DNA of 64,000 nucleotides from positions 1-64,000 of the forward strand of contig CAMAZH010000004.1 of NCBI GenBank assembly GCA_945863035.1. The letters run 5' to 3'. The notes under the pieces are model-generated. The model saw only the letters and a list, made by a program, of their open reading frames with translations, searched no databases and had not been told where the DNA came from. Below are positions 1 through 64,000 of this stretch, piece by piece (the first letter of the stretch is position 1; the number at the start of each line of letters is the position of its first letter). Origin of the DNA: Chitinophaga pinensis (GTDB lineage Bacteria > Bacteroidota > Bacteroidia > Bacteroidales > GCA-2748055). A program made the translations under genes and the position numbers.

Positions 1-40
1 CCCGTCACGTCCTCACGTCCTCACGTCCTCACTCCATCAC
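1..40. repeat. Octamer tandem repeat, locus 1
   Basis: About five 8-base units of the form CGTCCTCA, with variants CCCGTCA and CTCCATCA, end 15 bases before the first gene. The same family, with the shared 3' end NTCA every eight bases, recurs at 8371-8432 and 36585-36620. The window edge cuts it, so its full length is unknown. No coding or hairpin role is visible. Confidence 0.8.
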
Positions 41-55
41 CAAATATAACCAACC

Positions 56-775
56 ATGCTTGAAAATATCCAAATAGAAAGCCTTGTGTTTCTCGACATC
101 GAGACGGTACCGCAATCCGCTGCCTATGACGGGCTGACGGAAACCACGCAAAAACTGTGGGAAAAGAAATCCTCCACTTTGAGGAAAGAAGATCAGACGG
201 CCTCCGAAGTGTATCAGCGGGCAGGTATTTATGCCGAATTCGGGAAGGTTATATGCATCTCTGTGGGACTCGTGCATACGGAAGATGGAAAAAGGAAAAT
301 CAGGCTCAAATCGTTCGCGTCAAAGGATGAGCATCAGCTGCTCGTCGACTTCGGGATTTTGCTGAAGGCATTATCGGCAAAAAAGAGCTATTTTCTTTGC
401 GCCCACAACGGCAAGGAGTTTGATTTCCCTTACATCGCGCGCCGGATGCTTATCAACGGACTTGATCTTCCCCCTCTGCTCGATACAGCCGGTAAAAAGC
501 CTTGGGAAGTAAACCATCTCGACACCATGGAACTCTGGAAATTCGGGGATTATAAAAGCTACACTTCCCTCGAACTCCTTACCCATGTTTTTGCCATCCC
601 CTCACCAAAAGGCGATATCGACGGATCGATGGTGGCCGGTGTGTTTTACGGGGAAGACGACCTGCCGCGGATCACCCGATATTGCGAAAGGGATGTGGTT
701 GCCATTGTGCAGCTCATGCTTAGGTTCAAATGCATGCCCCTGATCCCGGAAGAGAATATTTCTGTGGCCCAATAA
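56..775 (+). CDS. Predicted 3'-5' exonuclease, PolB-exonuclease-like (DnaQ fold)
   Basis: A 239-residue protein of the DEDD exonuclease superfamily, closest to the stand-alone PolB-type exonuclease family (DNA_pol_B_exo2). Seen directly: Exo I acidic pair D14-x-E16 in the VFLDIETVP strand; Exo II HNGKEFDFP at 117-125 with D123; Exo III Y209-x3-D213. These four acidic residues would bind two metal ions for hydrolysis of DNA or RNA ends. No polymerase domain follows, so it is a free exonuclease, probably in DNA repair or nucleic-acid turnover. The ATG at 56 directly follows a repeat tract, and no Shine-Dalgarno sequence is evident, as is usual in Bacteroidota. The gene stands alone, with about 250 bases before fabD. 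The substrate cannot be read from the sequence. Confidence 0.85.
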   Translation: MLENIQIESLVFLDIETVPQSAAYDGLTETTQKLWEKKSSTLRKEDQTASEVYQRAGIYAEFGKVICISVGLVHTEDGKRKIRLKSFASKDEHQLLVDFGILLKALSAKKSYFLCAHNGKEFDFPYIARRMLINGLDLPPLLDTAGKKPWEVNHLDTMELWKFGDYKSYTSLELLTHVFAIPSPKGDIDGSMVAGVFYGEDDLPRITRYCERDVVAIVQLMLRFKCMPLIPEENISVAQ

Positions 776-784
776 TGATCCTTT

Positions 785-843
785 TGGGTTTCCCCGATTC
801 GCAATCCGGGTAAAAAGATCAAGCGTGGCTTTTCGGAAACCCA
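785..843 (+). terminator. Possible terminator or inverted repeat after the exonuclease gene
   Basis: A perfect 9-base inverted repeat, TGGGTTTCC (785-793) and GGAAACCCA (835-843), lies 10 bases after the stop codon. The loop is 41 bases and no T-run follows, so it is a weak candidate for an RNA 3' end. The rest of 776-971 shows nothing else. Confidence 0.3.
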
Positions 844-971
844 GTGCTCCAGGCCTTAAAACCCACCCTTTTCCGTAGCTCTGATCAAATGGTCTGAGAG
901 CCCTTTAAGTTATGAAGCCGAACCAAAGTATCTGCTTTAATTACAATTCCGATAATTTTTGATCCTAAACC

Positions 972-1002
972 TTAGTTTTTAAAAGATATCTGACTATTTT
1001 TG
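972..1002 (+). promoter_or_regulatory. Promoter of fabD
   Basis: The -7 box TATTTTTG (995-1002) fits the Bacteroidota consensus TAnnTTTG. TTAG at 972-975, 19 bases upstream, is an imperfect -33 TTTG box. Transcription would start near 1008-1010. That excludes the upstream in-frame ATG at 1000 and favours the start at 1027. Confidence 0.6.
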
Positions 1003-1026
1003 TCGAAGCTTATAAATTATTATCGG

Positions 1027-1902
1027 ATGAAGGCATTTGTTTTTCCCGGACAGGGAGCGCAGTTTGTGGGGATGGGTAAAGATCTTTATGATACCCATGA
1101 TGTTGCGAGAGAATTGTTCGATCGGGCCAACGAGATTCTGGGCTTTGAAATAACCAAATTGATGTTTCAGGGAACCGATGAGGACCTGAGGCAGACGAAA
1201 GTTACACAACCTGCAATATTCCTGCATTCTGTGATACTTGCAAAAACCCTTGGCGATTCATTTCGCCCCGATATGGTAGCGGGTCATTCACTTGGCGAAT
1301 TCTCCGCACTGGTTGCCAATCAGACGCTTAGCTTTGAGGACGGTTTGGTCCTGGTTTCCAAAAGAGCCCTTGCCATGCAGAAAGCATGTGAAGCAGAGCC
1401 TTCCACAATGGCTGCCATTTTAGGTCTCGACGATGCTATTGTCGAAGAAGTCTGCGCCTCAATCAGCGAAGTTGTTGTCCCTGCAAATTATAACAGTCCC
1501 GGCCAGATTGTAATTTCCGGCTCAATAAAAGGTATCGATCTGGCTATCGAAGCTCTTACCGCCAAAGGTGCCAAGCGTGCACTGAAACTGGCTGTAGGCG
1601 GAGCGTTTCACTCCCCCTTGATGGAGCCCGCGCGCAAAGAACTTGCCGCAGCTATCCAAGCTACCCGGTTCAGCAAACCCATATGCCCGGTTTACCAGAA
1701 TGTTGACGCCAAAGCATATACCGACCCTGACACAATTCGCAAAAACCTTGTGGAGCAGCTTACCTCACCCGTTCGCTGGACTCAAACCGTTATCAACATG
1801 ATTGCCGGCGGAGCATCTTCATTTACCGAAGTGGGCCCGGGTAAAGTTCTTCAGGGATTGATCAAAAAAGTGGATAAGGACATGACCACACAGAGTGCAT
1901 AA
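1027..1902 (+). CDS. fabD: Malonyl-CoA:ACP transacylase
   Basis: FabD moves the malonyl group from CoA to acyl carrier protein, supplying the extender unit of type II fatty-acid synthesis in the cytoplasm. The 291-residue product opens with the family signature MKAFVFPGQGAQ. It has the nucleophile S88 in GHSLGE and the catalytic H195 in GGAFHSP, and its length is normal. The start at 1027 is chosen over the in-frame ATG at 1000 because the earlier codon overlaps the -7 box and the family normally begins at this methionine. It is a single gene with its own promoter and a strong hairpin terminator at 1933. Confidence 0.95.
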   Translation: MKAFVFPGQGAQFVGMGKDLYDTHDVARELFDRANEILGFEITKLMFQGTDEDLRQTKVTQPAIFLHSVILAKTLGDSFRPDMVAGHSLGEFSALVANQTLSFEDGLVLVSKRALAMQKACEAEPSTMAAILGLDDAIVEEVCASISEVVVPANYNSPGQIVISGSIKGIDLAIEALTAKGAKRALKLAVGGAFHSPLMEPARKELAAAIQATRFSKPICPVYQNVDAKAYTDPDTIRKNLVEQLTSPVRWTQTVINMIAGGASSFTEVGPGKVLQGLIKKVDKDMTTQSA

Positions 1903-1932
1903 GTCGTGCCCTTCAAAATATTTAATTTTTGG

Positions 1933-1957
1933 ATAGGGGCAGTTTAGCCCCTATTTT
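1933..1957 (+). terminator. Intrinsic terminator of fabD
   Basis: A perfect 8-base-pair stem ATAGGGGC (1933-1940) / GCCCCTAT (1947-1954), with a 6-base loop, is followed by a short T-run. It lies 30 bases after the fabD stop and separates fabD from the thrA leader. Confidence 0.8.
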
Positions 1958-1966
1958 CATTTGGAT

Positions 1967-2046
1967 TCTACCGCAAGGGAGCAAAACCTGAAGTTACATC
2001 AGTCAAGACCTGATGATGCTCCGAGCCATTTGGCCCTTGCGATAGG
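1967..2046 (+). promoter_or_regulatory. Structured 5' leader of thrA, candidate cis-regulatory RNA
   Basis: Between the fabD terminator and thrA the sequence can fold into a closed multi-stem element. P1 is CGCAAGGG (1972-1979) with CCCTTGCG (2034-2041), extended by CTA/TAG (1968-1970 / 2043-2045) across one mismatch. P2 is AGCA (1980-1983) with TGCT (2017-2020), and could extend by two GC pairs at the cost of P1. P3 is CATCAG (1997-2002) with CTGATG (2010-2015). A small GCC-ATTT-GGC hairpin lies at 2025-2034. A -7-like box TTCATTTG (1956-1963, one mismatch) would start the RNA almost exactly at P1. I could not match the core to the lysine, SAM, TPP, glycine or cobalamin riboswitches. There is no T-run, so control, if any, would be at translation or by a protein. 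Confidence 0.5.
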
Positions 2047-2084
2047 TAATAGTTTTAATAGACAATAATAATAACCCATAACTA

Positions 2085-4514
2085 ATGAAAGTCCTAAAAT
2101 TCGGTGGTTCATCCGTAGGTTCTCCGGATATTATAAAAGAAGTCAAGAGAATCGTTTCAGAGCAGTCAAAGCCTTGCGTGGTTGTTGTTTCTGCTTTTAA
2201 AGGTATTACCGACCAGATTATTGCAACCAGTATGCTGGCGAGCCTGAGGGATATAACCTACGAAAAAGGGATCGAAACCATATACCTCCGCCATTATGAA
2301 GTTGTTGAGGAGCTGATTCCCGAAGCTAAAAAGGAATCGGTAAAGCGTTACCTCGACCTTTTAATGCACGATTTCAAAGATCTTCTTTATGGGGTTTATC
2401 TCCTTGCCGATCTTACCCCAAAAACGCAGGACCATCTGCTGAGCTTTGGCGAGAGGCTTTCTTCCTTTATCATCAGCAACATAATTGAAGACTCCCGCTG
2501 TGTTAATATGCAGAACTTTATCCGTACCGACAGCCACTTCGGAAATGCTCAGGTCGATTTCGATCGGACGAATGCCTTGATTTTCGAGGAACTCGACGGA
2601 CTGAAGGATGTTGTTGTGGCACCGGGTTTTATCGCTGCCAACGAAAAAGGCGATATCACCACCCTGGGGCGCGGAGGCTCGGATTATACGGCAGCTATTA
2701 TTGCCGGTGCTATTGAAGCTGAAGTCCTTGAAATCTGGACCGATGTTGATGGCTTCATGACGGCCGACCCCAAAAAAGTAACCAAGGCTTATCCCATTGA
2801 AACACTGAGCTACATGGAGGCTCTGGAGCTTTCCCATTTCGGAGCGAAAGTGATTTATACTCCCACGCTTCATCCTGCATACCAGAAAAACATCCCCATC
2901 AGGATATTAAACACTTTTAACACAAAAGCCCCCGGAACCCTCATCTGCAAGGAGCCCGAAAACCATTCCGAAAGCCTGATCAAGGGAGTCTCGTCAATGG
3001 ACGATATCGTTATGATAACCATTGAGGGCAGCGGACTGCCTGGCGTCACGGGCATATCAAAACGGCTCTTTACCGCACTGGCCAGCCGTCAGGTAAACAT
3101 CATCCTTATCACCCAGGCATCTTCGGAATATTCCATCAGCTTTGCCATTGCGCCCTCCGACAGCGAAAAGGCTGAAGAGGCCATCCGAGATGAGTTTCAG
3201 GTGGAGATGAAGTACAAGAAGATCATCGGCATGGAGGTCGAAAAGCATCTTTCCGTGATTGCTATCGTGGGAGAAAAAATGAAGAACACCCCCGGAATTT
3301 CAGCTACTTTGTTTACTTCACTCGGGAGAAACGGTATCAGCGTTATTGCCACTGCCCAAGGTTCATCGGAGCTCAACATCTCGGTCGTCATTCGCAGGGA
3401 GCTACTCAAAAAAGCACTTAATGTGATTCATGAGGGTTTCTTCCTCTCGCATTACAAAGAACTTCATCTTTATCTTGTGGGACTGGGAACCGTTGGCAAG
3501 GATCTCCTCAAGCAAATCAGTCAGCAACAGGAAATCCTGATGAAAGAGCACAATCTTAAGATCAATTTAATGGGTATTGCCCGCTCGAAAAAAATGCTTA
3601 TCAAAGAGGAGGGCATCAGCATAAAGGACTATGCTGCGGAACTTGAAAAGTATGGCGAACCCACAAACACGGATGTCATGCTTGAAAAAATAGCAGGATT
3701 GAATCTCCGCAACTCCGTATTTATCGACTGCACCGGCAGCGACCAGATCGCAGCCTTATACGATCCTCTTTTCGATATGTATGTTTCTGTGGTCACTGCC
3801 AACAAGATTGCCTGCTCTTCAGAGTACAACAATTACCTGCACCTCAAACAAAAGGCCAGGAAGAAGGACGTGAAATTCATTTACGAGACAAATGTTGGCG
3901 CTGGACTTCCGATAATTAACACGATCAACGACCTGATCCGCAGTGGCGATCATATTTACAAAATGGAGGCTGTCCTCTCAGGCACACTAAACTTCATCTT
4001 CAACACCCTGAGCGCGGAAATCCCCCTGAGTAAAGCGGTTAAAATGGCACAGGAGAAAGGTTTCTCCGAACCCGATCCCCGCATCGATCTCAGCGGTCTG
4101 GATGTTATGCGGAAGCTCCTTATTCTCTCCCGGGAAGCGGGTTATGGGATCGAGGAAAAAGATGTTAAAATGAAGCGGTTTCTGCCCGATTCCTGTTTTG
4201 AGGGGAGTCAGGATACGTTCTGGGAAGAACTGAAAAAGCTCGACTCCGAATTCGAATCGCGAAGGAAAAAGCTCGAATCCGAAGGGAGAAAATGGAGGTT
4301 CTTCGCCCGACTCGAAAACGGAAACCCTTCGATCGAACTACTCGAGGTCGACAGCTCGCATCCCGCCTATGCGCTCGCCGACAGTAACAATATCATCATG
4401 ATCACAACCGACCGCTACAAAGACTGGCCCATGATTATCAGGGGATACGGTGCCGGCGCGGCAGTTACAGCGGCTGGAGTCTTTGCCGATATTATTCGCA
4501 TTGCAAACGTTTAA
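2085..4514 (+). CDS. thrA: Bifunctional aspartokinase / homoserine dehydrogenase
   Basis: The 809-residue fusion catalyses the first and third steps from aspartate to threonine, methionine and isoleucine. The aspartokinase half opens with KFGGSS and carries GRGGSDYTA near residue 200. Two ACT-type regulatory segments follow (about 310-460), the usual site of threonine feedback. The homoserine dehydrogenase half starts near 462 with the Rossmann motif GLGTVGK and includes NVGAGLPII and GTLNFIFN. Length and domain order match the ThrA type. It heads an operon with a HAD phosphatase, a GNAT, thrB and thrC. A structured leader lies just upstream, so expression may also be controlled at the RNA level. 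Confidence 0.96.
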   Translation: MKVLKFGGSSVGSPDIIKEVKRIVSEQSKPCVVVVSAFKGITDQIIATSMLASLRDITYEKGIETIYLRHYEVVEELIPEAKKESVKRYLDLLMHDFKDLLYGVYLLADLTPKTQDHLLSFGERLSSFIISNIIEDSRCVNMQNFIRTDSHFGNAQVDFDRTNALIFEELDGLKDVVVAPGFIAANEKGDITTLGRGGSDYTAAIIAGAIEAEVLEIWTDVDGFMTADPKKVTKAYPIETLSYMEALELSHFGAKVIYTPTLHPAYQKNIPIRILNTFNTKAPGTLICKEPENHSESLIKGVSSMDDIVMITIEGSGLPGVTGISKRLFTALASRQVNIILITQASSEYSISFAIAPSDSEKAEEAIRDEFQVEMKYKKIIGMEVEKHLSVIAIVGEKMKNTPGISATLFTSLGRNGISVIATAQGSSELNISVVIRRELLKKALNVIHEGFFLSHYKELHLYLVGLGTVGKDLLKQISQQQEILMKEHNLKINLMGIARSKKMLIKEEGISIKDYAAELEKYGEPTNTDVMLEKIAGLNLRNSVFIDCTGSDQIAALYDPLFDMYVSVVTANKIACSSEYNNYLHLKQKARKKDVKFIYETNVGAGLPIINTINDLIRSGDHIYKMEAVLSGTLNFIFNTLSAEIPLSKAVKMAQEKGFSEPDPRIDLSGLDVMRKLLILSREAGYGIEEKDVKMKRFLPDSCFEGSQDTFWEELKKLDSEFESRRKKLESEGRKWRFFARLENGNPSIELLEVDSSHPAYALADSNNIIMITTDRYKDWPMIIRGYGAGAAVTAAGVFADIIRIANV

Positions 4515-4523
4515 ACCTGTTTT

Positions 4524-5186
4524 ATGATTCAGGCGGTGATTTTCGATATGGATGGTTTGCTCATCAATACCGAGCCTAAATGGCAGGAGCTGGAGAGGGA
4601 ATTTATTGCCGGTATGGGATTGGAAATAACCCCTGAGATGCAAAAGCATACACTTGGTCTCAGAACCATTGAGATGATCAAGTATTGGTATCATATAAAG
4701 CCCTGGCCGAATCCGGATTTTGAAAAGCAGGAGGCGGAAATCGAAGCCTTGATGAAGGAGTATTACATCACGGGCACTGTACTTATGAAAGGTGCCCTTC
4801 AGGTGCTGGAACTCTTCAAAAAACAAGGGATACGAATAGCTATTGCTTCCTCTTCCCCCTTGATGCTTATCGATACCTTCCTGAACAGGTTTGAACTGCA
4901 GGATGTCTTCGAGGTTAAGCATTCCGCCGAATTTGAGGAATACGGGAAGCCCCATCCGGGAGTCTACATTACTACGGCAAAGAAACTGAAAGTTCACCCT
5001 TCCTCATGCCTGGCTTTTGAGGATTCTTTCAACGGGCTTCTTGCTGCCAAATCAGCCTTGATGAAAGCCGTTGCAGTTCCAGATACCCTTCATTTTCATG
5101 ACCCGCGTTTTGCTATTGCGGATCTGAAGATCCGTAGTCTTGAGGATTTTGTGGGGAAAGATCTTCAGTCATTGTTTGCGAATTAG
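4524..5186 (+). CDS. HAD-IA phosphatase, YniC / hexitol-phosphatase-like
   Basis: A 220-residue cytoplasmic HAD hydrolase of the beta-phosphoglucomutase-like group. Motif I DMDGLLINTEP (residues 8-18) holds the nucleophile and acid aspartates. Motif II is the serine in IASSS (about 108), motif III the lysine in YGKPHP, and motif IV FEDSFNG. The NTEP ending of motif I recalls the YniC / 2-deoxyglucose-6-phosphatase subgroup, so a phosphatase is likelier than a mutase. It starts 9 bases after thrA and is clearly in the threonine operon, though no step of threonine synthesis needs it. Substrate unknown; a housecleaning or sugar-phosphate phosphatase is the safest reading. Confidence 0.82.
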   Translation: MIQAVIFDMDGLLINTEPKWQELEREFIAGMGLEITPEMQKHTLGLRTIEMIKYWYHIKPWPNPDFEKQEAEIEALMKEYYITGTVLMKGALQVLELFKKQGIRIAIASSSPLMLIDTFLNRFELQDVFEVKHSAEFEEYGKPHPGVYITTAKKLKVHPSSCLAFEDSFNGLLAAKSALMKAVAVPDTLHFHDPRFAIADLKIRSLEDFVGKDLQSLFAN

Positions 5187-5213
5187 CTAATAGCGTAATT
5201 AGGAAGTTCAGCT

Positions 5214-5729
5214 ATGACAAAGTTACAACAAGGCAATCTTACAGTTCGTGAGTTCATGGACTCGGATAAAGTCGCTCTGGCCAATCTTTGCAACAACCAG
5301 AAAATTCACGATAACCTCAGGGATATTATACCCTTTCCTTATTTGGAAAAAGATGCGGAATACTTTATTAACCTTTGCGGAAACGAAAGAGTGAAGACAA
5401 ATTTTGCAATAGAATTTGAAGGGGAATTCGCTGGGGTTATTGGTTTTGGCTTGCAGACTGATGTGTACAGATTATCGGCTGAAATCGGATACTGGATAGG
5501 CGAGCCTTTCTGGGGCAAAGGGATCGCCACCAGAGCTGTAAAGCTGATGGTTGAATACGGCTTTTCTCACTTGGGCCTGGTGCGTATCTATTCGAGTGTT
5601 TTTGATTACAACAAAGCCTCTCAACGGGTTATGGAAAAAGCGGGTTTCCAGTTGGAAGGGATTTTCCGCAAGGCCATATTTAAAAACGGAAAGATCTGTG
5701 ATGAGTATCGATATGCCATTTTGAAATAG
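5214..5729 (+). CDS. GNAT N-acetyltransferase, RimJ/RimL type
   Basis: A 171-residue acetyl-CoA-dependent transferase. The core is clear: the acetyl-CoA pyrophosphate loop is GKGIATRA (after GYWIGEPFW, about 97-110), followed by LGLVRIYSSV and the motif B segment NKASQRVMEKAGF. The arrangement matches the RimJ/RimL group, which acetylates protein N-termini or small amines. It lies 27 bases after the HAD gene and 42 bases before thrB, in the same direction, so it is probably co-transcribed. There is no evidence that it acts on threonine-pathway intermediates; the acceptor is unknown. Confidence 0.82.
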   Translation: MTKLQQGNLTVREFMDSDKVALANLCNNQKIHDNLRDIIPFPYLEKDAEYFINLCGNERVKTNFAIEFEGEFAGVIGFGLQTDVYRLSAEIGYWIGEPFWGKGIATRAVKLMVEYGFSHLGLVRIYSSVFDYNKASQRVMEKAGFQLEGIFRKAIFKNGKICDEYRYAILK

Positions 5730-5771
5730 TTAGGACTCAGTAGCCTTTATCCCATTGAAATAAAAATAGTT

Positions 5772-6701
5772 ATGTTAAAATCATCTGTAAGAATATTCGC
5801 CCCCGCAACCATATCCAATGTAGGACCCGGTTTCGACCTGATGGGCTTTGCTCTCGAGCAGCCTGGCGATATTATGGTTGTGAAAACCAATGACACCGGA
5901 CTTATCCGGATTATCAACAACACCAGCTCCGATATCCCGGTCGACCCGGGCATGAATGTGGCCAGTGTTTCGGTTTTCGCTCTTCTCGAAGCACTGGGCT
6001 GCACAACCGGGTTTGACCTTATCTTCGAGACCAAGATCAACCCGGGAAGCGGGATCGGCTCCAGCGCCGCAAGCTGTACCGCCGCTGTGGTCGGGGTAAA
6101 CGAGCTGCTGAACCGGCCTTTTACCCAGAAAGAACTGCTTCCTTTCGCCATGAAGGGTGAGTTCGTTGCCAGCGGAAGCGTGCATGCCGACAATGTGGCT
6201 CCTGCTCTTCTCGGGGGATTCATCCTCATCCGCGATTACAACCCGATCGACATTGTTCGCCTCGAGGCTCCGCACGATCTTATCTGCACCGTTGCTCATC
6301 CCGATATACAGATTAAAACTTCCGAGAGCAGAAAACTCATCCCGAAGGAACTCCCGGTAAAAAAAGCATTGGAGCAATGCGGTAATATCGCCGCACTGAT
6401 GGCCGGTCTCACTGCCTCCGATTATGCTTTGATAGGCCGCTCCCTGCACGATGTGATTGCCGAACCGGTCAGGGCAGCACTCATTCCAGGCTATATTGAG
6501 ATAAAAGCACGCTTGTCGGAAACCGGTGCACTCGGAGGAAACATTTCCGGATCGGGCCCATCGGTGTTTGCCCTGTCCGACAACCCCGAGAGTGCCCGCA
6601 AAGCAGGTGTGCTTATGCAGGATGTTTTTGCCAAAGTTGGACTCAATAGTAAAGTTTATATCTCAAAAGTGAGCCGTCAGGGAACACGATTAATCGACTA
6701 A
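5772..6701 (+). CDS. thrB: Homoserine kinase
   Basis: ThrB phosphorylates homoserine to O-phosphohomoserine, the fourth step of threonine synthesis. The 309-residue GHMP kinase shows the N-terminal FAPATISNVGPGFD, the ATP-binding loop PGSGIGSSAAS (91-101) and the C-terminal GHMP motif GGNISGSGPS. Length is typical of ThrB. Five bases separate it from thrC, so translation of the two is probably linked. Confidence 0.95.
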   Translation: MLKSSVRIFAPATISNVGPGFDLMGFALEQPGDIMVVKTNDTGLIRIINNTSSDIPVDPGMNVASVSVFALLEALGCTTGFDLIFETKINPGSGIGSSAASCTAAVVGVNELLNRPFTQKELLPFAMKGEFVASGSVHADNVAPALLGGFILIRDYNPIDIVRLEAPHDLICTVAHPDIQIKTSESRKLIPKELPVKKALEQCGNIAALMAGLTASDYALIGRSLHDVIAEPVRAALIPGYIEIKARLSETGALGGNISGSGPSVFALSDNPESARKAGVLMQDVFAKVGLNSKVYISKVSRQGTRLID

Positions 6702-6706
6702 GAACC

Positions 6707-8005
6707 ATGAAGTACTACAGCACGAACAATAAAAATCACCAGGTTGATCTGAAAGAAGCCGTATTTAAAGGACTGGCACTCGATCGCGGACTCTATATGC
6801 CTGAGCGTTTTCCCTTTCTGGAAAAAGACTTCTTCAAAAGGATTCGAAGCATGAGCTTCCCTGAGCTTTCCTTTGAAGTGGCTCTGGCGCTTTTCGGGGA
6901 AGATATTCCCCAAAGCGAACTTAGAAAGATTAACGATGATGCCCTGAATTTCGACACTCCTCTGGTGCAGATAAACGATTCGACATATAGTCTTGAACTC
7001 TTTCACGGCCCAACCCTGGCTTTTAAAGATGTCGGTGCCCGCTATATGGCAAGGATGCTTGCATATTTCACAAGGGGTTACCAGAAGGAAATACATGTGC
7101 TTGTTGCCACCAGTGGCGACACAGGGAGCGCGGTTGCCAACGGCTTTCTGGGAGTTGAGGGGATAAAGGTGCATATACTCTACCCGAAAGGACTGGTGAG
7201 TTATCTTCAGGAAAAGCAGTTCACCACCCTGGGACAGAACATCACCGCCCTCGAGGTGGATGGCAGTTTCGACGATTGTCAGCGGCTGGTGAAAGAGGCT
7301 TTTGTGGACAGGGAAATAAATGAAAAGCTCACCCTGACATCCGCCAACAGCATAAACCTTGCCCGCTTGTTACCCCAGAGCTTTTACTATTTCAATGCTT
7401 TCAGGCAATTGCCCGCGTCGGAGAAGAAACTTGTGGTTTCGGTACCCAGCGGGAACTTTGGAAACATAACCGCTGGACTTGTTGCAAAACGAATGGGACT
7501 TCCAATATACCAATTCCTTGCTTCAACCAATTGTAACGATGTGGTTCCCGAATACCTGAAAACCGGTGTTTACAAGCCCCGGCCTTCCGTGGCTACCGTA
7601 GCCAACGCCATGGACGTGGGGGATCCCAGCAATTTCGCCAGAATCCTGGATCTCTACCATCACTCCCATGAGGAAGTTAAAAAGGCTATGATCGGCTATC
7701 ACTACGCGGATTCAGAGATCAAAGCCTGTATCAAAAAAGTGAAAGCCGACTTCGGTTATATCCCCGATCCGCATGGGGCAACAGCATTCCTCGCTCTCTC
7801 TGAATTCCAAAAAGAAAACCCCGACACTGTTGGCATCTTTCTCGAAACCGCTCACCCGGCAAAGTTCAGCGATACCGTTGAGGAAGCCCTTGGCGAACCC
7901 TTGCCGATCCCCGAAAAACTTGCCGAATTCGGGAAACGTGAGAAAATCAGCAGAACGATGAGTACTTCGTACGGGGAATTTAAAAACTACCTGAGCGGAC
8001 TTTAG
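6707..8005 (+). CDS. thrC: Threonine synthase
   Basis: ThrC is a pyridoxal-phosphate enzyme that turns O-phosphohomoserine into threonine. The 432-residue product begins MKYYSTNNK, has the PLP lysine K107 in GPTLAFKDVGA, the substrate loop ATSGDTGSAVANGF and the phosphate-binding SVPSGNFGN. This is the longer type II form typical of Proteobacteria, Bacteroidota and fungi. It is the last gene of the threonine operon. No clear terminator hairpin follows; the next 580 bases are repeats. Confidence 0.95.
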   Translation: MKYYSTNNKNHQVDLKEAVFKGLALDRGLYMPERFPFLEKDFFKRIRSMSFPELSFEVALALFGEDIPQSELRKINDDALNFDTPLVQINDSTYSLELFHGPTLAFKDVGARYMARMLAYFTRGYQKEIHVLVATSGDTGSAVANGFLGVEGIKVHILYPKGLVSYLQEKQFTTLGQNITALEVDGSFDDCQRLVKEAFVDREINEKLTLTSANSINLARLLPQSFYYFNAFRQLPASEKKLVVSVPSGNFGNITAGLVAKRMGLPIYQFLASTNCNDVVPEYLKTGVYKPRPSVATVANAMDVGDPSNFARILDLYHHSHEEVKKAMIGYHYADSEIKACIKKVKADFGYIPDPHGATAFLALSEFQKENPDTVGIFLETAHPAKFSDTVEEALGEPLPIPEKLAEFGKREKISRTMSTSYGEFKNYLSGL

Positions 8006-8021
8006 AACACGAAACAGCCAT

Positions 8022-8230
8022 GCCCCCGGCAGGCTAAACTTTTGTGGAATTGAGGACTCGGCCCCACTCTGGCCCTCCCCCGGCAGGCTAAACTTTTGTG
8101 GAATTGAGGACTCGGCCCCACCCCGGCCCCCGGCAGGCTAAACTTTCGTGGAATTGAGGACTCGGCCCCACTCTGGCCCTCCCCCGGCAGGCTAAACTTT
8201 TGTGGAATTGAGGACTCGGCCCCACCCCGG
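8022..8230. repeat. Four direct repeats of 50-54 bases
   Basis: The GC-rich unit begins CGGCAGGCTAAACTTT at 8027, 8081, 8131 and 8185 and continues TGTGGAATTGAGGACTCGGC with a variable C-rich linker. Spacings are 54, 50 and 54; the third copy has a C for T and a shorter linker. The array sits right after thrC. A degenerate C-rich tract continues to about 8330, with a small palindrome CCCGCATTGCGGG at 8232-8244. Composition is unlike the AT-rich gaps elsewhere. The open frames here are low-complexity artefacts. The remainder of the thrC-gdhA gap (8006-8591) holds the octamer repeat and a hairpin, listed separately. Confidence 0.85.
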
Positions 8231-8370
8231 ACTCCCGCATTGCGGGACAGGCTCTCCCCCGGAGTTGACTATCGCGGGAATGGATGTACGGCCCCTCCCC
8301 AACCCCTCCCCCTGAGTGGGAGGGAGCTAGACTATCGCTAGTGTGGATTTTAAAAATGCATATACCGGTT

Positions 8371-8432
8371 TCACCCACCCCGTCACGTCCTCACCCCGTC
8401 ACGTCGTCACGTCCTCAACCCGTCACGTCACA
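8371..8432. repeat. Octamer tandem repeat, locus 2
   Basis: About seven 8-base units ending in TCA, including CGTCCTCA (8387-8394 and again after 8408), CCCCGTCA, CGTCGTCA and ACCCGTCA. It is the same family as at 1-40 and 36585-36620. Confidence 0.8.
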
Positions 8433-8538
8433 GTAATAATGATATGTTATTGAAAAGGTTTTAACATGCTTAAAATCATATTATTCTTGTCCGGCAAAAT
8501 TTGGAAATCTCTCCTTTAAAAATCAACTTTACATCACG

Positions 8539-8558
8539 ATCCCGACACGGGATTTTTT
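8539..8558 (+). terminator. Hairpin with T-run upstream of gdhA
   Basis: ATCCCG (8539-8544), loop ACA, CGGGAT (8548-8553), then five more T. This is a textbook intrinsic terminator shape 33 bases before the gdhA start codon. It could end read-through from the threonine operon. If gdhA is transcribed from the -7-like TATTCTTG at 8482-8489, it would lie inside the gdhA leader and act as an attenuator. Confidence 0.6.
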
Positions 8559-8591
8559 GTTACTAAATACTTATTATTAAATTTTTCTGCT

Positions 8592-9929
8592 ATGAATGTA
8601 GATATGCTAATGAATGACCTCATCAAAAAAACTCAGGGTGAGGCCGAGTATCATCAGGCAGTGCGTGAAGTTCTCGAGTCGATTGAGGAAATTTACAACG
8701 AGAACCCACAATTTGAGTCTGCAAAAATTATCGAACGTCTTATTGAGCCCGACAGAACCATGATGTTCAAAGTGCCTTGGGAAGATGATGAGGGGAACAT
8801 TCACGTTAACCGGGGTTACAGAATACAGTTCAACAATGCCATCGGCCCGTACAAAGGCGGACTTCGTTTTCACCCGAGTGTGAACCTTAGCATTCTAAAG
8901 TTCCTGGGATTCGAGCAGATATTTAAAAACAGTCTTACCTCACTTCCTATGGGTGGTGCCAAGGGAGGATCCGATTTCGACCCAAAAGGGAAATCAAACC
9001 GCGAAATCATGCGTTTCTGCCAGTCGTTTATGCTGGAACTCTGGCGTATTATCGGTCCTGATACAGATGTACCCGCTGGTGACATCGGTGTTGGCGGTCG
9101 CGAAATCGGCTACCTGTACGGAATGTACAGAAAACTTGCCCGTGAAAACACCGGAGTGCTTACCGGAAAGGGCCTGAACTGGGGCGGAAGTCTCGTTCGT
9201 CCTGAAGCTACCGGTTATGGTGTGGTGTATTTCGCAAAAGAAATGCTTGCAACCATAGGCCAGTCGTTCGAGGGCAAGAAAGTAGCAATATCGGGTTTCG
9301 GCAACGTGGCCTGGGGTGCAGCCATCAAAGCCACCGAACTTGGAGGTAAGGTGATCACCCTCTCGGGCCCCGACGGGTATGTCCATATCCCCGGAGGTCT
9401 CGATACCGAAAAAATCAATTATATGCTGGAGCTCAGAGCCACCAACGAGGATATCGTTAAACCCATGGCCTACGAGTTCGAGGGAGTTGAATTCGTTCAG
9501 GGCAAACACCCCTGGGAAGTGGCTTGCGATATCGCTCTGCCTTGTGCAACCCAGAACGAACTGAACAAAGAGGACGCCCTCAGCCTGATCAAAAACGGTT
9601 GCATCTGCGTTACCGAAGGTGCAAACATGCCCTGTACACCCGAAGCAATCGAAGCGCTGCATTCGAAGAAAATCCTCTTTTCCCCGGGCAAAGCATCCAA
9701 CGCCGGCGGTGTTGCCACTTCCGGACTTGAAATGGCCCAAAACTCCATGAAGATCAACTGGAGTCGCTCGGAAGTCGACGACAGGCTGCACCATATCATG
9801 ACCAACATTCACGAAAGCTGCGTAAAATACGGCACACGTCCCGATGGTTATGTGGATTATGTGAAAGGCGCGAATATCGCCGGATTCCTGAAGGTCGCCC
9901 ATTCCATGATGGATCAGGGTTTGTACTAA
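8592..9929 (+). CDS. gdhA: Glutamate dehydrogenase, NADP-type hexameric
   Basis: GdhA interconverts 2-oxoglutarate plus ammonia and glutamate, the main ammonium-assimilation step in many Bacteroidota. The 445-residue enzyme has the substrate region KGGLRFHPSV, the GGAKGGSDFDPKGKS lysine loop, PAGDIGVGGREIGY, and the nucleotide motif GFGNVAWG. Its length and N-terminus place it with the small hexameric enzymes. NADP preference is inferred from that grouping, not seen. It is a single gene, bounded by a hairpin upstream and a long hairpin downstream shared with the convergent gene. Confidence 0.95.
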   Translation: MNVDMLMNDLIKKTQGEAEYHQAVREVLESIEEIYNENPQFESAKIIERLIEPDRTMMFKVPWEDDEGNIHVNRGYRIQFNNAIGPYKGGLRFHPSVNLSILKFLGFEQIFKNSLTSLPMGGAKGGSDFDPKGKSNREIMRFCQSFMLELWRIIGPDTDVPAGDIGVGGREIGYLYGMYRKLARENTGVLTGKGLNWGGSLVRPEATGYGVVYFAKEMLATIGQSFEGKKVAISGFGNVAWGAAIKATELGGKVITLSGPDGYVHIPGGLDTEKINYMLELRATNEDIVKPMAYEFEGVEFVQGKHPWEVACDIALPCATQNELNKEDALSLIKNGCICVTEGANMPCTPEAIEALHSKKILFSPGKASNAGGVATSGLEMAQNSMKINWSRSEVDDRLHHIMTNIHESCVKYGTRPDGYVDYVKGANIAGFLKVAHSMMDQGLY

Positions 9930-9947
9930 AAGGCTTTTACCTAAGAC

Positions 9948-10025
9948 AAACGACCATAGTCAACAAGGGCTCGCAAGCTGAATTTCAGTTACGCTAATGC
10001 CCTTGTGGTCTGTGGTCGTTTTGTT
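9948..10025. terminator. Long bidirectional terminator between gdhA and the convergent gene
   Basis: AAACGACCA (9948-9956) pairs with TGGTCGTTT (10013-10021), and inside this CAAGGGC (9964-9970) pairs with GCCCTTG (9999-10005). A T-run (TTTTGTTTTT) follows on the plus strand. It lies 19 bases after gdhA and about 35 bases from the stop of the minus-strand gene. The 28-base inner arm can form a further weak stem, which is more structure than a terminator needs. Confidence 0.7.
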
Positions 10026-10058
10026 TTTGCTATAAAACCACTCTTCTCGAAAGGGTCC

Positions 10059-13040
10059 TTAAACCTTATAAACAACCCCTTTGCTCGTCTTCCCGTCGAT
10101 CATTATAATCATGGGCGTTTTAAACCGGATGTGCCTTACATACTCATCCTCAAAAAAAGCCTCCTGCCGGGTCAGATAGTCAATATCGTAAAAACCATCA
10201 TTGATATATGGATTGATGGTTAAATAACCAACCCCAAAAGAGGTAAGGTTCTGGAAAAAGTGCGTGCCCTGACTCGGATCGATGCGGTATTTTTCCAAAC
10301 CCGATTCAACAATGATGCGGGCTTCGCTTATCTGTGGCCATTTGATTGGTATCCCAAGCCAGGGATCGGACGAACCCCATCGGCCGGGTCCGATAAGCAC
10401 ATAATTTTTCTGCTCATCCCTGAGACTTGAGTTGATCCGCTCAACACTTCTTGCCATTCTCTCGCTATGGGCGGGATCGAATGATTCAGGTTTTATGTAA
10501 ACAATATCGTGCATCCAGTCGAACACCCCATTCCCCAGCGCCGAATTCGACAGGATAATTGTTTCTTCCTTCTTGACCTCATCGATGGCGATGGAACTGC
10601 TCTGGTCATTGTCAACAATGGGCCGAATCTGCAGGAAATGGAACACTTTCGGGGCACCCTCAGGAACATTCAGGTTAACGGCAAATTCGATCTCAATAGG
10701 CAGATTCATTTCTTTCTGCCCTATTGCCAGCAAGGTCTGCAGGATGTCGGCCAGCGGAAAGGTTTTGTGATTCAGAATATTCGAAAACGTGATAACCTTT
10801 TTTCCGTCATAGTTGTACCCGTCGCGGATAATATGATTCTGAAGATCGTACACCGATGCCACACTCCTCAGGGAATTGTCCTCCTCCGCATCTTTAATCT
10901 TCAGCCTTTGCAGATTGATGCTGTCGTCCGTTGAGGTGATAAAACTATCCGGATTCATATCCAAGGCGAAAAAAGTCTTTTGGGTATCCCTCAAAATAAT
11001 TTCGGGGGAGGATAACTGCAGAACTTTCTTGGCGTATTTTGGTGAAAAGCGGAGTGACACTCCCCCGTCAACAATGTATTTCCCCAGTCCGAAGGCAATA
11101 TTGGCAATCCCATCCTCCGCCTTTTCCGGTTTTATAGGATAAAAATTAATGGATCTAGCCACCCCTGAGAAGGTAGGGTAAAACCGGTTCTTATAACGCG
11201 AACCACTGACTTCCTGCAGGATAATGCCCATTTTCTCCTCGTCGATAACATTGGAAGTGGCGGCCATATAGGCTTTGCTCGATTTGAAATACACCGATGC
11301 GTAAACCGATTTAATAGCGTTGGTGAGCATTCGCATGGTAAGGGCATGGTCGGACTCAACCATCGGGATCATGTAGGTCGAATAAATCCCTGCGAAGGGC
11401 TGGTAATGGCTGTCCTCCAACTTGCTTGACGAGCGTATTGCCACAGGGTTTTTCATAACCGAGATGAAGGCGTACAAATCCTGATGCACCCAGCCGGGAA
11501 GCTTCGCCTTGATAAAATGTTGAAGGATCTCCTCATCGCTCAGGTTGCTCATCCCGATTTTGTAGAGGTCGTTCGTCTCCATGTACTCGTCGAAAATGTC
11601 GGTGCTCAGCACCACGGTACGGGGAATGGAGATTACAACATCGTCGTACTTGTTGAAAAGGCTGTAGTTTTTTATTACCGAGTTGATGAAAGCCAGGCCA
11701 CGGGCTTTTCCCCCGATGGATGCGTCGCCAATCCGGGAGAACATCATGTATTCATCAAAGCTGGATTTGTCGAACTTGGCGATAATCCCCCTTCCCTTGC
11801 TTATGCGGAAGCTGGAGATAGCCTCGTAAATATACGATCGCACCTCGCCTACATTTCTGAAGTCCTCCTTGCGAAGGTATTTGAAAAGTTGGGCAACAGG
11901 GAAAATAGCCCTGGCATTGAGCCATTTGGAAAAGTCGTTTCGCGAGGCATGGTAGGCCAGCACATTGTCGGGAACTTTAAGGATCATCTGCTGAAGGGTC
12001 TGCAGATCGGTGGCCCTGGCGATTTCACGGGAGGTGTCGGGATCGCGGAACACAAACTCCCCAAACGCAAAATTGCGGATGATGTAATTCCTGACGTCAA
12101 TGGAAAGGGTTTTGGAGTATTTATGCAGAAAGCCAACATTCAGCTTCTGGGCATATTTCTCATTGCTCATATCCGAAGATTGCAAAAGAAAGGGCATATA
12201 GGGGTCCTCTTCCTTTACCACCTTGCACAAGCGAAGGCCCGCCTTGGTTTTGTGATCGCGCTTGTTGTTTTCTTTAAAGCTGATATCGGAAATAATCCCA
12301 AGTATGTTGTTTTTATACCTGCTGTAAAAATCCATGGCCTCCTCATAGGTCTTTGCCAGGAGGATTTTCGGGCGGCCGCGCATCCGGAGCATTTTCTGAT
12401 GCTCGTTCAGGGCTTCCTTCATAAAATCGCGCGACTGCTTCAGCACGATCTTATAAAGGAGGGGGAGATAAACCGAAGTATACCGGATGGAGTCTTCCAC
12501 AAGCATGATGGCCTGAACTCCCACGTTTTCAACATCGTAGTCGGCATTCATCCGGTCTTCGATGAGCTTGATAATGGCCAGCAAAAGATCCGCGTTTCCC
12601 AGCCAGCAGAACACGTAATCGATAGCCGAGAGATCCTCGTTTTGCAGCTTGAGCGATACCTCGCGGTTAAAATGAGTCAAAACAACAATGGGAATATCTT
12701 TGTAACTGTCTTTTATTCTTTTGGCCAGCTGAAAGGTGTCGATATCCCCGATGTTGAGCATCTCAATGATAAGATCGATGCTTTCGCGCTCCAGTACATC
12801 AAAGGCTTCTTTTGCAGAGCTCGCTTTGATAAACCGGGGAGGATAACGCAGGTTTAAGGAAACGTATTCGTTGAAAATCTGCTCATCGATCCTACCATCC
12901 TCCTCCAGCATGTAGAAATCGTAATTGCTGCTGATAATCAATACCTGCCTGATACGCTTCTGCATCAACAACTCAAACTCCGTCATACTAAAATCCACAG
13001 TCGGATAATCCAATCGCCTCGTTTTAAGATTTACGTCCAT
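10059..13040 (-). CDS. Receiver-like / PEP-synthase N-domain fusion protein (short paralogue)
   Basis: A 993-residue soluble protein. Residues 30-165 form a receiver-like fold lacking the phospho-acceptor aspartate and conserved lysine. Residues 173-325 form a second receiver with LVEDS, D252 in IISDISF, the serine of LLQSSD and K307, so it may be phosphorylated. From about 440 there is the ATP-grasp (nucleotide-binding) domain of PEP synthase / pyruvate phosphate dikinase, with IGGKARGLAFIN and RSSSKLED (536-543). A C-terminal segment has GPGRWGSSDPWLG and SQGTHFFQN. The phosphohistidine swivel and PEP-binding barrel of real PEP synthases are missing, so it is not a complete dikinase. It lies 16 bases after its 1159-1173-residue paralogue in the apparent korAB operon. 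Function unknown. Confidence 0.8.
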   Translation of the reverse strand: MDVNLKTRRLDYPTVDFSMTEFELLMQKRIRQVLIISSNYDFYMLEEDGRIDEQIFNEYVSLNLRYPPRFIKASSAKEAFDVLERESIDLIIEMLNIGDIDTFQLAKRIKDSYKDIPIVVLTHFNREVSLKLQNEDLSAIDYVFCWLGNADLLLAIIKLIEDRMNADYDVENVGVQAIMLVEDSIRYTSVYLPLLYKIVLKQSRDFMKEALNEHQKMLRMRGRPKILLAKTYEEAMDFYSRYKNNILGIISDISFKENNKRDHKTKAGLRLCKVVKEEDPYMPFLLQSSDMSNEKYAQKLNVGFLHKYSKTLSIDVRNYIIRNFAFGEFVFRDPDTSREIARATDLQTLQQMILKVPDNVLAYHASRNDFSKWLNARAIFPVAQLFKYLRKEDFRNVGEVRSYIYEAISSFRISKGRGIIAKFDKSSFDEYMMFSRIGDASIGGKARGLAFINSVIKNYSLFNKYDDVVISIPRTVVLSTDIFDEYMETNDLYKIGMSNLSDEEILQHFIKAKLPGWVHQDLYAFISVMKNPVAIRSSSKLEDSHYQPFAGIYSTYMIPMVESDHALTMRMLTNAIKSVYASVYFKSSKAYMAATSNVIDEEKMGIILQEVSGSRYKNRFYPTFSGVARSINFYPIKPEKAEDGIANIAFGLGKYIVDGGVSLRFSPKYAKKVLQLSSPEIILRDTQKTFFALDMNPDSFITSTDDSINLQRLKIKDAEEDNSLRSVASVYDLQNHIIRDGYNYDGKKVITFSNILNHKTFPLADILQTLLAIGQKEMNLPIEIEFAVNLNVPEGAPKVFHFLQIRPIVDNDQSSSIAIDEVKKEETIILSNSALGNGVFDWMHDIVYIKPESFDPAHSERMARSVERINSSLRDEQKNYVLIGPGRWGSSDPWLGIPIKWPQISEARIIVESGLEKYRIDPSQGTHFFQNLTSFGVGYLTINPYINDGFYDIDYLTRQEAFFEDEYVRHIRFKTPMIIMIDGKTSKGVVYKV

Positions 13041-13056
13041 AGTGTGTGCCCTGCAG

Positions 13057-16000
13057 TTATTTGTTTGTCTTCTTGGATGCCTTTTGAATAACGGAAATTT
13101 GTTTTTTCCCGTCCATGACGATGTTTAAGGGTTCCGGGAAAGAAACGTGTTTAAGGAAACGGGTTTCTGTAATCGTTTTTTGCCTGCTGATCTCGCTCCA
13201 GTCGATGAACTCATTTCTGGAACTGTGCTGAATCGAGAAATACCCAATGTTCATGGATGTTACGTTATGGAAAAAGTGCGAGCCCAGCGAGGCGTCAAGT
13301 GGGAAATCTTCCAGACTGGTTTCGATGATTACTTTCGCCATGGAAATCTGTGGCCAATTTACCGGGATACCGATAAACGGGTCGCGGGTACCCCATCTCC
13401 CCGGCCCGATAAGGATGTAATTCTTTTTCTTTGCCAGCATATCCTTGTTCAGCCCTTCAATTTCGAGGGCGATTTCTTTTGTCTTTAGCTTGTCAAAACT
13501 CTCCGGCTTAACGAAAATTATCTCAGAGATGGTTTCAATCCTGCCGTTTCCCATACTCTTCTCGGCGTAAATCAGAATGCTCTGTCGGTCTACCTGACTG
13601 AGGTCAACGGTAAAATCGCCACTGCTCTTGTGCATGGGCTTTATCTGCAACAGATAAAATGAGGGCAATCCGTTCTCGGACTTGTTGAGGTCCACGGCAT
13701 ATTCGATTTCAACGGGGGAACCCAAAGCCTCCTTCCCAACGTCAAGAATGAATTCCAGGGTTTTAGCCAGCGGGATATAGTTGTATTTGAGAATGTTAGC
13801 GAAATTTAGGATTCTCGGACCGGGCTTGGCTAATCCTGCTTCTATCCGGTCGTTTTGCGGATCGTAAACCGAAACAAGGTGCTGAATCGAATTATGATGT
13901 TCCGCCACAGAGATGTTTAAACGCTTGAGGTTCGTGTCCGAACCATTCACAAGCATATCAGGATCCTGACAGCTCATGTCAAGGGCCACAAATTCTATCT
14001 GGGAATCCCTGAAAAGATTTTTTGCGGTGTTGACCTCCAGATCGGGATATTTTGGGGAGAACCGATAAGCTTTTTCTCCCTGTACCACATAATGGCCAAG
14101 GCCCAGGGCGGAAATGGCAAAGCCATCCTCGGGTTGCATATGCGCAACAGGGTAATAGTTGTGCGACTGGGCTGTTCCGCTTATATGGGGGTAGAAATAG
14201 CCCTCAAATTCATTCCCAACCACTTCCTGAATCACCACCGCCATCTTTTCCTCTTCCACTTTGTAGTTAATGGCCTCAAAATAGGAGCGGGATGAGTTTG
14301 AGAAAATGCTGGCGTAAACCAGCTTGATGGCATCCGAAAGATGTTTGTACCGTAGCTTGCTGTCGTCCGAATTGTTTGGGATCAGAAATGTTTCGAATAT
14401 TCCTGAAAAGGGCTGGCTTGTACTGTCCTCCAAAAGGCTTGAAGACCTTATGGCCAAGGGCCTTTTTAATACGGTAAGCAATGATTTCAGGTTTTTCTCC
14501 AAATGGTAGGAAAGTTCCCCCTTGAGGAACAAACTGCAGATTTCCTCATAGGAATAACTTCCATGAATCGCGTTGATCAGATTGTTTTTCTCAAGGAAAA
14601 GATCAAATTCATCCGTCCCGATCAGTGATGTCCGGGGAGTTCTTGTGTTGATTCCTTTTATCAGGTCGGAGAAGTTGAGGTTGTAGATCAGCGTGTTTAT
14701 AAACGCAAGTCCACGGCCTTTACCGCCGAGAGCGCCTGTCCCGAGACTTACAATATTGCTTTCGTCGAGCAGGGCCGACTCTTCAAAGTTTACAATTCTC
14801 CCGGCATTGGTCTCGTTACGGTATTTCTTTATAACAAACTTAAGGTAATTGCGAAACTCCTGGGTATTCTTGAAATCAGTGACCTTTAGGGGAAAGATCA
14901 TCTTTGCGATTTTTATTTCCCCTCGAGCCATGAGCCAAAGCGAGAAGTGGTTCCGTTTGCCGTGATAAATAAGCGATTCGTCGGGAATTGTCTCGATCTG
15001 CTTCTCGAACTCCTTGAGCGACTTGGCTTCCGCGATCTTTTTGCCCCCCGGGTCCCTGTACTCGAAATTTCCGAAGCCCAGGTGGTGGCTTATGAATCCC
15101 TTGATATCCTGCAAAAGTGTCTCCGAATTCTTGTTTATAAAGATGGATTTCAATTCATAGGCCATATGGGAGTTTTCGACCTCTGACGACTGAATAATGG
15201 TTGGCAGGCCCGGATTTATTTCCCGCACATGAGTAACCAGACTGAATCCTGCCGTTTCGTTTAAAACGCCGTTTCGGCGGAACTTTACGTCTGTGATGAG
15301 GCACAAAAGACTGTCGGAATATTTCTGAATGATTTCCTCAGCCTCCTCATAGCTTGTGGCCAGCAGTATTTTTGGCCGGGCCCGCAGCCTTAACACTTTA
15401 AAAAGCTCGTCGGTGGCAACATCATCGATAATCCTCTTGGTTTGCTCCATTACACTGCTGTACAAGAGTGGGAGGTAGCGAGAATAGTAAATTTCCGAGT
15501 CCTCCACAAGCAGGATAACCTTTACCAGGCTGATCTGGGTGTCGTTTTCAACATTAACCCAATCTTCCAAGAGCTTAATCATTGCAAAGAAAATCTTTGA
15601 GTCGCCATTCCAGGTGAAAATCTTGTCAACGTGCTCGAGGTTTTCCTTGTTTTCCTTGTACGAAGACACTTCACGGCTATTGTTGAGCAGAACATAAACA
15701 GGGATGTAGGGATACTCTGTTTTCACCATTCGGGCAATCCGGTTGGAGGTGGGCTTATCGCTTCCAATCATCAGGATCACAAGGTCGAAATGTCGGTTGC
15801 CCAGTTGCTCAACGGCCTCTTCATAGGTGGAAACGCCGGTTACACGGGGCATCGTTGTTAAATCGAGCTGCTGATACTCCCCCAGAATGTGCAGGGAAAA
15901 CCTTCCTTCCTTCTCAATCGAGAAAGCATCGTAAAGTGTTGCTACCAGCAGTATCTCCTTGGCTTTGTAAAGCATCAGGTCGTGGAAGATATCCCTGTTG

Positions 16001-16536
16001 GCATTCATCTTGTTGAGGAATTTCTGCAACAATTTGCGGCTGTTAATGGGCTTCCCGCTCCTGAACTCCGTTATTTCGGAACGGAGTTCGTCTTTTTCCT
16101 GGGTTTTTTTCAGAATCTTGCGGGCCTCGATGGTATTGAGGTAGTTGGAGATGATGCTGGCAAGATTGTTTATGAGATTCCGTTCTTCCTTCAGGAATGG
16201 TCCCTCGTCGATTTCGGGGAATTCCCGGAGATAAAAAATGTCGATCGACCCGGAAATATTATGAATGGTCCTGAAGTTTTGCGATTGGCAATATTCGGTT
16301 TCCCTGAAGGTTTGTGAGGTAAACAAAAGATCGCCATACCGGATTCGGGCCACAGTATGATCGGGATACTGCCAGGCTTTGGGAAGAATGAAGGTGATGC
16401 GTCGAAGAGTCTCCTCGATAAGTTTCCCCTCTTTTATAATCTGGGTAGTCTGGTTTATACAGGATAGTTCCTTAAGCCTTTCTTTTTTTTCGGCAAGCAA
16501 CTTCTGTATTTCGCTATCTGAACGCGGAATATCCAT
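13057..16536 (-). CDS. GAF-like / receiver-like / PEP-synthase N-domain fusion protein (long paralogue)
   Basis: A paralogue of the downstream gene with an extra N-terminal region of about 150 residues that looks like a GAF sensor followed by a helix. From the ATG at 16536 it is 1159 residues. It has a degenerate receiver, then a second receiver with LLVEDSEIYYS, an aspartate in LITDVKF and a lysine in FINKNSE; then the ATP-grasp with LGGKGRGLAFIN and AIRSSSLLEDS; then GPGRWGTRDPFIG and SLGSHFFHN near the C-terminus. An in-frame ATG at 16578 would add 14 Arg/Lys-rich residues encoded by a perfect hairpin, so I prefer 16536. It lies just after korB, which suggests a link with 2-oxoacid metabolism. 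No swivel or PEP-binding domain is present; activity unknown. Confidence 0.78.
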   Translation of the reverse strand: MDIPRSDSEIQKLLAEKKERLKELSCINQTTQIIKEGKLIEETLRRITFILPKAWQYPDHTVARIRYGDLLFTSQTFRETEYCQSQNFRTIHNISGSIDIFYLREFPEIDEGPFLKEERNLINNLASIISNYLNTIEARKILKKTQEKDELRSEITEFRSGKPINSRKLLQKFLNKMNANRDIFHDLMLYKAKEILLVATLYDAFSIEKEGRFSLHILGEYQQLDLTTMPRVTGVSTYEEAVEQLGNRHFDLVILMIGSDKPTSNRIARMVKTEYPYIPVYVLLNNSREVSSYKENKENLEHVDKIFTWNGDSKIFFAMIKLLEDWVNVENDTQISLVKVILLVEDSEIYYSRYLPLLYSSVMEQTKRIIDDVATDELFKVLRLRARPKILLATSYEEAEEIIQKYSDSLLCLITDVKFRRNGVLNETAGFSLVTHVREINPGLPTIIQSSEVENSHMAYELKSIFINKNSETLLQDIKGFISHHLGFGNFEYRDPGGKKIAEAKSLKEFEKQIETIPDESLIYHGKRNHFSLWLMARGEIKIAKMIFPLKVTDFKNTQEFRNYLKFVIKKYRNETNAGRIVNFEESALLDESNIVSLGTGALGGKGRGLAFINTLIYNLNFSDLIKGINTRTPRTSLIGTDEFDLFLEKNNLINAIHGSYSYEEICSLFLKGELSYHLEKNLKSLLTVLKRPLAIRSSSLLEDSTSQPFSGIFETFLIPNNSDDSKLRYKHLSDAIKLVYASIFSNSSRSYFEAINYKVEEEKMAVVIQEVVGNEFEGYFYPHISGTAQSHNYYPVAHMQPEDGFAISALGLGHYVVQGEKAYRFSPKYPDLEVNTAKNLFRDSQIEFVALDMSCQDPDMLVNGSDTNLKRLNISVAEHHNSIQHLVSVYDPQNDRIEAGLAKPGPRILNFANILKYNYIPLAKTLEFILDVGKEALGSPVEIEYAVDLNKSENGLPSFYLLQIKPMHKSSGDFTVDLSQVDRQSILIYAEKSMGNGRIETISEIIFVKPESFDKLKTKEIALEIEGLNKDMLAKKKNYILIGPGRWGTRDPFIGIPVNWPQISMAKVIIETSLEDFPLDASLGSHFFHNVTSMNIGYFSIQHSSRNEFIDWSEISRQKTITETRFLKHVSFPEPLNIVMDGKKQISVIQKASKKTNK

Positions 16537-16557
16537 AATTCCAGATTTGGGTTTGCA

Positions 16558-16573
16558 CCGCCCTTTCGGGCGG
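16558..16573 (-). promoter_or_regulatory. GNRA-capped hairpin at the start of the long receiver/ATP-grasp gene
   Basis: On the minus strand, CCGCCC-GAAA-GGGCGG forms a perfect 6-GC-pair stem with a GAAA tetraloop. It ends 21 bases before the preferred ATG and 14 bases after the korB stop. There is no T-run, so it is more likely an RNA-processing, stability or translation element that could uncouple this gene from korB. Confidence 0.5.
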
Positions 16574-16586
16574 CGCAAGGATTAGG

Positions 16587-17627
16587 CTAGGAGCTGCTTT
16601 CGTTTATTAAAAAAGTGTTTCCGCTCTTAAGTAAATCGTCCATGCATTTGATTGGACTCTTTTCATGTGCGTGGTCCAGTTGATCGTACAGCATTTCTTC
16701 GTAAACGGGTTTGTCAACAGCTCTGATTATCCCCATGGCAACCGGGTATTCCGGCTGATCCATTTTTACTAGGTTGTAATGGATGGTTGAGTTGGTACAG
16801 CGGGCATTGTGAATTAAAATATCTTCCTTGCTTATGCCGTCCTTACCAATGGTTACGACCTCCAATTTATTGTTTCGGTAAATCAGACCCTTTTCGTGCT
16901 CTTTGCCGAAAATCATTGGCTCACCGTGTTTCAGATAAATCTGGTGCTCGTCCCTGACATCCTTGCCGGTAATGTTCTCGTGAACGTCGTTGTTGAATAT
17001 CACGCAGTTCTGCAATACTTCAACCACGGAGGTGCCTTTATGAAGAGCAGCCTGTATAAAGACTTCCTTCATCATTTTCGGCTCCGTGTCAACAACTCTG
17101 GCAAAGAAAGCCCCCTGCGATCCCATAACAAGTTCGCCCGGATTGAAGGGCTCTTCAATTGAACCTTCGGGTGAGGTTTTTGTAACGCTACCCTTGGGTG
17201 TGGTAGGCGAATACTGCCCTTTCGTGAGCCCGTAAATCCTGTTGTTGAAGATCAGGATGCTCATGTTGATGTTACGGCGAATAACGTGAATAAAGTGGTT
17301 TCCGCCGATTGCCATGGAGTCGCCATCACCGGTTACAACCCAAACCGAAAGCTCAGGGTTTGCCAATTTGATGCCTGTGGCAATAGGCGCTGCCCGCCCG
17401 TGAAGGCTGTGAAAGCCATAAGTGTTTATATAGTAAGGGAATCGCGATGAACAACCGATCCCGGAAACAAAAACAACATTTTCCTTTTTCACCCCGGTTT
17501 CGGGAACCGCATTCCTGATCGACGAGAGCACAGCATGGGCACCGCAACCGGCACACCATTTTACCGGACTATCGAGTTTGTAATCCTGGGGAATCATTAC
17601 TGGCGCAAAATCTGTATTCTCTTTCAT
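16587..17627 (-). CDS. korB: 2-oxoacid:ferredoxin oxidoreductase, beta subunit (2-oxoglutarate type)
   Basis: The 346-residue subunit binds thiamine diphosphate and, with KorA, converts a 2-oxoacid (probably 2-oxoglutarate) plus CoA to acyl-CoA, CO2 and reduced ferredoxin. Seen: KWCAGCGAH near residue 24, whose cysteines help hold the [4Fe-4S] cluster; the ThDP/Mg signature GDGDSMAIGGNHFIH; and NNRIYGLTKGQ. It overlaps korA by 4 bases (ATGA type), so the subunits are translationally coupled. Preference for 2-oxoglutarate over pyruvate is inferred from subunit organisation and general resemblance. Confidence 0.9.
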   Translation of the reverse strand: MKENTDFAPVMIPQDYKLDSPVKWCAGCGAHAVLSSIRNAVPETGVKKENVVFVSGIGCSSRFPYYINTYGFHSLHGRAAPIATGIKLANPELSVWVVTGDGDSMAIGGNHFIHVIRRNINMSILIFNNRIYGLTKGQYSPTTPKGSVTKTSPEGSIEEPFNPGELVMGSQGAFFARVVDTEPKMMKEVFIQAALHKGTSVVEVLQNCVIFNNDVHENITGKDVRDEHQIYLKHGEPMIFGKEHEKGLIYRNNKLEVVTIGKDGISKEDILIHNARCTNSTIHYNLVKMDQPEYPVAMGIIRAVDKPVYEEMLYDQLDHAHEKSPIKCMDDLLKSGNTFLINESSS

Positions 17628-19477
17628 TTTCCTTTGTTTTCAAGTATATCAATGAATTTTGCTTTTAATTCGGAAATCATAAAAGGCAATCCCTGTACCT
17701 TATTGTACTGCTTATACTCGTACTGCGGAAATTTCGATCGCAGATACATAGCAAACTGCCCGAGGTTTAGCTCGCATATTACACGACTCTTTGCATACTT
17801 GAGAACCTCTTCGGTATTTTTGGGTAGGGGATTGATATAAGAGAACTGAGCCAGGCTTATTGATCTTCCTTCATGCTGCAGTTCCTTGACGGCACTATAG
17901 AGCGCCCCGTAGGTCCCTCCCCAACCGATTACCAGTAAGTCGGCATCCTTTTCGCCCAGAATCTCCTGATCGGCTATGTAATTTGCTACCCTGTCTACTT
18001 TCTCCTGGCGCAAGCCGACCATTATCTGGTGGTTGTATGGGTCATGAGAAACCTCGCCGGTTTTGTCAGCTTTTTCGAGCCCTCCAACTCTGTGACGCAT
18101 TCCTTCCTGACCAGGTACCGCCCACATGCGGGCTAGATTCTCAGGCTTGCGTATATAGGGCATGTAACCCTCATGGTTGTCTTTCACTTTCGGGGGATGA
18201 ATCTCCGGCATGTCTTTCATTTCAGGGATGTGCCATAATTCCGACCCGTTTGCCAGATACCCATCGGTAAGCAAAATCACTGGGGTCATATGCTCCAGCG
18301 ATAACTTGGCTGCCTCATAAGCAAATGAGAAACAATTGGCCGGTGTAGTGGCAGCAACGACGATTACAGGACTTTCCCCGCTTCGTCCATACAATGCCTG
18401 CAACAGATCGGCCTGTTCGGTTTTTGTAGGCAGACCGGTTGAGGGTCCTCCCCTTTGAACATTTACAATTACAATTGGCAGCTCGGTAATAACAGCAAGG
18501 CCGATTGCCTCGCCTTTAAGTGCAAGTCCGGGTCCTGAGGTGGAGGTCACCGCAAGCTTGCCCGTAAAGGAAGCACCAATCGCAGAGCAGATACCTGCGA
18601 TTTCATCTTCTGCCTGAAAGGTAATGGCCCCCAGATGTTTGCGGCCGGCCAGCTCCTGAAGAACCTCTGTGGCAGGAGTGATCGGGTAGGAGCCAAGGAA
18701 AAGCCCGCAGCCCGATTTCTCGGAGGCGGCTAGAAGTCCCCAGGCAGTTGCAATATTTCCGGTGATATTCCTGAACAGCCCTTTTTTATTTTTAGCGGGA
18801 TTAACCAAAAAGGTCGTCGACATTGCCTCAATCGTCTCGGCGTAGTTGTATCCCCCGCGAAGAACAGCGATATTGGCGTTGACCAGATCGGCGTTCTTCT
18901 TGAATTTTTTCTGTATGAAGTTCTCCCCAATAGTCAAATCCCGGTTAAACAACCAGAAGAGTATACCGGCAACAAACTGATTTTTTGTTTTATCGGCGGT
19001 TTTTGCATCCAAACCAAACTCTTTTACCGTCGAACGGGTGAGGGAAGTTATGGGTGCCTTAACAATATTGTAGCCTTCCAGAGATCCGTCGTTTAAGGGA
19101 TCCTCAATATATTCGGCCTTTTTGTAATTCTTCTGGTCAAAGTTGTCTATGTCGATGATGACCGTTGCTCCAGGCTTAAGCCATTTCATGTTGGTTTTGA
19201 GAGCCGCAGGGTTCATAGCTACCAACACGTCAGCCAGATCGCCGGGTGTGGTAACATCTTTATGGCCTATATGAACCTGGTATCCCGATACGCCGGCAAC
19301 GGTTCCTTGCGGGGCACGGATCTCGGAGGGATAATCGGGGAAAGTAGAAAGGTCATTACCCACAAACGCTGAGGTGTCGGAAAACTGACTTCCGGTTAAC
19401 TGCATGCCATCGCCCGAATCACCTGCAAACTTAACAACAACATCCTCCAATTCGATAATTCTTGGATTTTTGCTCAT
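17624..19477 (-). CDS. korA: 2-oxoacid:ferredoxin oxidoreductase, fused gamma-alpha subunit
   Basis: A 617-residue protein in which the gamma domain (about 1-200, FAGDSGDGMQLTGS near 15, APQGTVAGVSGYQVHIG) precedes the alpha pyrimidine-binding domain (from about 225, GSYPITPATEVLQELAG, then QAEDEIAGICSAIGASF and TSGPGLALKGE). This gamma-alpha order is the common arrangement of 2-oxoglutarate oxidoreductases in Bacteroidota. It makes reduced ferredoxin in the anaerobic or reductive TCA branch. It is first in its operon, with a well-formed promoter at 19577-19607, and is followed by korB. Confidence 0.92.
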   Translation of the reverse strand: MSKNPRIIELEDVVVKFAGDSGDGMQLTGSQFSDTSAFVGNDLSTFPDYPSEIRAPQGTVAGVSGYQVHIGHKDVTTPGDLADVLVAMNPAALKTNMKWLKPGATVIIDIDNFDQKNYKKAEYIEDPLNDGSLEGYNIVKAPITSLTRSTVKEFGLDAKTADKTKNQFVAGILFWLFNRDLTIGENFIQKKFKKNADLVNANIAVLRGGYNYAETIEAMSTTFLVNPAKNKKGLFRNITGNIATAWGLLAASEKSGCGLFLGSYPITPATEVLQELAGRKHLGAITFQAEDEIAGICSAIGASFTGKLAVTSTSGPGLALKGEAIGLAVITELPIVIVNVQRGGPSTGLPTKTEQADLLQALYGRSGESPVIVVAATTPANCFSFAYEAAKLSLEHMTPVILLTDGYLANGSELWHIPEMKDMPEIHPPKVKDNHEGYMPYIRKPENLARMWAVPGQEGMRHRVGGLEKADKTGEVSHDPYNHQIMVGLRQEKVDRVANYIADQEILGEKDADLLVIGWGGTYGALYSAVKELQHEGRSISLAQFSYINPLPKNTEEVLKYAKSRVICELNLGQFAMYLRSKFPQYEYKQYNKVQGLPFMISELKAKFIDILENKGK

Positions 19478-19576
19478 AGCTGAACTAAATTATAAAATTG
19501 ATTACACAACAAATAATCGAGAATTTATGAGTTCTCGCCTTCATTTTCACCAAAAAACGACAACTTTAACACGATT

Positions 19577-19607
19577 CAAAGTTATCTGATTAAAAATCAA
19601 ATACAAA
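19577..19607 (-). promoter_or_regulatory. Promoter of korAB
   Basis: On the minus strand, TTTG (19607-19604), a 19-base spacer and TAACTTTG (19584-19577) match both boxes and the spacing of the Bacteroidota primary promoter. Transcription would begin near 19570, giving a leader of about 93 bases. The divergent gap 19478-19890 otherwise holds only the promoter of the carbonic anhydrase gene. Confidence 0.75.
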
Positions 19608-19773
19608 TTTAAGTTTTTAAGGAGGACATGCTTAAAAACAAAGCTGTTTTAATTAACAATTAATGATGGAAACCGTTCAGTTGAAATCACGAATAAGTGT
19701 TGCCACAAGTCATATCCATTTTTCCGAATCGTTACAGATCATTTTTTGGGGTGCAGGTTTCAATAAAGTTCTT

Positions 19774-19781
19774 TACTTTTG
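19774..19781 (+). promoter_or_regulatory. -7 box of the gamma carbonic anhydrase gene
   Basis: TACTTTTG fits TAnnTTTG exactly. The nearest TTTG (19745-19748) is 25 bases upstream, longer than the usual 19-21, so the -33 element is doubtful. Transcription from about 19787 leaves a leader of about 104 bases and makes the in-frame ATG at 19786 an unlikely start. Confidence 0.5.
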
Positions 19782-19890
19782 ACGATTGGATCCGCCACGA
19801 AAGGAAAGTTTTGTTCCGCAAGACATTGTTGTTACGAGCAACATTGTATTCAGATCCGACTCAATTGTTTCATTCTTAAATTCTAAAAAT

Positions 19891-20403
19891 ATGGCCCTTA
19901 TAAAATCTGTTCGAGGTTTCACACCCGTGTTTGGCGGAAACTGCTTTTTGGCCGAAAATGCAACCATTATTGGCGATGTAATTATGGGGGACGATTGCTC
20001 GGTTTGGTTTAACACCGTTCTCAGGGGAGATGTGAACTCCATACGCATCGGGAACAAGGTGAATATTCAGGACGGAAGTGTTCTGCATACCCTGTATCAA
20101 AAATCGGTAGTGGAGATCGGCGATAATGTTTCAGTAGGGCATAATGTGATCATCCATGGGGCCTGCATAAAAAGCAACGTGCTGCTCGGTATGGGGTCGA
20201 TTATTCTCGATCATGCTGTGATCGGTGAAAACTCGATTATTGCAGCAGGTGCCGTAGTGCTTGACGGTACCATTGTTGAACCCGGCAGCATTTATGCAGG
20301 GATCCCCGCACGAAGGGTGAAAAGCATAGACCCGGAGCAAAGTCGCGAAATGATAGCGAAAATCGCGAACAATTATTTGTTTTATTCGGAGTGGTACAGG
20401 TAA
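19891..20403 (+). CDS. Gamma-class carbonic anhydrase-like protein (YrdA family)
   Basis: A 170-residue left-handed beta-helix protein with hexapeptide repeats from about residue 24 to 155. The three metal-ligand histidines of gamma carbonic anhydrases are present: H66 in DGSVLHT, H84 and H89 in GHNVIIHG; so are the helix residues of LRGDVNSI. It probably binds zinc or iron and hydrates CO2, but some family members are inactive and serve other roles. The start at 19891 begins with the family's usual MALIKSVRG; an upstream ATG at 19786 would add 35 residues of non-conserved leader. Convergent with murI. Confidence 0.85.
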   Translation: MALIKSVRGFTPVFGGNCFLAENATIIGDVIMGDDCSVWFNTVLRGDVNSIRIGNKVNIQDGSVLHTLYQKSVVEIGDNVSVGHNVIIHGACIKSNVLLGMGSIILDHAVIGENSIIAAGAVVLDGTIVEPGSIYAGIPARRVKSIDPEQSREMIAKIANNYLFYSEWYR

Positions 20404-20447
20404 GGGATTTTGGGAATACCTGTCTTCCCGGCGGATTCTTGGTTTAC

Positions 20448-20463
20448 CTGATCTATTGATCAG
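20448..20463. terminator. Small palindromic hairpin between convergent genes
   Basis: CTGATC-TATT-GATCAG, a 6-pair stem with a 4-base loop, lies in the 90-base gap between the carbonic anhydrase gene and murI. It has no T-run next to it, so terminator function is uncertain. Confidence 0.3.
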
Positions 20464-20493
20464 AACTATAAAGTTTGACGGATTTTCAATTCT

Positions 20494-21309
20494 TTAGTTT
20501 TCCTCCTTAAGACTGACCTTGTTCAAATCAATCTTTTCACCAAAAAACATACGGGCTATGATTTCGAAATAGTCGGTATGGTCGGACACGTAAAATTCAT
20601 GCCCTGAAGCTTTGTCGGTTCGAAGCAATTGCTTTTGAACCAGTTCGTCCCGAAGTTTCTCGGCAACAATTTTCGCACTGTCGATAACATTCACGTTAAA
20701 GTTGAAGAAACGGCTGATCTGGTTTTTAATGATTGGGTAGTGGGTACATCCCAGTATCAAGCTGTCGATATCCTGAAGCTCTTTCCTGGATAAGTAAGAA
20801 CGCACAATAGCGTTTGAGATATCGTCAAAAATAAAACCTTCTTCGATCATTGGAACCAAAAGCGGGGTAGCAAGGGAGGAAACCTCAATGGATGGATTCA
20901 GGCTGGTTATGCCATTCTGATAGGTCCCCGAATTAATTGTGGCTTTTGTACCAATAACCCCGATATTCTTTGTCTCGATTTCACTGGTTACATAATCAAT
21001 AACAGGATCAATAACGTTCATTACCAGAGCCCTGTCGCCCGCGAACTTCTGCACCTCAAGAAAAGCATTTGCGGAAGCGGAATTGCAGGCAATGAGTATC
21101 ACTTTACATCCCTTATCAAGAAGAAACTTTGTGATTCCAATGGAATAATTGATTATCGTTTCCTTTGACTTGTCGCCATAGGGCAAATGTGCTGTGTCGC
21201 CAAAATAAATCATCCTCTCGGAAGGCAAGGCTGATCTTATTGCTGCGGCAACAGTAAGCCCGCCAACACCCGAATCGAAAAGACCAATTGGAGAATTTGC
21301 GACGGTCAT
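20494..21309 (-). CDS. murI: Glutamate racemase
   Basis: MurI makes D-glutamate for peptidoglycan. The 271-residue enzyme has IGLFDSGVGGLTV at 8-20 and the two catalytic cysteines, C75 in IACNSASAN and C188 in LGCTHYP. GDTAHLPYG (37-45) is also diagnostic. It is the last gene of the envelope operon that includes uppS, bamA and two skp-like genes. A hairpin at 21329-21360 separates it from the second skp gene, so part of its expression may be independent. Confidence 0.95.
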   Translation of the reverse strand: MTVANSPIGLFDSGVGGLTVAAAIRSALPSERMIYFGDTAHLPYGDKSKETIINYSIGITKFLLDKGCKVILIACNSASANAFLEVQKFAGDRALVMNVIDPVIDYVTSEIETKNIGVIGTKATINSGTYQNGITSLNPSIEVSSLATPLLVPMIEEGFIFDDISNAIVRSYLSRKELQDIDSLILGCTHYPIIKNQISRFFNFNVNVIDSAKIVAEKLRDELVQKQLLRTDKASGHEFYVSDHTDYFEIIARMFFGEKIDLNKVSLKEEN

Positions 21310-21328
21310 GATGATTGTTTTTAAAGAT

Positions 21329-21360
21329 GAAGACCATTCTGAGATTTCAAAATGGTCTTC
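21329..21360 (-). terminator. Hairpin between skp and murI
   Basis: A perfect 10-pair stem GAAGACCATT (21329-21338) / AATGGTCTTC (21351-21360) with a 12-base loop. On the minus strand it lies after the skp stop and 20 bases before the murI start. No proper T-run follows, so it may be a partial terminator or an RNA-stability element. Confidence 0.45.
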
Positions 21361-21380
21361 TATAGTATAAACTCAGGTTA

Positions 21381-21896
21381 TTAAGGAAGCTTAAGCTTAT
21401 CCTTCACCATTGGGTAGATATCAAGACTCTTTTCGGAGACATAAATCGGATTTTTTCCGCTAACATCGAAAACATAAATCAGATCGAGTTCCTGGCCGAT
21501 TTCCTTAACAGTAGCCTCAAGCTTTTTCATGATTCCTGCAAGAAGATCGGACTGAAGCTTCTGCAATTTTTCTCCTGCAAGCTGCTGAAATGCCTCAAGA
21601 TTCTGCTGCATGCTCTGGAGTTCCGAAATTTTGCTCTGAAGAATCAGCGAGTCCATACCAACCTGATTTTCCATAAGCTCGTTGTACTTGCGGTTAAACT
21701 CAACCTGAAGCGTTTCTTCCTGATTGGCATATTTTTCGTTAATCTTTTTCAGACTGTCCAGTGACTGGTTGTATTCGGGCATAGCAATCAGAACATTCTG
21801 CATATTGAGATGGCCGAATTTCAAATTCTGAGCATTTACAAATGCGCCCGAGAAGGCAATGGTAATCAACAAACAAAGCACATAAAACTTTTTCAT
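21381..21896 (-). CDS. skp: OmpH/Skp-family periplasmic chaperone (second copy)
   Basis: A 171-residue protein with a clear signal peptide (about 1-22, ending VNAQ), then the Skp start NLKFGHLNMQNVL, a long helical hairpin rich in Gln, Glu, Leu and Lys (about 45-125), and a beta-strand return with LIYVFDVSGKNPIYVS. Skp trimers hold unfolded outer-membrane proteins in the periplasm for BamA. It is a diverged tandem paralogue of the gene just upstream. Both follow bamA in one operon. Confidence 0.88.
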   Translation of the reverse strand: MKKFYVLCLLITIAFSGAFVNAQNLKFGHLNMQNVLIAMPEYNQSLDSLKKINEKYANQEETLQVEFNRKYNELMENQVGMDSLILQSKISELQSMQQNLEAFQQLAGEKLQKLQSDLLAGIMKKLEATVKEIGQELDLIYVFDVSGKNPIYVSEKSLDIYPMVKDKLKLP

Positions 21897-21930
21897 TCTA
21901 TCGGGTTTAAATTTTTACAAAAGTATATAA

Positions 21931-22446
21931 TTAATTAGTATATCCTAACTTAGCCAGAACCTCGTCGCTTTTGTTGTATTTGGCGTTCTCATATAGTATT
22001 CCAGCTCCTGCGGCCGTGTCGAAAATCACCGCATAGGCACCTTCGATGGCCATTTCCTTAACCACCTTGTAAATTTCGTCCTGTATAGGTTTAACCAATT
22101 CCTGGCGTTTCTGGAAAACAGCTCCCTCAGCACCGAAGTATTTTTTCTGAAGATCTTTGATTTCCTTTTCTTTGGCCATTATTTCATCCTCTTTTTTTGT
22201 TTTCTGATCTTCCGTCAGAAGCACTTTTTCTTTTTGGAAGTCTTTGTAAATCTTATCAACCTCCTGATACTTGGTCTCGATTTCCTTCTGGTATTCCGCG
22301 GAAATTTTGTCAACCTGTTCCTGAGCTGCCTTATAGGTTGGGATACGGTTTAGAATATATTCAGTATCGACAAAGGCAAATTTTTGTGCAAAACTGGTTC
22401 CTGCAAAAAGGAACGCGATGATAATAAACAAAACTGACTTTTTCAT
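21931..22446 (-). CDS. skp: OmpH/Skp-family periplasmic chaperone (first copy)
   Basis: A 171-residue secreted protein. Signal peptide about 1-20 (MKKSVLFIIIAFLFAG, cleaved after SFA), then QKFAFVDTEYILNRIP, which matches the Skp body strand, a Lys/Glu-rich coiled-coil arm (about 45-115) and the closing segment YAVIFDTAAGAGILY. It starts 25 bases after the bamA stop. The two copies share length and plan but differ along the whole arm, so they may serve different client sets or form mixed trimers. Confidence 0.9.
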   Translation of the reverse strand: MKKSVLFIIIAFLFAGTSFAQKFAFVDTEYILNRIPTYKAAQEQVDKISAEYQKEIETKYQEVDKIYKDFQKEKVLLTEDQKTKKEDEIMAKEKEIKDLQKKYFGAEGAVFQKRQELVKPIQDEIYKVVKEMAIEGAYAVIFDTAAGAGILYENAKYNKSDEVLAKLGYTN

Positions 22447-22471
22447 GACGTAAAGTTTTTAATTAAACAAT

Positions 22472-24985
22472 CTAAAATTGCTGTCCGATTGTAAAGTGGA
22501 AGTTTGGGCCGCTGTTGCCGTACTGTGCATTGGGTATCTCGTCGAAGCCATAACCCCAGTCGATACCCAGTAACCCGAACATTGGGAGGAAGGCCCTTAG
22601 CCCGACTCCAAGAGAACGTTTTACAAGGAAGGGGTTGTAGTCGTCGATTGAATACCATGCATTACCGGCCTCCGCAAACACAAGCCCGAATATGGTGGCC
22701 TGTGGGTTAAGGGAGAACGGGTAACGAAGCTCCAACGTTAGTTTCTCATAAACGTTGCCCGATTTTGTGTCATTTACCCTCGGTGTTAAAGAACTATTTG
22801 AGTACCCTCTCAGAGCAATGGTTTCGTAACCGTAAATATTATACCCGGTAAGACCGTCTCCTCCCAGATCAAAGCCCTCAAACGGTGAAGGACCAATATC
22901 CTGATTGTAGAAACCTTTGTATCCAAAATGGGCTCTTGTGTACAATACCAAATTCCCTGCCAAAGTTGTATACCAGTCGGCTTTAAATTTCCATTTGTGG
23001 TATTCCACCCATTTATATTTCTCTTCCTGACTTGTGACGGTGCTGAAATCCTTCCCGGTAATGCGGGAGAACGGAGGGGTGAGCTGCAGTGACAAGTTGA
23101 AGGTTGATCCGTTTCTCGGGAATATGGGGGAGCTGACCGAGTTTCTGCCAAAGGTTGATGAAAAGCTCAGGTTGTTCGAATTCCCGTTTGTGAAAAGAAA
23201 ATACCCTGTATAGTCTTTGAGACTGTATCGTTGGAAACTAAACTCATTGTAGAGAGTGAAAAAGTCATCCGGCCAGGTGAGTCGCTTTCCTAAACCTATC
23301 GAAGCCCCGGTCATTTTCATATACTGATCTTTTTCCACACTGCTGTAATAGCCGTAAGAACTGTTCATCTTTGTGCGATAGAGGGAAACCGAGAATGAAT
23401 TTGGTTTCTTCCCCCCAAACCAGGGTTCTATGAACGACAGGTTGTACGATTGGTAATATTTCCCATTCGATTGTGCCCTGATACTTACTGTCTGTCCATC
23501 GCCGGTTGGGATTGGCCTCCATGATTTACCGTTGAGGATGTTGCGGGCCGAGAAGTTTGTGAATCTCAATCCCACGGTACCAACCAACATTCCGTAACCC
23601 CATCCGCCTGATACCTCAAACTGGTTGTTCGACTTTTCAACGAGTTTGTAGCGGATGTCAACGGTTCCGTTGGCAGGATCGGGAATGGGCTCAGGCTCGA
23701 TTTGTTCCGGATCGAAATGCCCGAGGTTTGCAAGTTCCCTTACCGTACGGATGATATCCGACTTGCTGAAAAGATCTCCGGGCTTTGTGCGAATCTCCCG
23801 GCGAATCACATGTTCGTTGGTGACCTCGTTTCCTTCAATAATAATGTTGTTAATGTTGGCAGGCTTGCCTTCGTAGACGCGCATCTCGAAATCGATGGTG
23901 TCGTTGTTGATTCTCACCTCAATAGGGCTTATGTCTGAAAAAAGGTATCCGTAATCGAGATAAAGGGAGTTTACAGCATCCTCATCGTTAAGCAATCGCT
24001 TGTCAAGCAACACCTGATCGAACACATCCCCCTTCTTAACCCCAAGTACTTTGTTCAGGACCTCTTCAGGGTATTTTGTGGCGCCTATCCAGATGATATC
24101 CCCAAAATAGTACTTATTTCCCTCGAAAATGTTGATGTGCAGATTTATCCTTTCCGCAGAGATCCTACTGATGGAATCACTAAGAATTTTGGCATCGCGG
24201 TAACCGTTCTCGTTGTAAAATTCCAGAAGCTTATCCTTGTCCTCTTTGAAATCATTTTTAATCATTTTGGAAGGCTTGAAAATGTTGTAATCACGCCCCT
24301 TCGTCTTTTTCAAGACTTTTCTGAGCTTCTTCTCAGGGAAAACGGTATTGCCGGTAAAAAGCACATCCTCGATCTTTACTTTCCCGTTCTTATCCACATT
24401 CGCTTCCAATTGTACCATATTAACACGGATGGAGTCGGGAATCTCCTGTATGGTAATACTGGTATTCAAAAAGCCTTTTTCCACGTAGTGTTCGCGGATA
24501 ATTCTGCGAATGGTGTTCAGAATATCATCGGTAACCTGACTCCCGTTGCGGATATTCAGTTTGTCCATAAGATCCTGGGTCTCTGATTTTTTTATACCGT
24601 TAATGACGAGCTTTGTCATTCGGGGCCGCTCTTTCAGGAAAATATCAAGCCATATCTTGCCTTTTTCGATTTTTGTTGCCGTAATTTTCACATCGGAAAA
24701 CAAGCCTTGGGTCCAAAATTTCTGTATCACCTTTGTTACTTCATCCCCGGGCACGGTAATTTTCTCACCAACCTGCAAGCCGGATAGACTAACAAGTACT
24801 TCTTTTTGCAGAAACTGGACCCCTGAAATGCTCACATCCGCGATCTCGTACTCCTTTGCGTTGGAATAGTCGAGAACCGGCAGTGCGTTATAGTTTATGA
24901 GAGTGTCCTTAATAATGGTGTCCTGTGAAAAACTTTCGAAGACAATGGAAAAAAGAACAAAAAGGACAAGTGGAAATTTATACAT
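22472..24985 (-). CDS. bamA: Outer-membrane protein assembly factor BamA (Omp85)
   Basis: The 837-residue protein inserts beta-barrel proteins into the outer membrane. It has a signal peptide (about 1-20, ending SFSQD), POTRA repeats over about 47-425 (for example FKEDKDKLLEFYNENGYRD and VYEGKPANINNIIIEGNEVT), and a C-terminal 16-strand-type barrel that ends in Phe (TIGQQF), the usual assembly signal. Barrel landmarks LRGYSN and FGLVFAEAGNAW are visible. It lies 5 bases after uppS and before two skp genes, matching the common Bacteroidota order. No other Bam subunits are nearby. Confidence 0.94.
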   Translation of the reverse strand: MYKFPLVLFVLFSIVFESFSQDTIIKDTLINYNALPVLDYSNAKEYEIADVSISGVQFLQKEVLVSLSGLQVGEKITVPGDEVTKVIQKFWTQGLFSDVKITATKIEKGKIWLDIFLKERPRMTKLVINGIKKSETQDLMDKLNIRNGSQVTDDILNTIRRIIREHYVEKGFLNTSITIQEIPDSIRVNMVQLEANVDKNGKVKIEDVLFTGNTVFPEKKLRKVLKKTKGRDYNIFKPSKMIKNDFKEDKDKLLEFYNENGYRDAKILSDSISRISAERINLHINIFEGNKYYFGDIIWIGATKYPEEVLNKVLGVKKGDVFDQVLLDKRLLNDEDAVNSLYLDYGYLFSDISPIEVRINNDTIDFEMRVYEGKPANINNIIIEGNEVTNEHVIRREIRTKPGDLFSKSDIIRTVRELANLGHFDPEQIEPEPIPDPANGTVDIRYKLVEKSNNQFEVSGGWGYGMLVGTVGLRFTNFSARNILNGKSWRPIPTGDGQTVSIRAQSNGKYYQSYNLSFIEPWFGGKKPNSFSVSLYRTKMNSSYGYYSSVEKDQYMKMTGASIGLGKRLTWPDDFFTLYNEFSFQRYSLKDYTGYFLFTNGNSNNLSFSSTFGRNSVSSPIFPRNGSTFNLSLQLTPPFSRITGKDFSTVTSQEEKYKWVEYHKWKFKADWYTTLAGNLVLYTRAHFGYKGFYNQDIGPSPFEGFDLGGDGLTGYNIYGYETIALRGYSNSSLTPRVNDTKSGNVYEKLTLELRYPFSLNPQATIFGLVFAEAGNAWYSIDDYNPFLVKRSLGVGLRAFLPMFGLLGIDWGYGFDEIPNAQYGNSGPNFHFTIGQQF

Positions 24986-24990
24986 ACTGT

Positions 24991-25746
24991 TTAGTTAACT
25001 GATTCACTATTAATTTGCTCGCTGATTTTCCCAAATCTTCTTTCTCGCTTTTGAAAATCCACGATTGCATCGAAGAAATGTTCCTTGCGAAAATCAGGCC
25101 AAAGAATGTCTGTAAAATACAATTCCGCATAGGCTATCTGCCAAAGCAGGAAATTGCTGATCCTGTATTCCCCACTCGTGCGGATAAGAAGTTCGGGATC
25201 GGGTAAATCTGCGGTTGTGAGGTATTGCGAAAATGAATCACAACCCAGCTCATTAACCTGGATTTTATTATTCTTCACATCCTGAGCCAGTTTTCTCATG
25301 GCGTTGAGAATCTCCCAACGTCCGCTGTAACTAAGAGCAAGAACGAGGTTTAGCCCATTATTATTGCGGGTTTTCTCAATTGCTGCGGATAATTGTTTTT
25401 GAACGTCTTCGGGAAGACTTTCGGTATCACCGATAATGTGGAGGGAAACATTGTTCTCCAGAAGGGAGTCGAGTTCCTTTTCGATAGTGTTTATCAGGAG
25501 CGACATGAGGGCATTGACTTCCTCTCTGGGCCGGTTCCAGTTTTCGGTTGAAAATGCATAAAGGGTAAGATATTGAATACCCAGCTCTGAGGCTGCCTCA
25601 ACGGTTTGACGAACCGCCAGCACACCGTTCTGATGCCCGAAAATCCTCGAATTTCCTTTTCTCTGTGCCCAACGGCCATTGCCATCCATAATCACGGCTA
25701 CGTGAATCGGAAGTTTCTCTTTGTTTATACTGTCAATAGTTGCCAT
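24991..25746 (-). CDS. uppS: Undecaprenyl diphosphate synthase
   Basis: UppS, a cis-prenyltransferase, extends farnesyl diphosphate with isopentenyl units to make the C55 lipid carrier for peptidoglycan and O-antigen sugars. The 251-residue enzyme has the catalytic D21 in VIMDGNGRWAQ, the FGHQNG loop, LYAFSTENW, and the C-terminal block starting RTSGEYRISNFLLWQ. Length is normal. It is in the operon between a DUF6089-type gene and bamA. Confidence 0.95.
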   Translation of the reverse strand: MATIDSINKEKLPIHVAVIMDGNGRWAQRKGNSRIFGHQNGVLAVRQTVEAASELGIQYLTLYAFSTENWNRPREEVNALMSLLINTIEKELDSLLENNVSLHIIGDTESLPEDVQKQLSAAIEKTRNNNGLNLVLALSYSGRWEILNAMRKLAQDVKNNKIQVNELGCDSFSQYLTTADLPDPELLIRTSGEYRISNFLLWQIAYAELYFTDILWPDFRKEHFFDAIVDFQKRERRFGKISEQINSESVN

Positions 25747-25761
25747 AATTCAAAATTCCAT

Positions 25762-26457
25762 CTAATCATAAGCAGGGCAATCTTCCCTGAAATTGAAGAT
25801 TTTATAGCTGATAAAAATTCCTGCAAAGGTATACCAGTCTTTGTTACCAAACAAAGCTTTATTGGATTCCGTTGCAATATTTGTTTGCCCATCGATTGCG
25901 CTATCGCTAAAGGTCTTTCGCACAGACATTTCAGCCCCCGCACTCAACTTTCTTGTGAGGTTGAACTTGTATCCCATGCCAAAGGGTAAAGTTAGGTGAT
26001 TTTTCGCCTCCGGTGTGCTCGAGCTCAGGAGAAAATTGTATGACAGGCCGGTGGAAAGGTAAAGCGACTGGTTCAGTTTTCGGTTGGCAGTTTTATAGGG
26101 AATAAAATTGATCTCGTAATTGGCGGCTATGTCAATAAAAGTGGCGTCGAAACGAGCGTTTAGCGACTCAACATACGGGTCGCCATATCCGTTGGTTTCT
26201 CCCTTGAGGGAATGGTAAATGGCGCTAAGGCGAATGGAATTGCGAGCCTCGAAATTATAGCGATAAATAGGGCCCACGGCTAATCCCGGCAGATAAAAGT
26301 TTTTATTGGGATTCAAATCCCCCTTGTAAAAAGATGTGCCCGAGAAGATCCCGAAATCAGATTTTCTTTGTGAGTAGGACAGGGTAGGGAAAAAGAAAAA
26401 CAGAGCAAGAATAAAGGATATTCTGCTCTTATAGCTGAAATTTTTTACGGTAAAAAT
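25762..26457 (-). CDS. Outer-membrane beta-barrel protein, DUF6089 type (second copy)
   Basis: A predicted small beta-barrel: a signal peptide (KNFSYKSRISFILALFFFF, cleaved after LSYSQ), then RKSDFGIFSGTSFYKGDLNP and alternating amphipathic strands. No ATG, GTG or TTG lies between the upstream gene's stop (26462) and the signal peptide. The best-placed start is an ATT at 26457, four bases after that stop. Alternatives are ATGs inside the upstream gene at 26562 or 26625, or a GTG at 26535, which would put 26-56 unlikely residues before the signal peptide. A sequencing frameshift or a noncanonical start is possible. Function unknown; the gene sits upstream of uppS and bamA. Confidence 0.75.
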   Translation of the reverse strand: MFTVKNFSYKSRISFILALFFFFPTLSYSQRKSDFGIFSGTSFYKGDLNPNKNFYLPGLAVGPIYRYNFEARNSIRLSAIYHSLKGETNGYGDPYVESLNARFDATFIDIAANYEINFIPYKTANRKLNQSLYLSTGLSYNFLLSSSTPEAKNHLTLPFGMGYKFNLTRKLSAGAEMSVRKTFSDSAIDGQTNIATESNKALFGNKDWYTFAGIFISYKIFNFREDCPAYD

Positions 26458-26461
26458 ATCC

Positions 26462-27238
26462 TTAGCGACGATATCTCGCTGTAGACCTGAAAACAGGATA
26501 CCCGCGACGGTCGGTTTGTATTTTGTAAATGGCACTAAACATACCGAAGTCGTATAGATCATTGTGCTGTGAAAATTGCGATGTGTACCCATCAATATAA
26601 TCTGTTGTAGTGAACCTTCGCCCAAGTTCTACTCCGAGGGACCATTTTGAGTCGATGGTGAATTTTAATCCTAATCCTAAGGGGAAAGCAACTCCAAACT
26701 TGCTGAGATCCTCCAGAATCTTTGGCTTTCCTTCACTGTCTAACAGCACCGGATTGCTAAACGCCCCACCGATACCCCCAAAAAGATACAGGTAAACTTT
26801 CGAGTAATTGTTTACCATTCCCCTGCGGTTGAACCAAGCAGATGAACTTGTTGACCTGCTTTCAGGAATCAGATAATACTCAAACTGCAAAGAGGGCTCA
26901 AAAATTGTGGAGGTAAAAGAAAAATTTCGTCCGTCGTTCCGGGAATTCAAGTCGCTGCCCGCTAAAAACCCATAAATGAAGTTCATCTTGACAGCCATAT
27001 CCCCGGATATTTTATACCTGGCACCAAATGCAAAAGAAGGCCGCGTATACTGGAGCTGAATATCCTTAAAGCCCCCTGCATTTGCGAAATCTTTTGTGCC
27101 TCCGATATCTCCGTAGAAATGAGAGGTGCCAATGCTAAAGTTCGCCTCATACCGCCTGAGCTTCCACTTTTGTGCATGGGAAGTGACAGGAATCAGTGCT
27201 GCAATAAGAAATATGAAGATTAGCCGTCTTATACTCAT
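26462..27238 (-). CDS. Outer-membrane beta-barrel protein, DUF6089 type (first copy)
   Basis: A 258-residue predicted outer-membrane protein. Signal peptide about 1-22 (MSIRRLIFIFLIAALIPVTS, cleaved after SHAQ). The mature part opens WKLRRYEANFSIGTSHFYGD and continues as alternating hydrophobic strands with glycine/aromatic turns, in the style of small OmpW/OmpA-like barrels. It is related in plan to the next gene and probably a tandem duplication. The position before uppS-bamA-skp is conserved in Bacteroidota and suggests a role in envelope biogenesis, but no activity is known to me. Confidence 0.82.
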   Translation of the reverse strand: MSIRRLIFIFLIAALIPVTSHAQKWKLRRYEANFSIGTSHFYGDIGGTKDFANAGGFKDIQLQYTRPSFAFGARYKISGDMAVKMNFIYGFLAGSDLNSRNDGRNFSFTSTIFEPSLQFEYYLIPESRSTSSSAWFNRRGMVNNYSKVYLYLFGGIGGAFSNPVLLDSEGKPKILEDLSKFGVAFPLGLGLKFTIDSKWSLGVELGRRFTTTDYIDGYTSQFSQHNDLYDFGMFSAIYKIQTDRRGYPVFRSTARYRR

Positions 27239-27258
27239 TTCTAAATCCTTAAGATTAG

Positions 27259-27266
27259 CAAAGATA
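27259..27266 (-). promoter_or_regulatory. -7 box for the DUF6089-uppS-bamA-skp operon
   Basis: On the minus strand TATCTTTG is a perfect TAnnTTTG box, 20 bases before the start codon of the first barrel gene. No good -33 TTTG is seen at 19-21 bases. It would give the operon its own promoter, separate from nadK. Confidence 0.55.
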
Positions 27267-27438
27267 TAAATTAATTAAAAAAAACCACTCTTTTTGTGAA
27301 ATCCCATGCTGCGAATTTTAACTAATTAATAAACATAGGGCATACATGGCGTTAAATTTCAAAATAGTTGAAGCTTTGTTCTTTCAGAATTCAGCCACAA
27401 AACCCTTTTTTATTCCCGAAAACTGCATTCGCAAACTT

Positions 27439-28320
27439 TTAATTCCTTTTGTCAACACCCCACATCAGCTTGTTCCTGAGAGTATTGTAGAAACTGGTGC
27501 TTTCAAACTTAACCAGCTTTAGGCTGTATGGGGCTTTATCGATGTTCAGGACGGTGTCGTTTTCTACCTCGTGGGTTCTGGAATCAATAGATACAAGAAA
27601 ACGGTCGGCCCTTGACTTTACCCTGAGGGTAATGGTTTTATGGTCGGGAACAATCAGCGGCCTTACACTCAGGTTGTGTGGTGCAACAGGCGAAATCACG
27701 AAGGTGCGTGACTCCGGAAGAACAATGGGGCCGCCCACGCTCATTGAATAGGCGGTTGATCCCGTGGGAGTGGAAATGATGAGCCCGTCGGCCCAGTAGG
27801 AGTTCAGGTACTCCCCATCCAATTCAGCTATCACGCTGATCATACCTGCTCCGAATTTGTGAACCGTTATTTCGTTTAAGGCCAAATTGTACTCGTCGCG
27901 GAGAAAACTATTGCTCATAACCCGAATCAGAGACCTTTCTTCCAGAGAGTATTTCCCCTGAAACAAATCCTCAGCCGAGACGCAAATCTCATCCCTCGAT
28001 ATGTTGGCAAGAAAACCCAAACGCCCTGTGTTTATTCCAATTACCGGTATATCACGGTCCTTTACAATTTTCACGGTCTCCAAAAAAGTCCCGTCTCCCC
28101 CGAAAGAAAACAAGAAATCGGTTGCCGCAGGGAGGCTTTCATGGCCGCTAAAAGTTGAAAAAGCCCCTGCATTGATTACCGACTGCTGGAGAAGAAAAGC
28201 GGCGAAATCCTCGTGAATAATTATTTCAGCATTGTGCCTCCTGAAAATATCGAACAAGGAACTGATATTCCCATTAAAGTCCTCACTGAAATCCTTCCCG
28301 AAAAGGGCAATCTTTTTCAT
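27439..28320 (-). CDS. nadK: NAD kinase
   Basis: NadK phosphorylates NAD to NADP. The 293-residue product (start MKKIALFGKDF at 28320) carries the hallmark GGDGT (74-78), the following GINTGRLGFLA, and the C-terminal-domain segment TPTGSTAYSMSVGGP with the NAD-binding NE motif in ALNEITVHK. An in-frame ATG 21 bases upstream touches the repeat array and adds only MENKKPN, so the inner start is preferred. It lies between the CBS-domain gene and the DUF6089 genes, a conserved Bacteroidota order. Confidence 0.95.
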   Translation of the reverse strand: MKKIALFGKDFSEDFNGNISSLFDIFRRHNAEIIIHEDFAAFLLQQSVINAGAFSTFSGHESLPAATDFLFSFGGDGTFLETVKIVKDRDIPVIGINTGRLGFLANISRDEICVSAEDLFQGKYSLEERSLIRVMSNSFLRDEYNLALNEITVHKFGAGMISVIAELDGEYLNSYWADGLIISTPTGSTAYSMSVGGPIVLPESRTFVISPVAPHNLSVRPLIVPDHKTITLRVKSRADRFLVSIDSRTHEVENDTVLNIDKAPYSLKLVKFESTSFYNTLRNKLMWGVDKRN

Positions 28321-28347
28321 ATTTGGTTTTTTATTCTCCACTCATTC

Positions 28348-28590
28348 AAACAACAAACACCGAACAACAAACGCCGAACACCGAACGCCGAACTCCAAAC
28401 GCCGAACGCCGAACGCCGAACGCCGAACGCTGAACTCCAAACTCCGAACGCCGAACTCCAAACTCCGAACGCTGAACTCCAAACGCCGAACGCCGAACGC
28501 CGAACTCCGAACGCCGAACTCCGAACGCCGAACTCCGAACGCCGAACGCTGAACTCCAAACTCCAAACTCCAAACTCCAAACTCCAAACT
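28348..28590. repeat. Heptamer tandem array (AACNCCR)n
   Basis: About 34 units of seven bases with consensus AACGCCG, and variants AACTCCA, AACTCCG, AACGCTG and AACACCG. The 3' end is homogenised to AACTCCA. Because seven is not a multiple of three, every frame reads as a seven-residue repeat, so open frames over this tract (such as NAELRTP repeats) are artefacts. The array fills the gap between the CBS gene and nadK. The CBS gene stop codon (28589-28591) lies at its edge. Variable copy number between strains is likely. Confidence 0.92.
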
Positions 28591-29254
28591 ATATATTAAG
28601 GTATCTCATAAACAAATCATACCGGTTTTTCAACATGGCATCTCCCTCATCATCTTTCATATAGGATGCGGTGATGTTGTAATCGTACCTCTCAAAGGTC
28701 TGAATAACAGAGGATAGTTCGGTTCGGTTGATTTTTAGGGTAACATATAGCTTTGTGGAGTCGGAGGGAGTTGAAATGTAAAGGCTTAGGATTTTCGCGT
28801 CGTTTCCTTCCACAATCTGAGCTATCTGTGATAAGGAATAGTCATTTACATTGATTTCCAGAACAATTATGCCTCCGGGCTGCTTCAGTGCCGACAGATC
28901 GGCGAAATGAAGAACCAGGTCGTTGGTGGTGATGGTTCCCAGGAACTCATTGTTTCGGGCCAAAACCGGTATGGCACTGAGCTTGAGCCGGGATGCCAGC
29001 TCTATTACCTCGTAAATATGCTGGTCTTCATACACATATGGACTGAAAAGCGAGAGTTTATGATTCCCTATAGCCTCGTTGGCCATGTTAAGGTTGTAAA
29101 TATCCTTGTCTGAAATCAGGCCGAGAAACTCAAGGTTGTTCACAATCGGGAGATGCGAAATCCTGAAAATATCCATCCATGAAAGAGCCTGAGATCCACT
29201 ATCCGAGGTCTTCAAGGCGGGTACAACATCCGACATTAAATCTCTTGCCAGCAT
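28589..29254 (-). CDS. CBS-pair protein with ACT-like C-terminus
   Basis: A 221-residue cytoplasmic protein: two CBS motifs (about 5-60 and 70-125) that form a Bateman module, then a 90-residue region with a beta-alpha-beta pattern like ACT domains (IIVLEINVNDYSLSQIAQIV). Such AcuB-like proteins sense adenosine nucleotides or small ligands and regulate a partner. It begins the conserved CBS-nadK-DUF6089-uppS-bamA neighbourhood and diverges from pdxJ. Its coding sequence ends at the heptamer array. The partner is unknown. Confidence 0.85.
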   Translation of the reverse strand: MLARDLMSDVVPALKTSDSGSQALSWMDIFRISHLPIVNNLEFLGLISDKDIYNLNMANEAIGNHKLSLFSPYVYEDQHIYEVIELASRLKLSAIPVLARNNEFLGTITTNDLVLHFADLSALKQPGGIIVLEINVNDYSLSQIAQIVEGNDAKILSLYISTPSDSTKLYVTLKINRTELSSVIQTFERYDYNITASYMKDDEGDAMLKNRYDLFMRYLNI

Positions 29255-29295
29255 AATTATTTTATCTCCTAGTATTTATTCTCAAGGCTCTGATG

Positions 29296-29303
29296 TAAAT
29301 TTG
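29296..29303 (+). promoter_or_regulatory. -7 box of pdxJ
   Basis: TAAATTTG matches TAnnTTTG, 22 bases before the pdxJ start, in the short divergent gap with the CBS gene. The -33 region is AT-rich without a clear TTTG. Confidence 0.5.
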
Positions 29304-29325
29304 CCGTGCACTTATTTAAAAAGTC

Positions 29326-30039
29326 ATGACCAGATTAAGCGTAAATATAAATAAAATTGCAACACTCAGGAACTCCCGGGGCGGAAATATTCCTGATGTC
29401 CTTAAGACAGCGGTCGATTGTGAGCGCTACGGTGCCGAAGGCATCACGGTTCACCCGCGGCCCGATGAGCGACACATCCGCTATCAGGATGTCAGGGATC
29501 TTAAACCACTTGTGAAGACGGAATTTAACATCGAAGGGTATCCTTCCGACAGTTTCCTTCAGCTGGTTTATGAAGTGTTGCCCGATCAGGTTACTCTGGT
29601 TCCCGATCCTCCGGGAGCCCTTACCTCCTCGGCAGGATGGGACACAATCGAAAACAAGGCCTTTCTTGTCAAAGTTATTTCCGAACTGAAATCCAAAGGG
29701 ATCAGAACTTCAATATTCATCGGTACAGAAGAGAGGATGATTCTGGCAGCGGCCGAAACAGGGACCGACAGGATTGAATTCTACACCGAGCCTTATGCCA
29801 CCGAATTCCCATCGGGACGCGAAAAAGCCATCGAGCCATTTATCAAAGCAGCTATCCTGGCAAACAGCGCTGGTTTGGGGATTAATGCGGGGCACGATCT
29901 GAGTATGGAAAACCTTAAGTATTTTTCCGATAACATTCCCGGATTGCTCGAGGTCTCCATCGGCCATGCCCTTATCGCTGATGCCTTATATTATGGTCTC
30001 GAAAACACAATACAAATGTATAAGCGGCAGCTTAAATGA
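29326..30039 (+). CDS. pdxJ: Pyridoxine 5'-phosphate synthase
   Basis: PdxJ condenses 1-deoxyxylulose 5-phosphate with aminoacetone 3-phosphate to pyridoxine phosphate, the last ring-closing step of DXP-dependent vitamin B6 synthesis. The 237-residue TIM barrel begins with the signature [16 protein letters not shown] and has the phosphate-binding [12 protein letters not shown], the catalytic Glu of NIEGYP and the GINAGHDLS loop. Length is standard. Other pdx genes are not in the window. Confidence 0.95.
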
Positions 30040-30058
30040 TTTCTCAACTCTAAGATTC

Positions 30059-30871
30059 ATGGAATTATCGTATCGTAAAATGGGCCAGGGCCCTCCGATG
30101 ATTATTCTCCACGGTTTGTATGGTTCGTCGGACAACTGGTTTAGCATTGGCAAAGCCTTTGCCTCAAGGTTTGAGGTTTATCTTATCGATCAGAGAAATC
30201 ACGGAAGTTCTCCTCATTCAAGGGAGCATAACTATATTGTCATGAGGAACGACCTTCATAATTTCATGGATCTTCACGCGATTGAAAAGGCAGTGATTAT
30301 CGGCCATTCCATGGGTGGCAAAACAGCCATGTTCTTCGCTGTTGCCTGGCCGGAAAAGGTGCAGTCGCTGGTTGTTGTCGATATTTCCCCGGCATCCTAC
30401 AAATCGCTCATCCGTTCAACTCCCCAGAGCACCGACCATATGAATATCATCACGGCTATGCTGGGTGTGGATTTTTCAAAGGTAAACGACAGGGAGGATG
30501 TAAACAGGATGCTCTCTGAGTCGATTCCTTCAGAGCGTGTGCGCCAATTTCTTCTGAAAAACATTCGACGCAGTGCTGAGGGTGGGTATGAGTGGAGGCT
30601 TAATGTTCAAGCCCTTCACGATCAGTTGCCGATGATCATGGACGGACTCGATCCCAAACCTTACATGAATGGTAACGGAGTAACCGGGTTCCCGGTACTT
30701 TTTGTCAGGGCCGGACAATCGGGGTACATCGGCGTGGATGATATATCAACCATAAAAACAATTTTCCCGATGTCGGAACTGGTCACCATCCCCTCCGCCG
30801 ACCATTGGATTCATGTTCAGCAACCCGAACTGCTGATAAAAACCATCGAGTATTTTATCTTTGGCGATTAA
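30059..30871 (+). CDS. Alpha/beta hydrolase, YbfF-like
   Basis: A 270-residue cytoplasmic serine hydrolase. The fold signature is IILHGLYGSSDNW (oxyanion strand), the nucleophile elbow GHSMGG with S84, and the histidine in SADHWIHV near the C-terminus; the middle aspartate is probably in the FVRAGQSGYI region. The pattern resembles the YbfF esterase group, which hydrolyses short acyl-CoA or esters, but the substrate is uncertain. The ATG at 30059, 20 bases after pdxJ, gives the normal N-terminus; a start at 29966 would overlap pdxJ by 74 bases. Probably co-transcribed with pdxJ. Confidence 0.85.
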   Translation: MELSYRKMGQGPPMIILHGLYGSSDNWFSIGKAFASRFEVYLIDQRNHGSSPHSREHNYIVMRNDLHNFMDLHAIEKAVIIGHSMGGKTAMFFAVAWPEKVQSLVVVDISPASYKSLIRSTPQSTDHMNIITAMLGVDFSKVNDREDVNRMLSESIPSERVRQFLLKNIRRSAEGGYEWRLNVQALHDQLPMIMDGLDPKPYMNGNGVTGFPVLFVRAGQSGYIGVDDISTIKTIFPMSELVTIPSADHWIHVQQPELLIKTIEYFIFGD

Positions 30872-30908
30872 ACTCATTGCCAAAAGGATTTCGGGGAGTT
30901 GGTTGAGC

Positions 30909-31541
30909 TTACGACAACTTCGACCCGATCAGATGGATGAACTCTTCCCTGGTTTTTACATTATTAAGGAACGCACCGGTAAATGCGGAGGTGGTGGTTA
31001 CCGAATTCTGCTTCTGAATGCCCCTCATAATCATGCACAAATGCTTGGCTTCTATAACTACAGCCACTCCTATGGGATTCAGTGTGTCTTGAAGACAGTT
31101 GAGAATTTCAACCGTTAACCTCTCCTGAACTTGCAGCCTGCGGGAATAGGCCTCCGCTACTCTGGCGATTTTGCTTAAGCCTGTAATGTAGCCGTTTGGA
31201 ATATATGCAATGTGAGCTTTGCCGAAAAAGGGGAGGAGATGGTGCTCGCACAAGGAGAAAATCTCTATGTCTTTCACAATTACCATCTGCTGGTATTCTT
31301 CCTTGAACATTGCCGACTTGAGAATCTCTGCCGGATCAACACCATAGCCATGGGTAAGGAACTGCATGGCCTTGGCTACCCTTTCAGGAGTCTTTGCCAA
31401 ACCCTCGCGCTCATGGTCATCCACTAATCCCTCTAAAATATTCTTGTAGTTGTTTTGTAAAAGCAATGTCAGATCATCATTGTAACTCTCGATTTTCTCA
31501 TACCCGTTTTCACCCTCAATCAGGCTCCTGTCTTTTTTCAT
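30909..31541 (-). CDS. folE: GTP cyclohydrolase I
   Basis: FolE turns GTP into dihydroneopterin triphosphate, the entry to folate and, with QueD, to queuosine. The 210-residue enzyme shows the zinc ligands in [10 protein letters not shown] and in KHLCMIMRG, the [20 protein letters not shown] core and [12 protein letters not shown]. The ATG at 31541 ([10 protein letters not shown]) is preferred; an in-frame ATG at 31577 would add 12 non-conserved residues. It lies next to queD in the same direction, linking the two pterin steps. The plus-strand hydrolase gene converges on it. Confidence 0.93.
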
Positions 31542-31620
31542 GTATCGTAATTTTAAAATTGCCGCAGAACAAACCAAAACACACTTTTTATTTCATATTA
31601 CTTTGGTCCGTGGCACCGTT

Positions 31621-32031
31621 TTATCCATAATATTCAACAAAATTATTCTCTGTTTCCTGTATCTTGACACAATGCAGGTCAACGTCAATTTGCTTTAGAA
31701 AAGGTTCCATCACTTCCCAAATGGCTATTGCAAGGTTTTCTGTTGAAACCATCCTACCCTTCATGAAATCGACTTCCAAATTGATGTTCTTGTGATCCAG
31801 CTTGCTAATTATGTGTTCTTTGACAAGGGATCCCAATACTTTGAGGTCGACAAGGTAACCCAGTTCCTGTTTGATCTCACCTTTCACGGTAATCCATAAT
31901 TCGTAATTATGCCCGTGCCAGTTGGGATTGGAGCACCCGCCATAAAAGGAGGCGTTTTTCTCCTCCGACCAGTCCGGATTGAAAAGACGGTGGGCAGCAC
32001 TGAATCGTTCTCGTCTTGTAATAAAAATCAT
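31621..32031 (-). CDS. queD: 6-carboxy-5,6,7,8-tetrahydropterin synthase / PTPS family
   Basis: A 136-residue T-fold enzyme that acts on dihydroneopterin triphosphate, the FolE product, probably giving 6-carboxytetrahydropterin for queuosine synthesis. The zinc histidines are in FSAAHRL and HGHNYEL, and the catalytic cysteine is in YGGCSNPNWHGH. The spacing between Cys and the HGH pair fits QueD. It is upstream of folE with a gap of 79 bases, so the pair may be co-transcribed. The alternative, pyruvoyl-tetrahydropterin synthase, is less likely in a bacterium. Confidence 0.88.
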   Translation of the reverse strand: MIFITRRERFSAAHRLFNPDWSEEKNASFYGGCSNPNWHGHNYELWITVKGEIKQELGYLVDLKVLGSLVKEHIISKLDHKNINLEVDFMKGRMVSTENLAIAIWEVMEPFLKQIDVDLHCVKIQETENNFVEYYG

Positions 32032-32167
32032 GGTTATTAAATATTTTACAAATTAAGTGTTTTTAATGCTATTTTTGATCGATTTTGTTTAAAGTTATTG
32101 TATCAAGGTTTGCTGCATTTTGTTTTTTCAAGGGATTTCAGCTTTAATTCTTTAGTTTATTGGTAAT

Positions 32168-32854
32168 ATGAAAATCCTACTGGTAAGTGCCACACGCAAA
32201 GAAATCGAAGAGGTTGTTGGAACGCTGGGAAATCCAAAAAGTTTAGACCAGGGTTTTCTCAGGGGATTTGCTGGTGAGACCCTTGTTGATATCCTAATAA
32301 CCGGAGTAGGGGCTTTGGCAACCGCAGAAAGCCTGAACCGCAGGTTGATGTCATCTGCCTATGATCTGGTTCTGAATGTCGGGATTTGCGGAAGTTTCAA
32401 CCTTGACTATACGCCCGGGACTGTGGTTGGCATTGTGTCGGAAATGTGGGGCGATCTGGGGGCCGAAGACCATGACGACTTTTTGGACCTATTCGATCTT
32501 GGCATGCTCAAACGGGATGAAGCACCCTACACAGAAACTGAGCTAGTAAACCCCGGAAATGCATTGTCACCCTTTTTTTCCAGCTATCCTCAGGTAAAGG
32601 GTCTTACGGTGAACAAAGCTCACGGGAACCGCCAAAGTATAGACCAGTGCGTAAAGAAGTATAAACCCGATGTCGAAAGCATGGAGGGGATGGCGGTTTT
32701 CAGTACCTGCATTTCCCTGGGAGTAAATTTTCAAAGCTTGAGAAGTATATCTAATTTTGTGGAACCTCGAAACCGGTCTGCCTGGGATACCACGACAGCG
32801 ATCAGGAACTTGTCGGTGGAAATAAATAAAATAATTCGTGTCATCAGAAAATAA
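32168..32854 (+). CDS. mqnB: Futalosine hydrolase
   Basis: MqnB removes the base from futalosine to give dehypoxanthine futalosine, a step of the futalosine route to menaquinone. The 228-residue nucleoside-phosphorylase-like protein begins MKILLVSATRKEIE, has the fold motif GVGALATAESL, NVGICGSF and the ribose-binding VESMEGMAVF near the C-terminus. The next gene, mqnD, starts with a GTG inside it, so the two are coupled. A -7 box TATTTTTG at 32070-32077 is a possible promoter. Confidence 0.92.
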   Translation: MKILLVSATRKEIEEVVGTLGNPKSLDQGFLRGFAGETLVDILITGVGALATAESLNRRLMSSAYDLVLNVGICGSFNLDYTPGTVVGIVSEMWGDLGAEDHDDFLDLFDLGMLKRDEAPYTETELVNPGNALSPFFSSYPQVKGLTVNKAHGNRQSIDQCVKKYKPDVESMEGMAVFSTCISLGVNFQSLRSISNFVEPRNRSAWDTTTAIRNLSVEINKIIRVIRK

Positions 32855-33689
32855 AATACAGCTCGCTTTTTCTACCTGTCCGAACGACACTTTTATGTTT
32901 GGTTCGCTTTTGATGGGAATGGCTGGCTTTAACCCATCCACCCTCGACCTGGTTATGAGGGATATTGAAGAACTGAACTCCATGGCAGGGAAACACCTGA
33001 CATCCATCAGCAAGATCAGCTTTGCTTCCTATCCGTTCATCGCCAGCCAATACGAGATTCTTAACTCCGGAAGCGCTGTCGGATATAAGAACGGACCACT
33101 GCTCGTCAGCCGGCACAAGATTTACCCCGATGAGGTTCAGGACCTGCACATCGCCATCCCCGGTGAACTTACAACGGCAAACCTATTATTGGGTATTCTC
33201 TTTCCCGGGGTAAAACAGAAAACAGCATTTCTTTTCTCCGATATCGAGGATGCGGTTATGGACAGGGCTTGCGATGCCGGACTCATAATTCACGAAAACC
33301 GGTTTACCTATCAGAAGAAGGGCTTGCTGAAAATTGCCGATCTGGGCGAAATGTGGGAAGAGGAATATGATTCACCTGTGCCTTTAGGGGGAATTGTTGT
33401 GAAGAGAGATCTTCCCCATGAGCAAAAGAAAAACTTTGAGATTTCCCTGGCTAACAGCATCCGAATGGCATTTGCAGATTCGAAGCCTATCTGGTCGTTT
33501 ATAAAGTCAAACGCAAAAGAAATGGACGATGAGGTGATTCAGGCACATATCGATCTGTATGTAAACGATTTTTCTATAGATTTGGGAGATAAGGGAAAAC
33601 AGGCAATCCGGATTCTTTTCCAAAAGGCCGCTGAAAGAGGACTGTTGCCTGCAATTCCTGATGAAATTTTTTTCTCCGCACAATCCTGA
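32838..33689 (+). CDS. mqnD: 1,4-dihydroxy-6-naphthoate synthase
   Basis: MqnD converts cyclic dehypoxanthine futalosine to 1,4-dihydroxy-6-naphthoate in the futalosine menaquinone route. The 283-residue protein has the N-terminal family signature FSTCPNDTFMFGSL, then ISFASYPFI and the C-terminal helix LYVNDFSIDLGDKGKQAI. It begins with GTG at 32838, overlapping the mqnB stop by 17 bases. With mqnB it shows that this organism makes menaquinone, the electron acceptor of the Nqr complex encoded 6 kb away. Confidence 0.93.
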   Translation: MSSENKIQLAFSTCPNDTFMFGSLLMGMAGFNPSTLDLVMRDIEELNSMAGKHLTSISKISFASYPFIASQYEILNSGSAVGYKNGPLLVSRHKIYPDEVQDLHIAIPGELTTANLLLGILFPGVKQKTAFLFSDIEDAVMDRACDAGLIIHENRFTYQKKGLLKIADLGEMWEEEYDSPVPLGGIVVKRDLPHEQKKNFEISLANSIRMAFADSKPIWSFIKSNAKEMDDEVIQAHIDLYVNDFSIDLGDKGKQAIRILFQKAAERGLLPAIPDEIFFSAQS

Positions 33690-33740
33690 GTGTTTTTTCA
33701 GGTTTGTTTCAAGGAAGAGGCTTAAACTAAAATGTAAACA

Positions 33741-34715
33741 ATGATTATTATAACCGGAGCTGCAGGATTTATTGGGAGCAACCTGCTTCAAAAACTCAAC
33801 GAAGAAGGCTTTACCGACCTGGTTTTGGTGGATGATTTTTCCCGTAAAGAAAAGGAATCCAACTATCTGGGAAAGAAGTACACGGCACTTGTAAACCGGG
33901 AGGAATTTATTCCCTGGCTCCGCGAGAATCAGCGATTCGCCGAGTTTGTGTTTCATCTGGGAGCGCGTACCGACACTACCGAATTCGACAAAAGCATTTT
34001 CGATACGCTTAACCTTAATTATTCAAAGTCGGTATGGAACACCTGCTCCGAATTCGGGATTCCTCTGCTATATGCTTCCTCCGCCGCAACCTATGGAGCC
34101 GGGGAACACGGTTATAGCGACTCCCACGATATTATTCCCTCTTTACAGCCATTGAATCCCTATGGCGAATCGAAGAACGACTTTGATATATGGGTTCTGA
34201 AACAACCAAAAACACCATCCTTCTGGGCGGGACTTAAGTTCTTCAATGTATATGGTCCCGGCGAAAACCACAAAGGGCGGATGGCTTCCGTGGTGTATCA
34301 TGCCTTCAGGCAAATCAGCCAAACAGGGAAGATGAAGATGTTCCGCTCCCACAACCCGGATTATAAGGATGGAGAGCAGCTGCGCGATTTTATCTATGTT
34401 AAGGATGTGGTTGAAATTATGTACTTTTTCCTTCATAACCGCAAAAAATCCGGTGTTTACAATACGGGCACTGGAAAGGCCGAAACCTTTCTGGAACTGG
34501 TAACTCAGACTTTTAACGCAATGGGTATCCCTCCGGCTATCGAGTTTGTTGATACCCCGGCAGATATTCGCGACAAATACCAGTATTTCACCCAAGCCGA
34601 GATGGCGAAACTAAGGGAAGCCGGTTATTCCAGACCCATCCGCAGTTTATCCGAAGGAGTGCCCGATTATGTAAAGAATTATTTGAGTGTTGTTTTTCAG
34701 GTAAAAAAAACCTAA
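33741..34715 (+). CDS. hldD: ADP-L-glycero-D-manno-heptose-6-epimerase
   Basis: HldD inverts C6 of ADP-heptose, the last step in making the heptose of the lipopolysaccharide inner core. The 324-residue short-chain dehydrogenase has the NADP loop TGAAGFIGSN, HLGARTDTTE, the catalytic SSAATYG and YGESK (Tyr-x3-Lys), the substrate loop FNVYGPGENHKGRMAS, and IRDKYQYFT. These are specific for the epimerase rather than other sugar dehydratases. A second enzyme of the heptose route, gmhB, lies at 51.8 kb. Confidence 0.94.
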   Translation: MIIITGAAGFIGSNLLQKLNEEGFTDLVLVDDFSRKEKESNYLGKKYTALVNREEFIPWLRENQRFAEFVFHLGARTDTTEFDKSIFDTLNLNYSKSVWNTCSEFGIPLLYASSAATYGAGEHGYSDSHDIIPSLQPLNPYGESKNDFDIWVLKQPKTPSFWAGLKFFNVYGPGENHKGRMASVVYHAFRQISQTGKMKMFRSHNPDYKDGEQLRDFIYVKDVVEIMYFFLHNRKKSGVYNTGTGKAETFLELVTQTFNAMGIPPAIEFVDTPADIRDKYQYFTQAEMAKLREAGYSRPIRSLSEGVPDYVKNYLSVVFQVKKT

Positions 34716-34742
34716 TATTGTTTACAAATTAAAAAATCCATA

Positions 34743-36563
34743 ATGGATAAGTCTAGTCTCTACATCCAGAAGCTCATCGGTTTTTCTCTGGTTTTCCTCG
34801 CAGGAGCTTACCTCTCAAAATACATCGGCACATATTACCTGATTCCAGGATTGTTTTTCACCCTTGCTCTGCTTGTTTCACGAATCACCGGGGAAAAACC
34901 TGACTATCTTTTCGGACTTGAAAAATCGAATGATTTCCTCAACAAAAAAGCCGGGTTTTGGCTGCTCTTAAAGTGGGTTCTCATCTTTTTCGGTTTTCTT
35001 TACGATATGGTAGCATGGACCATCTATGGGGTTTACATCCTCTTTGGATTGGTTCTTGATCTCATTCTGCTTATAAAGACGATACTTTTCTGGCTTGTTC
35101 ATGCCTTCCTATGGTTCCTCAAACAATTTGTTCCGCCTTTGGTGTTCGTTTACAAAATGGCAATTTATTATCTGTTCCGCTGGAGCTGGTGGATATACAA
35201 GATCAGTTTCAACAATTTAAGGAAGAGCATTCATGTGAATTTTTATTTCATTTCTCTCTGGGGAGCCGTTTTGATGCTCTTTGTCGTTCTGCTTTTTTAT
35301 GGAGCAGGCATGCTCATGGGAATCCCGGAAATAGCTGTTGTTGGCGCTGTTTTTTCTATCCTGCCGCTAGTATGGAGCTATGGGGAGATTTCCTCCCTTC
35401 GAATGCGAAACGCCGATTCGGAAACTTATCCTCAGGCAAAACTATACTTTAAAAGCGGCTTCGATGCAGTTAGGGCTGTGCTTAATTATTTTATTGTGTT
35501 TCTGGTTCTTGCTCTTGTTGAAGTTGTGTTTAACCTTCTTGGATGGATTCCCCAGGTCGGATTCAGTTTCATGGGATTGGCCTTGAATATAAATACCTTG
35601 GCCTCATTGATCTTGCTCTTTGTTTTTGTGATTCTGCTCTTTGCCAAGCTGATCATGCCTTCCCATGTTGTTTACAATATGGGTTTCCGTCCTGACCTTG
35701 ACGGAAGTATCAGCTTTCTTGGAGTTATTGGCAGACGATTTCTCCGATACATCGTTTCCTTTGTGCCGACGAGCATATTTGGCGCTGTGGTAATTGTTAT
35801 TCCTGCCATAATCGTTTTCCTGGCTGTTGTAATTACCTTGAATGTAAAGGACTCAATCCTCGATTCCCGCTTGGATATTCTAAAACAGCGAATTAGCGTA
35901 ATGGAGGGATTGGAGAAATACCAAACCGGGAAGGACCTTGAAAGATTAAGATATTATAAAGCCTTTCCCAATACCATTAACTCCGGATTTGCCGGTATCA
36001 AATCCCTGAACCGAAGTGTTAAGAATCTCAACGAGAATATCCTCAGGGGAGAGGAGGCGGTTGAGAGTCTCACAATTGAGTTTTCCTCAGGAATTGATTC
36101 GCTAAATACCCGAATCGAGACTATTAATGCAAAACCCATGGCAGATAGTATTTCCCGTTCCGAACTGGTAAACCTCGAGCAAGTAAAGAAACTAAGATTG
36201 GAAACCTTCAGCACATGGAAAGATGACGCTGAGCTTACCCTTGGAAAGATGAAAATAGACCTTGCCGATAAAAAGGGTCTGATGCTCCAGCTTCCACTTG
36301 TTTTCCTCCTTTCAATTATTTGGGTTTCTTTTTTCGGGGGATTGGTCCTTGCATTCCTGATTTCTTATCTGGGTAATGTTTATTTTGAGCTCTACAATTT
36401 TAAGGAAGACAACAAACCTGTGTATTTTCTACAGGTGGCTTCGGAGCTGAATAAGCGCGATAGAAATCAACCCCTCTTGGGTTTCACTCTGATTGCTTTG
36501 TTTGCATTGGCTGCCGCTTATTTTTTCAGGATTCTTGGCGCGCTTGAAACCTGGCTTTTTTGA
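34743..36563 (+). CDS. Large polytopic membrane protein with a coiled-coil loop, function unknown
   Basis: I do not recognise this 606-residue protein. About 11 hydrophobic segments are visible, near residues 12-28, 30-47, 72-92, 94-127, 130-147, 168-187, 195-213, 245-267, 285-304, 340-366, then 515-542 and 577-598. Between 367 and 510 lies a hydrophilic helical region with regular Leu/Ile heptads (LDILKQRISVMEGLEKY; SLNRSVKNLNENIL), a likely coiled coil on one face of the membrane. The segment at 70-150 is very rich in Trp, Phe and Tyr. The GC content resembles its neighbours. It starts 27 bases after hldD, so it may be co-transcribed and act in the envelope, but I give no function. Confidence 0.75.
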   Translation: MDKSSLYIQKLIGFSLVFLAGAYLSKYIGTYYLIPGLFFTLALLVSRITGEKPDYLFGLEKSNDFLNKKAGFWLLLKWVLIFFGFLYDMVAWTIYGVYILFGLVLDLILLIKTILFWLVHAFLWFLKQFVPPLVFVYKMAIYYLFRWSWWIYKISFNNLRKSIHVNFYFISLWGAVLMLFVVLLFYGAGMLMGIPEIAVVGAVFSILPLVWSYGEISSLRMRNADSETYPQAKLYFKSGFDAVRAVLNYFIVFLVLALVEVVFNLLGWIPQVGFSFMGLALNINTLASLILLFVFVILLFAKLIMPSHVVYNMGFRPDLDGSISFLGVIGRRFLRYIVSFVPTSIFGAVVIVIPAIIVFLAVVITLNVKDSILDSRLDILKQRISVMEGLEKYQTGKDLERLRYYKAFPNTINSGFAGIKSLNRSVKNLNENILRGEEAVESLTIEFSSGIDSLNTRIETINAKPMADSISRSELVNLEQVKKLRLETFSTWKDDAELTLGKMKIDLADKKGLMLQLPLVFLLSIIWVSFFGGLVLAFLISYLGNVYFELYNFKEDNKPVYFLQVASELNKRDRNQPLLGFTLIALFALAAAYFFRILGALETWLF

Positions 36564-36584
36564 GGTTGAGGCTTAGAAAAGCGC

Positions 36585-36620
36585 ACGCCGTCACGCCGTC
36601 ACCCCGTCACCTCGTCACGC
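36585..36620. repeat. Octamer tandem repeat, locus 3
   Basis: Four and a half 8-base units (CGCCGTCA, CGCCGTCA, CCCCGTCA, CCTCGTCA), the same family as at 1-40 and 8371-8432. It lies just upstream of the promoter of the CNNM/CBS gene. Confidence 0.8.
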
Positions 36621-36652
36621 AATAAAGAAATCCGATTTTTGAGTACTTTTCT

Positions 36653-36660
36653 TATCTTTG
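36653..36660 (+). promoter_or_regulatory. -7 box of the CNNM/CBS gene
   Basis: TATCTTTG is a perfect TAnnTTTG box ending 23 bases before the ATG. No TTTG occurs at the usual 19-21 bases upstream; that region is close to the octamer repeat. Confidence 0.55.
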
Positions 36661-36683
36661 CATGAAATTCATCCCATAATCAA

Positions 36684-37727
36684 ATGGCTCTTCTTGTTTT
36701 TTATTTGCTTCTTGCACTGTTAGTTTCATTTCTATGCTCGGTTATGGAGGCCGTCTTGCTTTCGACCCCAATGTCGTTTATCAATGTTAAGGAAGCTGAA
36801 GGACATAAATCCGCTATACTTCTCAAAAAGATAAAGGGAAACCTTGACAAGCCCCTTTCTGCAATTCTTTCGCTCAACACCATTGCCCATACTATTGGCG
36901 CTGCCGGAGTTGGTGCGCAGGCCGTTAAGGTTTTCGGTGATGCCTACATCGGGCTGGTCTCAGCTGTGCTTACCATACTTATTCTGGTGCTATCCGAGAT
37001 AATTCCAAAAACAATCGGCACTACCTACTATCGGGACCTGGCATTGGTTGCCGGCAGGATTATTAATGTAATGATTATTATTGCATATCCCCTTGTTATT
37101 GTTTCTGAGTTTATTACCCGGTCTTTTTCCAAATCGGAAAACGATCAGACCGTGAGTCGCGAGGAAGTTTCCGCCATGGCAAACATCGGTACCAAAGAGG
37201 GCGTTTTTGAGGAAAAAGAAAACAAAATCATCCAGAACCTGATCCGCCTGAGGAATGTTAACATCGACAGTATAATGACACCCCGGGTTGTGGTTTCACT
37301 TGCTGAGGAAAACATGAGCCTTGAGGAATTCCTCAAAAACAAGTCGTTCATGCACTACTCCAGAATTCCCGTTTATTCTGAAAACCGCGACAACATAACC
37401 GGATACATTTTCAGGCAACTGGTATTCGAGAAGCTGGCCGAGGATGAAACAGACATTTTACTGAAGGACATCCGCAGAAACATCGTTGTGGTGCATTCGC
37501 ACCAGCCCGTGCTGAGCGTATGGGAACAACTTCTCGACCGTAAGGAACATATTGCCCTGGTAGTTGACGAATATGGAGGAATGGATGGAATTGTTACCAT
37601 GGAGGATATCATCGAATCCCTTCTGGGCCTCGAGATTGTTGATGAAAAAGACCATGTTCGCGATATGCAGCAATTTGCCCGCGAGCGATGGAACGAGCGA
37701 AAGGCCAAATACAATATTCTGGAATAA
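36684..37727 (+). CDS. CNNM (DUF21) / CBS-pair membrane protein
   Basis: A 347-residue protein of the CorC/HlyC-CNNM family, often mislabelled hemolysin. Residues 1-130 hold the CNNM/DUF21 membrane domain with about three or four helices and the motif SLNTIAHTIGAAGVG. Residues about 180-310 form a CBS pair (IMTPRVVVSLAEE; VVDEYGGMDGIVTMEDIIE), which in relatives binds Mg-ATP and gates Mg2+ or Na+ transport. The C-terminal CorC_HlyC domain of the longer family members is absent. The stop codon abuts that of the convergent T9SS plug gene with no gap. Probable role: magnesium or cobalt efflux. Confidence 0.85.
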   Translation: MALLVFYLLLALLVSFLCSVMEAVLLSTPMSFINVKEAEGHKSAILLKKIKGNLDKPLSAILSLNTIAHTIGAAGVGAQAVKVFGDAYIGLVSAVLTILILVLSEIIPKTIGTTYYRDLALVAGRIINVMIIIAYPLVIVSEFITRSFSKSENDQTVSREEVSAMANIGTKEGVFEEKENKIIQNLIRLRNVNIDSIMTPRVVVSLAEENMSLEEFLKNKSFMHYSRIPVYSENRDNITGYIFRQLVFEKLAEDETDILLKDIRRNIVVVHSHQPVLSVWEQLLDRKEHIALVVDEYGGMDGIVTMEDIIESLLGLEIVDEKDHVRDMQQFARERWNERKAKYNILE

Positions 37728-39026
37728 TCAGTTTTTCTTCACCGAATTGGCAATCTGGTACCCGATAAGCCTGTCGAATCGTGAACTGCTCCCCCTGTGA
37801 TACACAAGAATCAGATAATCGTTTTCGGTCTCATAATAATTCCCTTCAGCAACCGAGGCGTCGCCACCCGACTTCCCGTTTTTAAGAAATTCGTAACGGT
37901 AATTGTAATATCCCTGTTTTAACAACAGGTTAAGCTCGTATGACCGGCTTTCGGAGTTGTAGCTCATTCGGTTTTGATCGGAGTATTCCGATCCGGTTAG
38001 GGCCCCCATGACGTAAAAGTCCCCGTCGTCGGCCGGGTTAACAAAGGGAAGCGAGAATTTTACATAGACATAATCGGCGTCGGTATCATCATTCTGCTCC
38101 TCCTGTATCTCCACAAAATACTTTCCGTTCAGGTCGTCTTCAAAGAAATAGCGGGAGTTTGCTTTGAGCTGATCCGGAAAAAGGGTGACATTGAAATGCC
38201 CGTTGGCGTATTCGATGCTTTTTATATACGGACTCTGGTATCTCATACTTTTAATGTCGAACCAGCGATATTCGTTCCCCGCCGGAAAAATGTTCTCCAT
38301 CTGATAGTTGTATTCCAAAACCCCACTTTTATCATACAGAGGCTTCAGGTTTAAAATGGACTGATCCCACCGGCCATTTTGCAGCACAGCTACCTTTATA
38401 TCGCTGTAGGGATTTTCGATATCGTAGGAGCCTGTCTCTATATTGAAGTTGACTTCGTGACTTGTGTTTCGGTACATCGAAAGAACCGGCCGGCCAACAG
38501 CCGCGCTCACATTCACAAGCGCGTCGGAAACCAGGAACCTGCGCGTAAAGGCAATCTTCTCCTCGTCCATATCTTCAAAAACCATAAGGACGTAATTCCC
38601 TGATACCAGAAAACGGAAATCATCATTTGGCAATTTGAGTTTGTAATGAACATAGCTGAAATATGTATTAAACGAAAGCGCGTAGTCGGTAATCTGTTCG
38701 GGGAGAAATCCTTCCAGATAGTCTCCCTCATTAATGTTGGATGGTGTCCAGTCAAAATTGCAATGAACGATCTTGTAATAGTAATTGGCGATGTCGTCCG
38801 AGATATCATCAAAACCCAACTCAAGGCTTAACTCGCTGTTTAGGTCGATAATCGGATAGCTGAGTTTCCAGCCATCCCTGTAGAGTTGTATGGAGTGTAT
38901 ACTTTCTTTGTAAACGGCATCGGTTAAAACCAAGTCGTTATTTGGATTAATTCCAAAAACCTCTGAAAAAGAAAAGAAAGTGGCAATAAAAATGAAAAGT
39001 AAAATTATCTTGCGAACTGTTTTCAT
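37728..39026 (-). CDS. Type IX secretion system plug protein (DUF5103)
   Basis: A 432-residue exported protein of the DUF5103 family, known as the plug that closes the periplasmic side of the SprA/Sov translocon. It has a signal peptide (about 1-25, MKTVRKIILLFIFIATFFSF). The family's N-terminal beta-sandwich is visible in the segments IHSIQLYRDGWKLSYPII, ANYYYKIVHCNFDWTPS and YALSFNTYFSYVHYKL, followed by a second immunoglobulin-like part with NRMSYNSESRSYELNLLLKQGYYNYRYE near the C-terminus. It implies that the organism exports proteins by the T9SS, though no other T9SS core gene is in the window. Confidence 0.85.
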   Translation of the reverse strand: MKTVRKIILLFIFIATFFSFSEVFGINPNNDLVLTDAVYKESIHSIQLYRDGWKLSYPIIDLNSELSLELGFDDISDDIANYYYKIVHCNFDWTPSNINEGDYLEGFLPEQITDYALSFNTYFSYVHYKLKLPNDDFRFLVSGNYVLMVFEDMDEEKIAFTRRFLVSDALVNVSAAVGRPVLSMYRNTSHEVNFNIETGSYDIENPYSDIKVAVLQNGRWDQSILNLKPLYDKSGVLEYNYQMENIFPAGNEYRWFDIKSMRYQSPYIKSIEYANGHFNVTLFPDQLKANSRYFFEDDLNGKYFVEIQEEQNDDTDADYVYVKFSLPFVNPADDGDFYVMGALTGSEYSDQNRMSYNSESRSYELNLLLKQGYYNYRYEFLKNGKSGGDASVAEGNYYETENDYLILVYHRGSSSRFDRLIGYQIANSVKKN

Positions 39027-39222
39027 AAAGGTTGTTATTTGTAAAACAAACGATAAAAGGCAAGCTGTGGGCCGCGATGAGTTCTTTGTTCAAAGTGTTA
39101 TGCCAAAGCGGAACTCATTTGCCTTATCTTGGGATTAATATTAATAAATCTTCTTTTGCCTTCATTCAAAGAAAGTGCCAAAGTATTTATTTATATATTT
39201 TTATAGATATCTTACTTAACAG

Positions 39223-39252
39223 ATTGTGAATTCTCAAATTTAGCTATTTTTG
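39223..39252 (+). promoter_or_regulatory. Promoter of the nqr operon
   Basis: ATTG (39223-39226), an 18-base spacer and TATTTTTG (39245-39252) fit the Bacteroidota promoter with a slightly short spacer. Transcription would start near 39258, leaving a leader of about 27 bases. The divergent gap 39027-39284 is otherwise AT-rich and holds nothing I recognise. Confidence 0.65.
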
Positions 39253-39284
39253 TGCATTAAATTATTACCAAAAAAAATTATCAA

Positions 39285-40637
39285 ATGTCCGAAATTATCA
39301 AGATCAAACGAGGTCTGGATATTAAACTTCAGGGTAAAGCTGATAAGACAGTATCACAGGATGCCATCTCAGGATTGTATGCTATCAAGCCCACCGATTT
39401 TATCGGTCTGACTCCGAAACTCATTGTTAACGAAGGCGATCTTGTTAAAGCAGGAACGCCACTGTTTTTCGATAAGAACCGTCCCGAGGTGAAATTCGTT
39501 TCGCCGGTTTCAGGGAAAGTTGTCGAAGTGAGCAGGGGGGAGAGGCGCAAGATACTTGCAGTTATCATTGAATCAGATGGAAAGAATGATTTTCTGAAAT
39601 TTGCAACTGCCTCCCCGGCTGATTTATCCCGCGAAAAAATAACAGAAGCACTTTTGGAGAGTGGAATGTGGCCTATGATAATTCAGCGGCCCTATGGGGT
39701 TATTGCCGATCCCACCAAGAAGCCGAAAGCAGTATTTATTTCAGGCTTCGATACAGCCCCTCTGGCACCGGATTTGAACTTTCTGATGAAGGATTCCGAG
39801 AAGGCGTTTCAAACGGGTATCAATGCTCTGAAGAAATTAACGGAGGGTAAAGTTCATCTGAGCTTGCCTGCGAATTCCGAGGTTTGCCCCGCTTTTGCAA
39901 AAGCGGTCAACATCGAAGTTCATTATTTCAGCGGCCCTCATCCGGCAGGTAATGTTGGCATACAGATTCATCATATCGATCCCTTAAACAAAGCTGAGGA
40001 AGTTTGGGTGGTGAGCCCGCAAAATGTGGCAGCAATAGGCAAGCTCTTTCTCGAAGGCGTTTTTGACAATTCGGTTACCATTGCACTTACCGGTTCAGAG
40101 GTCCTGAAGCCTTCTTACTATAAGGTGGTCCGTGGAACTTCCGTGCTGGGATTGTTCAAAGACAACCTGACCGGAAAAGAACTGCGGTATATCAGTGGCG
40201 ACGTTCTCTCAGGTACCCGGATAAGCAAAGATGGCTTTTTGGGTTTTTATGATAACCAGATAAGCGTCATCCCGGAAGGGAATTATTACGATTTCCTCGG
40301 TTGGGCGCTTCCCGGACTTGACAAATACAGCACTTCGCGTTCGTTCTTCTCCTGGCTTACTCCCTCTAAAAAATATGCTCTCGATACCAACCTTAAAGGC
40401 GGGGAAAGAGCTTTTGTGATGACAGGGGAATACGAAAAAGTTTTGCCCATGGACATCTACCCTGTGATGCTTATCAAAGCAATTCTTGCTGAAGATATTG
40501 ATAAAATGGAGCAGCTGGGCATCTATGAGGTGGTTGAAGAGGATATGGCACTATGCGAGTTTGTGTGTACATCCAAAACGGAAGTGCAGTCAATACTGCG
40601 CAAAGGGCTTGATCTCATGAAAAAGGAAATGGAATAA
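39285..40637 (+). CDS. nqrA: Na+-translocating NADH:quinone reductase subunit A
   Basis: NqrA is the cytoplasmic-side subunit of the Na+-pumping NADH:quinone oxidoreductase, which oxidises NADH, reduces quinone and exports Na+. The 450-residue protein starts IKIKRGLDIKLQGKAD and has the Rnf/Nqr-type barrel-sandwich segment with KAGTPLFFDK and VSPVSGKVVEV. Later blocks such as HPAGNVGIQIHHIDP match NqrA. It is first of six nqr genes in the standard order, with a 115-base gap before nqrB. Confidence 0.95.
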   Translation: MSEIIKIKRGLDIKLQGKADKTVSQDAISGLYAIKPTDFIGLTPKLIVNEGDLVKAGTPLFFDKNRPEVKFVSPVSGKVVEVSRGERRKILAVIIESDGKNDFLKFATASPADLSREKITEALLESGMWPMIIQRPYGVIADPTKKPKAVFISGFDTAPLAPDLNFLMKDSEKAFQTGINALKKLTEGKVHLSLPANSEVCPAFAKAVNIEVHYFSGPHPAGNVGIQIHHIDPLNKAEEVWVVSPQNVAAIGKLFLEGVFDNSVTIALTGSEVLKPSYYKVVRGTSVLGLFKDNLTGKELRYISGDVLSGTRISKDGFLGFYDNQISVIPEGNYYDFLGWALPGLDKYSTSRSFFSWLTPSKKYALDTNLKGGERAFVMTGEYEKVLPMDIYPVMLIKAILAEDIDKMEQLGIYEVVEEDMALCEFVCTSKTEVQSILRKGLDLMKKEME

Positions 40638-40752
40638 CGATTCAAGGACTTATACAATATTATGAATTCTGTATGCCATCCGACAAAAATAATGTAAGCA
40701 ATATTTCGATTCATAGAAGTTCTGCAATCGCGCTAAAATAAATTTTTATATA

Positions 40753-41937
40753 ATGAAAGCATTACGCAATTATTTAAATAAGATTAAGCCTAATTTTGAG
40801 AAGGGAGGAAAGTACCAGAAGCTGCAATCTACCTTTGATGCATTCGAGTCTTTTCTTTTTGTTCCCAACAAGGTGACCAGTTCCGGCACTCATATCCGCG
40901 ACGCAATGGATATGAAACGGACCATGACCGTTGTGGTACTTGCAATGATTCCTGCACTGCTGTTCGGAATTTGGAATACCGGTTATCATCATTTTCTCTC
41001 CGTCGGTGTTGATGCCGGTTTTTGGGAAATAGTATGGTTTGGCTTCCTCAAAGTGCTCCCCATAATTGTCGTTTCATATGTTACCGGTCTGGGGATCGAG
41101 TTCGTCTTCGCCCAAATTCGCGGACACGAGGTTAATGAAGGATTCCTGGTTTCGGGGATGCTGATACCTCTCGTTATGCCTGCCGATGTTCCCTTATGGA
41201 CAGTGGCCGTAGCAACTGCTTTTGCGGTAATTATCGGAAAAGAGGTTTTTGGCGGAACCGGGATGAATATTATGAATCCGGCCCTTACCGCTCGTGCATT
41301 CCTGTTTTTTGCCTATCCCTCCAAAATGTCGGGTGACCTGGTTTGGACCGCAGGCCTTCAGGGCGGCGAGGGTGTTGTGGATGGTTTCTCAGGATCTACA
41401 ATTCTTGGGCAGGCTGCAGCAAACCATACGGAATTCACCAATGGCCTTGCCGGGCACTCGTATTCAACCTGGGATATGTTTCTTGGGACAATTCCCGGAT
41501 CCATTGGCGAAACCTCGACCCTTGCTATACTTCTTGGCGCGATTGTGCTCATTTATACAGGTGTTGGAAGCTGGAAAATTATTGCCTCCGTTTTTGCCGG
41601 GGGAGCACTTATGGGACTCCTCTTAAACATTTTTGCGGTAAACAACTATATGGCCTTACCTTTCTGGGAACATCTTATTCTTGGGGGATTTGCTTTCGGT
41701 GCGGTTTACATGGCTACTGACCCCGTTACAGCATCACAAACAGCCCGTGGGAAATGGATCTATGGATTCCTTATCGGATTTCTGGCAATCTTGATTCGGG
41801 TATTAAACCCCGCTTATCCTGAAGGAATGATGATGGCAATTTTATTTATGAACGTTTTTGCCCCGCTGATCGATCACTATGTGGTTGAGTCGAATATTAA
41901 ACGCAGGTTAAAAAGAGTTAAAGTTCATGCACAATAG
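40753..41937 (+). CDS. nqrB: Na+-translocating NADH:quinone reductase subunit B
   Basis: A polytopic 394-residue subunit that forms the sodium channel core and carries a covalent FMN. About ten membrane segments are visible. The flavinylation motif reads DGFSGSTIL (210-218), with T216 as the probable FMN attachment site; the family usually has SGAT, here SGST. The loop GGTGMNIMNPALTARAFLFF is typical of NqrB/RnfD. The ApbE transferase that attaches the FMN is encoded at the end of the operon. Confidence 0.95.
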   Translation: MKALRNYLNKIKPNFEKGGKYQKLQSTFDAFESFLFVPNKVTSSGTHIRDAMDMKRTMTVVVLAMIPALLFGIWNTGYHHFLSVGVDAGFWEIVWFGFLKVLPIIVVSYVTGLGIEFVFAQIRGHEVNEGFLVSGMLIPLVMPADVPLWTVAVATAFAVIIGKEVFGGTGMNIMNPALTARAFLFFAYPSKMSGDLVWTAGLQGGEGVVDGFSGSTILGQAAANHTEFTNGLAGHSYSTWDMFLGTIPGSIGETSTLAILLGAIVLIYTGVGSWKIIASVFAGGALMGLLLNIFAVNNYMALPFWEHLILGGFAFGAVYMATDPVTASQTARGKWIYGFLIGFLAILIRVLNPAYPEGMMMAILFMNVFAPLIDHYVVESNIKRRLKRVKVHAQ

Positions 41938-41945
41938 ATTTTACT

Positions 41946-42683
41946 ATGAAAAATTTTAGCAATACATACATATTTATTTTCTCGTCAATAATGGTGATTC
42001 TGGTTGCTGCTGTACTTTCGTTTGTGTCTGAAGCATTGCGACCCATTCAGCAGCTGAATGTTGAAATAGAGAAAAAGCAGGATATTCTCCGCTCCGTTGG
42101 TAAAGCACTGGATTTTGCCAGCGTACCGGATAAAAACGCATATATTCTTGATGAATACAGCAAGTACATAAAAAGCAGCGTTGTTGTTAACTCCAAGGGC
42201 GAAACGTTGGAAGGTAGAGATGCTTTCGAAATCGTGAAAAAGCTGAAGGAAGAAATGGGAAAACCATTGGAACAGCGTGGTCTTCCGATTTTTGTTTATG
42301 AAGACGAGAGCCAGGTGAAACGATTTGTGATACCCGTCAGAGGCAAAGGTCTTTGGGGCCCCATCTGGGGTTATGTTTCCCTGAACGATGATTTTAACAC
42401 CATTTCGGGCGCCATCTTTGACCACAAGTCCGAGACTCCTGGCTTGGGTGCCGAGATTCGTGAGGATTGGTTTCAGAAAGAATTCTTAAACAAGAAGATT
42501 TTTAATGAAGCCGGAGAACTTGTCTCTGTTGAGGTGGTTAAAGGCGGTACCAGCGACGACAATGCCTATGGGGTGGATGCCATTTCCGGAGGCACAATTA
42601 CCAGCAAGGGGCTTGAAGACATGCTCCTCGACTGTCTCTTGCCTTATGAAAGTTACTTCGAATCAAACATGAAAAAAGATTGA
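41946..42683 (+). CDS. nqrC: Na+-translocating NADH:quinone reductase subunit C
   Basis: A 245-residue subunit with one N-terminal membrane helix (about 5-27) and a periplasmic FMN-binding domain. The flavinylation motif near the C-terminus reads DAISGGTITS (211-220), where T217 is the likely FMN-carrying residue. The usual motif is SGAT, so Ala is replaced by Gly here. LWGPIWGYVSLNDD and ETPGLGAEI are standard NqrC/RnfG blocks. It lies 8 bases after nqrB and 1 base before nqrD. Confidence 0.94.
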   Translation: MKNFSNTYIFIFSSIMVILVAAVLSFVSEALRPIQQLNVEIEKKQDILRSVGKALDFASVPDKNAYILDEYSKYIKSSVVVNSKGETLEGRDAFEIVKKLKEEMGKPLEQRGLPIFVYEDESQVKRFVIPVRGKGLWGPIWGYVSLNDDFNTISGAIFDHKSETPGLGAEIREDWFQKEFLNKKIFNEAGELVSVEVVKGGTSDDNAYGVDAISGGTITSKGLEDMLLDCLLPYESYFESNMKKD

Positions 42684-42684
42684 T

Positions 42685-43329
42685 ATGAGCGAAAAAGAAT
42701 CTCTGTTCTCGACGAAAAATTTAAAACTTCTCAGAGACCCGCTTAACGCGGATAATCCAATTACGGTCCAGGTGTTGGGAATTTGCTCTGCACTTGCGGT
42801 AACCGTAAAAATGGAGCCTTCGGTAGTTATGGCAATTTCCGTAATGGTTGTTACCGGCTTTTCCAACCTGGTTATCTCAATGCTCCGTAATACCATTCCC
42901 CCCCGAATAAGAATTATTGTGCAACTAGTGGTGATTGCCATGTTGGTAATTCTCGTTGACCAGATACTTCAGGCTTATGCCTATGATGTAAGCAAGCAGT
43001 TATCGGTATTTGTCGGACTGATTATTACCAATTGTATCGTAATGGGTCGACTGGAGGCTTTTGCAATGGCAAACAAACCCTGGCCTGCTTTTCTCGACGG
43101 GATAGGCAACGGTGCAGGTTACGGGGCTATCCTCGTTATCGTTTCCTTTTTCAGGGAAGTTCTGGGCTCTGGCACTGTTTGGGGCTATAAAGTAATACCG
43201 AAGTTTGTTTACGATGCGGGTTATATGGATAATGGACTTGTCATTCTGCCCCCAATGGCTCTGATTGTTGTTGGAATTATTATCTGGGTGCAGAGGAGCA
43301 AAAACAAGAACCTGATTGATAAAAGCTAA
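42685..43329 (+). CDS. nqrD: Na+-translocating NADH:quinone reductase subunit D
   Basis: A 214-residue membrane subunit with about six helices. It pairs with NqrE to hold a [2Fe-2S] centre within the membrane. The conserved cysteine is in VGLIITNCIVMGRLEAFAM, and GNGAGYGAILV and FREVLGSGTVWG are family blocks. It lies between nqrC and nqrE with gaps of 1 and 15 bases. Confidence 0.94.
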   Translation: MSEKESLFSTKNLKLLRDPLNADNPITVQVLGICSALAVTVKMEPSVVMAISVMVVTGFSNLVISMLRNTIPPRIRIIVQLVVIAMLVILVDQILQAYAYDVSKQLSVFVGLIITNCIVMGRLEAFAMANKPWPAFLDGIGNGAGYGAILVIVSFFREVLGSGTVWGYKVIPKFVYDAGYMDNGLVILPPMALIVVGIIIWVQRSKNKNLIDKS

Positions 43330-43344
43330 AAAAACGATATTGAA

Positions 43345-43962
43345 ATGGAAAATCTGGTAAATATATTTGTAAAGGGGATCTTCATCGAAAATATGATTTT
43401 TGCATATTTTCTTGGAATGTGCTCCTACCTTGCTGTTTCTAAAACGGTTAAGACATCCACAGGGCTTGGGATTGCTGTAATTTTTGTGCTTGGCATAACT
43501 GTTCCTATTAATTACCTTCTGGAATCCTACGTTCTGAAGGAGGGTGCCCTTGCATGGCTTAGCCCGCAACTTGCCGATGTGAATTTGAGCTTTCTCAGTT
43601 TCATCATGTTTATTGCCGTTATCGCCTCCATGGTTCAACTCGTTGAGATGGTAATCGAGAAGTTCAGCCCTTCTCTGTATTCCTCCCTTGGAATTTTTCT
43701 GCCCCTTATTGCCGTTAACTGCGCAATTCTTGGAGGTTCTTTGTTTATGCAGGAAAGAGAATACGCCAGCATCGCGGAAGCCACTTCCTTCGGATTAGGA
43801 TCAGGCGTGGGTTGGTTCCTCGCAATTGTCGGCATCGCTGCAATTCGCGAAAAAATTACATACTCAAATGTTCCTGCCCCTCTCAGGGGATTGGGCATTA
43901 CATTTATTACAACGGGCTTGATGGCTATTGCTTTTATGTCGTTTATGGGCATCAAATTATAA
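43345..43962 (+). CDS. nqrE: Na+-translocating NADH:quinone reductase subunit E
   Basis: A 205-residue polytopic subunit, homologous to NqrD in inverted topology. The iron-binding cysteines are in [12 protein letters not shown] and [23 protein letters not shown] at the N-terminus and [19 protein letters not shown] at the C-terminus are diagnostic. It is the fifth gene of the operon. Confidence 0.95.
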
Positions 43963-43989
43963 GTTTTACTGAAGAATAAAATAGATACG

Positions 43990-45246
43990 ATGACAATTCT
44001 TGCAGCACAATTTACAGTCATTCTGATTAGCATCGGGGTGTTCCTATTGGTTATACTGGCTTTGGTTAGTATGCTTTTGTATGCGAAGGCAAAACTTAGT
44101 CCCCAGGGCGAGGTTCAGCTAACCATCAACGACGAGAAGGTATATACCGTATCACCCGGGGCGACCATTCTTTCCACCTTGTCAAACGAGAAAATATTTC
44201 TCCCATCGGCATGTGGTGGCGGCGGAACTTGCGGTATGTGCAAGTGTCAGGTTCTTGAGGGCGGAGGCAGTATCCTGCCTACAGAAACCAGCTTCTTTAC
44301 CCGTAAGGAACAGCAAAGCCAATGGAGATTGGGATGCCAGGTTAAGATTCGAGAGGATATGAAAATCAGGATCCCTGAAGAAGTGCTGGGAATCAAGAAG
44401 TGGGAATGCACTGTCATCTCAAACAGGAATGTTGCCACATTCATAAAAGAATTTGTTGTACAACTCCCTGTAGGGGAAGAACTCCATTTTAACTCGGGGG
44501 GATATATTCAGATCGATGTTCCAAAAGTCGAAGTAGACTTTAAGGATATGGTAGTTGAGCCTCAGTTCCAGGACGAGTGGAATAAGTTTAAGCTATGGGA
44601 TCTGAAGATGAAAAACTCTGAGGAGACATTCAGAGCCTATTCCATGGCCAACCATCCTGCAGAAGGGAATATTGTTATGTTGAACATTCGTATTGCCACC
44701 CCACCCTGGGATAGGGCTAAAGGCGGTTTCATGAAGGTGAATCCGGGTATCTGTTCGTCATACATCTTCAGCAGGAAGCCGGGAGATAAAGTAACTCTTT
44801 CCGGACCTTATGGTGAATTCTTTATTAAGAACACCGAGCGCGAAATGATTTATATCGGGGGAGGGGCCGGCATGGCGCCTTTGCGTTCCCATATTTTCCA
44901 TCTCTTCCATACGCTCAAAACAAACCGTAAAGTATCTTATTGGTACGGTGCCCGCTCAAAAAGGGAGATTTTCTATGAGGAGGAATTCAGGAAAATAGAA
45001 AAGGATTTTCCTAACTTCAAATTCAATATCGCCCTCTCAGAGCCACACCCGGATGATAACTGGAAAGGCTATACCGGGTTTATTCACCAAGTGGTTTACA
45101 ACGAATACCTGAGTAAACACAATGAGCCTGAAGATATCGAATTTTACCTCTGCGGACCTCCAATGATGAACGATGCGGTTCAGGATATGCTCACAAATCT
45201 TGGCGTACCTGAAGAGATGGTCGATTTTGATGATTTCGGAGGGTAG
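43990..45246 (+). CDS. nqrF: Na+-translocating NADH:quinone reductase subunit F
   Basis: NqrF is the NADH entry point. The 418-residue protein has one N-terminal helix (about 8-31), a plant-type ferredoxin domain with [2Fe-2S] ligands C75, C81, C84 and C116, an FAD domain with RAYSMANHP, and an NADH domain with MIYIGGGAGMAPLRSH and FYLCGPPMMN, ending in DDFGG. Electrons pass from NADH through FAD and the iron-sulfur centre to NqrC and NqrB. It is the last nqr gene and is followed after 38 bases by apbE. Confidence 0.96.
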   Translation: MTILAAQFTVILISIGVFLLVILALVSMLLYAKAKLSPQGEVQLTINDEKVYTVSPGATILSTLSNEKIFLPSACGGGGTCGMCKCQVLEGGGSILPTETSFFTRKEQQSQWRLGCQVKIREDMKIRIPEEVLGIKKWECTVISNRNVATFIKEFVVQLPVGEELHFNSGGYIQIDVPKVEVDFKDMVVEPQFQDEWNKFKLWDLKMKNSEETFRAYSMANHPAEGNIVMLNIRIATPPWDRAKGGFMKVNPGICSSYIFSRKPGDKVTLSGPYGEFFIKNTEREMIYIGGGAGMAPLRSHIFHLFHTLKTNRKVSYWYGARSKREIFYEEEFRKIEKDFPNFKFNIALSEPHPDDNWKGYTGFIHQVVYNEYLSKHNEPEDIEFYLCGPPMMNDAVQDMLTNLGVPEEMVDFDDFGG

Positions 45247-45284
45247 TTTTTCCACGATTATCAAAATCCTTACATAGGCACGGT

Positions 45285-46301
45285 ATGAACAAAGTTAAAT
45301 TAATTTTAATTGTTGCCTGTTTACTGTTCAGTGCGGCCTGCAATACTTCAGTAAAAAATGGAGTGTATTTCAAGATTGCCGGTTTTGCTCAGGGTACTAC
45401 CTATCATATTACCTATGAGCTTTTCGATACTGTCGACCTCAAACCGCAGGTGGATTCCATTTTAATGGCCTTCGACCGCTCGCTCTCCTCCTACGATACA
45501 AATTCAATAATTTCAAAAATCAACCGAAATGAAGATGTCATCGTGGATGACTTGTTTATGAAGGTTTTCGTTGCTTCTGATGAAGTACATCGCTTTTCTG
45601 ACGGACTTTTTGATATAACAGTAATGCCACTGGTCAATTCCTGGGGGTTTGGCCCGGGAACCCGTCAGGAAATGGATTCCGCAAGAATCGACAGCTTACT
45701 CGAATTTGTGGGAATGGAGAAAGTGAAAATTGAAAACGGTCGTTTGGTGAAAACTGATTCCCGCATTCAAATCGATGTGAATGCCATAGCACAGGGCTAC
45801 TCGGTGGATATCGTTGCCGGGTTTCTCGAAGATATGGGTTCTGTTAATTACATGGTGGAAATAGGAGGGGAGGTCCGTGCCAAAGGAGTTAACCCAACCG
45901 GAAGAATTTGGAGAATAGGAATCGACAAGCCTGAGTTTGGAAACATGATTCCCGGAGCGGATCTTGAAGCGGTTGTTGAACTTAACAACAAGTCACTCGC
46001 CACATCAGGGAACTACAGAAAGTATTATGAGGAAAACGGGGTGAAATATACTCATTCCATCGACCCGAAAACAGGGTATCCTGCGAAGCAATCTCTTTTA
46101 AGTGCCACAATTATTGCTGATAATTGTATGATGGCTGATGCCTATGCAACGGTTTGTATGGTTGGAGGACTTGAAAAAAGCAAGGAGATTCTGGCCTTGC
46201 ATCCTGAATTGGAAGCATACCTCATTTTTGGGGACGAAAGTGGAATCTACCAATTGTATGTAACGGAGGGAATGAGCAAGAGAATAGTTACGGAGCAATA
46301 A
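45285..46301 (+). CDS. apbE: FAD:protein FMN transferase (lipoprotein)
   Basis: ApbE attaches FMN through a phosphoester to threonine in NqrB and NqrC. The 338-residue protein has a lipoprotein signal peptide with lipobox FSAAC at 16-20, so it is probably anchored in a membrane facing the periplasm. Family landmarks are GTTYHITYE, the flavin-binding QIDVNAIAQGYSVD, VEIGGEVRAKG, and the metal-binding THSIDPKTGYP with DAYATVCMV. Its place directly after nqrF gives the obvious substrate pair. Confidence 0.95.
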   Translation: MNKVKLILIVACLLFSAACNTSVKNGVYFKIAGFAQGTTYHITYELFDTVDLKPQVDSILMAFDRSLSSYDTNSIISKINRNEDVIVDDLFMKVFVASDEVHRFSDGLFDITVMPLVNSWGFGPGTRQEMDSARIDSLLEFVGMEKVKIENGRLVKTDSRIQIDVNAIAQGYSVDIVAGFLEDMGSVNYMVEIGGEVRAKGVNPTGRIWRIGIDKPEFGNMIPGADLEAVVELNNKSLATSGNYRKYYEENGVKYTHSIDPKTGYPAKQSLLSATIIADNCMMADAYATVCMVGGLEKSKEILALHPELEAYLIFGDESGIYQLYVTEGMSKRIVTEQ

Positions 46302-46310
46302 TTTCTGAGT

Positions 46311-46496
46311 TCATTCTTTAACATCACTGCAAGCTCCCCCGCAACAACCCCCAACACCCTTTTCCCGAAGTTCGTCGGAAACAGCATTGCAACTACTCCC
46401 CTTAAAGACGGCTTTTTTGTCGAAAATCAACTTTATTGAAAGGGCCACGAGGGCGAATCCCACAATAACTACCGATAATAATAGTACTTTAATCAT
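46311..46496 (-). CDS. Small Cys-rich single-pass membrane protein (A)
   Basis: A 61-residue protein: one helix at about 3-24 (MIKVLLLSVVIVGFALVALS), a short basic stretch, and a C-terminal tail with four cysteines in SSCNAV and GCCGGACSD. The same plan (MIKxLLLSV start, helix, Cys tail) is in the next small gene, so they are paralogues. It converges on apbE, 9 bases from its stop. The Cys cluster could bind a metal or an Fe-S centre. I do not know a function; the link with the Nqr complex is inferred from position only. Confidence 0.65.
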   Translation of the reverse strand: MIKVLLLSVVIVGFALVALSIKLIFDKKAVFKGSSCNAVSDELREKGVGGCCGGACSDVKE

Positions 46497-46663
46497 TTCC
46501 TGGATATTTTAGTCTGGAACTTTTGTTTCTGTAACACTTATGGATCAACTTTTATTTTTGGTCCGATCAGTATGAGGTAAACGCATATTAGCGAATCCCT
46601 TTTAATAATTCGGTTTGCTAGTGTAACAAAAAACGAAAATGATTGTTTGCCGATGGTTGAAAT

Positions 46664-46888
46664 TTATCCCGAACATGAACCGCAGCCTTCGATGGATTCC
46701 CCTTTTAGCTTCTTGAAGCACTTGATCTCGTCGTGCTTTACGCAAGTGATTCCTAGCTTATGCATCTCTTTGTTATGCCCAACCTGATACTTGGGAAATT
46801 TTTTGTTCTTGCGAAAAAGGATGTTAAAGGCCATTCCCACAAGGGCTATACTAAGGAGGGCGACGGAAAGCAAGAGTATTTTTATCAC
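46664..46888 (-). CDS. Small Cys-rich single-pass membrane protein (B)
   Basis: A 74-residue paralogue of the gene at 46311. The helix at 3-24 (MIKILLLSVALLSIALVGMA) is followed by basic FRKNKKFPKY and a cytoplasmic-type tail with H28-region and cysteines in ITCVKHDEIKCFKK and EGCGSCSG. Four cysteines and two nearby histidines could form a metal site. The 167-base gap between the two small genes shows no clear promoter. Conserved start and helix, but diverged tails, support both being real genes. Confidence 0.65.
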   Translation of the reverse strand: MIKILLLSVALLSIALVGMAFNILFRKNKKFPKYQVGHNKEMHKLGITCVKHDEIKCFKKLKGESIEGCGSCSG

Positions 46889-46967
46889 TGACTGAACAAT
46901 TAGTTGTTTTGAATGTCTTATAAGGTGCGAATTTAATGTTTTATCTTTAATTTCAAGTAATCCTTAA

Positions 46968-46975
46968 TACCTTTG
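46968..46975 (+). promoter_or_regulatory. -7 box of the fused E1 gene
   Basis: TACCTTTG matches TAnnTTTG. TTTA at 46946-46949, 18 bases upstream, is a weak -33 element. Transcription would start near 46981, about 25 bases before the ATG at 47006. Confidence 0.5.
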
Positions 46976-47005
46976 GTGTTGAGTATTTCCTAAAGAACCT
47001 GACGT

Positions 47006-49429
47006 ATGCCTAACACAAAACCCAAAGATACCAGCTTTGAAGAGTTTGTCCGCGAAGTCCTTGCCGATTTTAAGATAGCCATGGTGAGTCGCCATTGCAG
47101 TCTTCTGGCCCGAAAGGAAGTGCTTACCGGAAAAGCCAAATTCGGAATTTTTGGCGACGGGAAAGAGATTGCACAGATTGCCATGGCTAAGAGTTTTATG
47201 CCAGGCGATTGGCGATCGGGATATTACCGCGACCAAACTTTTATGTTTGCTACGGGAATCAGCAATCCTGAAGAATTTTTTGCCCAGATCTATGGAGACA
47301 CAGGTCTTGATCACAATCCAGGGAACGGTGGCCGCTCCTTCAATAATCACTTTTGTACCCGTACGCTCCGTCCCGATGGCTCCTGGCAAAATCTTGCTGA
47401 GCTTAAGAACTCGGCTGCTGATTTGTCGCCAACTGCAGGTCAGATGCCCCGGCTGGTTGGTTTGGGATATGCATCAAAGTTATTCCGGCAGAACGAGGAA
47501 CTGCATAAGTACAAAGAGTTTTCGAACAATGGCAATGAAGTTGCATTCGGAATGATTGGTGATGCCAGTACTGCAGAAGGTCCTTTTTTCGAGACGGTTA
47601 ATGCCGCAGCCGTTCTGCAAATCCCTGTGGCCATTGCCGTATGGGACGATGGTTACGGTATTTCCGTAACCAAGGATCTTCAAATTGTCAAAGCAAGCGT
47701 TTCCGAGGCTCTTAAGGGCTTCGAGAAAAAGGAGGGCGAAAACGGCATCCTGATATATAAAGCATACGGTTGGGATTATGCGGGCTTATGCAAAGTATTT
47801 AAAGAGGGAATTGCAATCTGCCGGGCTGAACATATTCCCGTGCTTTTCCACATCGACGAAATGGTTCAGCCTACCGGCCACTCAACCTCCGGCTCCCACG
47901 AGCGCTATAAGACAACCGAGCGACTTCAATGGGAAATGGACTACGACCCCATCAAAAAAATGAGGGAATGGATACTCGAAAAGGAAATTGCTACCGAACT
48001 CGAGTTGGAACGGATTGATGCCGAAGCCGAGAAAGAGGTTCGGGAAGCACGTAACCGTGCATGGAAGCACTATATTGGCCCGATTGAAAAGGAGAGAAGC
48101 GAAATACTGGCGATCATTGAAAACCGCGGCTGCCAGTGTAAAGCCGATAAATTCGACAAAGTAGGGGCTTATGCGAGCAACCTCAAAAAAATTATTAACC
48201 CGATCCGTAAAGACAATCTTAGCACTGCCAAACGGATTCTCCGGCATGTTTGTCTCGATTGCCCCGGGCGCCAGGAGCTGCAAAGCAAGCTGTCCGCCTG
48301 GCTGGAAGCGGAAAAGCGGAAAAATGTGGACCGGTATAATACCACTCTCTACAACGAAACCGAGCGTTCCGCATTAAAAGTAAAACCCTTGCCCCCCATG
48401 TACAGCGATGACCCGGAAATGGTTAACGGGAGAGAGATTATTCAGGGCAACTTCGACAAGCTATTTCAGAAACTTCCGCTGTTGGTCACTTTTGGGGAAG
48501 ATACGGGCAAAATCGGCGATGTCAACAAAGCATTGGAGGGATTGCAGGATAAATACGGCGAATTGAGAATAACCGACACCGGCATACGTGAAACAACCAT
48601 TCTGGGTCAGGGAATAGGTATGGCATTGCGAGGTCTCAGACCGATTGCTGAGATTCAGTATTTCGATTATCTCCTCTATGGTTTGCAGACGCTGAGCGAT
48701 GATCTGGCAACACTTCACTGGCGCACCAAGGCCGGACAGGCAGCTCCGCTGATCGTAAGAACCCGTGGACACCGACTTGAAGGCATTTGGCATTCAGGAT
48801 CGCCTATGGGGATGGTGATTAACGCCATCAGGGGAATGTATGTCTGCGTTCCACGGGATATGACCCGTGCCGCCGGTTTTTACAATACCCTTTTAGCTGC
48901 CGACGACCCGGCAATCGTTATCGAACCTTTGAATGGATACAGGCTTAAAGAAGCTCTTCCCGAGAATATCGGCGAGTTTAAAATCCCGCTGGGCGTTCCT
49001 GAAATCTTAAAGGAAGGAACCGATATTACACTCGTTACCTACGGATCGTGCGTGAGAATTGCAATAAATGCGATTGAGCAACTGGAAGAATTCGGAATAA
49101 GCGTTGAACTAATCGACGTGCAAACCCTTTTGCCCTTTGACATCAACCATATTATCGCCAAATCGGTTAAGAAGACCAGTAAGGTTGTCTTTTTCGATGA
49201 GGATGTTCCCGGGGGAGCCACAGCTTTTATGATGCAAAAAGTGCTTGAGGAGCAAAAGGCCTTCTTCAGTCTCGATGCAGAACCTCGCACCATTTGTGCA
49301 AAGGATCACCGACCGGCGTATGGAACCGATGGGGATTATTTCTCCAATCCCAATGCAGAAGATGTTTTCGAAACGCTTTATGGCATCATGAACGATACCA
49401 ATCCCTCGAAATTCCCTTTGCTTTATTGA
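47006..49429 (+). CDS. 2-oxoacid dehydrogenase E1, fused alpha-beta subunits
   Basis: An 807-residue thiamine-diphosphate enzyme in which E1 alpha (about 1-370: GDGKEIAQIAMAK, GMIGDASTAEGPFFETV, WDDGYGISV) is joined to E1 beta (about 470-807: TFGEDTGKIGDVNKALEG, ETTILGQGIGMALRG, LLPFDINHI, FFDEDVPGGATAF). It would decarboxylate a 2-oxoacid and pass the acyl group to a lipoyl E2. Fused E1 proteins of this kind in Bacteroidota are usually annotated as branched-chain 2-oxoacid or pyruvate dehydrogenase; the substrate cannot be fixed here. No E2 or E3 gene is adjacent. Its stop abuts that of nhaC. Confidence 0.87.
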   Translation: MPNTKPKDTSFEEFVREVLADFKIAMVSRHCSLLARKEVLTGKAKFGIFGDGKEIAQIAMAKSFMPGDWRSGYYRDQTFMFATGISNPEEFFAQIYGDTGLDHNPGNGGRSFNNHFCTRTLRPDGSWQNLAELKNSAADLSPTAGQMPRLVGLGYASKLFRQNEELHKYKEFSNNGNEVAFGMIGDASTAEGPFFETVNAAAVLQIPVAIAVWDDGYGISVTKDLQIVKASVSEALKGFEKKEGENGILIYKAYGWDYAGLCKVFKEGIAICRAEHIPVLFHIDEMVQPTGHSTSGSHERYKTTERLQWEMDYDPIKKMREWILEKEIATELELERIDAEAEKEVREARNRAWKHYIGPIEKERSEILAIIENRGCQCKADKFDKVGAYASNLKKIINPIRKDNLSTAKRILRHVCLDCPGRQELQSKLSAWLEAEKRKNVDRYNTTLYNETERSALKVKPLPPMYSDDPEMVNGREIIQGNFDKLFQKLPLLVTFGEDTGKIGDVNKALEGLQDKYGELRITDTGIRETTILGQGIGMALRGLRPIAEIQYFDYLLYGLQTLSDDLATLHWRTKAGQAAPLIVRTRGHRLEGIWHSGSPMGMVINAIRGMYVCVPRDMTRAAGFYNTLLAADDPAIVIEPLNGYRLKEALPENIGEFKIPLGVPEILKEGTDITLVTYGSCVRIAINAIEQLEEFGISVELIDVQTLLPFDINHIIAKSVKKTSKVVFFDEDVPGGATAFMMQKVLEEQKAFFSLDAEPRTICAKDHRPAYGTDGDYFSNPNAEDVFETLYGIMNDTNPSKFPLLY

Positions 49430-50917
49430 TTAAACGTCAAGGCGCGACTCGTCGTAATCGACCTTTTCGGGAATCTCCCCGTCTTTATATCTCCTGATCT
49501 TATAATTAAGACGGGCAATTGCTATGGAGACAAATGGATTGATGATATTGAAAAAGCAATAAGGTAAGTACGTCCAGGTGCTCACTCCCAGCACCTTGGA
49601 TTGTGTGGCTCCGCAAGTATTCCATGGTATCAGTACGCTCGTGAGCGTTCCCCCGTCTTCCAGTGTCCTGCTAAGCAATTCCGGTTTATATCCTCGCTTT
49701 CGGTATATGTCCGCAAACATCCGTCCCGGAACCACAATAGAAATGTATTGATCCGAAGCTGTGATATTAAAGAAAATGCTGGTTGCTATGGTTGTGGCAA
49801 CGAGGCTACCCGTGCTTTTGGCAAACCGGATAATCGACTGTGTAATTCTCACCAGCATTCCGGCTGATTCCATAGTTCCCCCGAAAATCATAGCTGCCAT
49901 AATGAGCCATATCGTGTTCAGCATGCCCGACATACCACTGGTAGAGAGCAGCTCATCAACCATCCCATTTTGAGTTACAACACTTACGTGTCCGTACATG
50001 GCTTGCATTACAGTGATATACGATGCCTTAAAGAAATTGTCGTGGATCCCGGAGATTTCGGCAATAAGGTGAGGCTGAAAAATAATTGCAAAGAGACCTC
50101 CAAGCAAACTGCCGGCAAGAATTGAAGGCAGGGGCGGTACTTTTTTAATTATAATTACGATAAGGGTTATAGGAACCAGGAAAAGCCAGGGGGTTATGGT
50201 GAATCGGCTTTCAATAGCTTTAATAACGGCAGGGATATCTGTTGAGGTTTCCTGAAAATCATAATTAAAGCCAATTACCAGAAAAATCAAAAGACAGAGA
50301 ATCATACTTGGAGTGGTGGTAATTGCCATGTAACGGATATGGGTGAACAGATCGGTTCCTGCCATGGCGGGGGCTAGATTCGTCGTGTCGGACAGAGGCG
50401 ACATTTTATCTCCGAAATACGAGCCTGAAATTACAGCGCCGGCAATAATACCTTCGTGAAGACCAAAAGTTTTACCAATACCAACCAGGGCAATGCCTAT
50501 GGTTGCAACCGTAGACCATGAACTTCCGGTTGCCAGCGACACAATGGCTGTTATAACCACAGTTGCAAAGAGGAATATCGAGGGATGGAAGAGTTTCAGA
50601 CCGTAACAAATCATGGCCGGTACAACCCCGCTTATCATCCAGGTTCCTGCAAGGGCGCCGATGAGCAGAAGAATCAGTATCGATGGCATTGCAGAACCTA
50701 TCGAAAGGACTATCTTTTTCCGCACATAGGTCCATGAATAGCCAAGCCTTACAGCAATAATTCCCGCAATAGCAGCCCCAAGGGTCAGGGCTATCTGATT
50801 GGCACCGTTAAGGGTATTATCCCCAAAATAAAGAACGTTGAAAAACAACATACAGATGAGCAGCACAATGGGGATCAGCGCCTGAAGCAGGGAAGGGTTT
50901 TTTCCGGTCCTATTCAT
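49430..50917 (-). CDS. nhaC: Na+/H+ antiporter NhaC family
   Basis: A 495-residue transporter with about 11 membrane helices. Family blocks include ATGSSWSTVATIGIAL, GAVISGSYFGDKMSPLSDTTNLAP and the C-terminal LIPWNTCGATQSKVLGV. NhaC proteins exchange Na+ for H+ (some exchange malate and lactate). In this window the likely role is to couple the Na+ gradient made by Nqr to pH control. The gene is monocistronic and convergent with the E1 gene without any gap, so their 3' ends must overlap in RNA. Confidence 0.9.
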   Translation of the reverse strand: MNRTGKNPSLLQALIPIVLLICMLFFNVLYFGDNTLNGANQIALTLGAAIAGIIAVRLGYSWTYVRKKIVLSIGSAMPSILILLLIGALAGTWMISGVVPAMICYGLKLFHPSIFLFATVVITAIVSLATGSSWSTVATIGIALVGIGKTFGLHEGIIAGAVISGSYFGDKMSPLSDTTNLAPAMAGTDLFTHIRYMAITTTPSMILCLLIFLVIGFNYDFQETSTDIPAVIKAIESRFTITPWLFLVPITLIVIIIKKVPPLPSILAGSLLGGLFAIIFQPHLIAEISGIHDNFFKASYITVMQAMYGHVSVVTQNGMVDELLSTSGMSGMLNTIWLIMAAMIFGGTMESAGMLVRITQSIIRFAKSTGSLVATTIATSIFFNITASDQYISIVVPGRMFADIYRKRGYKPELLSRTLEDGGTLTSVLIPWNTCGATQSKVLGVSTWTYLPYCFFNIINPFVSIAIARLNYKIRRYKDGEIPEKVDYDESRLDV

Positions 50918-51058
50918 GTTTTCAGATTCAAAGCGGGAAGATAATGATTTATTTGTTGTTTTTGCGGTTTTCGATCCGCGACGCTTTATGGTTATGTGGA
51001 AGCGAACCGGCCATTTTGTGATTTGCGTAATCAGGAATGAGGAAAAATTCTTAAAATA

Positions 51059-51131
51059 CAGGCAACTTTTTCTTTCAGAAAAAGGTCTTATTTTTATATC
51101 CTTAAAAAACAGTTGCCTGACAACTTTTTTA
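51059..51131. promoter_or_regulatory. Competing hairpins in the nhaC-yqgE gap, attenuator-like
   Basis: CAGGCAACT (51059-51067) is a perfect inverted repeat of AGTTGCCTG (51111-51119). The second arm can instead form AGTTG-CCTGA-CAACT (51111-51125) followed by TTTTTT, an intrinsic-terminator shape. On the minus strand the same short stem is followed by GTTTTTT, so it could terminate in both directions. It lies about 92 bases before yqgE. The remainder of the 305-base gap 50918-51222 is AT-rich with no clear promoter or gene. Confidence 0.45.
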
Positions 51132-51222
51132 TGATCTTTATCAAATAGCTGTCTTTTTTTTGAATTATTGATCTAAGGCATAGTAAATTCACATCAGTTT
51201 TAAACCGAGGAAACCACAAGCT

Positions 51223-51810
51223 ATGAACATAAATATTGATTTCTTCAAAATTACGAACAACAAGGTTGCTTCGAAGGGAAGAGTCCTCATAGCAGAACCC
51301 TTTCTCAACGATACATATTTTAAGCGTTCGGTGGTTTTTATTACAGAGCATAACGAAGAAGGCTCTGTTGGATTTGTATTGAATAAACCTATTGAATTAA
51401 AGGTGCAGGATGTGATTCAGAATTTCCCGTTTATCGATTCGGGCATCAGCATCGGAGGGCCCGTTAATACCAATACTCTCCATTATATTCATACTTTGGG
51501 CGACTTGATCCCCGAAAGCATTAATGTGTTGGATAATATTTATTGGGGTGGGGATTTCGAAACTCTGAAGGATTTAATTGCCAAGGGAAAGGTAAGCAAA
51601 GATCAAGTGCGCTTTTTCCTGGGATACTCAGGTTGGGGAGCTCAGCAACTCGAAAATGAGTTAAGCGACAGCGCATGGCTGGTTGCCGAAATGAATGCCG
51701 AAATGATTATGAATGGGGACGAGGCAGGCTTCTGGAACAAAACTCTTGAGAAAATGGATAACAAGTACCAGGTGTGGGCAAACTTCCCCGAAAACCCTGG
51801 CCTTAACTAA
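51223..51810 (+). CDS. YqgE/AlgH family protein
   Basis: A 195-residue protein of the UPF0301 (DUF179) family. The hallmark start GRVLIAEPFLND is at about 19-30, then VVFITEHNEEGSVGFVLNKP, GGPVNTNTLHYIH and FFLGYSGWGAQQLENEL. The biochemical role of this widespread family is not settled; AlgH in Pseudomonas was named for alginate regulation. It is convergent with gmhB, overlapping its stop by 8 bases. Confidence 0.9.
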   Translation: MNINIDFFKITNNKVASKGRVLIAEPFLNDTYFKRSVVFITEHNEEGSVGFVLNKPIELKVQDVIQNFPFIDSGISIGGPVNTNTLHYIHTLGDLIPESINVLDNIYWGGDFETLKDLIAKGKVSKDQVRFFLGYSGWGAQQLENELSDSAWLVAEMNAEMIMNGDEAGFWNKTLEKMDNKYQVWANFPENPGLN

Positions 51811-52306
51811 TCCTTCCTATTTCTTTTATTTTAGGTATGACCAGCCTCAAGTCCTGGTTTGCTTCTGTCTTTATGCTTACAAGACCAACTTTTTGTCCGG
51901 CTTCAATATCTGTTTCCCTGTCGCCGATAAAGAATGATTCTTTCACATTGACAGAAAACCTCGAAATCGCCTTCTCAATGAGCACCGTATCAGGTTTCCG
52001 ACAAATGCATCGCTCGTTTTCAGGGTGGTGAGGGCAATAATAGATTTCATCGAAGAAAAGCTCGTGGGCTTTTAGCATTGCAGCCATTTTATCGTGGACC
52101 TTGTCGGCATCATTAATGGTATATACCCTCTTGGAAATCCCTCCCTGATTCGAAATAATGATGAGAAGGTAGCCCTGCTCCTTGAGCCATTTCAAGAGTT
52201 CGATAACCCCGGGATTCAACTCGAAATCATTGGGGTCTGAAACGTAGTAATAACCTGAATCGTTGTTGATTACCCCGTCGCGGTCAAAAAATACTGCCTT
52301 ATTCAT
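51803..52306 (-). CDS. gmhB: D,D-heptose 1,7-bisphosphate 7-phosphatase
   Basis: GmhB removes the 7-phosphate of D-glycero-D-manno-heptose 1,7-bisphosphate on the route to ADP-heptose. The 167-residue HAD-IIIA enzyme has the catalytic D8/D10 in FFDRDGVIN, IISNQGGISK, the zinc-binding loop CPHHPENERCICRKP, and the motif IV pair in GDRETDIEAGQ. It works in the same pathway as hldD at 33.7 kb. It ends the operon AMP nucleosidase-holA-rhomboid-gmhB, with 3 bases separating it from the rhomboid gene. Confidence 0.92.
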   Translation of the reverse strand: MNKAVFFDRDGVINNDSGYYYVSDPNDFELNPGVIELLKWLKEQGYLLIIISNQGGISKRVYTINDADKVHDKMAAMLKAHELFFDEIYYCPHHPENERCICRKPDTVLIEKAISRFSVNVKESFFIGDRETDIEAGQKVGLVSIKTEANQDLRLVIPKIKEIGRIS

Positions 52307-52309
52307 AAT

Positions 52310-52927
52310 CTACAAACCGAGTTGACTGATAAATTGGCTCACTAAGCCTGGATAAAGAAAAATGGGGTAAATTATACCATATATCGCTCCCCAGAGATGG
52401 GCATCGTGGTTGATGTGGTCTTTGTCTTTCCGGCCCATATAGCTGGAATATCCCAGATAGAGTATACCGAAAACGATTCCCGGCATGGGCAGAATCCCGT
52501 AAAGCAGTATTTTTTCCAGAGGGGAAAAGAAAATGCTGGTGAAAAGGACCGCCGAAACAGCCCCCGACGCCCCAACCGCAATATAGTAGGGGTCTTTCCG
52601 CTTCTTCAGGTAAGTCGTTAGGCTTGAAATCACGATAGCTGAAAAATATAAGACCAAAAAACTCACGAAACCGGATTGAATATGCCCTGCGTTTTCAAGA
52701 AAGCCGAACTCCCGCTCTACATATAATCCAAATGAAAACAGAACCACCATGTTTATCAGCAGGTGAATCCAATCGGCATGCAAAAAAGCATGCGAAACAA
52801 ACCTGAAAAACTCTTTGCGCTGAGCAATACGGTAGGGCGAAAAGTCGTAACGACTCATAATTACCGGGTTCTGAAATGCAATGAATGAAACAATTGCAGT
52901 GAGAATAACCAATGTGATTGTCACCAT
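52310..52927 (-). CDS. Rhomboid family intramembrane serine protease
   Basis: A 205-residue, six-helix membrane protease. The catalytic serine is S121 in the GASGAV motif and the base is H177 in HDAHLWGAIYG; the loop-1 and helix-2 block HAFLHADWIHLLINM is also typical, with the conserved HxxxN. It would cleave transmembrane substrates within the inner membrane. The ATG at 52927 lies 2 bases after the holA stop; a TTG at 52933 overlapping that stop (TTGA) is the alternative. The substrate is unknown. Confidence 0.9.
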   Translation of the reverse strand: MVTITLVILTAIVSFIAFQNPVIMSRYDFSPYRIAQRKEFFRFVSHAFLHADWIHLLINMVVLFSFGLYVEREFGFLENAGHIQSGFVSFLVLYFSAIVISSLTTYLKKRKDPYYIAVGASGAVSAVLFTSIFFSPLEKILLYGILPMPGIVFGILYLGYSSYMGRKDKDHINHDAHLWGAIYGIIYPIFLYPGLVSQFISQLGL

Positions 52928-52929
52928 TA

Positions 52930-53952
52930 TCAATGTAGGATTTTAAAAATTAGCTCTTTCAACAAATCTCCGGCGTCGGTCGATGCGTTTCCATACCCTT
53001 TTGATTTAATATCGTACTCGCGCAACATCGAAATGATCTGCAACACTTTAGACGAGTTGTAATTTCTTGCCGCGTTTTCGTATTCGGAAACAAAGAAGGG
53101 ATTTACTTTCAGAGTTGCAGCTACAGTGTTTCTCGATTTATCAGTTAGGCTGTGGTACACTAAGATCTTGCTGAAAAAAAGATATAGCATCGAAAGGGTG
53201 ACGGCAATATTATTGTTTTTCTGGTTTTCGGCGAAATAGTTGATGATCTGGTTGGCTTTCAGGATATCTTTCGTTCCCAGAGCGTTTTGCAGTTCAAAGT
53301 TATTGTACTCTTTGCTGATGCCAATATTTTTCTCAATGTCTTGCGAAGTAATCGTTTTGGTATTGTCGGCCAACACAATTACAAGTTTGTCGAGTTCGTT
53401 TGAAATCCTTGAAAGATCGTTGCCCAGAAACTCGGTTAGAAGAATAGCTGCTTTGGGCTCGATTTTGTAATGCCGTTTGGCAAGGTTGTTTGAAATCCAT
53501 TCGGGAATCTTGTTGTCATAAAGTTTCTTGGATTCGTAATATACTGCGTTTTCCTGAAGAGACTTGTATATAACCTTCCTTTTGTCGAGGCTTTTATACT
53601 TGTAGTTAAAGACTAAAAGGGTTGATTTCAGGGGATTCTTGATGTAATGAATCAGATCGTCGAAGTTTTTGAGCTCCTGTGCCTCTTTCACAATCACCAA
53701 CTGGTAGTTTGCCATCATGGGGAAACGGCGCGCAATATTGGTTACAGCAGCGGCGTCCGCGTCCTTACCGTAGACAACGGTTTGGTTGAACGACTTCTCC
53801 GCTTCCGTTAGCACATTTTGCATGATATATTCGGTAAGCTTATCGATATAATAAGGCTCCTCACCGCACAAAAAATAAATGGGGCGATAGATCTTATTTT
53901 TAAGATCCTTGAATAACTGTTCAATGCTGATGCTGGTTTGAGGACTGGCCAT
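52930..53952 (-). CDS. holA: DNA polymerase III delta subunit
   Basis: HolA is the clamp-loader subunit that opens the sliding clamp. The 340-residue protein has the usual start PIYFLCGEEPYYIDKLTEYI, a central three-domain AAA-like arrangement with LVIVKEAQELKNFDDLIHYI, and the C-terminal helical collar. Sequence identity in this family is low, but FLCGEEPYYID and the position of FLGNDLSRISNELDKL are characteristic. It is second in a four-gene operon, 5 bases after the AMP nucleosidase gene. Confidence 0.9.
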   Translation of the reverse strand: MASPQTSISIEQLFKDLKNKIYRPIYFLCGEEPYYIDKLTEYIMQNVLTEAEKSFNQTVVYGKDADAAAVTNIARRFPMMANYQLVIVKEAQELKNFDDLIHYIKNPLKSTLLVFNYKYKSLDKRKVIYKSLQENAVYYESKKLYDNKIPEWISNNLAKRHYKIEPKAAILLTEFLGNDLSRISNELDKLVIVLADNTKTITSQDIEKNIGISKEYNNFELQNALGTKDILKANQIINYFAENQKNNNIAVTLSMLYLFFSKILVYHSLTDKSRNTVAATLKVNPFFVSEYENAARNYNSSKVLQIISMLREYDIKSKGYGNASTDAGDLLKELIFKILH

Positions 53953-53957
53953 ACTTT

Positions 53958-54731
53958 TTAGTCGAATCTCATATGTTTGACGGAAATGCCGTGGTTTTTA
54001 AGTTCCTTAAGCGAATCGACCCCGATCAGAAGGTGTTCCTTCACAAAATTTTTGCTGACCGATTTATCGCTCTCACTGGTTTTAACTCCGGAAGAGATCA
54101 TCGGCTGATCCGTCACAAGCAATAGTGCGCCGGTTGGTATTTCATTTACAAATCCTACGGTGAAGATGGTTGCGGTTTCCATGTCAATTGCCATGGAGCG
54201 TGTTCCGCGAAGGTATTCCTTGAAATCCTCATCAAATTCCCATACCCTGCGATTGGTGGTGTAAACCGTTCCCGTCCAGTAGTCCCTCCCTTTGCTCCTG
54301 ATGGTGGACGAAACGGCTCTCTGGAGCTTAAATGCCGGCAAACTGGGTATTTCAGGGGGTAGGTATTCATTGGAAGTGCCTTCTCCTTTAATTGCAGCGA
54401 TGGGAAGGATCAGATCGCCCAGTTCGTTTTTTCGCTTTAGTCCCCCGCATTTGCCCAGAAACAAAACTGCTTTGGGCAGAACGGCACTCAGTAAATCCAT
54501 TATGGTTGCGGCGTTTGCACTGCCCATACCAAAGTTGATTATTGTAATCCCATCGGCTGTGGCGCAGGGCATGGGGACCCGCTTATTAATGACTTTTGTT
54601 TTGTAGGTGGCACAAAACAAATCCAGATACTGACTGAAGTTGGTTAATAAAACATATTTCCCGAAGGAATCCAAACTGCATCCTGTGTACCGTGGAAGCC
54701 AATTATCAACAATCTCCTGTTTTGTCTTCAT
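53958..54731 (-). CDS. amn: AMP nucleosidase
   Basis: The 257-residue enzyme belongs to the short AMP nucleosidases of Bacteroidota, which hydrolyse AMP to adenine and ribose 5-phosphate. Seen: the phosphorylase-fold glycine strand INFGMGSANAATIMD, FLGKCGGLKR, and the ribose-binding AIDMETATIFTVGF, followed by LLVTDQPM. It lacks the N-terminal domain of the E. coli Amn. It is first of a minus-strand operon with holA, rhomboid and gmhB. The plus-strand gene at 54779 diverges from it. Confidence 0.87.
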   Translation of the reverse strand: MKTKQEIVDNWLPRYTGCSLDSFGKYVLLTNFSQYLDLFCATYKTKVINKRVPMPCATADGITIINFGMGSANAATIMDLLSAVLPKAVLFLGKCGGLKRKNELGDLILPIAAIKGEGTSNEYLPPEIPSLPAFKLQRAVSSTIRSKGRDYWTGTVYTTNRRVWEFDEDFKEYLRGTRSMAIDMETATIFTVGFVNEIPTGALLLVTDQPMISSGVKTSESDKSVSKNFVKEHLLIGVDSLKELKNHGISVKHMRFD

Positions 54732-54778
54732 CTTGTTACTGTTTTTTATACTTTAGCTCCCGTATTGACTCCGGTATT

Positions 54779-55246
54779 ATGAAAGCCTTAAATTTACCAA
54801 CTTATTCCCTTAAAATAAAATCGGAAAACGATCTTGAGTATGTTTATGATCAGTTTCGGAAAAAATATGTTCGTTTAACACCCGAAGAATGGGTGCGACA
54901 GAATTTTTCCCATTATCTGGTTAATGAGAAACTCTATCCCGCTTCAAGGATGATGCTTGAAAAATCCCTAAGCGTAAACAAACTTTCCAAACGTTGCGAT
55001 ATTCTGATTTGCAATGACAACGGGAATCCTGTGGTGATGGTCGAATGCAAATCCCCCGAAATAAAAATTGGACAGAACACCTTTGAGCAGGTTTCTATAT
55101 ACAACATTGCCTTTCGCGTCAAATATCTGATAATAACCAATGGCTTGCAACATTTTTGCTGCGGGGTGGATTTCGAAAGCCGCAGTGTGGATTTTCTGAG
55201 CGAGATACCTGAATATGACAAAATCAGGAGTTCAGATTCGAACTAA
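54779..55246 (+). CDS. Orphan HSDR_N-type nuclease-fold protein
   Basis: A 155-residue protein like the N-terminal nuclease domain of type I restriction enzyme R subunits (HSDR_N_2). The PD-(D/E)xK core is complete: D74 in KRCDILI, then E89-x-K91 in VVMVECKSP. There is no helicase domain and no hsdM or hsdS gene nearby. Many Bacteroidota have such a short stand-alone protein, so it is probably a housekeeping nuclease-like factor rather than a restriction enzyme. The start at 54779 is preferred to an upstream ATG at 54692, which lies within the divergent AMP nucleosidase gene. It overlaps the convergent GNAT gene by 15 bases. Confidence 0.8.
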   Translation: MKALNLPTYSLKIKSENDLEYVYDQFRKKYVRLTPEEWVRQNFSHYLVNEKLYPASRMMLEKSLSVNKLSKRCDILICNDNGNPVVMVECKSPEIKIGQNTFEQVSIYNIAFRVKYLIITNGLQHFCCGVDFESRSVDFLSEIPEYDKIRSSDSN

Positions 55247-55759
55247 TTGGAGGAAATACTCCGATAACCATTGTTCTCCCTTTTTTATCCAATCTTTTTT
55301 CTGCCCGGTAATCACATAGCCCTGCTTTATAAACAGATTGAGGCTTTCCTTGTTGTCTTCGCAAATATTGCAGTACAGCTGCTTCAGCCCCAGTGTTCCA
55401 AATGCATACTCCCTGAGGCTCTCCAAAGCTTCAGTAGCAAAACCCTGATTGCGGTCCTGCTCATCACCAATGAGAATCCCAACGCCCGCTCTCTGGTTAA
55501 ACGGGTCGAAATCAAACAGGTCGATTGCGCCGATAATTGAAGCATTGGATTTCTTTTGAATAACCAGGCGAAGTTGTTTTGCTTCAAAGATATCCTGATG
55601 CGCCTGCTCCATATATTTTTTTAAGGTGTACTTTGAAAACGGGGTAAGCGTATTGCTTAAATGCCAAATGGCAGGGTCGTTTTCCCAGATATACAAAATA
55701 TCAAGATCTTCGGGTTCAAGTGCGCGAAGCTGAATACGGGAATTCTCGAGAATCTGCAT
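55232..55759 (-). CDS. GNAT N-acetyltransferase, SpeG/RimJ-like
   Basis: A 175-residue acetyltransferase. It begins with the RimJ/RimL pattern IQLRALEPEDLDILYIWEND and carries the acetyl-CoA loop RNQGFATEAL after GVGILIGDEQD, then the LGLKQLYCNICEDNKESLNLF segment. The pattern is close to spermidine or protein N-acetyltransferases, but the acceptor is not identifiable. The ATG at 55759 is preferred to the in-frame ATG at 55786, because the longer N-terminus MHSRKILSI is not typical. It lies downstream of the propeller genes, in the same direction. Confidence 0.82.
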   Translation of the reverse strand: MQILENSRIQLRALEPEDLDILYIWENDPAIWHLSNTLTPFSKYTLKKYMEQAHQDIFEAKQLRLVIQKKSNASIIGAIDLFDFDPFNQRAGVGILIGDEQDRNQGFATEALESLREYAFGTLGLKQLYCNICEDNKESLNLFIKQGYVITGQKKDWIKKGEQWLSEYFLQLVRI

Positions 55760-55827
55760 AATGGACAATATTTTACGGGAGTGCAATTGAATCTTAAATA
55801 GAAACTATAAGGAAAAGTTATTCGTCT

Positions 55828-57279
55828 CTACTGATCTTCATAAAGTACGTTAAACGATTTCCCCTCAGAGGATTTGGCTTTGAAAGAGTCAGTCTTGTTA
55901 TCATAGCTCACTTCAATCTTTTCATTGCTTTCACTGACTGTCAAAGTAATTGTAAATTTCTTATCGAATTTTGGATCAGTTGAAATCCGGGGAGCCGTGA
56001 AAGGAAGTATTTCCAATTTATAGATATCTTCTTTTCCGAGACCGCTATCGTCAAAAAGGGTCATGTAGGCGGTTTTCCCATTAGTTAAAGGGAAATAGCC
56101 TATGTCGTCATTAGTGGTGTTAACGGGATAGCCAAGATTGATGGCATCTTCGAATTGGTTGTATCTATTTATAAGGGAGTAAAACACATCAAATCCCCCC
56201 ATGTTGAAATGCCCTTTTGAGCTAAAGAACAGGGTTTTTCCGTCACCAGACATTTGCGGGGTTTCTTCGTCAAACTCGGTGTTTATGGTCGACCCGAGGT
56301 TTTCTGCGGGTCCCCAATCACCAACTGACTGTTTTCTGGAAACAAAGATATCAAGTCCGCCAAAACTCTCGCTTCGGTTACTTGTAAAGTATAAATTTTT
56401 GCCATCGGGCGATAGGGAGGCAAATGTTTCGTTGCTCTTTGTGTTGATGTTTTTGCTAAGGGGAATGGCTTTGCTCCAAAGATTTCCATCAAATTTGCTT
56501 ACATAGATATCGCTGTTGTTGTTGTCTTGTTGTACAAGAAGCAATTCTTTGCCATCCGCGGAAAGAAAAGTTGGCCTCATATCCCCATCGGAGCCGATCT
56601 GGGGTGTGATATTTATCGGGATGCTCCACACTCCATCGGTTTTGTGTGAGTACATGACAGCCTCATAGAATTTCTGGCTGTTCATAAACACCATGATGTT
56701 TTCATCCGACGACAGAACAGGTGAATAATCGGATGAGGATGTGTTAACAGGAGAGCCAACATTCGTTTTGGCAAGGTTGAGAGGGGAGTCCTTAATGATT
56801 TTTGCACGCTCGCAAATTTTAATCTCGGCTTCAACAATCCTTATGTTGTATTTCTTCTCGAAATCCTTGATGCTTTTAAACCGCTCGTAACTGTCGAGCG
56901 CCTTATCGAGATCATTGTTCATGCGGTATGCGTTGCCAAGATAAAACCAGGCATGATGCGGGGCTTTATTTTCGTCCAGGTCTTTGGGACGATACTTCAT
57001 CGTGATATTCATCACCGCCTTTTCAAGATATTCAATTGCCTTTGACTCTTGTCCCCGTATATTAAGATAGGTCATCCCGGTGCGAAAATTATAATTCGCG
57101 TTATCGGGTTGGCGTTTGGTTATCTTGAGAAAAAGAAACAAAGCTTCCTCGTATTCGCCGGTAGAAAAGAAATATTCAGCATCATCAAAAAGATCATCAA
57201 TATCATCCTGATCCTTCTGCGCATTAGCCAGGTTGAAGCTAAAAAATAGAATTCCAAGGATATAAAGTATTCTTCGCAT
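55828..57279 (-). CDS. TPR-like / PD40 propeller periplasmic protein (soluble paralogue)
   Basis: A 483-residue exported protein with signal peptide (about 1-20, cleaved after ANAQ). Residues 25-155 are helical TPR-like repeats (DAEYFFSTGEYEEALFLFLK; YFLGNAYRMNNDLDKALDSYERF type). Residues 175-430 are a PD40/WD40-like beta-propeller with blade motifs such as LSPDGKNLYFTSNRSESFGG and SGDGKTLFFSSKGHFNMGG. It has a short beta C-terminus but no OmpA domain. It follows the OmpA paralogue after 30 bases and is likely co-transcribed. No activity is known; the scaffold recalls the T9SS component PorE without its OmpA part. Confidence 0.78.
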   Translation of the reverse strand: MRRILYILGILFFSFNLANAQKDQDDIDDLFDDAEYFFSTGEYEEALFLFLKITKRQPDNANYNFRTGMTYLNIRGQESKAIEYLEKAVMNITMKYRPKDLDENKAPHHAWFYLGNAYRMNNDLDKALDSYERFKSIKDFEKKYNIRIVEAEIKICERAKIIKDSPLNLAKTNVGSPVNTSSSDYSPVLSSDENIMVFMNSQKFYEAVMYSHKTDGVWSIPINITPQIGSDGDMRPTFLSADGKELLLVQQDNNNSDIYVSKFDGNLWSKAIPLSKNINTKSNETFASLSPDGKNLYFTSNRSESFGGLDIFVSRKQSVGDWGPAENLGSTINTEFDEETPQMSGDGKTLFFSSKGHFNMGGFDVFYSLINRYNQFEDAINLGYPVNTTNDDIGYFPLTNGKTAYMTLFDDSGLGKEDIYKLEILPFTAPRISTDPKFDKKFTITLTVSESNEKIEVSYDNKTDSFKAKSSEGKSFNVLYEDQ

Positions 57280-57309
57280 AGTTTATTTGTAACCTGTACT
57301 AGATTAACA

Positions 57310-59154
57310 CTAATTCGCCTTTAATTGTTCAGGTACAGGAACTTCCTCGATTAACAGAAGCGCTCCTCCAAGCTCAAGAATCCGGAACTCAACTCTTCTG
57401 TTAAACTTGCGGCCTTCAAGAGCATCCTTACCATCAGGGAAATTATTGATAGCGATGTTTTCGGATTCGCTGAAGCCTTTTAATTTAAGCCTGTCTGTGC
57501 TGATCCCCTTAGCGATGAGGTAATCGTTTACCGCCTTGGCACGTTTTTCGGAGAGCATCTGATTGTATGCGTAATCACCCAAAGCATCGGTGTAACCTCT
57601 GACCTCAAGGCTTAGAAGCGGGTAATCGTTAAGAGCCTTCGCCAACTCATCGAGTTTTTCTTTTGCTGTCTCAGTCAGGGAATAGCTGTCAAAACCAAAG
57701 AACACCGGCTTGATGAAATATTTGAATGATGGGGCTTTGGGTTCTGCCACAGCAACAACTTCTTCAACAACAGGTTTCTTTTCGGGCACAACCTCGGCAA
57801 CAACCTCTTCAACAAGGGGCGTTTCCACAACAGGGGTTTCAATAACGGGCTGAACAGCGGCAACTGTCTCGTCTTGGGGTAATACCTTAATATAATAGAG
57901 GTCGCCTTCCCCAAAGCCGCTTGCATCATAAAGTGTAAGATATCCTCCCTTTTGTTGGTTGTCGGGGAAGAAAAAGAGTTCGTCGTCGGTGGTGTTTATC
58001 GGGTAAGGTAAGGCCTGCGGTGCTGACCATGATTTGTTGTCCTGCAGCTCCGAGAAAAAAACATCGTATCCTCCAATGGTTGAGTGGCCCTGGGACGAGA
58101 AGTACAAGGTTTTTCCATCTGCGCAGATAAATGGGGTTTCCTCATTGAGAGGAGTGTTGATGCTGGTACCCAAATTTACAGGGGTGGACCAATCCCCGGA
58201 TTCGGAAAGTGAGGAGCTGTAAATATCCATTCCTCCTGATCCTCCAGTGCGGTTACTTGTAAAAAACAGCGTTTTACCATCGGGGGAGATGGAAGCGTGC
58301 GATTCGAAAAATTTGGTGTTTATGTTCTTGCCCAGCGATCTGGAGGGATTCCATCGCCCCATGCTGTAGTCGCTGACAAGGATGTCGCCGTCGAAGTTGT
58401 TGATTCTTACAAGGAACAACTGCGAGCCATCGAAGGAAAGTGACGAAACATACTGGTTTCCGTCCGATTCAATCTGTGGGGTGATATTAATCGGGTTCGA
58501 CCAGTTCCCGTTGATCTTTTTAACGAAAAAAGCTGCGTCATAAAATTTCTGGGCAGTCATGAAGGCCATAGAATTCTCATCCCCAGCGAGTACTCCCTGA
58601 AAGTTGTTCAAACTGGTATTAAAACGTTTGCCCATATTTTCCTTGAAAATCGGGGATGGGTTTTTGATGGCGAGCTTAGCCCGGTTGCACGATTCAATCT
58701 GCTGGTTGGCATATTCGATGTCGGCAGGGCTTGGCTTAACAGCTGAGTTTATAAACGCATTGTACGATTCGATGGCTTTATCAAGCTGATTATCGATTCG
58801 GTAAGCGTTTCCAAGGTAGAGCAAGGCGTCAGCCGGCGCAAAAACCTCGTTATAGCTCCCTTCCTTATAATTTTCGGAGACATTGGTGGAGGCCTTCTCC
58901 AAATATGGGATGGCTTTTTCCTTTTGGCCGGGTATGTTCAGATAGCAAACCCCGATCCGGTAATTAATATTTGAGTTATCCTGAAAGCCTGCATTATATA
59001 CTTTTTGGAAAGAAAACAAAGCTTCTGAATAATCTTCTTCCGCTAGAAAGAATTCCGCATCAAAAAAATCTTCCCTTACCAGGTCTTTTTGAGCGCTTAC
59101 ATAAAGAAACCCGCTAAGGATAAAGAATAAGAGAATGGATACACGTTTTTTCAT
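57310..59154 (-). CDS. TPR-like / PD40 propeller / OmpA protein (peptidoglycan-binding paralogue)
   Basis: A 614-residue exported protein (from the ATG at 59154; an in-frame ATG at 59181 lies in the -7 box). Signal peptide about 1-20, cleaved near VSAQ. TPR-like repeats (about 25-150), a PD40 propeller (about 165-415; LSFDGSQLFLV, ISPDGKTLFFTSNR, CADGKTLYFSSQGHSTIGG), a Pro/Val/Glu-rich linker (about 430-475), and an OmpA domain (about 490-595) with FFGFDSYSLTE, VRGYTDALGD and the diaminopimelate-binding Arg of NRRVEFRIL. It should anchor to peptidoglycan in the periplasm. PorE of the type IX secretion system has the same domain order, but this could be another family member. Confidence 0.82.
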   Translation of the reverse strand: MKKRVSILLFFILSGFLYVSAQKDLVREDFFDAEFFLAEEDYSEALFSFQKVYNAGFQDNSNINYRIGVCYLNIPGQKEKAIPYLEKASTNVSENYKEGSYNEVFAPADALLYLGNAYRIDNQLDKAIESYNAFINSAVKPSPADIEYANQQIESCNRAKLAIKNPSPIFKENMGKRFNTSLNNFQGVLAGDENSMAFMTAQKFYDAAFFVKKINGNWSNPINITPQIESDGNQYVSSLSFDGSQLFLVRINNFDGDILVSDYSMGRWNPSRSLGKNINTKFFESHASISPDGKTLFFTSNRTGGSGGMDIYSSSLSESGDWSTPVNLGTSINTPLNEETPFICADGKTLYFSSQGHSTIGGYDVFFSELQDNKSWSAPQALPYPINTTDDELFFFPDNQQKGGYLTLYDASGFGEGDLYYIKVLPQDETVAAVQPVIETPVVETPLVEEVVAEVVPEKKPVVEEVVAVAEPKAPSFKYFIKPVFFGFDSYSLTETAKEKLDELAKALNDYPLLSLEVRGYTDALGDYAYNQMLSEKRAKAVNDYLIAKGISTDRLKLKGFSESENIAINNFPDGKDALEGRKFNRRVEFRILELGGALLLIEEVPVPEQLKAN

Positions 59155-59178
59155 AGTGCAGAGCTTTTGGTCAGTTAC

Positions 59179-59186
59179 CAAATTTA
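59179..59186 (-). promoter_or_regulatory. -7 box of the OmpA-propeller gene pair
   Basis: On the minus strand TAAATTTG matches TAnnTTTG, 24 bases before the ATG at 59154. No good -33 box is at 19-21 bases. The 400-base gap 59155-59555 is AT-rich and holds no other recognisable feature or gene. Confidence 0.5.
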
Positions 59187-59555
59187 GTAATTATCACGTT
59201 ACAAATGAAAAATTATCATTTTTATTATTAAAGGGCCTTGCCCGATTTGTTCATCATAAGGGTTTTTTACCGCATCCGATTTGCTTTTTTAGGGCTGTCG
59301 CTGTAAAAAATCAGACGGCTCGCATTGTTGGTTTAGTGAGAACCGGCGTTGCAAAACACTCTTTATCAATCGGATAATGCCTAGCTAACAGGACTTGCAC
59401 ATAACTTTAGCGCCCTGATAACATTAAGACAAGAATACTGTTGAAAAATATTATTAATATTTGTATGTTTCTTCTCAAATCTTTTTCTTTCCCTTCGTTA
59501 CAAGCCTACCCAAGTCAAAATCAAAGGCCTGAAGAATGCCTCCAGGGATTTTCAT

Positions 59556-62500
59556 CTAAGCTTCTGTCTGTTCTTTCTTTTTCTTTCTGCGAAAAAGGAT
59601 AATAAGGATGATGATAATACCGGTTAAGCCAATGGCTCCGAAACCAAACAATTTTCCCTTACCGGTGGGACGTTGAACGGAGGGTCCCTGTTCCGCCAAC
59701 ATCTCATTGCGGGCTTTGTCTTCCCCGGAGATAAGCAATTGGAGAATTGCATTCCAGACATCTTCCATGCTGTAGCCGAATTCAGCAGCATGTTCTGCCA
59801 GATATTTCATGAGATCCTCAATGCTTCTAATCCCTTCTTTCTCAAGATCAAGCTGATCGAGTAAGCGAGCTAAGCCCACACTTGCGAACTCCCTGAGATT
59901 GGCAATGAAGTCTTCCAGTTTTGCCCTGCCCAGCACCTTATCGATTAATTTGAAAACGTCCTCTTCGGAATAACCGTTTGCCGATGCATTATTTAACAGG
60001 TATTCAATCAAACCCGAAACGGAGGTGATACCCGTTTCCTTCAGGTCGATATTCTGAAGGAATTCTTTAAGCGCACCGTCTGAATTTTCGATTAGCTTAC
60101 CGAGAAATTTATTCAGCGAGTTATCTGCAAGATATGTCGAAAATAACTTGTTGATTTCCGAGGCCGAAAGTTTTTTGTTTGTTGCCGACTCAGCAAGAAG
60201 GTAATCATAAAGATCAGCTGCGGATCGAAATTCCTTAACAGGAAGTTTTGTTGAGTTGAGGATTTTATTCAGTTCGCCGAGAGAACCCGATTGCAGTGCC
60301 GGAAGAATGTCTGCTAAACGGGTATCGGTGGCTTTGAGCAACAGCCGAATCATGTTCTCTTCCTTAACGACTCCTTCGGAAGCTTTTTTCAGAAGATAGG
60401 ATATGAGCTCGGAGCGATCATCAATGCCGTTAGCCTTCAAGTCCAACTTTTCAAGGTACACCTTGGTTTCTGGATCTGCCAAACGGATGAGCTTTTTAAG
60501 AAGCAGCTCAAGGTCGGTTGCAGCCGTGTAATCCTCTAAAAGTTTGTAAACATCGCCTTTTGTGTAACCAAGTTGATCTGCATTATCAAGAAGATAGCGA
60601 ATAAGTTCATCGAATGATTTTATTCCTTCCTTCTCCAAATCCAGGTTTTCAAGAGTTTTTTTCAGGTTTCCGTCTGAATAAAGAATCAGCCGGTCGACAA
60701 CGTCTTCAAGGTCACCCGAATATGCGAGTTTTAACAATACGTTGTTGATATCGTCCTGTGTGAAGCCGTTTCTTTCTGCCTCGGATTTCAGGTAGTCGAT
60801 AAACTCCTCCCTTGACCCAAAAGAATGCTCGTTAAGATTGGTCTTCTCAAGAAACGTCTTCAAATTGCCTGTTGCGAGCGCAGCCATTTTTTGACGCAGA
60901 TCTTCGATTTCAGCGATTTGGTTATATGTGTATTTTTGCAGCAGACTGTCGACTTCTTCGCTGGTGTAACCTTTCAAATCTGCATTTGCATAGATATGCG
61001 AGATTAACTCTTCGGCCGTGTAAATGTTTTCCTTCTGAAGGTCGATACTTGTAAGGAAATCTTTCAGAGCTCCCTCTTCGGATAAGGCAATAAGTTTGCC
61101 CAGAACTTCCGATGCATCCCTGCTGACGGCCAGATTTGTCAAGGCACCAAGCACTTCAGCCTCCGTAAAAGCTTTACTGCTTGCATTGCGATACAGAGAA
61201 ACGGCAAAATCCTGAGGGCTGCCGGGGGTGAGAGTCGACAAATCCAACCTTTTCAGATGCGATTTGAGTTCTCCCTCATCAGCCGAATGAATCAACTTGT
61301 TGATAAACAGATTTTGATCGTTACTGCCATTTGATCCAACAGTTGAAAGGGCTTTTACAACATCCTCACTGGTATAGTTGTTTACATTGGAGTTCCTGAC
61401 CAGATAATCCACTGCCTGGTATGGGGTGTTGATAGCATTCGATTTGGTATCAAGTGCGGAAATGACGGTTTTCAGGTTTCCTTCCGAAGCGTTTTTCAGG
61501 TGTGCGAGAAACTCTTCAAGATCTTTTTTGCTAATCATCTCCGTATACAAGCGATCAACATCCTGGGCACTGTAACCGAGTTTCTCCGCATTATCGTAAA
61601 GGTATTTGAATAGCTCAGTTGTGTTGGTGATGCCTTCCTTTTGCAGATCCAGGTTTTGCAAAACCTCCTTTAAGCGGCCATCTGCACGGCTGGCCAAATC
61701 ATTTGTCAGAGCGTTAATGTTGTCCTGGGCAGGTTCCTTCGCATCCTTTTCCAACTCCGGGTTATCATCATCTGAGACTTTAGCCGGTGCGGTCTGATTC
61801 GAATCCTTGCCATTGTTGTAGATAACGGTTGCGGTTTTCGTAACCCGATTGCCATCGGGATCAGTGAGACTAAACTCAATTTGGTTGGTACCGGGTTTGG
61901 GTCTGAATTCAAAGCTCTGATTGCGTCTGTCGACTTTTACCGTATCGATTTTTATCAATACGGAATCGAGATATTGCTTAACCACAATCACAGATCCCTT
62001 TTCAGCTTCATAATCGAGTTTTACTGTTTTCCCTTTTGAAACCGTAATGAGGGAATCTTTGAGTATGAGCAACTTGTTAAGTTCGTCCTGCGACAGTTTT
62101 GCCACTACGGGAATCAACTTAATCTGTTCGCTTAGCGTAATGCCCGAATGGGGTGTGTTCGGACTTACTTCGAGTGATTTGATCAATCGTTCAAACCGTT
62201 CGCTGTCGAAAACCATGGAGTATTTACCCGCAGGGACGCTGAAATTGAACTTGCCCTGCTCATTGGGGTGAACCATTGCCAGGGTATCGCCTGAGCTTTG
62301 GCTTATTACGTTTATTGCGATTTCCTTACCGTCGATTTTCTGTCCCGAATAATTCAAGATGCCGCTGATGTCATACCTTCTGGGGTGGTCGGCTGTATAA
62401 ACCTTGTAGCGGTAGATATCGTGCCTGCCATAACCGGTTTCCTTATAAACCGGGAAATATGCGATCTCGCCATCCCTGACCGGGCAAAAGAAAATATCGT

Positions 62501-63665
62501 CATCGGTAGTGTTCACGGGATATCCCATATTCAGAGGGGAAGCCCAGGTGTTGTCGGATTTCAGGGCAGTCATGAAAACATCATACCCTCCCATGTTGTA
62601 ATGTCCGTAGGAAGAATAGAAAAGTCTGCGGCCATTCTCGGTAATGAAAGGACATTCCTCGTTATATGCGGAATTGACCAACGGTCCAAGGTTTTCTGCA
62701 GGACCCCAGTCCCCGTTTTCCTGTTTTTTGGATTTATAGATATCCAAACCACCGAATCCACCCTTTCGGTTACTTGTGAAATAGAGGGTGTTGCCGTCTT
62801 TTGTGATGGAAGCGTGCGACTCCCAGTATTTTGTGTTGATGTTCTCGTTTAACTTTACCAGGGGAGTCCAGAGCCCGTTGACAAGCTTGGAACTGTATAG
62901 ATTCCCAATAAAATCGTCGTTCCTGTAAACAAAAAGGGATGTGCCGTCATAGGAAAGCCCTGTGGGATAAACGTCCCCGTCAACGCCCAGTTCGGGGGTG
63001 ATGTTCCTCGGGGGAGTCCATGCACCGTTTATGTTTTCGGTATAAAAAACGGCATCGTAGAACTGTAACTTGGAGATGAACACCATTTTTGTTTCGTCAC
63101 CCGAAACGGCTGGGTTTTTGTCAGCAAAGCGGGTATTAACCTGGTTGGACAGCAATTCCACATCCATATCAATCGGCTTTTTCATGAGCTTTTCTGCAGC
63201 ATCGCAGGCAGCCAGCTGTTCGAGTACCAATTGATCGTCGTAAATTTCGCTATCCATCTGCGACTGAAACTTCTTATACGATTCGCGGGCTTTATCCAGT
63301 TCATTGTTAACGCGATATGCGTTTCCCAGAAAAAAAAGCGCTTCGAGAGGAGCTCCCAATTCCTTGTAATTGCTTTCCTTATATTTTGTGTTGATATTTT
63401 TTGCCGCTTTTTCGAGGTAGAACAGCGATTTGTCCTTTTCGTAGGCATTATTCAGATAACACACACCGATTTTGTAGTAAATGTTATAATTGTCGGGATA
63501 GGTCCTGTGCATCCGCAGGTACAAGGGCAATGCCTCATCGAATTCCTCAAACAAATAGTAGGATTCGGCAGCAAGGAAGACCTGCTTCATATCCATGGTT
63601 TGCTGGCTAAATACCGGAAGCAGGAGGCTGAAATAGAAAAATATCAGGCTTATTGTTTTTTTCAT
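59556..63665 (-). CDS. Giant TPR-like / propeller protein with ten 66-residue repeats and a C-terminal membrane anchor
   Basis: A 1369-residue protein. Order: signal peptide 1-20; TPR-like helices 25-155; PD40 propeller 165-425 (LSYDGTSLFVY, ITKDGNTLYFTSNRKGGFGG); prealbumin-like domain 430-515 (DISGILNYSG, VPAGKYSMVF); Ig-like strands 545-617; acidic linker 621-648; ten tandem helical repeats 650-1316 of 65-69 residues; a membrane helix about 1340-1358 and the basic tail RRKKKKEQTEA. The topology implies a periplasmic body with a cytoplasmic tail, so it is inner-membrane anchored, unlike the OmpA paralogue downstream. It is in line with two paralogues but 401 bases away. No catalytic motif was seen. 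I propose a scaffold or adaptor role and do not know its partners. Confidence 0.8.
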   Translation of the reverse strand: MKKTISLIFFYFSLLLPVFSQQTMDMKQVFLAAESYYLFEEFDEALPLYLRMHRTYPDNYNIYYKIGVCYLNNAYEKDKSLFYLEKAAKNINTKYKESNYKELGAPLEALFFLGNAYRVNNELDKARESYKKFQSQMDSEIYDDQLVLEQLAACDAAEKLMKKPIDMDVELLSNQVNTRFADKNPAVSGDETKMVFISKLQFYDAVFYTENINGAWTPPRNITPELGVDGDVYPTGLSYDGTSLFVYRNDDFIGNLYSSKLVNGLWTPLVKLNENINTKYWESHASITKDGNTLYFTSNRKGGFGGLDIYKSKKQENGDWGPAENLGPLVNSAYNEECPFITENGRRLFYSSYGHYNMGGYDVFMTALKSDNTWASPLNMGYPVNTTDDDIFFCPVRDGEIAYFPVYKETGYGRHDIYRYKVYTADHPRRYDISGILNYSGQKIDGKEIAINVISQSSGDTLAMVHPNEQGKFNFSVPAGKYSMVFDSERFERLIKSLEVSPNTPHSGITLSEQIKLIPVVAKLSQDELNKLLILKDSLITVSKGKTVKLDYEAEKGSVIVVKQYLDSVLIKIDTVKVDRRNQSFEFRPKPGTNQIEFSLTDPDGNRVTKTATVIYNNGKDSNQTAPAKVSDDDNPELEKDAKEPAQDNINALTNDLASRADGRLKEVLQNLDLQKEGITNTTELFKYLYDNAEKLGYSAQDVDRLYTEMISKKDLEEFLAHLKNASEGNLKTVISALDTKSNAINTPYQAVDYLVRNSNVNNYTSEDVVKALSTVGSNGSNDQNLFINKLIHSADEGELKSHLKRLDLSTLTPGSPQDFAVSLYRNASSKAFTEAEVLGALTNLAVSRDASEVLGKLIALSEEGALKDFLTSIDLQKENIYTAEELISHIYANADLKGYTSEEVDSLLQKYTYNQIAEIEDLRQKMAALATGNLKTFLEKTNLNEHSFGSREEFIDYLKSEAERNGFTQDDINNVLLKLAYSGDLEDVVDRLILYSDGNLKKTLENLDLEKEGIKSFDELIRYLLDNADQLGYTKGDVYKLLEDYTAATDLELLLKKLIRLADPETKVYLEKLDLKANGIDDRSELISYLLKKASEGVVKEENMIRLLLKATDTRLADILPALQSGSLGELNKILNSTKLPVKEFRSAADLYDYLLAESATNKKLSASEINKLFSTYLADNSLNKFLGKLIENSDGALKEFLQNIDLKETGITSVSGLIEYLLNNASANGYSEEDVFKLIDKVLGRAKLEDFIANLREFASVGLARLLDQLDLEKEGIRSIEDLMKYLAEHAAEFGYSMEDVWNAILQLLISGEDKARNEMLAEQGPSVQRPTGKGKLFGFGAIGLTGIIIILIILFRRKKKKEQTEA
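59718..61718 (-). repeat. Ten tandem repeats of about 66 codons
   Basis: The repeats start near residues 650, 716, 783, 851, 920, 986, 1052, 1117, 1184 and 1250 of the 1369-residue protein. The consensus has a first helix ending in SDGNLK, a turn LDLEKEGI, the helix ELIxYLLxNA, the turn GYTxEDV and a last helix. The unit lengths are 66, 67, 68, 69, 66, 66, 65, 67, 66 and 67. Units 6, 9, 10 and 1 are closest to consensus; units 2, 3 and 8 are the most diverged. I do not recognise the family. Confidence 0.8.
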
Positions 63666-63744
63666 AATTATTGATTCACTAGTCTTTACTCCAGGTTATT
63701 GAACCGGATGCTTTTTTTAAAAAAAGAGAGCAAAACCGCATATA

Positions 63745-63752
63745 CAAATGTA
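63745..63752 (-). promoter_or_regulatory. -7 box of the giant repeat-protein gene
   Basis: On the minus strand TACATTTG matches TAnnTTTG, about 80 bases before the ATG at 63665. No clear -33 TTTG is seen. The gap 63666-63892 is AT-rich and holds nothing else. Confidence 0.45.
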
Positions 63753-63892
63753 AAAAAATATGTTATATGTTTTTGGTAATATTATGCACAGAACATTCTA
63801 CCCTTGCATATTTTGACCTATCAGCAATCAATCATTGTCAAAACACGTTTTTTGTCGATTAAATATTCAAGCTTTAGGATGCTGTTTTTGAT

Positions 63893-64000
63893 TCAAGCCG
63901 AAAAAACGCTCCTCCAGAAAATCGAAAAATCAACATTCAGTTTGTAATCCCTGGCATATTCAATATTCAGTTTTTCTTTGGTGTCCTGATCCGGGTCGCG
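63893..64000 (-). CDS. 3' end of a probable sugar transferase (polyprenyl glycosylphosphotransferase), partial
   Basis: The window edge cuts this minus-strand frame; only 35 codons and the stop at 63893-63895 are visible. The tail reads DPDQDTKEKLNIEYARDYKL and then a hydrophobic VDFSIFWRSVF. It resembles the C-terminus of bacterial sugar transferases of the WcaJ/PglC type, whose last helix follows a D-x-x-Y segment. The match rests on a short stretch, so the call is tentative. If correct, it would begin a polysaccharide-synthesis region outside this window. Confidence 0.4.
   Translation of the reverse strand, partial: RDPDQDTKEKLNIEYARDYKLNVDFSIFWRSVFSA

Follow-up and report, generated by a model that had tools for sequence, protein, structure and literature searches.

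A PorE-like head and a predicted helical repeat array of variable copy number at a conserved locus of one Bacteroidota order

Introduction

In Bacteroidota, PorE-like multidomain proteins combine the folds of the Tol-Pal system, and what is at stake is the connection between inner membrane, wall and outer membrane. PorE itself (PG1058; NCBIfam NF052230) is an outer-membrane lipoprotein built of TPR, propeller, carboxypeptidase-regulatory-like (CRD) and OmpA domains (PMC5053529), and it has been proposed to act as a compact tether of outer membrane and peptidoglycan in which CpoB, TolB and Pal folds are combined (PMC12204202). The outer membrane is impaired when chu_0125, which encodes a Pal homologue, is deleted (PMC5891637). 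CHU_0125 belongs to an NCBIfam family related to the head of the protein described here.

That protein, called REP for repeat protein, is encoded near one end of a 64,000-nucleotide stretch of DNA, hereafter the window. Searches of the literature found no description of it.

Results

A first description of REP, made without database searches (the sequence-only reading), had placed ten repeat units between a propeller/prealbumin part and a membrane anchor with a KKKK tail. The coordinates, the number of units and the anchor were right, and the domain layout of the ORF agrees (Table 1). Self-comparison of REP residues 641–1320 gave a peak at lag 66 with a score of 22.5 (z = 10.7), beyond all of 1000 shuffles, for which the maximum over all lags was 9.6. 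The units, 65–69 aa long, are spaced by 66, 69, 67, 68, 66, 66, 65, 67 and 66 residues and share on average 29% identity in pairwise comparison (range 17–47%). An HMM built from the odd units recovered every even unit, with iE values from 5e-6 to 5e-20.

Table 1. Features of REP and its two neighbouring paralogues in the window
Feature	Coordinates	Strand	Evidence
Repeat protein (REP), 1369 aa, entire ORF	59556..63665	(-)	
Signal peptide, residues 1-20, PVFS|QQTMD	63606..63665	(-)	sequence; without lipobox Cys
TPR part, ~residues 28-150	63216..63584	(-)	weak Pfam TPR matches; NCBIfam CHU_0125/PorE profile coverage
PD40 beta-propeller, ~residues 170-425	62391..63158	(-)	PF07676, E 1.6e-15, over cut-off
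Prealbumin/carboxypeptidase-regulatory-like (CRD) domain, ~residues 430-515	62121..62378	(-)	sub-threshold NOMO transthyretin-like match; CHU_0125 profile to residue 506
Ig-like domain, ~residues 540-617	61815..62048	(-)	sub-threshold Big_9 and DUF4369 matches
Unit 1, residues 661-726	61488..61685	(-)	
Unit 2, residues 727-795	61281..61487	(-)	
Unit 3, residues 796-862	61080..61280	(-)	
Unit 4, residues 863-930	60876..61079	(-)	structure modelled
Unit 5, residues 931-996	60678..60875	(-)	structure modelled
Unit 6, residues 997-1062, near consensus	60480..60677	(-)	structure modelled
Unit 7, residues 1063-1127	60285..60479	(-)	
Unit 8, residues 1128-1194	60084..60284	(-)	
Unit 9, residues 1195-1260	59886..60083	(-)	structure modelled
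Unit 10, residues 1261-1318, without last helix	59712..59885	(-)	structure modelled
Transmembrane helix, residues 1339-1358	59592..59651	(-)	sequence; TM and tail pattern in relatives
Basic tail RRKKKKEQTEA	59559..59591	(-)	sequence
TPR-PD40-OmpA paralogue, peptidoglycan-binding type, conserved neighbour	57310..59181	(-)	Pfam OmpA 1.3e-21, PD40 5.3e-19; synteny
TPR-PD40 paralogue without anchor domain, conserved neighbour	55828..57279	(-)	Pfam; synteny

The consensus of 189 units is S-x-G-x-L-K-x-x-L-x-x-L-D-L-E-x-E-G-I-x-S-x-x-E-L-I-x-Y-L-x-x-x-A-x-x-x-G-Y-S-x-E-D-V-x-x-L-L. Its conserved positions (L5, L9, L12, D13, I19, L25, L29, A33, Y38 and D42) look like hydrophobic-core or helix-capping sites. 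Unit 10 lacks the fourth helix and a similar helix precedes unit 1, so that the natural unit is D-A-B-C rather than A-B-C-D. A short low-complexity linker precedes the array, and a juxtamembrane segment separates it from the transmembrane helix.

The sequence-only reading could not place the repeat in a known family, and the searches bear this out. Pfam gave no acceptable match to any of 39 units (best 0.0019, to scattered single families), and with whole REP only DUF5333 at 4e-5, under its cut-off. NCBIfam had no acceptable match to the repeat unit, and the best E of a unit profile against PDB sequences was 0.057. AlphaFold2 (AF2) models, made from units of REP and of one closely related protein (L029) only, reached a pLDDT of 84.9 and a pTM of 0.54 for units 4–6 (six rows), and 88.5 and 0.74 for units 9–10 in the D-A-B-C phase (ten rows). 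Both models are all-alpha, and in the latter the LDLExEGI loop contains a short helix. The solenoid that had been suggested is thus in keeping with predictions of confident helical repeats and not of disorder. Foldseek comparison of the models with PDB gave best E values of 1.6 and 1.5, with listed TM-scores of at most about 0.3, and a viral structure library returned nothing. That the unit is a new fold, as these searches of PDB and viral structures would have it, is a lead rather than an established result.

Two kinds of known repeat were considered and rejected. The loop length of LDLExEGIxSxEEL fits an EF-hand pair, but the ligand residues and the strand are absent: position 1 is D/N in 82% of units, position 3 E in 31%, position 5 E in 33% and position 12 E/D in 65%, and the AF2 models show the short loop helix, with no strand, where the EF-hand beta bridge would lie. 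Pfam EF-hand models matched only one of the 39 units, at E 0.02. Known solenoid families (TPR, HEAT and other catalogued repeats) gave no significant match in Pfam, PDB or Foldseek.

The head of REP is of the PorE type, with TPR, PD40 and CRD domains, of which the TPR part and the CRD matched only below threshold. The CHU_0125 profile (NF053607) aligned with residues 23–506 (5e-43, 147 bits, short of the cut-off of 620), and the PorE profile (NF052230) with residues 97–423 (3e-31, 108.6 bits, short of the cut-off of 600). Pfam found no OmpA domain in REP, and the lipobox cysteine of a lipoprotein signal is absent from its N-terminus MKKTISLIFFYFSLLLPVFSQQ. The true porE of the same genome is another gene (G000:C209, 712.6 bits, over the family cut-off). 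REP is therefore not the PorE orthologue: it falls below the 600-bit cut-off, has no OmpA domain, and porE lies elsewhere. By its domain sequence, it is a member of the PorE-like TPR-PD40 family but not PorE. The TPR and Ig-like parts had not been mentioned before.

The signal peptide is of the Sec type with a type I site, and position 21 is Gln. A mature N-terminal Gln would fit the Q-rule described for Bacteroidetes (PMC5837995). A simple pattern recovered N-termini resembling that of REP from 39 of 46 REP sequences; among the seven others, several are truncated ORFs. At the other end, 50 of 52 REP proteins have a C-terminal transmembrane helix followed by at least three K/R; one of the two exceptions is cut by a contig end. 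The tail is presumably cytoplasmic, by the positive-inside rule. Scans for promoters and terminators between 55700 and 64000 stayed at shuffle level or barely above.

Units were detectable in 34 of 393 sampled genomes of the order, in 11 families, and, among 396 genomes drawn from across the phylum, in that of the window alone (at E 1e-4). The order is probably Bacteroidales. REP genes are, as a rule, single in a genome, and a scan of genome contigs gave one near-identical relative. The spread of relatives over at least 11 families of the order refutes the view that REP is unique to this genome. It also agrees with the array being old, as had been proposed.

The order of the locus (lysA, glycosyltransferase, REP, TPR-PD40-OmpA, TPR-PD40) is kept in at least 11 families of the order; in most relatives, the neighbours inspected were those up to about 5 kb away on each side. 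Of the loci that extend far enough to show the OmpA paralogue, most have it next to REP, and extra TPR-PD40 heads sometimes lie between the two. Among neighbouring paralogues, the REP-type head occurs with OmpA or OmpA+SPOR ends. Neither the PorE-like head nor the conserved paralogue cluster figured in the sequence-only reading.

The PorE-like head raises the question of whether REP, like PorE, serves the type IX secretion (T9SS) or gliding machinery as an accessory. SprA, the T9SS translocon, was found in 13 of 14 genomes tested, that of the window included. However, SprA is also present where the orthologue has no array (G005 and G007), so that the link is not specific, and the neighbouring genes inspected yielded no T9SS gene. 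Since these genomes have a T9SS but also a separate true porE, over its family cut-off, such a role is a rival and not our first choice; we regard it as unlikely.

Where the stretch is long enough, the TPR-PD40 paralogue is followed by a phosphorylase-family gene and then holA. In the window and at seven other loci, a rhomboid gene comes next (at 52310–52933 in the window). The C-terminal transmembrane helix of REP could be a transient sorting signal instead of an anchor, at which a rhomboid-type protease would release head and array. Against this, unrelated genes, the phosphorylase-family gene and holA among them, intervene, and locus L035, which continues for about 960 bases beyond holA, shows no rhomboid match there. 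Furthermore, NCBIfam recognised no rhombosortase/CTERM sorting motif before the helix (GG_III-CTERM scored 11 bits, its cut-off being 22), and the tail resembles that of stable anchors in being long and basic. Such processing appears most improbable.

Orthologues at the REP locus have 0–12 units, in the series 0, 1–7, 10 and 12, as counted by HMM and gap arithmetic in which gaps of about 132, 198 or 264 residues stand for missed units. Counts are usually stable within a family: five units in 5/5 members of f14, six in 5/5 of f42, 12 in 3/3 of f43 and four in 4/4 of f112; in f37, three of four members have five. The window's own family shows 10, 7, 5, 4, 3, 2, 1 and 0 units. An expansion confined to the window's lineage is contradicted by the 12 units of f43. 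Five orthologues at the locus are array-less (736, 724, 736, 793 and 695 aa): the head is kept, and a short low-complexity linker leads to the transmembrane helix and basic tail. A sixth, L140, has a degenerate array remnant. In a head tree obtained by a quick method from one gene, with some open forks and with L140 scored as absent, the array was ancestral and underwent about five presence/absence changes within the window's family. No positional orthology of units between families was detected, the best matches of a window unit ignoring its position. Copy number would change by duplication and loss of whole units.

Comparison of REP with L029 gave a dN/dS of 0.02–0.03 for TPR, propeller and CRD, 0.084 for the array and 0.13–0.27 for the flanking linkers. 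The array is under purifying selection, less strict than that on the head, and the earlier suggestion that it is selected holds. In contrast, the suggestion that it spans toward the outer membrane fails as a fixed requirement, given 0–12 units at one locus. The same range contradicts a periplasmic ruler of fixed length, which is unlikely. The array-less orthologues presumably function with a short linker, so that the arm is not indispensable.

Alpha-helical repeats often serve as binding surfaces, and the array might be mainly a scaffold whose units dock a ligand (enzyme, peptidoglycan or glycan), copy number being then a matter of valence and not of length. The divergence between units of one array would permit different partners, and the array is under purifying selection. 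However, the conserved positions are mostly hydrophobic or helix-capping with no apparent surface motif, the best unit matches in other families are independent of position, and head and anchor stay intact after complete array loss. We consider this scaffold rather unlikely.

Discussion

We infer the topology of REP, its pairing with a paralogue and its tether function as follows. REP would be exported by Sec and held in the inner membrane by its C-terminal helix and basic tail, with the head outward. A semi-rigid alpha-helical arm would carry the head (TPR, propeller, CRD and Ig) into the periplasm, where it would bind envelope partners, most likely the paralogues encoded by the next two genes. 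Together with these, one of which has an OmpA domain, REP may connect the inner membrane with the wall, perhaps with outer-membrane machinery as well, in a Tol-Pal-like or TolA-like arrangement of opposite polarity. REP has the head but an arm and inner-membrane anchor in place of the Pal-like end, and it lies beside an OmpA-bearing paralogue; the simplest reading is a tether on the inner-membrane side that meets a wall-bound paralogue. To a PorE/Tol-Pal-like head on an inner-membrane-anchored helical arm, working with the peptidoglycan-binding paralogue, we give an even chance.

The array would set the reach and stiffness of the arm. Alpha-solenoids rise by about 1 nm per helical hairpin, and on this general figure an array of ten might have a reach on the order of 20 nm. 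It is possible, though doubtful, that the repeat is an undescribed alpha-helical fold of one Bacteroidota order, forming an adjustable arm (0–12 units) that sets the reach of the inner-membrane-anchored, Tol-Pal-like head towards wall and outer membrane.

An inner-membrane anchor, a long helical arm and a head resembling TolB/CpoB would also suit a TolA- or TonB-like force transducer, driven by a TolQR/ExbBD-type motor, and PorE, it has been suggested, might draw on force supplied by a TolA/TonB-like protein (PMC12204202). This is very improbable for REP: the polarity is reversed, with the anchor C-terminal, inspection of the locus revealed no motor gene, and the array-less orthologues would be without an arm.

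If REP is a tether, its place beside a peptidoglycan-binding paralogue offers a concrete candidate for what is missing on the inner-membrane side. Because one locus provides a natural series of 0, 1–7, 10 and 12 units, the relation of length to function is directly testable, and repeat-family databases would gain a new entry in the unit.

Compared with known systems, REP and PorE share the TPR, PD40 propeller and CRD head, comparable to CpoB and TolB with a CRD, as well as periplasmic export and occurrence in Bacteroidota. PorE ends in a C-terminal, peptidoglycan-binding OmpA domain, whereas REP lacks OmpA and has a type I signal, an added Ig-like domain, the helical array and a putative inner-membrane anchor. 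The head architecture is likewise common to REP and the CHU_0125-type OmpA-like outer-membrane integrity protein (NF053607), again with OmpA missing from REP. The REP units resemble alpha-solenoids (TPR, HEAT, ARM, Sel1) in being tandem and all-helical, but differ from them by four helices in 66 residues, by the LDLExEGIxS loop and by the absence of a Pfam or PDB-Foldseek match.

TolA and REP would have in common an inner-membrane anchor, a helical periplasmic arm and a distal domain that meets propeller- or Pal-type partners, a likeness of arrangement with no evidence of homology. TolA has an N-terminal transmembrane helix, which contacts TolQ/TolR, and one long helical domain, not tandem units. 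In contrast, the N-terminus of REP is a signal of the cleavable type, its only other transmembrane helix is C-terminal and would be the anchor, and the propeller is carried by REP itself.

Variation at the locus of the array protein

The intergenic gap between REP, the gene of the array protein, and its TPR-PD40-OmpA neighbour is longer in the window than in most relatives. The best promoter-like site within it (59478-59450, 10/12) does not constitute evidence, since the count for the region is only 1.8 sd above that of shuffled sequences. In L081, L082, L086 and L091, loci of family f42, an additional REP-like head ORF of 672–691 aa lies between REP and the OmpA paralogue.

The REP orthologue of the relative's locus L140 retains, N-terminal to the TM segment, what appear to be the degenerate remains of one or two units, possibly a loss of the array caught in progress.

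Beyond holA, the next gene is of the rhomboid family, in the window and in the loci of seven relatives. One of these seven is L138, where the array is absent from the REP orthologue. In L035, where the stretch extends beyond holA, no rhomboid gene was found there. This proximity may reflect ancestral synteny, or an enzyme processing an envelope protein.

Features of the window, related loci and the window's own genome (G000)
Feature	Position	Strand	Remark
Rhomboid-family gene	window 52310-52933	-	next after holA
REP-OmpA gap	window 59182-59555		~370 bp
REP orthologue, apparent unit remnant	L140:4492-6807	-	
Genuine porE	G000:C209:130-2058		PorE profile, 712.6 bits
TPR-PD40 paralogue, OmpA + SPOR	L032:879-3437	-	near locus
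TPR-PD40 paralogue, OmpA + SPOR	L040:6071-8596	+	near locus

Paralogues of the head

Two TPR-PD40 paralogues, in L032 and L040, carry both OmpA and SPOR domains, so that several wall-binding ends are combined with the same head. In L094 and L095, OmpA is accompanied by an unassigned C-terminal region, which on visual inspection resembles SPOR. Across the window's own genome, the PorE profile matched about 20 places, and the TPR-PD40/OmpA superfamily is therefore large there.
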